From the IMG/VR virus record IMGVR_UViG_3300011116_000220, positions 1 through 23,939 of that record: a stretch of DNA of 23,939 bases. One strand, written 5' to 3'. Each line of letters opens with the position of its first letter. Position 1 is the stretch's first letter. The notes under the pieces are model-generated. The model was not told the DNA's origin, searched no databases, and saw only the letters and a list, made by a program, of their open reading frames with translations. Both the position numbers and the translations under genes were made by a program. This document shows positions 1 to 23,939 of this stretch, piece by piece. Origin of the DNA: a virus.

Positions 1-3000
1 GTAATTGATAAGATTCTAAAACGTCCACCTACACCTCAAGAAATAGAAGCCTTTAATAAACTACAAGATGAACTATTTGCTGAAGGTTTAGATAAGAAAG
101 GTAAACGATTTAAACCTAAACGTAGTAAACAATCTGCAGAAGACTTTAATAGTATGATCGATGCGTTTATCGATGACTTCACAGGTTTGAAACAAGAGAA
201 AAAATTATATAGTCGAGAAAGTTCATATGACAAATCACCAATAAAGACTTTTAAAAAAACTGCTGATGGCGTTGTTGATGATTTTGGAGCTAAAGTATCA
301 AATAATAATGTTACTTTATTGGAGCCTTTAGTTAATAAGCTTTCTGAATGGTATAAAAAAACAGCAGCTACATATAAAAATATAAAAGAAGCTCGTACCT
401 ATTCTGAAATAATGGACGGACCATTTGATGATATGGGGTTAAATACTCCTGGAAGATCTGCGCTTAGTAAAATACTAAATAATTCTTTACGTACTATTGA
501 TGAATTATTAAAAAATGCTACTAATGAAGAACAGAGAAACGCAAAATCTTATGTATTTAGAGAAGCATTTGAAAGAGCTAAAGAGTCAAAAGAACAGTTA
601 CCGTCTACCCTAGAAGGCACACCTGAAGGTAAGGCAATTGTTAATACAACAAAACCTGCTAAAACATTAGGTCAAGCCCTTACTATTATTAGACAACAAC
701 ATTTAAACAAACTTAATCCTGTTCAAAAGATATTACTAGATGTTATATCTAAACTACCTAATGTAACTAAAGGCACTTATAAAGTTATGGGTATGAAAAA
801 AGGTGAGTTTGGTTCTTATTCTCCTTTCCAAAATAAAACTACTATTAGTCCTGACGCTGGTGTAGATACTATATTCCACGAAGCAACACATAGTGCAACT
901 ACGTGGGAGTTAAGAAAACATGTAACCATGAAAAATGGTAGACCGGTAGGACGCACTCCATTAGGTGATAAATTAGTAGATATATTTGATGCAGCCGAAG
1001 TTGCAGCTATGCAACAGGAATTAAATTTTGGCGAAGCATTTAAAGATATGGATGAGTTTATTGCAAATGCTTATAACACTGTAGAGTTCCAAAAATTCTT
1101 AGCAGGCGAACGTAGTGTTGTTCCTAATGCTCCACCTGTTAATTCGTTATGGACAGACTTTCTTAACTTTGTTAAACAACTCTTAAATTTAGGTGATGTA
1201 TCTAATACCTTATTAAGCGATGTTGTAGGTTTAACGCCTGACTTATTTACAGGCACAAGAGAAGTAGGTTCAGCTACTATCCCTGATTTCACACCACAAG
1301 ATAAAATGTTTGCAAGGGATAATAATGAAAAGGCTGCTCAATACTTTAAAAATACAAATATTAAAACTGAAAAAGTTGAAGAGGCATCAGCATTTAACGA
1401 GTTTAAAGATGATCCTAAAAAATTTGTTAAAGATAAGTTTAAAGGATGGCAACATTTCCTTGACACTGCCGAAACTAACTTTTTCTCATCAGATGCAGGT
1501 TTAAGTAATGCTATACGTCGTGGATTAGATGAAACTGCAGAATGGGCAGAAACTAAAAAAGTATTGCATTCCATCAGCACATCACAAGCATTACATAGTG
1601 AAGCACCTGCTCATCAGTTCTTAGAAGAAGGTGATATTAAATACGATCCTAACTTGTATAAATATGTTGTATCTAAATCAAATACTAGCTGGAAAAAGAT
1701 GATGCTTAATATTAAGGCACTTGCTGATAAAGCAGGTATACCTTATGAAACTATGGAGAAGTATGCTCATGCAGCGTTAATTGGTAAACGTTTAAACAGC
1801 TTAAAAGAAAAAAATAATGAGCTAAAAGAAGACGTATTAGATATGATGTTGCAAGGCAAAACTAAAGAAGCTAAAGCTAAATGGGAAAAAGAATATAAAC
1901 ATATTCACATGACCACAAAAGAAATAAATAATGCGCTTAAACTATTTGATACATATCCTGGATTAAATAATATTGTTGATCAGTGGAATAGTATTAGAGC
2001 TAAAGTATTAAAGTTTGGCGTAGATTCTGGTCTTTATTCAGCAGAGCAAGCACAAGAATTATTAGATGTAATGGACTATGTTCCATTTTATCGTGTTGAG
2101 CAAATAGAACAAAAAGAAGGTCCTAGAGAATATACTCGTGGTTTATTAGATAGAGCTAAAACTGATCCTAGATTTAAAGGAAGCAATCAACCTGTTAATA
2201 ACGTGTTTGATAACATGGAACGCTGGATGACTTATGTTATTAGAAAAGGCATTAACAATAAAGCTGCACAAAATCTAGTTGCTGCTGCAGATCAATACTT
2301 AGAAGATGAAGTAACTAAATTACCTCCAGGTGCTAAGAGTCCTACAAGTAATACTATCGGTATATGGCAAAACGGTGGTATTGTTAAGTATCGATTTGAA
2401 GATCCATTATTTGTAAAAGCGTTTACAGGTATGGAAACTGTAGCTTTACCTGCATTCCCTAAACTTGCTAAGATAGCAAACGTATTACGTCAAAATATTG
2501 TATTGTATCCTTTGTTTTCTATTTCTCAAGTGTTTCAAGATGCATACAGCGCTATGATTACGTCTGGTGTTGAAAATCCTTTTATGATTCCTATTGAAGT
2601 AGCTAAAGAAATATATAGAACAGCTACAAAAACTAGTACAACTAGAGCACAACTAAAAAGTGTAGGTGCTGTAGGTATTCGAGATTACTCAGCTGAAATA
2701 AGTAAATTAGATGCTGAGATTGCAGCGGGGTTAAAAAAACCAGGATTGTTTGATCGTATGATTAAAAATCCATTACAAAAGTTTTCTATGGCTTCTGATA
2801 ATGTTATTCGCCAAGCTATTTATAATCAAACGTTAAAAGAAACAGGTGACAAATCTCTTGCTATTGAACGTGCATTTGAGGTTATTAACTTTAGAAGAAC
2901 GGGTTCAAATAAATTAGTATCTGTAGGTCGTCAAGTTATTCCATTCTTTGGTGCTTACTTACAATCTTTAAATGTAATGATGAAAGTTGCAGCGGGAAGA

Positions 3001-4026
3001 GGTATTGCACCTTCTCAACGTGCTGAAGCTTATCGTATACTACGTAACACTATGATGAAAACTATAATTTTAAGTTTAATCTATAGCGCATTAACTGCCG
3101 ATGATGATGATTATGAAAAACTTGATCCAACTATTAGAGATAGACGATTTATTATTCCTGGTATGGGTGGTTTAAGTATTCCTGTTCGTTCAGATTTAGC
3201 TACTTTGTTTACTAAAATTATTCCAGAACATGTATATCATGTATTTTATAAACAAGATGAAGATGGAACTAAAATGGCTAAAGCTATGAAAGATGGCATA
3301 GTAAATGCTATTGCTTCTCCTTCAGTTATGCCACAAGCTATTAAACCTTTGGTTGAAACATTTACTAATTATGATTATTTTACAGGTAGACCTATTGTAG
3401 GAACAGGTGTAGGTGGCAAAGAAGAAGAAATGCAATATACCGCTAGAACATCTGAGCTTGCTAAAGTGATAGGAGATTTTTCAGGTTATTCTCCTATGAA
3501 ATTAGATCATTTACTTGATGCTTATTTTGGATATTCGGCAGGCTTAATACGTTTAGCCACAAACGGATTAATGGCAGACATTAGAGGAGACGTGTTACCT
3601 TCTAAATCTACACAAGATTTTATTAATGCTCTTCCAGGCACATCAGCTTTTTACTCTAGAGAATTTGGCACTCGTGCTAAAAACGATTACTATGAACTAA
3701 GAGATATTGTAGATGAAGTTTATAATACTTATAAAGATAAACAAAAATTTAGGGGTCCTGAAGAAACTTTAGCATATGTAAATAAAGATAACAATAAAGA
3801 TCTCATACAAAGAAAACGATTATTAGATAGTATAGGTAAATATTTAGGTCAATTAAGAGCTGCTGAACGTAGAGTTTTAGAAGATAAAAAAATGTCTCCT
3901 GATGAAAAACAACAAAGAATTAAATATATTAGGCAAGAAGAACTAATTGCGCTTGATCATATAACTAAATATAAAGATCGAGACGTTAAATATATTCAAA
4001 AAGTAAGATTTGAAGCAGGGTTATAA
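1..4026 (+). CDS. Large polyvalent (internal virion/ejected) protein, HExxH site and LPD38-like C-terminus; 5' end outside window
   Basis: The frame is open from base 1, so the start lies to the left; 1341 residues are visible. Counting from base 1, an HEATH motif (HExxH, residues 293-297) is followed by an acidic stretch with E352 in DEFIANAY, the arrangement of a zinc metallopeptidase-like domain common in large polyvalent phage proteins. Residues about 830-1040 (LYPLFSISQVFQD, later NFRRTGSNK and PFFGAYLQSL) resemble the LPD38 region seen in giant podovirus proteins. Residues 1018-1033 are strongly hydrophobic and could cross a membrane; the rest is mostly helical and charged. It is the only + strand gene and ends the late region. 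By analogy with T7 internal virion proteins it may be ejected with the DNA; that role is inference. No transglycosylase motif was seen in the visible part. Confidence 0.8.
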   Translation, partial: VIDKILKRPPTPQEIEAFNKLQDELFAEGLDKKGKRFKPKRSKQSAEDFNSMIDAFIDDFTGLKQEKKLYSRESSYDKSPIKTFKKTADGVVDDFGAKVSNNNVTLLEPLVNKLSEWYKKTAATYKNIKEARTYSEIMDGPFDDMGLNTPGRSALSKILNNSLRTIDELLKNATNEEQRNAKSYVFREAFERAKESKEQLPSTLEGTPEGKAIVNTTKPAKTLGQALTIIRQQHLNKLNPVQKILLDVISKLPNVTKGTYKVMGMKKGEFGSYSPFQNKTTISPDAGVDTIFHEATHSATTWELRKHVTMKNGRPVGRTPLGDKLVDIFDAAEVAAMQQELNFGEAFKDMDEFIANAYNTVEFQKFLAGERSVVPNAPPVNSLWTDFLNFVKQLLNLGDVSNTLLSDVVGLTPDLFTGTREVGSATIPDFTPQDKMFARDNNEKAAQYFKNTNIKTEKVEEASAFNEFKDDPKKFVKDKFKGWQHFLDTAETNFFSSDAGLSNAIRRGLDETAEWAETKKVLHSISTSQALHSEAPAHQFLEEGDIKYDPNLYKYVVSKSNTSWKKMMLNIKALADKAGIPYETMEKYAHAALIGKRLNSLKEKNNELKEDVLDMMLQGKTKEAKAKWEKEYKHIHMTTKEINNALKLFDTYPGLNNIVDQWNSIRAKVLKFGVDSGLYSAEQAQELLDVMDYVPFYRVEQIEQKEGPREYTRGLLDRAKTDPRFKGSNQPVNNVFDNMERWMTYVIRKGINNKAAQNLVAAADQYLEDEVTKLPPGAKSPTSNTIGIWQNGGIVKYRFEDPLFVKAFTGMETVALPAFPKLAKIANVLRQNIVLYPLFSISQVFQDAYSAMITSGVENPFMIPIEVAKEIYRTATKTSTTRAQLKSVGAVGIRDYSAEISKLDAEIAAGLKKPGLFDRMIKNPLQKFSMASDNVIRQAIYNQTLKETGDKSLAIERAFEVINFRRTGSNKLVSVGRQVIPFFGAYLQSLNVMMKVAAGRGIAPSQRAEAYRILRNTMMKTIILSLIYSALTADDDDYEKLDPTIRDRRFIIPGMGGLSIPVRSDLATLFTKIIPEHVYHVFYKQDEDGTKMAKAMKDGIVNAIASPSVMPQAIKPLVETFTNYDYFTGRPIVGTGVGGKEEEMQYTARTSELAKVIGDFSGYSPMKLDHLLDAYFGYSAGLIRLATNGLMADIRGDVLPSKSTQDFINALPGTSAFYSREFGTRAKNDYYELRDIVDEVYNTYKDKQKFRGPEETLAYVNKDNNKDLIQRKRLLDSIGKYLGQLRAAERRVLEDKKMSPDEKQQRIKYIRQEELIALDHITKYKDRDVKYIQKVRFEAGL

Positions 4027-4215
4027 ACGCCAGACTCGTATACCTTGTATTCCGTCTTCTATAACAATTTTATGGGCAAACTCAAACTCTAATCGTTTAC
4101 TTTCTCGTGTAATAGCTGCTATGGCAGATTTAGTATCTACAGCAGGTATAAACATAGACGAGCCTGGTTTAAATTCAGCCCATAATATTTGATAATCTAC
4201 GCCGTTAGTTAACAC
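4021..4215 (-). CDS. Small conserved phage protein, function unknown (64 aa, GTG start)
   Basis: A 64-residue protein starting at GTG 4215, inside the last codons of the primase-helicase gene (11-bp overlap), so it is probably translated by coupling; the Shine-Dalgarno is weak. The sequence is globular, with a conserved-looking end (VIEDGIQGIRVWRL) of a type I associate with small phage proteins beside replication genes. No catalytic motif or membrane segment is visible. Its stop lies in a TTATAA palindrome shared with the converging late gene, so it is the last gene of the leftward operon. The function is unknown; I am fairly sure it is a gene because of the tight packing and non-random composition. 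Confidence 0.7.
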   Translation of the reverse strand: MLTNGVDYQILWAEFKPGSSMFIPAVDTKSAIAAITRESKRLEFEFAHKIVIEDGIQGIRVWRL

Positions 4216-7054
4216 TTCTAGGTATATCCAATGGTAAGTTATTTAATTTAATATCATCAAATGATGAGTTATCAATCCATAAGCAGCGTTTACCTGCTCC
4301 ACTAATATCTAATCCTTTATGTAACACTTTTAAATCTCCTGAACGTCGATGTAATACATTTGCTTCTTTTAATTTTTTAACAAAATCTTCTAGTTCAATT
4401 TTTCCTAGTGATTTTAAATATGTTCGCATTGTATCAACACCTATATAAATTGTGTTAGTATCTGGTTCAATTCTGACACGTAATTCATTAGTAGGTTTAA
4501 ATAAAGGTGCTTCTTGTAAGTTAGATCTTGAATCTACTTTGCTATTGATTACCAAAGTATTCTTTAAGTTCTCATGCAAGAAAGAAGTAAGTGTTTCCAT
4601 AGCATCAAAGTCTCGTTCTTTAATTTCAACACGAGAGTCATTTAGTGCCTTACGAACGGCTTCTTGAACAGGAACAGGGTCTATATTATGTAATCCTAAC
4701 TCACGTGCAATCTTAGCACCTAAAAATACTGCAGCTAAGGTAGCAGAATATTTACGTTCACGTCCTGTAATATTCCATGCCTTATCAATAATAAGTTGTG
4801 TTTCTTTTAGTTTAACTCTAACAAGCTCTAGATTAGCAATAAGCCATTGTGCATAGATTTCTCCAGCATGACCAAAGTTATCAAACAATAACTCAAAGTA
4901 TTCATCAGCTTGTTCTTTTGTAAGCGTCTTATCTTCATCAATACGTATTTGTAGGAAGCGAGCCATTTCACCAGATGCTTTAGCATTTTCTGAAAAGACT
5001 ACTGTCCTAAAATCTGTGTTAGAAGAAACAACGCTAATAAGATTAAAGACGGTATCATTATGTCGCTCCTTGTTTTTACCACTACTATCCATACGATTTT
5101 TACCACGACCTGTAGCCATAAACTTTAAAAATTCATGTAACTGATCGGCATTTACTTTTGTAAATTCATCTACTGCGGAAGGCAAATTATTCATATAACC
5201 CATACGATTAATAACGGCATTACCTGTATCACCCCATACTTGGATAAGGTTTGCATTCATTTCAGGGTTACCATATATACTAGACATGGCTTGTAGAATG
5301 GTTGACTTACCTTGACCTGACTCAGGATTATATAAATTAATTACTGCGGATTTCTCTTTTGATTTAAAGAAAGGCATAAGTAAGGAACCAAAACCACAGA
5401 AAAAACCAAACGCACGTAGTTCCATACCTGGTCTTTCATAAACAGATATAGCTTTCTTCCATAAGTCTAAACTACCTTTTTTAGTTAATGCAGGATTAAC
5501 ATCTTTTAAATCATCTGATACAGGCACAAACTTAATACCAAAGGCACTAATTTCTCTATTACCTATAAGTATTTTTTTATGGTCAGGTGTCCAACCGTAT
5601 TGTTTATACATCATAGTAGATGGTTTTTGTTTTTGTTGATTAGATATAACTGCCATGATGTAATAAATAACTTCATCTAATTGCTTACCATTTCTAACAA
5701 TACCTTTAGCAGCTAATATTTTACGTGCTTCATCACGAGATAATAACTGAGTAAGTGGGGCTATAAACTCTTGCACACCATCTTGTGGAAGATGAATTTT
5801 AAACCATGCACAGAAACCTGCAGCGTCTTTATCATTTAAAATTTCAACAAGATAAAAGTCATAGTCATATATTAATACGGCTTCTTCTTGTTCGTCTTGT
5901 GTAGTTTTGTATACTCCACCATTCTTACCTCTAAAATAAGGAAACGGATAGTCAGGCACATGATATGTAACTGTTTCACCTAACGCTTCAGATTTTGCTT
6001 GTATAACATTATCTGCACCTTTAGCACGTAAGATGACTCTACCTAATTCTATAGGAGAAGTAATTTTACCTTTATGTTTACATCCTTCACAACCTGATGG
6101 ACGTAAGCTTTCAAATTGTTTACAAGTGTGAGGGCCTGGAATAGCATTAGCTTTAGCTTCTGTTTTAGCATAGTCATAATCAGGATGTCTTTTAGATATA
6201 TTATGAATAGCCGCTTCAGCATCATCACAGAATGCTGCAATAGATAATCCTGAACGCCATAAAGGTTCTTCTATAGATGCTTGTTTTGTAACTATGTGTG
6301 TTAGTTGTGGACAGCCATCGTCTTTGCTGCAACGTTCTAATATTTTTTTAAATTTAGAAGAGCTATTACCTAAAATAGCTTTGGTAGCTTCATCAAGAGG
6401 TCGTTTAGCACGAGGTTTATCTGTAAGGTGAATAGGAATAAGTCTAGCTAATTCATCAAAAGGAGTTGCAACTCCTTGATTTAAAATAGATACTTCTATA
6501 GGGTTAGCTACATCTTTAAAATTCTTTGTGCCTGGCACTCGTAAAATACGAGACATATCTGCGGTGCAAGCACCATCAGCTTTTAAACCATGTTTAACAC
6601 ATAAAAACTTAAGACCTTCTGCTACAGGTTTCCATACAGCTTTATCTATAGGTTCTGTTAAAGGCCAATAACAATGAATACCATTACCTGAGTCTACAAT
6701 AGTAGGAGCAGGTAATCCTGTTTTATCTGTAAATTCTCGTAGAGCAATTAATGCAGCGTCTTTAGTTTCATAGTCTTTCCACTTACGTTTTTTACTATCA
6801 AATCCACAATCAATATCTAACCAAAAAATTCGTTGTTCTTTAGCGTTAGTTCCTTTACGTTCTGTAGGCTCTACCCATGAAGAGCAAGCAAAATATACAT
6901 CTTGCTTATCATCTAAAAACTTGTTGGATATTGATACTGCATCATCAATTGTTTTTACAAACTTGGGTGTAACTATATTTTTTTGATCTTTGCCGCAGAT
7001 ACAATAGTATCCGTCATCAGGCCATATGTTTTGTAAAAATTCTTTTGTTTGCAT
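4205..7054 (-). CDS. Primase-polymerase / SF3-type helicase (949 aa)
   Basis: A fused replicative primase and helicase. The N-terminal third is an archaeo-eukaryotic primase fold: FWLDIDCG gives the DxD metal ligands (D80, D82), SGNGIHCYW gives the nucleotide-binding histidine (H127), and ADMSRILRVPGTKN (about 165-178) is the third motif. A putative zinc site follows (C311, C322, C325, H327). The C-terminal half is a P-loop helicase related to DUF927/SF3: Walker A PESGQGKST (577-585), Walker B SAVDEF (D629, E630), sensor SSN (677-679). ATG 7054 has GAGAG five bases upstream. It would unwind DNA and prime synthesis for the family A polymerase encoded at 12793-14619, serving the role of T7 gp4 with an unrelated primase fold. 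Domain calls are firm; the exact helicase subfamily is less so. Confidence 0.92.
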   Translation of the reverse strand: MQTKEFLQNIWPDDGYYCICGKDQKNIVTPKFVKTIDDAVSISNKFLDDKQDVYFACSSWVEPTERKGTNAKEQRIFWLDIDCGFDSKKRKWKDYETKDAALIALREFTDKTGLPAPTIVDSGNGIHCYWPLTEPIDKAVWKPVAEGLKFLCVKHGLKADGACTADMSRILRVPGTKNFKDVANPIEVSILNQGVATPFDELARLIPIHLTDKPRAKRPLDEATKAILGNSSSKFKKILERCSKDDGCPQLTHIVTKQASIEEPLWRSGLSIAAFCDDAEAAIHNISKRHPDYDYAKTEAKANAIPGPHTCKQFESLRPSGCEGCKHKGKITSPIELGRVILRAKGADNVIQAKSEALGETVTYHVPDYPFPYFRGKNGGVYKTTQDEQEEAVLIYDYDFYLVEILNDKDAAGFCAWFKIHLPQDGVQEFIAPLTQLLSRDEARKILAAKGIVRNGKQLDEVIYYIMAVISNQQKQKPSTMMYKQYGWTPDHKKILIGNREISAFGIKFVPVSDDLKDVNPALTKKGSLDLWKKAISVYERPGMELRAFGFFCGFGSLLMPFFKSKEKSAVINLYNPESGQGKSTILQAMSSIYGNPEMNANLIQVWGDTGNAVINRMGYMNNLPSAVDEFTKVNADQLHEFLKFMATGRGKNRMDSSGKNKERHNDTVFNLISVVSSNTDFRTVVFSENAKASGEMARFLQIRIDEDKTLTKEQADEYFELLFDNFGHAGEIYAQWLIANLELVRVKLKETQLIIDKAWNITGRERKYSATLAAVFLGAKIARELGLHNIDPVPVQEAVRKALNDSRVEIKERDFDAMETLTSFLHENLKNTLVINSKVDSRSNLQEAPLFKPTNELRVRIEPDTNTIYIGVDTMRTYLKSLGKIELEDFVKKLKEANVLHRRSGDLKVLHKGLDISGAGKRCLWIDNSSFDDIKLNNLPLDIPRSVN

Positions 7055-7091
7055 TATTCTCTCGAAATAAAGTTTGTGTTACTAAATTAGG

Positions 7092-7109
7092 GGGGCTTGT
7101 TATAGCCCC
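7092..7109 (-). other. GC-rich hairpin in leader of the primase-helicase gene
   Basis: A perfect 6-bp stem (GGGGCT / AGCCCC) with a 6-base loop lies in the 62-bp gap between the HTH gene and the primase-helicase start. No U-run follows on either strand, so it is not a standard intrinsic terminator. It may be an RNA processing site or a translational control element for the large downstream gene; that is inference. Confidence 0.45.
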
Positions 7110-7116
7110 GAAGGTA

Positions 7117-7347
7117 TTACTTTAAGTTTATTTTATTTATCAAAGCAGCAACTTTTGACTCTGTCCGTTTTGATGGTTTTGTTCTACCAGAGAACCAATC
7201 ATACACCGTTTGCCGAGAAACGTTAAGCTCTTTCGCTACTTGACTAGCAGGATACTTTAGTGATATGCAAAGTTTACCTAGTAATGTGCCTACTGTTTCT
7301 TTTGCTCGTTGATTAGCCTCTATAATTATTTGAGAATAGCCTCGCAT
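7117..7347 (-). CDS. Small helix-turn-helix DNA-binding regulator (76 aa)
   Basis: Residues 34-41 (ASQVAKEL) and 44-52 (SRQTVYDWF) form a clear helix-turn-helix, followed by the basic segment SGRTKPSKR, so this is probably a DNA-binding transcription regulator. I chose ATG 7347, two bases after the stop of the upstream gene and seven bases after GGA; a TTG at 7359 is in frame but has no ribosome site. It sits between the putative ssDNA-binding protein and the primase-helicase. It is the clearest candidate to bind the palindromes found at the two promoters, but nothing in the sequence proves that. The ligand and the sense of regulation are unknown. Confidence 0.8.
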   Translation of the reverse strand: MRGYSQIIIEANQRAKETVGTLLGKLCISLKYPASQVAKELNVSRQTVYDWFSGRTKPSKRTESKVAALINKINLK

Positions 7348-7349
7348 AG

Positions 7350-8258
7350 TTATGTCCAATCTGATACAAGATCATCTAAACTAACATCACCTTGATCAAC
7401 TTTTGGAGCTACAGGTTTTGGTGTTGGTGCAGGTTTTTCTGCGGCACGAACTGTTGGCTCTGGAATATCATCTTCAACTTTTGTTACTTGAGGACGTTGA
7501 ATAGGTTGTTGTTTCTTTTGCTCAAACTCTTCACCATCTTCATCTTTATTGATATTGACTGATAATGTAATAGCACGTTTAGCTTCCTCTGACGTTGACT
7601 TTGTGGAACATATAGCATACTCATCATCGTTAAGAATACGAATAGGTTTAAACCCAATCTTAGTGCTTGATGAGTCTTCATCAAACGATACACGAGATAC
7701 CACAGACATTAAATTTTGACCATTAGCACGAACGTAATCTGTATATTCATGTAAAGGTTTGCAATCTTTTGTTCCATTACCAAATATAGATTGTGCAGGT
7801 AAAGTCATTTGATATACATCGCCATTTAAATCATCAGCACGAACAACTGCAATACGTCTACTAAAACGACATGCTTTAGTGCCATTAGCCCCTGAACCCT
7901 TAATATTTTGAGGACAGGATAAACATGACTCAGCTTGTTTTTCTACAACAGTTTCGTCAGGCTTTTGACTGTCTGATGTCCAGCATGTAGGAGGTGGCAT
8001 CTTTTCACCTGGCACATATGCTTTAGAAAAATACATTCTATGCACATGTGGTGATGCATTAACAATAACTACATCAAGTGCGTCTTGATTTGATTTCTCA
8101 ACTTCTTTACCATTAACCATTAATCTAAATTTACCACCACGTATAGAAATACGTTTAGCAGTAACTGAGCTACCTGTAATATTTGCAGTAAAACCATCAT
8201 CACGACGAGCGTGTGTTGTTACTGCGGTGCTACCAAATACATCTAATTCGTTACTCAT
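7350..8258 (-). CDS. Putative phage ssDNA-binding protein (302 aa)
   Basis: The N-terminal two thirds are a mixed beta-rich domain with four cysteines (C92, C112, C115, C130; C-X19-C-X2-C-X14-C) that could hold a zinc ion. Residues about 240-285 are a charged, proline-rich flexible linker, and the end is acidic with an aromatic near the tip (DVSLDDLVSDWT). That plan (core, linker, acidic tail) is typical of ssDNA-binding proteins such as T7 gp2.5, whose tail contacts replication partners. The start ATG 8258 has a very strong TAAGGAGG site and overlaps the upstream stop by ATGA, suggesting high expression. It lies in the promoter-proximal part of the replication operon. The function is inferred from architecture and context, not from a recognised OB-fold signature. 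Confidence 0.7.
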   Translation of the reverse strand: MSNELDVFGSTAVTTHARRDDGFTANITGSSVTAKRISIRGGKFRLMVNGKEVEKSNQDALDVVIVNASPHVHRMYFSKAYVPGEKMPPPTCWTSDSQKPDETVVEKQAESCLSCPQNIKGSGANGTKACRFSRRIAVVRADDLNGDVYQMTLPAQSIFGNGTKDCKPLHEYTDYVRANGQNLMSVVSRVSFDEDSSSTKIGFKPIRILNDDEYAICSTKSTSEEAKRAITLSVNINKDEDGEEFEQKKQQPIQRPQVTKVEDDIPEPTVRAAEKPAPTPKPVAPKVDQGDVSLDDLVSDWT

Positions 8259-8662
8259 ACTTCCTCCTTATTTTCTCTACTTTTAGTTATTCTTACTGTA
8301 TATTCACTTGTTGCTTGTAAACCTGGCGGTTGTTTGTCAGGGTTCTGCTCTAAGTATTCTTTTATTGCTGATTGCACTAATCTTTTTTCAAAGAACTCTG
8401 GCAATTTATTTTCTAAAATAAATTCATACATGCTAGGCCAATCGCTTGACCAATATCTTGTTCTAAGTGTTCTTGATAATGTGCCTACTTTAGTCTTTAA
8501 ACTAGTTACATTTAAAGTTCTACAAGCTTCATTTAAAGCTAGGTCAACTTTATCTTTTTGCACTTTAATATTTGTTATTTCTTTTTCTAAATCTTCAATC
8601 TTATCTCTCATATTGACAGACGCCTGCATTAGCTTCTCAATCTTATTATCATCTAACTCCAC
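8255..8662 (-). CDS. Conserved phage protein with N-terminal coiled coil (135 aa, GTG start)
   Basis: First gene behind the promoter at 8692-8719. I place the start at GTG 8662, because AAAGGAGT ends four bases upstream of it; a TTG 15 bases earlier would overlap that ribosome site. Residues about 10-50 form a heptad-like coiled coil (KIEDLEKEITNIKVQKDKV), followed by a region with WPSMYEFI and PEFFEKR and the stretch PDKQPPGLQATSEYTVRI near the end. The latter pattern is familiar from hypothetical phage proteins, but I know no function. It overlaps the ssDNA-binding protein gene by four bases, so the two are probably made together and might act together. Confidence 0.75.
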   Translation of the reverse strand: MELDDNKIEKLMQASVNMRDKIEDLEKEITNIKVQKDKVDLALNEACRTLNVTSLKTKVGTLSRTLRTRYWSSDWPSMYEFILENKLPEFFEKRLVQSAIKEYLEQNPDKQPPGLQATSEYTVRITKSRENKEEV

Positions 8663-8691
8663 ATTTACTCCTTTCAAATACTAAGGATAAC

Positions 8692-8719
8692 AGTATAACA
8701 CATTTATTTACAATGTCAA
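8692..8719 (-). promoter_or_regulatory. Sigma70-type promoter for the ssDNA-binding/primase operon
   Basis: On the - strand TTGACA (8719-8714), a 16-bp spacer and TATACT (8697-8692) form a near-consensus promoter, 30 bases upstream of the GTG at 8662. The -35 continues as TTGACATTGTAAA, almost the palindrome TTGACATTGTCAA seen at the promoter at 23128-23156. The -35 box lies on the last bases of the HNH gene (8716-9189). It probably lets this replication unit be expressed independently of the long upstream transcript. Confidence 0.7.
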
Positions 8720-9189
8720 TTAATTTCTTTATCAATTAAATGTCCATAAGTAAGTATTACCCAAAAGGCAAATTTCAATAATTCTTTAGGGGTAGCATTA
8801 TTTTTCATAATATTGGCTTGATTACTTATGATTTGTATATTTTCTTTTGTATACCCTTTAGTATTATCTATTCTATCTATTGATGGTGATGATGCTTTTG
8901 GTCCTTTTTTTCCACCCACTGCTTTTTCTACTATTATAGGTATACCTAATACAGCACAATGTGTTGGTATTACTATATCTTCTAATTTTAAGTTACATAA
9001 AACATTATGTTTTTTAGCTCGAGATTTTACACGGTGTAGCATAACTCTTTCAGGGTTTTGTAGATTATAATTATTTCTTTTTTGTAATGACTCTTCTCTA
9101 TTACTATAATAAAATTCTTTTTTTGTTTTAAGAATACGATCTTTATTTATTTTATACCATGCCCGTTTATAAGTTTTTTCATTAAACAT
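8716..9189 (-). CDS. HNH-family endonuclease, possibly free-standing homing type (157 aa)
   Basis: The N-terminal half is lysine-rich and helical, as in many free-standing phage HNH enzymes. The C-terminal half carries CAVLGIPI (C78) and SPSIDRIDNTKGY with D105, followed by ENIQIISNQAN (N117, N123), the signature of a widespread phage HNH/endonuclease VII-like family. It would cut DNA; the target is unknown. ATG 9189 is chosen because AAGGAGG lies nine bases upstream; the GTG just before it is an alternative. It overlaps the helicase stop by eight bases and its end carries the -35 box of the next promoter. Such genes often move as homing endonucleases, and its position between helicase and promoter would fit an insertion. 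Confidence 0.8.
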   Translation of the reverse strand: MFNEKTYKRAWYKINKDRILKTKKEFYYSNREESLQKRNNYNLQNPERVMLHRVKSRAKKHNVLCNLKLEDIVIPTHCAVLGIPIIVEKAVGGKKGPKASSPSIDRIDNTKGYTKENIQIISNQANIMKNNATPKELLKFAFWVILTYGHLIDKEIN

Positions 9190-10741
9190 CACCAAACTCC
9201 TCCTTGTATAAATCAACTAATTTAACGTGGTTATCAATTTTGCCTTGCAACATTTTGTAAATTTTTTGTTCAACAGGCGAACCTTGTAGGTGCACTACGG
9301 TCATCTTATTTTTCTGTCCAGCACGATCAACACGTGCACAACACTGTATGTATGTTTCAACAGACATAACAGGTGACCAAAATACAACTACGTTAGCTGC
9401 GTGGAGTGTAACGCCATGTGATGCAGCTTGAGGTTGTATTACTAATACTTGTGGGTCTTTCTTTTCTTGAAAGTTTTTAAATATCTCTGAACGATTATTC
9501 ATAGATACATCGCCATGTATTGCAGCGCATGTGATATGGTCTTTGTTTAACTCTGTCATAATTTTTTCAATACTATGTCTAAAAGGACAGAATATGAGAA
9601 CTTTGTGGCTAGCTTCTTCAATAATTTCTTTAAGAGCAGTCATGCGGTTAGATATATCAAACTCGATAATCTCTTGTGTATCTGAATAGATAGCCCCCGC
9701 ACTTACTTGTAGGAGTTTAGTAAGCATAACACCTGCGTTGACTACAGTAATCTCTTCACCTGAAGCTTGCATATACATATCTTTCTTAAGCTTCTTATAA
9801 TACTTTTCTTGTTGTGGTGTGAGAGGGACTTCTCGTGTTGTATATAACACATCAGGTAAGTCAAGACATTCTTCTTTAGTATAACGAATGGCAGGTTGTA
9901 GCGTTTTAAATACTATATCCTGCGCATTAAATCTAGGCACCCAGGTGAACTGGCTGACTTTCTGCATTACCATATCCTTAAATGTTCCTGCATATTTGGG
10001 AACGGATGCGGGGTTCACAAGTCTAGCCAGTCCATATGCGTCAGCTGGTGATTGAGCAGCGGGTGTTCCTGTCATAAGCCATATCCACGTGTTAGGTGTT
10101 ACTACACGATTTAATGACTTCCAGCGACGTGTCGTGACGGTTTTAATATAATTGGCTTCATCAACCACTATTAAATCAAAACCGCCAGATTTAATTTCTT
10201 TCTCTACTATTTCTACACCATCATAATTAATTATAACTACGTCTGTGTTTTCTGCAAATACTTTTTTTCTTTTTTCTGCACTGCCATGAGCAATACCTAC
10301 ACTTCTATGCATAGCAGTTTTAAAGAAGTCTGATTGCCATGCTGCCTGCATAATAGATAGTGGGCACACTACAAGCATGCGTCTAATCTTACCTTGGTTC
10401 ATTAAGTAATCAGCTGCCCATATAACTGCTGATGTTTTGCCTGTGCCTGCTTCACTTAAACAATATGCACGTCTATGTGCAGATAGAAAAGTAGCAGTGG
10501 TTTTTTGATGATCAAAAGGTTTATGAATACCTGGAAAGTTATAGTCACGTGTTATAGGAGAAGGTGGGTTTTTAACCTTCATGTCAGACAGGGTGATGAC
10601 TTCGTCTAATCCCCAATTAACAGCTACTTGAGTGACACCATTCTCGTATGTCTTAACGATTTTACTCTTTGGTATCTTATCTATAATTAATTCAGGGCGT
10701 TTTGTATTTACTATCAACGCCTTATCTTTGTATACTTCCAT
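9182..10741 (-). CDS. SNF2/DEAD-type superfamily 2 helicase (519 aa)
   Basis: An ATP-dependent SF2 helicase/translocase. In order: FDHQ (Q79), Walker A SEAGTGKT (96-103), a DEAH-box variant VVDEAN (D194, E195), motif III MTGTP (223-227), and C-terminal motifs ending in CCARVDRAGQKNKMTVVHL, the SNF2-type motif VI with arginine fingers. It probably remodels recombination or replication intermediates, as other phage SNF2-like helicases are thought to do. ATG 10741 has TAGGAG seven bases upstream; an in-frame GTG 51 bases further upstream would run through a terminator hairpin and is rejected. Hence the leader from 10742 to 10885 is non-coding or encodes only a tiny leader peptide. It is followed directly by an HNH gene. 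Confidence 0.92.
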   Translation of the reverse strand: MEVYKDKALIVNTKRPELIIDKIPKSKIVKTYENGVTQVAVNWGLDEVITLSDMKVKNPPSPITRDYNFPGIHKPFDHQKTTATFLSAHRRAYCLSEAGTGKTSAVIWAADYLMNQGKIRRMLVVCPLSIMQAAWQSDFFKTAMHRSVGIAHGSAEKRKKVFAENTDVVIINYDGVEIVEKEIKSGGFDLIVVDEANYIKTVTTRRWKSLNRVVTPNTWIWLMTGTPAAQSPADAYGLARLVNPASVPKYAGTFKDMVMQKVSQFTWVPRFNAQDIVFKTLQPAIRYTKEECLDLPDVLYTTREVPLTPQQEKYYKKLKKDMYMQASGEEITVVNAGVMLTKLLQVSAGAIYSDTQEIIEFDISNRMTALKEIIEEASHKVLIFCPFRHSIEKIMTELNKDHITCAAIHGDVSMNNRSEIFKNFQEKKDPQVLVIQPQAASHGVTLHAANVVVFWSPVMSVETYIQCCARVDRAGQKNKMTVVHLQGSPVEQKIYKMLQGKIDNHVKLVDLYKEEFGDV

Positions 10742-10756
10742 GCAATCTCCTAGTGA

Positions 10757-10797
10757 TAAAAATAGACGTGTCACCGAGAGAGGTAGTGACACGTCTA
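10757..10797 (-). terminator. Terminator-like hairpin (attenuator?) just upstream of the helicase start
   Basis: On the - strand a perfect 12-bp stem (TAGACGTGTCAC / GTGACACGTCTA, 10797-10786 and 10774-10763) with an 11-base loop is followed by TTTTTA, the form of an intrinsic terminator. It ends about 16 bases before the helicase Shine-Dalgarno TAGGAG, too close for a promoter in between. It would therefore act inside the helicase mRNA leader, as an attenuator, a partial terminator or a processing site. Seen directly; the role is inferred. Confidence 0.75.
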
Positions 10798-10885
10798 CTG
10801 ACTACACGTTAACACACAGCACGAAAGCGAATAAGAGCTGCTGTTAACTGACGTGGTTTTGCCGCACTCACGCCTGGCGGTTGAT
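10798..10885 (-). promoter_or_regulatory. GC-richer structured leader upstream of the helicase terminator hairpin
   Basis: This stretch between the HNH stop and the attenuator-like hairpin is clearly richer in G+C than its surroundings. On the - strand 10848-10808 folds as GTTAACA and CAGC pairing with GCTG and TGTTAAC (small internal loop, 16-base loop). CGCCAGGCG and CCGC/GCGG further upstream can form another short hairpin. A 20-codon GTG frame (10871-10809) ends in the stem just before the terminator. No clear sigma70 promoter and no tRNA cloverleaf were found. Confidence 0.45.
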
Positions 10886-11161
10886 CTATTTCTTTTTAGT
10901 AACATTCCTTTTCATCGAATGATCGCTGTTGCGTGGGTAAGAACTATTAGCACTCTTACTTTTAATACGCATATTGCTAGGTGTATTACTGCCACCTTTA
11001 CTTAAAGGAACTATATGATCAACATCCATACCATCTCCCTTATGCACTTTACCAGCTTTTATCATCATTCGTCTAGCTTTATTTCTAGCAACCCTCATTT
11101 TTATTTGTTCTGGTTTTGCTTTGTATTCGTTTTCTTTTTGATAATCTCTTTCTTTAGCCAT
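10886..11161 (-). CDS. Small HNH endonuclease-like protein (91 aa)
   Basis: A short, very basic protein with the core GDGMDVDHIVPLSKGG (D48, H49), then N59, N63 and SANSSYPRN (N72), matching a small HNH family frequent in phage replication regions. The HNH fold binds a metal and nicks or cuts DNA; the cellular target is unknown. ATG 11161 is preferred: AAAGG lies seven bases before it but directly abuts an earlier in-frame ATG at 11167. About 100 bases of structured non-coding sequence precede it and a structured leader follows, so it is more isolated than its neighbours. A second, unrelated HNH gene lies at 8716-9189. Confidence 0.8.
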   Translation of the reverse strand: MAKERDYQKENEYKAKPEQIKMRVARNKARRMMIKAGKVHKGDGMDVDHIVPLSKGGSNTPSNMRIKSKSANSSYPRNSDHSMKRNVTKKK

Positions 11162-11183
11162 ATACATCCTTTAAATTTATTTG

Positions 11184-11240
11184 TAAAGCACTCTAGGTCA
11201 AATCAAGGACCCTTAATAACAACCTTGCTAAAGTGCTTTA
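11184..11240 (-). other. Long interrupted inverted repeat in the gap before the small HNH gene
   Basis: The arms TAAAGCACT (11184-11192) and AGTGCTTTA (11232-11240) are perfectly complementary. Inside them TAG/CTA and CAAGG/CCTTG (11204-11208 and 11223-11227) can continue the stem after one mismatch and a bulge. No U-run follows in the - direction, so it is not a standard terminator. It could be an RNase III-type processing signal or a leader structure; that is inference. Confidence 0.45.
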
Positions 11241-11257
11241 AAAATATGCACCCTGTA

Positions 11258-11932
11258 TTACTTTCCCCAATGTGAACATGATTGAACGGGACAGAACTTC
11301 CTACATGCAAAATTAGGGACTGCATTGAAAACCCCTGTCTGATGAGCAGTATCTATCCTATGTGTTATTTTACCCCATTCAGCAAACATTTCATCTACTT
11401 TGTCAATACTATAATCTTCTTTCAAAATTTCTTTACTTACTAAAAATACTAGTCCAGACTTGACTTTTTGCATATCTGGAAAATGTTTAAATATGGCTAC
11501 ACTAAACAATGATAGCTGTCTGGTATCTGCATATTGACTTGACTTACCTGTTTTATAATCAATTAAGGTAGCTAGTTTTGTTTCGGGGTTGACAACAAGT
11601 AAATCTATTACCCCACGCCACCATACATTTTGAGCAAAGAAATCACATGGTTCTAAATCTTTTGTCAATCCTAATTTATATTCACAGTATTTATCGCCTG
11701 GAATAGAAATTAATTTGTCAAGCGTAGGTTGGAACATATTAAACTTCTCAGGCAGAGGAGTTGCGTTCTTGACGTATAATTCACAAGCTTTGTGAACTTC
11801 GTTGCCATAAAGAAAATGTTCTGTATTCGGGTCTTGCTTAATATCTTTTGCTACATACAGATGGTAGTATTGCTTAGGACATTTTTCAAATGTAGTTGCA
11901 CTTGAGTAAGACCACGTTTTAAGTTCAGCCAT
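11258..11932 (-). CDS. Cas4/RecB-like PD-(D/E)XK nuclease with Fe-S-type cysteines (224 aa)
   Basis: A RecB-family nuclease. Visible motifs are H47, GVIDLL (D110), IDYKTGK (D125, K127) and ADTRQLSLF (Q139), the core of the PD-(D/E)XK active site. Four cysteines are placed as in Cas4 and AddB: C18 near the N-terminus and C210, C214, C219 at the C-terminus, expected to hold a 4Fe-4S cluster. It probably degrades or resects DNA ends with exonuclease polarity, in recombination or host DNA breakdown. ATG 11932 has AGGAAA eight bases upstream and overlaps the previous stop by eight bases; an upstream in-frame GTG lacks a ribosome site. It works in the same operon as the polymerase and SNF2 helicase. 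No cas1 or cas2 is present, so a CRISPR role is unlikely. Confidence 0.87.
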   Translation of the reverse strand: MAELKTWSYSSATTFEKCPKQYYHLYVAKDIKQDPNTEHFLYGNEVHKACELYVKNATPLPEKFNMFQPTLDKLISIPGDKYCEYKLGLTKDLEPCDFFAQNVWWRGVIDLLVVNPETKLATLIDYKTGKSSQYADTRQLSLFSVAIFKHFPDMQKVKSGLVFLVSKEILKEDYSIDKVDEMFAEWGKITHRIDTAHQTGVFNAVPNFACRKFCPVQSCSHWGK

Positions 11933-12107
11933 TTGATTTCCTATTAAGTTCTTGCATAATCTTTGCACGTTTCTTACCTTTGGGCTCGGCTTTACTTAGT
12001 GCCTCTTCTAACTGCTTAACAGTAAACGCTTTATACTTTGGTCTACCATTATGGGTAAGCATTGGATTATTATGCCGTCTACTTTTGTGTATTTGTTGTG
12101 TCGCCAT
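11925..12107 (-). CDS. Small basic conserved phage protein, function unknown (60 aa)
   Basis: Sixty residues, strongly basic, with GRPKYKAFTVKQLEEAL and ending in a charged helix (KGKKRAKIMQELNRK). The 'NGRPK...FTVKQLEEAL.KA' pattern is one I associate with small phage proteins found next to Cas4-like nucleases. AAGGTAG lies just before ATG 12107. It overlaps the upstream gene by 29 bases and the nuclease by eight, so it is translated within the same coupled set. The charge suggests nucleic acid binding, but no motif proves it. Confidence 0.7.
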   Translation of the reverse strand: MATQQIHKSRRHNNPMLTHNGRPKYKAFTVKQLEEALSKAEPKGKKRAKIMQELNRKSNG

Positions 12108-12309
12108 TATCTACCTTTTGGACTTCGCCTGTTGATTTGTTAAGTTCATACTCTGCTAATTCTGTATATAATTCTTTATGTTCTTTGATGCTTTCTTCTA
12201 ATGCTTTTTTCTTGCCAAAGATTCTATCCCAACCATCACTAAACATATCACTGCTTGGTTTACTTACAATGAAGTCTCCTGTTACATCATTTTTAGCGGT
12301 CTTTTTCAT
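12079..12309 (-). CDS. Small conserved phage protein with WDRIFGKK motif (76 aa)
   Basis: A 76-residue protein with a disordered-looking N-terminus, a conserved-looking core (KPSSDMFSDGWDRIFGKKK, about 17-35), a short helix (LEESIKEHKELYTELAEYEL) and a polar tail. The 'DxWDxIFGKKK' pattern recurs in small proteins of phage replication clusters; I know no function for it. The start ATG 12309 overlaps the upstream oxygenase-like gene by 17 bases, with only a weak AAAGAA upstream, so translation is probably coupled. It reads into the next gene by 29 bases. No catalytic residues or membrane segment are seen. Confidence 0.65.
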   Translation of the reverse strand: MKKTAKNDVTGDFIVSKPSSDMFSDGWDRIFGKKKALEESIKEHKELYTELAEYELNKSTGEVQKVDNGDTTNTQK

Positions 12310-12793
12310 AGTGTTCTTTTATATCTTTTACAAGTTGATCAAATGTTAATTCGTCTTTACCCTTAAGAAACTCTATGCTTAATAAATAACGAGTCGTTTC
12401 AAAATTATACACTGTATGATTAGCTTGTGTATTAAAAATATAATAAGTTATGGGTTTGTATTTTAGTTCCTCAAACTTAAATACAACTTCGTTTGTATCA
12501 TCAGCAAAAGCACATACACTTCTAACGTGTGGTGTTAATAACATATTTACTCCAACACCCCGTCTAGTATCTTTATGCCAACTATAACAAGTATATGGGT
12601 CAAGCTTTATTACTCCTGCAAGAAACTCATATCTTGCATGTAACCATCTAAAAAAGTTATCTTTAGCTATAATTTCAGGTGGTATAGGTTTAGCACTAAA
12701 GTTATAGTAAGGAAACCATGGACTAGAACTAAACGCATAATCTAATACTTCATTAGCTATGGTTGATTTAATTCCTATCTCATAGTAGTTCAT
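12293..12793 (-). CDS. 2-oxoglutarate/Fe(II) oxygenase-like protein (166 aa)
   Basis: The double-stranded beta-helix dioxygenase signature can be read: an HxD pair in SWHKDTRRGVGVNMLL (H73, D75), a distal histidine in TQANHTVYNFE (H126), and R135 eight residues later, a plausible 2-oxoglutarate anchor. The layout resembles small aspartyl/asparaginyl or prolyl hydroxylase-like proteins rather than the TET/JBP DNA hydroxylases. It would use Fe(II), O2 and 2-oxoglutarate to hydroxylate an unknown substrate in the infected cell. Its ATG overlaps the DNA polymerase stop by one base (TAATG), so the two are translationally coupled and a role linked to replication or nucleotides is possible. Fold assignment is moderately sure; the substrate is unknown. 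Confidence 0.68.
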   Translation of the reverse strand: MNYYEIGIKSTIANEVLDYAFSSSPWFPYYNFSAKPIPPEIIAKDNFFRWLHARYEFLAGVIKLDPYTCYSWHKDTRRGVGVNMLLTPHVRSVCAFADDTNEVVFKFEELKYKPITYYIFNTQANHTVYNFETTRYLLSIEFLKGKDELTFDQLVKDIKEHYEKDR

Positions 12794-14619
12794 TACTTAG
12801 CATCCATGTAGTTATCACCGATACCTACTTCACAACCTAACGGTAAATCTTCACACCATTTAGGTGCAGTAGTCATACATTGTTCAACATATGCTTTACA
12901 CGCATCTACTTCTTTGTCTTTACATAACATGACAAGTTCATCATGCACAGTCATAACGACAGGATACCTTTTCGATACTTGTATTAATTGTTCTGCTATT
13001 ATATCACGAGCCAACGATTGTATGCAACGTTGAAATGTTTTGGCAGGGTGAATATATTCAGGAATTATAGTTCTACCCATAAGTTTATCGTAAGCCCATG
13101 ACTCTCCTGTGTCTGTCTTTAACTTTCTTAAGTTAGGTAATCCTAACATCATGCCATTAGGTTTCATCATGCCTTCATGTGGAACGCTTGTGATAATACC
13201 ACCATTACCCATTTTATATACTTGTCCTGCACGAACACTTTCTAACATTGTGCCTGCATCGGCCCATGCTGCAACCAATTCGGAATTAGCACGTCTGTAG
13301 GCATATACAATATTTTTAACTTCATTTAATTCTTTTTTCACCCCACCTTGTTTTAAAATAGAGTGCATCTTATTAGCACCTACACCATAAATACCTGATA
13401 AGTTTACTACTTTAAAAATATACCGTAAGTCTTTAGATACTTCATCATAAGGTGTGCCTGTAATCTCACTTGCTGATTGTTTATATAAGTCAATACCATC
13501 TTTAATCTGCTGTATCTTTCCATGTGATTGAGCAAACCAATAGGCTAGTCTTAACTCAATATTACTTAAATCAGATGCAACTATTTTATAACCTTTTGGT
13601 GCACATATAGCTCGGCGTAGCTCTGATGTTCTTGGTAAGTTCTGTAAGTTAATACCATCTACACCACTCCATCTGTGTGATACTGTTGCCCCTGCATACT
13701 TCAAAGGCACAGGAAGTTTTCCTCTGTTAGCTATTTGAATAAAGTTTTCTGTTCTTGTTTCCTCAATCGTCGACTTGTTCCCGATACGAGCCGCCGCCAA
13801 CGCTTGAACGTATGGGTTATCATGTTCCAATAAAGCTTTAAACTCTTCATCTGTTTTAGCAAACGCATATGTTTCCTTTCCTGTGGTTGCACTAATTTTT
13901 GTTGGGGGTGTGATACCTTGTTCAATAAGTAACTCAGCAAACTTAGGGTTACTCATCAGTTCTTCTTTATCTACTGTAACTTTAGCTAGTAGTTTTTCTT
14001 TAGCGTCTTTAACTTCGTGGAGATGTTTAATTAACAAACCTTTGTTAAGTTCTAACTTAGGTTCTGTAAACATACGGATAGTTAAATCGATAAGCTTCAT
14101 CTCTGGTGCAGTAAACTTATCTTTTAACTCTGTGAATAATTCGTAGGTTAGTTCTACGTCATTGATACAATATTTAGCGTATGCACACATCTCACTTGCA
14201 GTAAAGTCAATTCTACGTTTACCTAATGCATCTAATACTTCTGTTCCCTTCTCACCTAACTCATATAACTTAGATAAGTTAGCTAATGATACTGACTCAG
14301 TTAAGCCATGTAATATTTGAGCCATACTCATAGTATCAAACAAACCTAGTGGGTGAATGTCGTAGTGCCATGAAAGAATGGCGGCATCAAACCTCATGTT
14401 ATGTCCTAACACAAAGTGTTTGTGCATCTCGTAGGTATCTAAAAAAGTTTTAATCTCTTCATGAGTGCCTGATACCCATTTAGTTACACCATCAGCTTTA
14501 ACTGCAACACCAATGGTTTCAAACCTATCATCTCGTATATATTCTTCTGTTGTTAACTTCTTTAAACCATACTCTTTATCGTAGTATGTTTCAAAGTCCA
14601 ACGTAATTAGTTTAGGCAT
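12793..14619 (-). CDS. Family A DNA polymerase with 3'-5' exonuclease (608 aa)
   Basis: The replicative polymerase. The exonuclease domain has ExoI LDFET (D8, E10), ExoII GHNMRFD (N74, D78) and ExoIII YCIND (Y150, D154). The polymerase domain has motif A ASDLSNIELR (D350, E355), motif B with R399, K403, L407 and Y411-G412, and motif C TVHDELV (H559, D560, E561). Position 407 aligns with F762 of E. coli Pol I and is leucine here, a known variant in environmental phage polymerases. There is no 5'-nuclease domain, as usual for phage. The start ATG 14619 lies in an eight-base overlap with the 50-aa gene upstream, and GAGA precedes it. It should work with the primase-helicase and ssDNA-binding protein encoded to the left. 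Confidence 0.97.
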   Translation of the reverse strand: MPKLITLDFETYYDKEYGLKKLTTEEYIRDDRFETIGVAVKADGVTKWVSGTHEEIKTFLDTYEMHKHFVLGHNMRFDAAILSWHYDIHPLGLFDTMSMAQILHGLTESVSLANLSKLYELGEKGTEVLDALGKRRIDFTASEMCAYAKYCINDVELTYELFTELKDKFTAPEMKLIDLTIRMFTEPKLELNKGLLIKHLHEVKDAKEKLLAKVTVDKEELMSNPKFAELLIEQGITPPTKISATTGKETYAFAKTDEEFKALLEHDNPYVQALAAARIGNKSTIEETRTENFIQIANRGKLPVPLKYAGATVSHRWSGVDGINLQNLPRTSELRRAICAPKGYKIVASDLSNIELRLAYWFAQSHGKIQQIKDGIDLYKQSASEITGTPYDEVSKDLRYIFKVVNLSGIYGVGANKMHSILKQGGVKKELNEVKNIVYAYRRANSELVAAWADAGTMLESVRAGQVYKMGNGGIITSVPHEGMMKPNGMMLGLPNLRKLKTDTGESWAYDKLMGRTIIPEYIHPAKTFQRCIQSLARDIIAEQLIQVSKRYPVVMTVHDELVMLCKDKEVDACKAYVEQCMTTAPKWCEDLPLGCEVGIGDNYMDAK

Positions 14620-14764
14620 TCTCTATTTCTTTCTTAGCTAGGTTGTAACCTGCTTTCCAAGCTTCCCACATTTTTTCATCATCATATTGTAATGACGCTA
14701 GGCTAGGGCTTTGTAGAAAAAATCTTTCATACCAAAACTTAAACTCTTCACTATAGTCATTCAC
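14612..14764 (-). CDS. Short phage protein with AWKAGY motif (50 aa, GTG start)
   Basis: A 50-residue frame fills the apparent gap between the 67-aa gene and the polymerase. It starts at GTG 14764, overlapping the upstream stop as GTGA, with GGAG nine bases upstream, and its stop lies eight bases inside the polymerase gene. The product is acidic-aromatic at the start (SEEFKFWYERFFLQ) and contains DEKMWEAWKAGYNLA, a tryptophan-rich helix pattern common in tiny phage proteins. The perfect coupling at both ends and the motif make it a real gene in my view. The function is unknown. Confidence 0.75.
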   Translation of the reverse strand: MNDYSEEFKFWYERFFLQSPSLASLQYDDEKMWEAWKAGYNLAKKEIENA

Positions 14765-14964
14765 TTTAATATACTCCAACAGATTTGTAGTTTATTCCAA
14801 AACGATAACTTCTTAGAGTTTGCTACTGTGTAATCTGATAATGCTTTTTGTATGCCTGCCTGCAATATAACTTCTCTGCCTGCTTGGTTCATATCAAGCG
14901 TTAACTTACATTCACCTGCTTTGGTATCTTTGATACTTACAACTTTTATATATGGTTTAGCCAT
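14761..14964 (-). CDS. Small phage protein, function unknown (67 aa)
   Basis: A 67-residue basic protein with a beta-like N-terminus (PYIKVVSIKDT), the stretch LTLDMNQAGREVILQAGIQKAL and a hydrophobic, tryptophan-containing end (FWNKLQICWSILK). ATG 14964 overlaps the previous stop by one base (TAATG) and GGGGGAAA forms the ribosome site. It overlaps the following 50-aa gene by four bases, so it belongs to a coupled string of tiny genes upstream of the polymerase. The C-terminal hydrophobic helix is too short to call a membrane segment with confidence. No function is recognised. Confidence 0.7.
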   Translation of the reverse strand: MAKPYIKVVSIKDTKAGECKLTLDMNQAGREVILQAGIQKALSDYTVANSKKLSFWNKLQICWSILK

Positions 14965-15158
14965 TATTTCCCCCTTACTCTAGCTTTAACTGCATGTTCA
15001 TAGATTGCAGCGATGTCAATAACTTCTTCTGACTTTAGTCCTTTAGGTCTAATTTTGATAACACCATGATGTATGGTTACGATGAGGTTGCGTTCGCCAC
15101 GATCGAATGTCGTAGCAGAAGTCTCCCTAACGGTAGGCTTCGTTGACTTTGTTGCCAT
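14964..15158 (-). CDS. Small conserved phage protein, function unknown (64 aa)
   Basis: Sixty-four residues with a basic N-terminus, a central beta segment (RNLIVTIHHGVIKIRPKG) and a C-terminal helix (IDIAAIYEHAVKARVRGK). The pattern 'LIVTIH.GVI.IR.KG....E..DIAA.YE.AVK' is one I have seen repeatedly in phages beside DNA replication genes, without an assigned role. ATG 15158 has AAGGAGAG six bases upstream, one of the better ribosome sites here. It lies 12 bases after the zinc-binding protein and overlaps the next gene by one base. Confidence 0.75.
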   Translation of the reverse strand: MATKSTKPTVRETSATTFDRGERNLIVTIHHGVIKIRPKGLKSEEVIDIAAIYEHAVKARVRGK

Positions 15159-15170
15159 AACTCTCTCCTT

Positions 15171-15368
15171 TTATTTGCGTCTATTGACGTGGTAGTCCCA
15201 ATCGTCAGCACAATCTTTATTGCACCAACGTTTTGAGTCATTTAGTTTCTCGCCACAGTTTAAACAAAAACCTGTAGGCTTGATATAGTTGATGCCATTC
15301 ATTTCTTTACGGCGAATGGCGTCCTCTAATTCTATTCTATCCTGCGTTTTATCTGCATCATCTGACAT
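15171..15368 (-). CDS. Small zinc-binding protein (65 aa)
   Basis: A 65-residue protein with four cysteines in GFCLNCGE and RRWCNKDC-like spacing (C35, C38, C49, C53; C-X2-C-X10-C-X3-C), a compact zinc-finger pattern, followed by DDWDYHVNRR. The N-terminal half is acidic and helical. Short proteins of this type with 'FCLNCGE.L....RWC...C..DW' are common in phages and may bind nucleic acid or the host transcription machinery, but no function is proven. The start ATG 15368 has only a weak ribosome site and is probably coupled to the 49-aa gene, whose stop lies 11 bases inside it. Confidence 0.75.
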   Translation of the reverse strand: MSDDADKTQDRIELEDAIRRKEMNGINYIKPTGFCLNCGEKLNDSKRWCNKDCADDWDYHVNRRK

Positions 15369-15507
15369 ATTTAAGCTTTTGTATTACCAATCGAATTATG
15401 AATAAGTCTATCACTAAAGAAAAGATATAGGGTGCATCTTCCTCTAGAAATTTAAGTTCTAATCCTACCATAACTCCTGATATTAGTCCAAGCTGAAATA
15501 CCCACAT
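15358..15507 (-). CDS. Tiny probable membrane protein (49 aa)
   Basis: A 49-residue frame fills the 138-bp space between the zinc-binding protein and the DUF3310 gene. ATG 15507 overlaps the upstream stop by one base (TAATG), and the stop lies inside the next gene. Two hydrophobic stretches, residues 2-18 and 28-42 (IFSLVIDLFIIRLVI), are separated by the acidic FLEEDAP, so it is probably a small inner-membrane protein. Comparable tiny proteins with 'LGL..GV.VGLE' and 'LDLFI.R' occur in phages. The role is unknown; being coupled to replication genes, it is probably made early. Confidence 0.72.
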   Translation of the reverse strand: MWVFQLGLISGVMVGLELKFLEEDAPYIFSLVIDLFIIRLVIQKLKYVR

Positions 15508-15869
15508 TACTTAGAATTCACAGTCTGTTTCTCGATAGTTTTTACCCATCTGTTAACATACCATTGTGTCTTTTTGGCATCTTGAAGTTCATCGTCTTTA
15601 TGTCCTGCTCTAGTTAAATACTTTAACGCAGTTAGTTTAAGATGTCCTTTAAACTCCTCAGGTGTAGACTTAGCTTCCATAATATCTATAGTCTCCATAC
15701 CTCCTTGAGTATAGTGTGGTGGGTGGTTGACCATGTCTTGTTCTTTTTCCATAGACAGCATCATTCTATATTTTGGTCTTTTTTTCTCTGTCATATTTTC
15801 TCCTGCTCCTGTTAATTTAACTGCACTTGAACCTGTGTAATTATTTAAAATAGTTTTCATTCTTGTCAT
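15507..15869 (-). CDS. DUF3310 protein, related to part of T7 gp1.7 (120 aa)
   Basis: Residues about 46-115 match DUF3310: VNHPPHYTQGGMETIDIME, GHLKLTALKYLTRAGHKDD and DAKKTQWYVNRWV. The family includes T7 gp1.7, described as a nucleotide kinase, so a role in nucleotide metabolism is possible but not shown. ATG 15869 overlaps the nuclease stop as ATGA with GGAG eight bases upstream. A second in-frame ATG at 15794 has a stronger AGGAG six bases upstream and would give a 95-aa form that keeps the whole DUF3310 domain; either or both may be used. The extra N-terminal 25 residues are polar and show no motif. Confidence 0.85.
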   Translation of the reverse strand: MTRMKTILNNYTGSSAVKLTGAGENMTEKKRPKYRMMLSMEKEQDMVNHPPHYTQGGMETIDIMEAKSTPEEFKGHLKLTALKYLTRAGHKDDELQDAKKTQWYVNRWVKTIEKQTVNSK

Positions 15870-16162
15870 GTAAGTGTCTCCAATCTTTGTTCTAAAGCTT
15901 CTAAATCGTCTTCATTTACTACTAATGCTATCCCATTATTATCTCGTATAGCTTCAAGGTTTCGTAATTGTATTTCTGTAGGGCGGTTCTTGCCTGCTTT
16001 ACATTCTATACCTACAAATCTACCTCTTACACACGCAACAATATCAGGCACACCTAAACTTTGATATGGACCTGCAACGGGAAAAAAGTAGTAAAAATGC
16101 CTAGCTTTCAACATCTTTACTACTTGTTGTTTTACCCATTTTTCTTTTACAGGTTGTTTCAC
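15866..16162 (-). CDS. VRR-NUC domain nuclease (98 aa, GTG start)
   Basis: A single-domain VRR-NUC nuclease of the PD-(D/E)XK superfamily. The active site is clear: GVPDIVA (D40), then GRFVGIECKAGK (E53, K55), then a conserved T.IQ (Q65). Stand-alone phage VRR-NUC proteins are thought to cut branched DNA, a job close to that of Holliday junction resolvases such as T7 gp3. It begins at GTG 16162, overlapping the upstream stop as GTGA with GGAG eight bases upstream, and its own stop overlaps the DUF3310 start. At 98 residues it is the usual length for the free-standing form. Confidence 0.92.
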   Translation of the reverse strand: MKQPVKEKWVKQQVVKMLKARHFYYFFPVAGPYQSLGVPDIVACVRGRFVGIECKAGKNRPTEIQLRNLEAIRDNNGIALVVNEDDLEALEQRLETLT

Positions 16163-16467
16163 TTTGGTATCTCCATCATAAGTTGCATGGCTCTAGCTTT
16201 TTTATGATGATACTCCATACCTTTCTGAGTTATTACCCTCATATCAAGTTTTTGCATCATGGCTGTATTTATTTTACCTAAAGCCTCACGATATTCTAAA
16301 TAAACTTCATCAGTATCGTTTTCAGCAATTACATAAAATTGACCATCTCTTATGCCTACATTTTTAACATACTTACCTATGTCAACAAGTTTAAGTATAG
16401 CTATTTTTTCTTTGTCTTCTTTAGATAAAATTGATGAGTTTTCATCTAATGCATGATATATTTTCAT
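16159..16467 (-). CDS. Hypothetical phage protein (102 aa)
   Basis: I do not recognise this gene. It encodes 102 residues with charged helices at both ends (SKEDKEKIAILKL; HHKKARAMQLMMEI) and a beta-like middle (VGIRDGQFYVIAENDTDEVYLEY). No cysteine pairs, P-loop, nuclease motif or membrane segment are visible. It is linked by four-base overlaps to the DUF3150-like gene upstream and to the VRR-NUC gene downstream, so it lies at the junction between the MoxR-vWA block and the nuclease/polymerase block. Methionine-rich stretches near the end may be flexible. Confidence 0.65.
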   Translation of the reverse strand: MKIYHALDENSSILSKEDKEKIAILKLVDIGKYVKNVGIRDGQFYVIAENDTDEVYLEYREALGKINTAMMQKLDMRVITQKGMEYHHKKARAMQLMMEIPK

Positions 16468-17306
16468 ATGGTTTCCATAATTTGATTAACTTTGTTTAAT
16501 ATTTCTTGACGAGCACCTGGACTTACACGCAACTCATCAGCAGTTACACCAACCAACGATTGCTCAAGTGAACGTCTAGCACTTTCTAATTTAGGGTCGT
16601 TTGTTACATTAAGCCTTGTTAAGAGATTTGTCAACTCTAACGCATTATCGACTAGACTATCTCTAAATATTTTCTTTTCCTCACCACTTAATCTATCTAT
16701 CATATGTTCTAGTGTGGTGTGTAGTCTTGACCATGCGTCACTCATGGCGGCTTCAACTCTACCCTCGTATGCCTTCTGATATTCTTGTTGCATCTCATTA
16801 CGAATATCATCTGCGATGTCAACACGGAAGTCATTTGTTTCAGGCACAGGCATAATAGTATATCTTAAGTTAAACTTATTTGCAATCTTATCTGCATCGG
16901 GGTATTCTCCTCTGTCAAATAGTTTACCTAGTTTAAATGCCATACCTTGTATGATGTTTGGATACTGTTGTATAAATGTATTTATACGAGATTTAAATTC
17001 AGCTTCATAGATGCCTAGTTGTTGCTTGTAATCAAAGAAGTTAGTCATAGGTAATAACCTTGTGCCTGTATCTGACCAAGGCAGAGTTTGTCTACCATGC
17101 CAATCACGAATTTCATTTGCTAACTTTGTGATAGCATCTAGTTGGTCTGAACCTGCAAGGATATGTTTGTTATAGTTACCTGCCTTGATGGTTGTGTTTT
17201 TGTTTATATCAATTTCTTTAGACACATTCTTATCTAGTTTCCTAGCTGTCCATACTGATATGTTTAAGTCAATTAAGACTGCACTGCTTGCTATACTGAT
17301 ACTCAT
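16464..17306 (-). CDS. DUF3150-like protein associated with the MoxR-vWA block (280 aa)
   Basis: The N-terminus (LIDLNISVWTARKLDK) and the region with GNYNKHILAG, WHGRQTLPWSDTGTRLLP and FFDYKQQLGIYE resemble a phage family that I associate with DUF3150. The middle and C-terminal parts are long helices. Nothing catalytic is visible. DUF3150-type proteins tend to lie near MoxR ATPases and vWA proteins, as here, and may be an adaptor or a target of that pair; this is inference from context. ATG 17306 has GAGGAGG eight bases upstream and overlaps the previous stop by ATGA. The family name is given from memory and should be tested by a profile search. Confidence 0.72.
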   Translation of the reverse strand: MSISIASSAVLIDLNISVWTARKLDKNVSKEIDINKNTTIKAGNYNKHILAGSDQLDAITKLANEIRDWHGRQTLPWSDTGTRLLPMTNFFDYKQQLGIYEAEFKSRINTFIQQYPNIIQGMAFKLGKLFDRGEYPDADKIANKFNLRYTIMPVPETNDFRVDIADDIRNEMQQEYQKAYEGRVEAAMSDAWSRLHTTLEHMIDRLSGEEKKIFRDSLVDNALELTNLLTRLNVTNDPKLESARRSLEQSLVGVTADELRVSPGARQEILNKVNQIMETI

Positions 17307-17563
17307 TTTATTTCCTCCTCTATGTTAATAATTTTATGTAATGCAGGGTGATACAATAGATGTTTGTATGTTTCTTCAAAATCTAATCTTTTGTATTTCC
17401 ATTTTGGTTTTTTATCTTTGAACCAATCTGTATCTACTAACTGCATCAATACATGATGCAAAGCCCAATAGTCCATACGATACTCTTCATCGTTGTGGTC
17501 TCTCACAGATATAACTGTTCCCCATTTGCAAGTTAACAAGTTTACGCTTTTAGGTTTAGGCAT
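17303..17563 (-). CDS. Hypothetical phage protein (86 aa)
   Basis: I do not recognise it. I choose ATG 17563 because GAGG lies nine to twelve bases upstream and the start overlaps the previous stop by eight bases; in-frame ATGs further upstream would overlap the preceding gene by up to 53 bases. The 86 residues include LLTCKWGTVISVRDHNDEEYR (one beta hairpin-like unit), a tryptophan-rich middle (YWALHHVLMQLVDTDWF) and a basic KKPKWKYKR segment. It has no membrane helix and no metal-binding pattern. Its place between two probable MoxR-vWA partner proteins suggests it belongs to that module. Confidence 0.68.
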   Translation of the reverse strand: MPKPKSVNLLTCKWGTVISVRDHNDEEYRMDYWALHHVLMQLVDTDWFKDKKPKWKYKRLDFEETYKHLLYHPALHKIINIEEEIK

Positions 17564-18158
17564 AATATTCATCCTCATCACGGTCTGTTTGTTCATATGG
17601 CAACGCATATGAATATTCTTCCCGACCTAATACGATAGGGAACTCAGTCATATCGGGTAGTTTCTCTAGCAATCCGTTAACTTTGTGGTCTTTAGCTAGC
17701 TTAATTCTGCCCACAGCGTGAATTTTATTTCTTACTATATAATCAATATATTGCAAATCAGCATGACCTATGGTGGGTCGCTCTAATATAACTCTTTCTA
17801 GTCGTCGTATATTTAAGTCCCATGTATCTCGGTAGTGACCACCGCCTTCGGGAGGAGATAGTTTTGTAATAGCTAATGCCCCTTCTATTTCATTAAAGAT
17901 GGGGTGGTCAGTAGGTATACCTTTCCATGCAAGATAACTATTACTTTCATTACCTACAATAAAATGTGGTATATCATATTCACGCAATATACTTCTAGAT
18001 ATGTATGAAGTAGTAGCATCACCACTTGTGGCATAACCATTCTCTACTTGTTTTACTACTCGTTTTAATTGATTTTTAGTAAGGTTTCCTATATCAATAT
18101 TTACTTCTATGTCTTTTGCAATTCTTAATAAATTATAATGTATTTGAATTTCTTGCAT
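17556..18158 (-). CDS. Paralogue 1 of a tandem pair near the vWA gene (200 aa)
   Basis: Residues about 18-100 align with the protein encoded just upstream (18169-18696): both have an IDxxxxxxxQ(L/I)K start, then G(D)(A/S)TS, PHF and WKxIP blocks, and an AxxKL end. Here these read GDATTS, IPHFIVGN and LAWKGIP. The C-terminal half contains a loop with PPEGGGHYRDTWD and a charged tail ending DRDEDEYYA. No known domain is recognised. ATG 18158 has AAGGAGAA upstream. As a duplicated gene directly downstream of the HExxH/vWA gene, it may be a substrate or partner of that complex; the function is unknown. Confidence 0.78.
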   Translation of the reverse strand: MQEIQIHYNLLRIAKDIEVNIDIGNLTKNQLKRVVKQVENGYATSGDATTSYISRSILREYDIPHFIVGNESNSYLAWKGIPTDHPIFNEIEGALAITKLSPPEGGGHYRDTWDLNIRRLERVILERPTIGHADLQYIDYIVRNKIHAVGRIKLAKDHKVNGLLEKLPDMTEFPIVLGREEYSYALPYEQTDRDEDEYYA

Positions 18159-18168
18159 GTTATTCTCC

Positions 18169-18696
18169 TTAATAACGATTAGCTACTTCATAAAAATCAA
18201 CAGGCACTACACCGAGTGTTCTGTTTTGTAATTTATCAATGAGTGTTTTTACTTCATCAGGTAATTCAGTTTGTATAATCATGCTTTGTTTTAATTGCTG
18301 AGACATATGTTCATCATAAGAACCCATTCTCATATCACCTGAAGGGTTTTGTGCATCTGCATTTATAAGGTCTTCTGCTATGCGTTTTGAATCATAATTA
18401 TCAGCTGTAAGTTTAGCGACTGATGCTACCCCTTTTAACGTTTCAAAGAAGGTATGACCGAATGGGATATTTTTCCAATCCGACCACCATCGTCCATATA
18501 AAAAATGTGGCATAGAATATTTTTTGAATACCCATCTAACAATAGTAGATGTAGCAGAGTCACCTTTAGATACATGTCCTCTACGAATATATTTAATCAT
18601 GTTTTTAATCTGTCCATCGCTAAATTTATTAAAGTCTATTTCAACCGTAATTGATTTAGCATAGCTAGATATTTCTTGTCTTAAGTATGTTGCCAT
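18169..18696 (-). CDS. Paralogue 2 of a tandem pair near the vWA gene (175 aa)
   Basis: The start is ATG 18696, eight bases after AAGGAGAGAG; in-frame codons further upstream would run through a terminator-like hairpin and into the vWA gene. Residues about 15-85 (VEIDFNKFSDGQIK, GDSATSTIVRW, MPHFLYGRWW, WKNIPFGH, ASVAKL) repeat the plan of the neighbouring 200-aa protein, and both end with a similar L(I/L)(D/E)KL...T element. The two genes are therefore an old tandem duplication with low identity. It has no recognised domain. A copy of the GTATCA/TGATAC hairpin stands right before it, so its expression relative to the vWA gene is probably tuned. Confidence 0.78.
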   Translation of the reverse strand: MATYLRQEISSYAKSITVEIDFNKFSDGQIKNMIKYIRRGHVSKGDSATSTIVRWVFKKYSMPHFLYGRWWSDWKNIPFGHTFFETLKGVASVAKLTADNYDSKRIAEDLINADAQNPSGDMRMGSYDEHMSQQLKQSMIIQTELPDEVKTLIDKLQNRTLGVVPVDFYEVANRY

Positions 18697-18709
18697 TTTC
18701 TCTCTCCTT

Positions 18710-18746
18710 AAAAAGAGACAAAGTATCATTTTTGATACAATGTCTC
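18710..18746 (-). terminator. Repeat hairpin A with U-run, between the vWA gene and paralogue 2
   Basis: On the - strand GAGACA, TT, GTATCA, loop AAAA, TGATAC, TT, TGTCTC is followed by TTTTT. The arms pair over 6+6 bp with a two-base internal mismatch. It begins two bases after the vWA stop codon and ends next to the AAGGAG of the downstream gene. The form is that of a weak intrinsic terminator or attenuator; GTATCA-N4-TGATAC could equally be a DNA operator. Confidence 0.65.
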
Positions 18747-18748
18747 GG

Positions 18749-19900
18749 TTAGTCTTCAATGTGAATAGTCTTGCCATGTGGTGATGTGATGTGTTTGGTT
18801 GTAATTGCCCACAATGTAGGATAATCCCAATTACCACCAAAGTCGTCTTCCACATAGCCGTCTGTTAATATAATGATAGCTTCAGGTTCGATGCGTTTAT
18901 CTTTGATATACTGATTAACACACCCAACATGAGTGCCACCCCCACCTGCAGGTTTAGTTGACTGAACCAAAGCTTTGTAATCACCTTGATTGTATGTCTC
19001 ATGTCCTGCAACATGAGTATCCCAATACAATAACTCTATACTTGATGGGGATACATCATCACATATAGCTACAACTTCTGTTAAGAACTCATTAAGTTCC
19101 TTGTCACCAATAGAACCCGATGTGTCAATACCAATAACTACTTGACCTATGGCTTCACCTATCATGCTAGGCATGTATATATCATGTCCAATGAAACGCT
19201 TGTGTGGTCGTTTCCATGATGTCCTATCTTTGTTCTTGCATGTGCTGTTTACAAACTCACGCAACTGTTCACGCCAATTTACTTTAGGTTCAAGTATCTC
19301 GTTAATACTTCTGTTCTTATTACCTTGCATCTTGCCACGAATGATTTCACCTTGACGCAATGCTTGGTCTATCTGCTTAGCCGTTTCTTTAACTTCCTCA
19401 TCAGATAAAGCTTCAGCACCTTCCCAGTCGTGTGTATCATGACCACATTGTTGCTTAATATACTGACTATCTTTCTTAAGCATTTCAAAGATTTGTTTAG
19501 TCGTCATACCTTTGTATGCTAAGTCAAACAATGCTGACTCGGGTCGTTTAGCAATCTCACTTTGTTCATCAGCTTCATGTATTGCATAGTTCACAACATA
19601 ATCAGCCGCCATGTTAGCAAGCATAGCGTTCTCTTTGAATAGCTTTCGCCACAAGTGCATATGTTGATAGACCTTATGCAACGCTTCATGCAAAACTACA
19701 TAGTTCAACTCCTTATCATCTAGTGTTTTGATGAAGTCTTTGTTATACATAACATCACGACCATTGGTGCAAGCCGTTGGTATGTCCTCTGTAAACATAA
19801 CCTTGCCCACCGATAACACACCTGCAAACATACAGAATTGTTTGCTACGCATTATCGCTATGTGGGACTTCGTGACTCTTTGTTCACTTGTTAGTGCCAT
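18749..19900 (-). CDS. vWA-domain protein with HExxH metallopeptidase-like N-terminus (DUF2201 type, 383 aa)
   Basis: Two modules are visible. The N-terminal one has VLHEALHKVYQH (H71, E72, H75) followed by MAADYVVN (D100), the pattern of the predicted metal-dependent peptidases of the DUF2201 type. The C-terminal one is a von Willebrand A domain with a complete MIDAS: IDTSGS (D259, S261, S263), a GGGGTH loop (T323) and LTDG (D347). Such proteins pair with MoxR AAA+ ATPases, encoded here two genes upstream, forming remodelling complexes that act on a target protein. ATG 19900 has GGAGGAG seven bases upstream and overlaps the previous gene by 17 bases. The target is unknown; cleavage of a host or virion protein is possible but unproven. 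Confidence 0.9.
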   Translation of the reverse strand: MALTSEQRVTKSHIAIMRSKQFCMFAGVLSVGKVMFTEDIPTACTNGRDVMYNKDFIKTLDDKELNYVVLHEALHKVYQHMHLWRKLFKENAMLANMAADYVVNYAIHEADEQSEIAKRPESALFDLAYKGMTTKQIFEMLKKDSQYIKQQCGHDTHDWEGAEALSDEEVKETAKQIDQALRQGEIIRGKMQGNKNRSINEILEPKVNWREQLREFVNSTCKNKDRTSWKRPHKRFIGHDIYMPSMIGEAIGQVVIGIDTSGSIGDKELNEFLTEVVAICDDVSPSSIELLYWDTHVAGHETYNQGDYKALVQSTKPAGGGGTHVGCVNQYIKDKRIEPEAIIILTDGYVEDDFGGNWDYPTLWAITTKHITSPHGKTIHIED

Positions 19901-20162
19901 TTTCAAACTCCTCCCAATTAAATACAGTATCTACATAAAACTCTAGTATCTCATCGTCTGTATCATTTTTAAAATATGCTGAAATATAATCTCTTATATA
20001 GTCAGGGTTTTCTCTAGCAAACTGATATTCATATTCAATGGCTTGTTCCCTAATTTCTTTAGGTGTCATTGATATTTTAATCATAGCTTTTGCCTCTTCT
20101 TTTTGCCTATCTAATTGCGATAGTCGTTCTAACTCTTTTCTTTCGTTGTTAGGGTTAGCCAT
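19884..20162 (-). CDS. Small acidic helical protein between the MoxR and vWA genes (92 aa)
   Basis: I do not recognise this gene. The N-terminal 50 residues are a charged helix with coiled-coil character (ERKELERLSQLDRQKEEAKAM), followed by a region rich in tyrosine and acidic residues (NPDYIRDYISAYFKND; EILEFYVDTVFNWEEFE). There are no catalytic motifs or membrane helices. AGGAGG precedes ATG 20162, a strong site, and the gene overlaps the vWA start by 17 bases. Lying between ATPase and vWA genes in one coupled unit, it may link or regulate the two proteins; that is inference from position only. Confidence 0.72.
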   Translation of the reverse strand: MANPNNERKELERLSQLDRQKEEAKAMIKISMTPKEIREQAIEYEYQFARENPDYIRDYISAYFKNDTDDEILEFYVDTVFNWEEFENGTNK

Positions 20163-20170
20163 GTATCCTC

Positions 20171-21217
20171 CTAGAAGTATTGGTTATTCTTAACTGCCCA
20201 ATCAACAAACGATTTGTTTTGAGCCGCAACTGCTTTGCGTGATGATGCCATGATGTTGACTGCAAACAATGCTTGTATCTCCATTGGTAAGCGTTGTAAG
20301 TAAGTCAACCATGCATCCATATGTTTATCTGTGATAGACATAAGTTCTCGCATTACCAATATCACACGAGCCGCAGGGTCGTTAGGAACATTAGCTTTCA
20401 ATGGTTCTTGATAGATACTTTCTTTGGTTGGTAGTCCATCTGCAAGACTAAAGTATGCAGACATATCACGAGCCGCTGACTCGCCTAGTGTGCCACTCAA
20501 CGCAACCATCGTGGTATCCTCACCAAGTGTATTTCTATTCTTAACAATGAATGACGCTTTCTCCAATGAACGAGGTGATACGAATGCCTCTTGTTGTTTG
20601 CGAGGATTGTATATATACATGTTTTCTTTCTGTGCTTCATCTGTATAACATGCTAGTGCATGGGGAAATTGTTTAACCCAAGCAACAACTTCGGGTGCTA
20701 TGTTGTTATCAATAGCCCAGCTAATCCATTCATCATCATTTGGATTACGAACAATGACTGCCGTTAGTCTGTTCTTGGCATGAGCCTTCATGGTATCACC
20801 TACACCATCTGTTGTTAGGTTACCTGTTGAATACACAATTGAGTCGGGGTGAAACTTAACTGCACCTAGTCTGCGTTCTAGCATGACAGGTAGTAACATG
20901 TTCTTGACAGGCTCACTCGCTTTAGTAATCTCGTCAAGCATGATGATGACAGGCTTGTTATCATGTATTGCAAAGCGTTCATTCGGATAGAATGTTGTAG
21001 TCTTTGACTCATGGTTCATGGCAGGCATAGCCAAGTCGCCCAAGTCTAAGTCTGCACAATCTATATACACAGGTGTGTGGTCGGGAAATCGTTTAGCTAA
21101 CGACTTCAATATAGATGACTTGCCGATGCCGGGCTGACCTTTAAGGTGAACCGTAACATCTTTACCTACTGTTGCAATCAACTCCTCTGCTTGTTTCAAA
21201 CTAATTTCTTGTTGCAT
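20171..21217 (-). CDS. MoxR-type AAA+ ATPase (348 aa)
   Basis: A single AAA+ module: Walker A GQPGIGKSS (27-35), Walker B IIMLDEI (D95, E96), sensor 1 STGN (N133), a candidate arginine finger in HAKNRL (R149) and sensor 2 SPRSL (R216), then a helical lid. The sequence resembles MoxR/CobS-like ATPases, which form rings and work with vWA proteins to remodel or activate targets. Phage copies are often labelled CobS, but no cobaltochelatase large subunit or other cobalamin gene is present, so that name is not used. ATG 21217 has AAGGAGAA upstream and follows a copy of the GTATCA/TGATAC hairpin. It most probably acts with the HExxH/vWA protein encoded at 18749-19900. Confidence 0.92.
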   Translation of the reverse strand: MQQEISLKQAEELIATVGKDVTVHLKGQPGIGKSSILKSLAKRFPDHTPVYIDCADLDLGDLAMPAMNHESKTTTFYPNERFAIHDNKPVIIMLDEITKASEPVKNMLLPVMLERRLGAVKFHPDSIVYSTGNLTTDGVGDTMKAHAKNRLTAVIVRNPNDDEWISWAIDNNIAPEVVAWVKQFPHALACYTDEAQKENMYIYNPRKQQEAFVSPRSLEKASFIVKNRNTLGEDTTMVALSGTLGESAARDMSAYFSLADGLPTKESIYQEPLKANVPNDPAARVILVMRELMSITDKHMDAWLTYLQRLPMEIQALFAVNIMASSRKAVAAQNKSFVDWAVKNNQYF

Positions 21218-21237
21218 TTTGCTTTCTCCTTAATGTT

Positions 21238-21270
21238 AAAAGACATCGTATCAAAATTGTTACTTTGTCT
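21238..21270 (-). terminator. Repeat hairpin B with U-run, upstream of the MoxR gene
   Basis: On the - strand AGACA, AA, GTAACA, loop, TGATAC, GA, TGTCT is followed by TTTT. It is the most diverged of the three copies (one stem mismatch, GTAACA for GTATCA). It starts within five bases of the upstream stop and ends before the AAGGAG of the MoxR gene. Probably an attenuator, partial terminator or operator. Confidence 0.6.
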
Positions 21271-21274
21271 CGGG

Positions 21275-22120
21275 TTAATTTACTTCTACTAAAACTTGTG
21301 GGTTCTCTATCTTAATATGCTTATCTAAAAATCTTTTGAATATACCTATGTTGCATGCATATTTATAGTTACTGCTACTTCCGTTATATCCTTGCCATAC
21401 ACTATGTTGACATTGTCTTAACACACTATAATATGCTAAATGTGTTTTATCTTCATCAGCACAAAGTCGTAACAGGTTTTTTGAATATTCATGCAAATTA
21501 TATTCTTCTATTTGCTTATTTAACTCTGCATCGTTTTCTACTCCTTCGTTATTAGTTAATTTCAACATAGTGTCTGCATACTTCAATAACTTTTTGTATG
21601 GCAAGCGTAACTCACGCATCTGACTTGCATCAAACCTATACTTCACAGGCGTTTCAAATTGTTCTATGTTTAGTGGCGTGTTTGTATAGTCAAACTTATA
21701 CCAATCAGTAGCGTTCATACAATGACCACCATTGACATGACATTCAATTTGATGGTTTTTAACTAACGGACTTCTAGTAAAGGGTGAAGGCACATAACGC
21801 TTATGGTCAAACTCACTTATATGCACACCACCAATCCAATTTACAAAATACTGCGTGCTTGTTGATGGATAATTACCTAGCGTTATCTCTTTGTGTGTTG
21901 GGTAGAACCTTACCAAGTCTGTGTCATAATATCCTGCCGTATACACTTCTATACCATCAAGCATATCTTTCCGTAGCCACTTTTCTTTTTCATACCTATC
22001 ACCAATTCTACGAACTGATTGATTGCCACCACGAACTGCTGTTCTACTTTCAAACTCTCCCTTTGCTTCAGCATAATTCTCTATGCGAGGCATGTTATAA
22101 ACATTGATATGAAAGCCCAT
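21275..22120 (-). CDS. Hypothetical protein upstream of the MoxR gene (281 aa)
   Basis: I do not recognise this protein. Notable parts are an N-terminal RGGNQSVRRIGDRYEKEKW, a beta-rich middle with VRFYPTHKEITLGNYPSTSTQYFVNWIGG, two histidine/cysteine patches (HQIECHVNGGHC; RQCQHSVWQGYNG) and a helical segment (LPYKKLLKYADTMLKL). TLGNYPSTST-type wording suggests a conserved phage family, and the repeated His and Cys might bind a metal or reflect an enzyme, but no known motif fits. ATG 22120 has AAAGGAGGGAG upstream and follows the DUF6915-like stop by one base. It ends at the hairpin before the MoxR gene, so it is co-transcribed with that module. Confidence 0.72.
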   Translation of the reverse strand: MGFHINVYNMPRIENYAEAKGEFESRTAVRGGNQSVRRIGDRYEKEKWLRKDMLDGIEVYTAGYYDTDLVRFYPTHKEITLGNYPSTSTQYFVNWIGGVHISEFDHKRYVPSPFTRSPLVKNHQIECHVNGGHCMNATDWYKFDYTNTPLNIEQFETPVKYRFDASQMRELRLPYKKLLKYADTMLKLTNNEGVENDAELNKQIEEYNLHEYSKNLLRLCADEDKTHLAYYSVLRQCQHSVWQGYNGSSSNYKYACNIGIFKRFLDKHIKIENPQVLVEVN

Positions 22121-22121
22121 G

Positions 22122-22463
22122 TTATTCTCCCTCCTTTAAGTTATAACCTCTGTTCATCCAACTAACTAACTTCATGTTAATAAGCCAATCTTGTAGGCTA
22201 GGTATCCACCCACCACAATCCTCTTTAACATGTTGTTCACCAATAAGTCTTGTAGGAACTTCTTTGCCATCACTATTCACAATGAATAACCCAAAGTGTC
22301 TTTCACATTCAAAGATACCTTGTGCATGATGTCTGATTGCTCTGTGTCTTGCGTCTGCAAAACATTCTTTGGTTGCATCAAACCAATCATGGATAGGTTG
22401 GTAGTCAGCTTCAACACCTCCCCACTTCTTTACAGATGTTTTAGAATGATAATGAGTATTCAT
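22122..22463 (-). CDS. DUF6915-like phage protein (113 aa)
   Basis: A highly patterned, histidine-rich protein: SVKKWGGVEADYQPIHDWFDATK, RHRAIRHHAQGIFECERHFG, TRLIGEQHVKEDCGGWIPSLQDWL and a closing WMNRG. I associate this combination (GG..DY.PIH.WFD, RHRA..HH, GEQHV.ED) with DUF6915, a family of unknown function; the number is from memory. The many invariant-looking His, Asp and Glu residues suggest a metal-dependent enzyme or a nucleic acid binder, which is inference. ATG 22463 overlaps the upstream stop by one base (TAATG) and has GAGGAGG in front. It is the third gene after the main promoter. Confidence 0.75.
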   Translation of the reverse strand: MNTHYHSKTSVKKWGGVEADYQPIHDWFDATKECFADARHRAIRHHAQGIFECERHFGLFIVNSDGKEVPTRLIGEQHVKEDCGGWIPSLQDWLINMKLVSWMNRGYNLKEGE

Positions 22464-22888
22464 TATTCTTCCTCCTCGTTCATATCAAAGTGATGGTCTT
22501 CTGTGGTCATGGTATTCACACCCACATTTAAAGTTATATTTGGTGGACTCTCTGTAAAATCAATTCGTAATTGACCTTGACCACCTTCGTTGTTATACCA
22601 ATCTAATCCTGTTTCATCTAATGCTCTATAACATAAATCCTCTAACACATCATTGAGTGATGTTCTCTCTGTTTTCGGTTCTTGATTACCATATGTTTGT
22701 TTAGTCCATGCTAGCATGTCATCAGGTATGCCTTGGTCTACATCATTCTTATCTCGGTAAAATATTTCTTCTACTTGACCACTATCACCACCACCTCTAA
22801 AATCTACAATTACATACTTCGCACCGAGCAGATTTAACTGCGTTAAGAGTGTTTCTTTTTCTTGTTTATTTGGAAAGATGTTTTGCAT
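22463..22888 (-). CDS. DUF6878-like phage protein (141 aa)
   Basis: The core reads YVIVDFRGGGDSGQVEEIFY, then SLNDVLEDLCYRALDETGLDWYNNEGGQG and QLRIDFTESPPNITLNV, with a very acidic end. The order 'GxGDSG..., leu-rich helix, GW.NN.G..G...D' resembles DUF6878, a phage and bacterial family of unknown function; the assignment is from memory. No enzyme motif is certain. ATG 22888 has GAGGAGAG upstream and lies inside the 55-aa gene, overlapping it by 23 bases. It is coupled to the DUF6915-like gene by TAATG. Confidence 0.72.
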   Translation of the reverse strand: MQNIFPNKQEKETLLTQLNLLGAKYVIVDFRGGGDSGQVEEIFYRDKNDVDQGIPDDMLAWTKQTYGNQEPKTERTSLNDVLEDLCYRALDETGLDWYNNEGGQGQLRIDFTESPPNITLNVGVNTMTTEDHHFDMNEEEE

Positions 22889-23033
22889 TTTTCTCTCCTC
22901 GTTGTTTCATGATTGAAACTACTAAATCGTAGTTTGTTTTGGAAGGCACAGGGGTTACATTTTTAATCCCGTAGTGCTTAAAGAATTCGCCGAGTGTTTC
23001 GGCTTGCTGTTTGTAATACTCGTTTTGATTCAT
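22866..23033 (-). CDS. Small leading protein of the long operon (55 aa)
   Basis: A 55-residue frame is the first gene after the strong promoter at 23128-23156. ATG 23033 has AAGGAGAGAG eight bases upstream. The product is helical at the start (MNQNEYYKQQAETLGEFFKHYG), continues NVTPVPSKTNYDLVVSIM and ends with a basic tail. Its stop lies 23 bases inside the DUF6878-like gene. No motif is recognised, but position, ribosome site and coupling make it a solid gene. As the most promoter-proximal product it is probably made early and in quantity. Confidence 0.75.
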   Translation of the reverse strand: MNQNEYYKQQAETLGEFFKHYGIKNVTPVPSKTNYDLVVSIMKQRGEKNAKHLSK

Positions 23034-23048
23034 GATGCTCTCTCCTTA

Positions 23049-23087
23049 AATAAAAATAAGACATCGTATCAAAAATGATACTTTGTC
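23049..23087 (-). terminator. Repeat hairpin C with U-rich tail in the 5' leader of the long operon
   Basis: On the - strand GACA, AA, GTATCA, loop TTTT, TGATAC, GA, TGTC is followed by TTATTTTTATTT and then AAGGAG. It lies about 35-60 bases downstream of the expected transcription start, between promoter and first gene. As an attenuator or operator it could set the level of the whole operon. Confidence 0.6.
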
Positions 23088-23127
23088 CCTGTTTATAGAA
23101 CTTACTTTTACTACTCTTACAATTACT

Positions 23128-23156
23128 ATTATACTACAACCACTTGACAATGTCAA
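23128..23156 (-). promoter_or_regulatory. Consensus sigma70 promoter of the main leftward operon
   Basis: On the - strand TTGACA (23156-23151), a spacer of exactly 17 bp and TATAAT (23133-23128) match the sigma70 consensus at all 12 positions. The transcript should start near 23121, giving a leader of about 90 bases with hairpin C before ATG 23033. The surroundings are non-coding and AT-rich. It shows that host RNA polymerase reads this region. Confidence 0.88.
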
Positions 23157-23157
23157 G
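23143..23157. promoter_or_regulatory. 15-bp palindrome over the -35 box, probable operator
   Basis: CTTGACA-T-TGTCAAG is a perfect palindrome around one central base and covers the whole -35 box, so a dimeric protein bound here would block RNA polymerase. TTGACATTGT recurs at the promoter at 8692-8719. The HTH protein encoded at 7117-7347 or a host regulator could be the ligand; neither is shown. Confidence 0.55.
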
Positions 23158-23167
23158 TTTATGTCCG

Positions 23168-23193
23168 AAAAAAAATCACTTACTTTTGTGTGA
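23168..23193 (-). terminator. Weak intrinsic terminator after the 64-aa zinc-binding gene
   Basis: On the - strand a 4-bp stem (TCAC / GTGA, one possible G-U extension) overlapping the stop codon of the gene is followed directly by TTTTTTTT. The stem is short, so termination may be partial. It lies just upstream of the promoter at 23128-23156 and would separate the two units. Confidence 0.4.
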
Positions 23194-23370
23194 CGAATTA
23201 AGACCTTTTAACAATTCTAAATCAGTCACAACGATATAGTTTGACTTCGGCATAGGCACAATACAATGTTTATATTGTTGTGCGTGTTTCTCACCACAAG
23301 CCAAGCAAGTTTTGTATCCCAACTTATACCTAGCGTCAGCTATATCATCACCACAATCAACGCAATTCAT
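23176..23370 (-). CDS. Small zinc-ribbon phage protein (64 aa)
   Basis: Two CxxC pairs (C3-C6 in NCVDCGDDI, C22-C25 in TCLACGE) with an ARYKLGYK segment between them resemble the C4 zinc finger of DksA/TraR-type proteins. The remainder (HCIVPMPKSNYIVVTDLELLKGLNS) follows a pattern common in a small phage family, so it is not a full DksA. It may bind RNA polymerase or nucleic acid; that is inference from the finger. ATG 23370 overlaps the previous stop by one base (TAATG) with AAGGA upstream; a TTG 15 bases earlier is rejected. It is the last gene of the right-hand unit. Confidence 0.8.
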   Translation of the reverse strand: MNCVDCGDDIADARYKLGYKTCLACGEKHAQQYKHCIVPMPKSNYIVVTDLELLKGLNSSHKSK

Positions 23371-23627
23371 TAAAAATCCTTCCAAAGTAAAAACGCAATA
23401 TAAATAAACGCAAACGCATAGATGGTCATTGTCATATACTTTTCTTGTCTACGGTCATCGTCTTCGTTTGTGTATGTTCCACCCCAAGCCTCTCGTGAAC
23501 TTCGTGGTGTAGGTAACGGCACGCTATCGGGTTGAAAGAAACGCCACCCCTTTTTTGCGTTTGACGCAAACTTTCTTTCTTGCCATCGTTCAAATTTGCG
23601 TATGATTTTCTTTTGTTCTTTGTTCAT
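23370..23627 (-). CDS. Small protein with C-terminal membrane helix (85 aa)
   Basis: The N-terminal half is strongly basic (KKIIRKFERWQERKF) and the middle is polar with PLPTPRSSREAWGG. Residues about 65-81 (MTMTIYAFAFIYIAFLL) form one clear membrane-spanning helix, followed by WKDF. It is probably anchored in the inner membrane by its C-terminus with the basic part in the cytoplasm. No function is recognised. ATG 23627 has GGAGG upstream. It overlaps the previous gene by 38 bases and the next by one base, so it belongs to the coupled right-hand set. Confidence 0.75.
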   Translation of the reverse strand: MNKEQKKIIRKFERWQERKFASNAKKGWRFFQPDSVPLPTPRSSREAWGGTYTNEDDDRRQEKYMTMTIYAFAFIYIAFLLWKDF

Positions 23628-23790
23628 GTTTCCTCCTTAAAGTTATTAAACCTTGTTCTTGCAAATACTTTAGTCTGTGCCAATTAGTTATAATTTTCTT
23701 ACACAGGTCTTTCTGTGTGATAGACGGATTACTCCGTAGTATCTCGTTAACTCTGTGGGCATGTCGCCAATCATCTAACTTGGTATACAT
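23590..23790 (-). CDS. Small winged-helix-like protein (66 aa)
   Basis: Residues 12-50 (HRVNEILRSNPSITQKDLCK, then HRLKYLQEQGLITL) have the pattern of a helix-turn-helix or winged helix: a first helix, 'SITQKDL' leading into a second, and a recognition-like helix before a beta turn. It may bind DNA. The C-terminal 15 residues are basic and polar. ATG 23790 is chosen because it overlaps the upstream stop by one base (TAATG), although the GGGGGAG ribosome-site candidate is rather far away. A GTG 12 bases earlier would sit on that site. The fold call is tentative. Confidence 0.65.
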   Translation of the reverse strand: MYTKLDDWRHAHRVNEILRSNPSITQKDLCKKIITNWHRLKYLQEQGLITLRRKHEQRTKENHTQI

Positions 23791-23939
23791 TAAAATAAAC
23801 ACTCCCCCACTAACGCAGATAAGTCTTCTTTAACTTCTTTAACTACTTCTAGCTTGATGACATTGTTGCCTTGTTCTTTATGCCACTTCGCCTCTTTCGC
23901 ACTCCATCTATACTTGCGTAAGACTTCGCCGTCATCATC
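23790..23939 (-). CDS. Partial hypothetical phage protein, 5' end outside window
   Basis: The frame is open from the right edge to a TAA at 23790-23792, giving the last 49 residues of a protein whose start lies outside. The visible part has RKYRWSAKEAKWHKEQG, then VIKLEVVKEVKEDLSALVGECLF, a basic helix followed by a beta strand and an acidic end. A similar 'W...EA.W....G..VIKLE' pattern occurs in small hypothetical phage proteins. The stop overlaps the next start as TAATG. The function is unknown. Confidence 0.7.
   Translation of the reverse strand, partial: DDDGEVLRKYRWSAKEAKWHKEQGNNVIKLEVVKEVKEDLSALVGECLF

Follow-up and report, generated by a model that had tools for sequence, protein, structure and literature searches.

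The window analysed here, the whole 23,939-nt stretch of DNA from an uncultured bacterial virus, contains an early-gene operon that spans positions 16464–22888 and has all of its genes on the minus strand. The genes listed in an earlier sequence-only reading were all present at their claimed positions and on that strand, and the close coupling it described was reflected in overlaps of 1–8 bases at several junctions, as read from the coordinates. Its DUF6915-like and DUF6878-like calls were substantiated by profile matches (E-values below). The two tandem paralogues it had reported, here par1 and par2, were borne out as well, with the correction that the 228-aa frame of the first was over-extended: an AAGGAG precedes the ATG at 18696, giving a real length of 175 aa. 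From the promoter downstream, the features are:

23128–23156, minus strand: consensus sigma-70 promoter, TTGACA-N17-TATAAT (chance expectation in the window 0.05)
22866–23033, minus strand: small 55-aa leader ORF with a Shine-Dalgarno sequence, the first gene past the promoter
22463–22888, minus strand: DUF6878 protein (E = 3.8e-23), optional accessory between the promoter and orph281
22122–22463, minus strand: DUF6915 protein (E = 1.2e-43), optional accessory
21275–22120, minus strand: orph281, obligate partner on the upstream side; residues 34–79 match phrog_17601
20171–21217, minus strand: MoxR-like AAA+ ATPase (phrog_1297; N4 gp24 family)
19884–20162, minus strand: small 92-aa coiled-coil protein in the MoxR/vWA interval, optional
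18749–19900, ATG at 19900, minus strand: HExxH metallopeptidase and vWA protein (DUF2201_N and DUF2201; phrog_1314; N4 gp25 family)
18169–18696, minus strand: par1, 175 aa, obligate and fast-evolving; predicted fold without a PDB match
17556–18158, minus strand: par2, optional second member of the par family
17303–17563, minus strand: 86-aa orphan, optional
16464–17306, minus strand: DUF3150-like protein, obligate; third member of the MoxR/DUF3150/vWA triad
15866–16467, minus strand: 102-aa protein and Hjc-like nuclease, co-directional, overlapping the end of the DUF3150 gene; the replication genes begin here

Integrity of the ATPase and the metallopeptidase-vWA protein

The ATPase matched AAA_5 (Pfam, E = 4.9e-7; 30.3 bits vs. 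a cut-off of 22) and phrog_1297 (PHROGs, E = 1.4e-57) and fell below the Pfam AAA_3 cut-off (16.6 vs. 27 bits), for which reason it is labelled MoxR-like. Its partner matched DUF2201_N (E = 2.8e-26) and DUF2201 (E = 5.7e-17) in Pfam, and phrog_1314 in PHROGs (E = 3.8e-88). Catalytic residues were followed in alignments of the uncultured relatives with 11 distant homologues, from N4, Bacillus phage G, Vibrio, Acinetobacter and two cyanobacterial phages and from five plasmids. The Walker motifs of the ATPase had been called intact, and Walker A K33, Walker B D95, sensor-1 N133, the arginine finger R150 and sensor-2 R216 were indeed each conserved in 49/49 sequences. The union of an HExxH site with a complete vWA MIDAS in one protein was likewise confirmed: counting residues from the TTG at 19906, the peptidase residues H73, E74, H77, H82, N98, D102 and N106 were kept in 56/56 sequences, N4 gp25 included, as were the MIDAS residues D261, S263, S265, T325 and D349. 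Because these residues are conserved down to roughly 25% identity, the alignments argue that the ATPase and peptidase activities would both be in use.

Sequence searches returned no usable relative in the PDB for the MoxR, vWA, DUF3150 or par proteins, and NCBIfam searches gave nothing informative. No known anti-phage defence system was confidently recognised by PADLOC, whose matches were weak and partial, with E-values of 7e-4 or higher. The phrog_1314 metallopeptidase-vWA family is annotated as 'HNH endonuclease' in PHROGs and in many phage annotations, including that of N4 gp25; this label looks wrong, since the window vWA protein has no HNH match in Pfam.

Obligate and optional partners

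The presence of each gene was assessed in 51 uncultured relatives and in a second set of relatives found via DUF3150, and was counted only where the contig was long enough. A par gene occupied the slot between the vWA and DUF3150 genes in 68/68 loci, three of these being second copies of contigs already counted. orph281 was present in all 41 loci that extended over 1 kb past MoxR on its upstream side, immediately adjoining it in 40, and DUF3150 and MoxR were found with zero exceptions when in range. L118, L119 and L121 are second copies of the contigs of L039, L042 and L044, so that the raw counts slightly overstate the number of independent relatives. orph281, MoxR, the vWA protein, par and the DUF3150-like protein therefore constitute an obligate five-gene unit in the uncultured relatives. 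The 92-aa coiled coil (8/54 loci), par2, the 86-aa orphan (22/65) and DUF6878 and DUF6915 (each in 15 of the 20 loci with 4 kb upstream) are optional. The 'dedicated set' of partners proposed from the sequence alone, expected to co-occur with the MoxR-vWA pair in relatives, accordingly shrinks to orph281, par and DUF3150; the coiled coil, the 86-aa orphan, DUF6878 and DUF6915 did not co-occur consistently with the pair.

DUF6915 also occurs apart from the pair: 90 of its 109 phage records are Streptomyces phages, with Gordonia phages also represented, and Streptomyces is absent from the ten commonest names among the phage records of the vWA protein (the tenth has 16). Members of the orph281 family matched phrog_17601, to which no function is assigned, in 14/20 cases (best E = 4e-5).

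The DUF3150-like protein and the plasmid triad

The DUF3150-like protein lies under the Pfam PF11348 gathering score (21 vs. 24.9 bits); the call nevertheless holds, since DUF3150 proteins of plasmids and phages match it by tblastn and by HMM. An annotated DUF3150 protein that itself passes PF11348 matched it at E = 2e-20 over 98%. Plasmid records dominated the matches to the protein, 42 in number (best E = 1e-33) against just three from annotated phages; searches with the vWA protein recovered 61 plasmids, mostly of the same genera. A scan of the genome collection for DUF3150 gave no match, and the predicted model of the protein was poor (pLDDT 50).

In four inspected plasmids with DUF3150 and vWA genes (from Burkholderia, Cupriavidus, Rhodovastum and Simplicispira), MoxR was also present in the same neighbourhood, the three genes being contiguous in three of them; PRTRC genes lay nearby in two and T4SS genes in one. 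Two further plasmids inspected had only part of the MoxR/DUF3150/vWA set, and phage MinM2 had all three. The plasmid triad thus resembles the window in bringing all three core families together in one gene neighbourhood, and differs from it in that DUF3150 precedes vWA and no par or orph281 was found. Because plasmids make no virion, virion assembly is unlikely to be the basic function of the triad.

On a Manganitrophus plasmid (7989–8876), DUF3150 stands with a different AAA ATPase, DUF1257 and DUF2997, a context hinting that it is a general partner of AAA+ ATPases. The records of Synechococcus phage MinM2, Planktothrix phage Pag-Yong1 and phage Pra-JY27 each have exactly 65,014 bases and an equal score, and could represent a single genome submitted under several host names.

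Comparison with known systems

The pairing of the ATPase with the metallopeptidase-vWA protein is already known from phages, as gp24/gp25 of N4, and is recognisable in the window as phrog_1297 beside phrog_1314 with one small optional gene between them. The 14 core genes of N4-like phages include gene 24, listed as 'unknown', and gene 25, listed as 'vWFA domain' (PMC4193335). Of 50,697 phage records searched by tblastn, 711 had a match to the vWA protein and 433 one to the ATPase. The pair thus belongs to the core genes of N4-like phages and occurs in hundreds of sequenced phages, yet has no assigned job. As in the Schitoviridae, where gp24/gp25 is a core pair, the adjoining genes stand ahead of a DNA polymerase, and every catalytic residue is held in common with N4. 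Unlike in the window, homologues of DUF3150, par and orph281 were absent from the 30 kb of N4 that was searched. The window polymerase is also, unlike that of the Schitoviridae, not N4-type; it is nearest to those of Rhizobium TM3_14A-type and KPP25-type phages, with no N4-like phage among the matches listed.

Identical domain architecture is found in the pair of jumbo-phage group 2.2, which the relevant passages of PMC7824862 describe as a pair, with no mention there of a DUF3150/par/orph281 unit. RavA-ViaA, NorQ-NorD and CobS-CobT share with the window a MoxR ATPase and a vWA partner with a MIDAS. The window proteins had no Pfam family match to any of these three systems, and the window vWA protein, unlike that of RavA-ViaA, carries a DUF2201_N HExxH peptidase domain, which the vWA partners of the three are not known to have. 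The suggestion of an undescribed system therefore stands only for the newly delimited surrounding unit, the core pair being on record in N4-like phages (PMC4193335) and, from the passages of PMC7824862 concerned with it, in jumbo phages. What is new here is the obligate five-gene operon with an unclassified, fast-evolving partner, and a triad common to phage and plasmids.

Promoter, strand and timing

The promoter at 23156–23128 matches the sigma-70 consensus at 12/12 positions. Among 31 relatives, 24 also had a 12/12 promoter no more than 400 b from the first operon gene and 29 reached at least 11/12 there, vs. 0/124 control stretches reaching 11/12. The −35 hexamer of the window promoter sits within an inverted repeat, TTGACATTGTCAA, a possible operator. 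An inverted repeat of the form TTGACA-W-TGTCAA spans the −35 box of many promoters in this phage group (the window, L006, L012, L017 and L043), suggesting a common putative operator that would be bound by a repressor.

In loci without DUF6878 and DUF6915 the promoter stands immediately before orph281, so that these two genes appear to be insertions between the promoter and the unit. No perfect promoter was found downstream of orph281 in any locus, and the transcript therefore probably extends towards the genes for the Hjc-like nuclease, polymerase, SNF2 helicase and primase. The operon is co-directional with these genes (polA, SNF2, nuclease and primase), and in a 65.8-kb relative the opposite strand carries the genes for portal, terminase, head and ejection proteins. 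Early promoter and strand alone do not exclude assembly chaperones.

Divergence of par

Among near relatives, the mean pairwise identity of par was 0.50 (range 0.32–1.00), the lowest of the single-copy genes compared; the same comparison gave 0.92 for MoxR, 0.89 for DUF3150, 0.88 for polA and 0.86 for vWA. Ordinary drift combined with genome mosaicism, with no role in specificity, is a reasonable account of this divergence, if one somewhat short of an even chance, and concerns par only, being compatible with the other readings of the unit. Consistent with it, several other small genes also diverge (orph281 0.65, the 102-aa protein 0.65, DUF6878 0.68). par allele classes do not track vWA, the vWA proteins of the largest classes being as divergent as the population average, and par and vWA distances are uncorrelated (rho 0.00). 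Distances for vWA and polA are uncorrelated as well, indicating that recombination is general in this population and that the shuffling of par alone is not special. What is particular to par is that it is both obligate and highly divergent. This combination speaks against mere drift, as do its lowest mean identity and the purifying selection within its classes (dN/dS 0.15–0.29, somewhat above 0.11–0.13 for vWA). The pN/pS of the PD-(D/E)XK gene was left out, as it conflicts with 85–95% identity to the window.

The AlphaFold model of par was confident (pLDDT 92, pTM 0.84) and had no fold match in the PDB (best E = 0.46). In the viral structure library one match was notable, the uncharacterised A0A6J5LRJ3 (E = 0.008, probability 0.99). 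GatB_Yqey was matched by 5/45 par members (best E = 0.00055), the window members lying below the cut-off. No stretch of vWA, MoxR or DUF3150 co-varied with par at a rho above 0.18, a level too weak to point to an interface. par might be an exchangeable target-recognition subunit of new fold that aims the machine at a host protein that varies, for instance one involved in defence; we consider this unlikely. If true, phages would retarget one conserved AAA+/metalloprotease machine by the exchange of a single gene.

Proposed function

That the phage encodes its own ATP-driven remodelling or proteolytic machine, as first proposed from the window, is supported at the level of sequence by motifs that do not vary between this phage, N4, Bacillus phage G and the plasmids. 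Our preferred reading, to which we give a probability of roughly 0.4, is an early ATP-driven machine that remodels and probably cleaves its targets, with DUF3150 as a core cofactor and another protein as an exchangeable adaptor, directed at a host or replication target rather than at the virion. MoxR subunits would assemble as a hexamer with the vWA domain docked to it, and ATP would be used to pull or twist this domain, by analogy with the pulling of NorD by NorQ, from which such a MoxR-vWA mechanism is known (PMC13036017). The movement could then shift or unmask the N-terminal zinc protease domain. DUF3150, judging from its conservation, would be a third core subunit, and par, perhaps together with orph281, may act as the exchangeable adaptor that brings the substrate; its obligate yet variable nature would suit an adaptor, specificity or substrate protein. 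The likeliest substrate would be a protein either of the host or on replicating DNA. Among the targets previously put forward (a host factor, a defence protein or a virion component), the virion component is the least favoured, given the promoter, the strand and the plasmid triad. Together with the five-gene unit, the triad and the promoter steer the question of the pair's role towards a function that is early and does not concern the virion; DUF3150, par and orph281 are specific partners with which to test it.

A chaperone-protease of virion assembly, in which structural proteins would be the substrates that the MoxR/vWA pair remodels and cleaves, is less probable, though it is the strongest competing account of the whole unit. 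It has been proposed for the same architecture in jumbo phages, in the passages of PMC7824862 that treat the pair, and has a precedent in ATV p618/p892, linked to tail development where cited in PMC7824862 and PMC9964418. In cyanophage S-TIM66, moreover, the pair lies between Hsp20 and, one gene further, a virion protein. Against it, the pair in the window shares its strand with the replication genes, follows a sigma-70 consensus promoter and lies opposite the structural genes; the N4 pair is transcribed together with the middle genes (PMC4193335); and plasmids, though they make no virion, also carry the triad.

As a special case of the early-machine reading, the AAA+ ATPase and the metalloprotease may clear proteins from replicating DNA, in analogy with Cdc48 acting with Wss1/Spartan. 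The co-directional genes for the Hjc-like nuclease, DNA polymerase, SNF2 helicase and primase-helicase would fit such a role. The SprT-like match of the peptidase domain, however, is weak (E = 0.035) and under its cut-off, and no DNA-binding domain was found in the proteins, which makes this narrower version quite unlikely. It is improbable that the unit is a chaperone for metal insertion or enzyme maturation like NorQ/NorD or CobS/CobT, with its HExxH site carrying metal instead of acting as a protease. This reading has its model in the insertion of metal by NorQ/NorD (PMC13036017); against it, no client metalloenzyme gene lies beside the unit in the inspected phage and plasmid loci and the vWA protein has no CobT match in Pfam.

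Elsewhere in the window, a convergent gene (1–4026) encodes a giant protein with an LPD38 domain, whose open frames in longer relatives reach 1,860–2,676 aa. In several relatives this protein is 36–44% identical, the primase of the same relatives being 78–97% identical.
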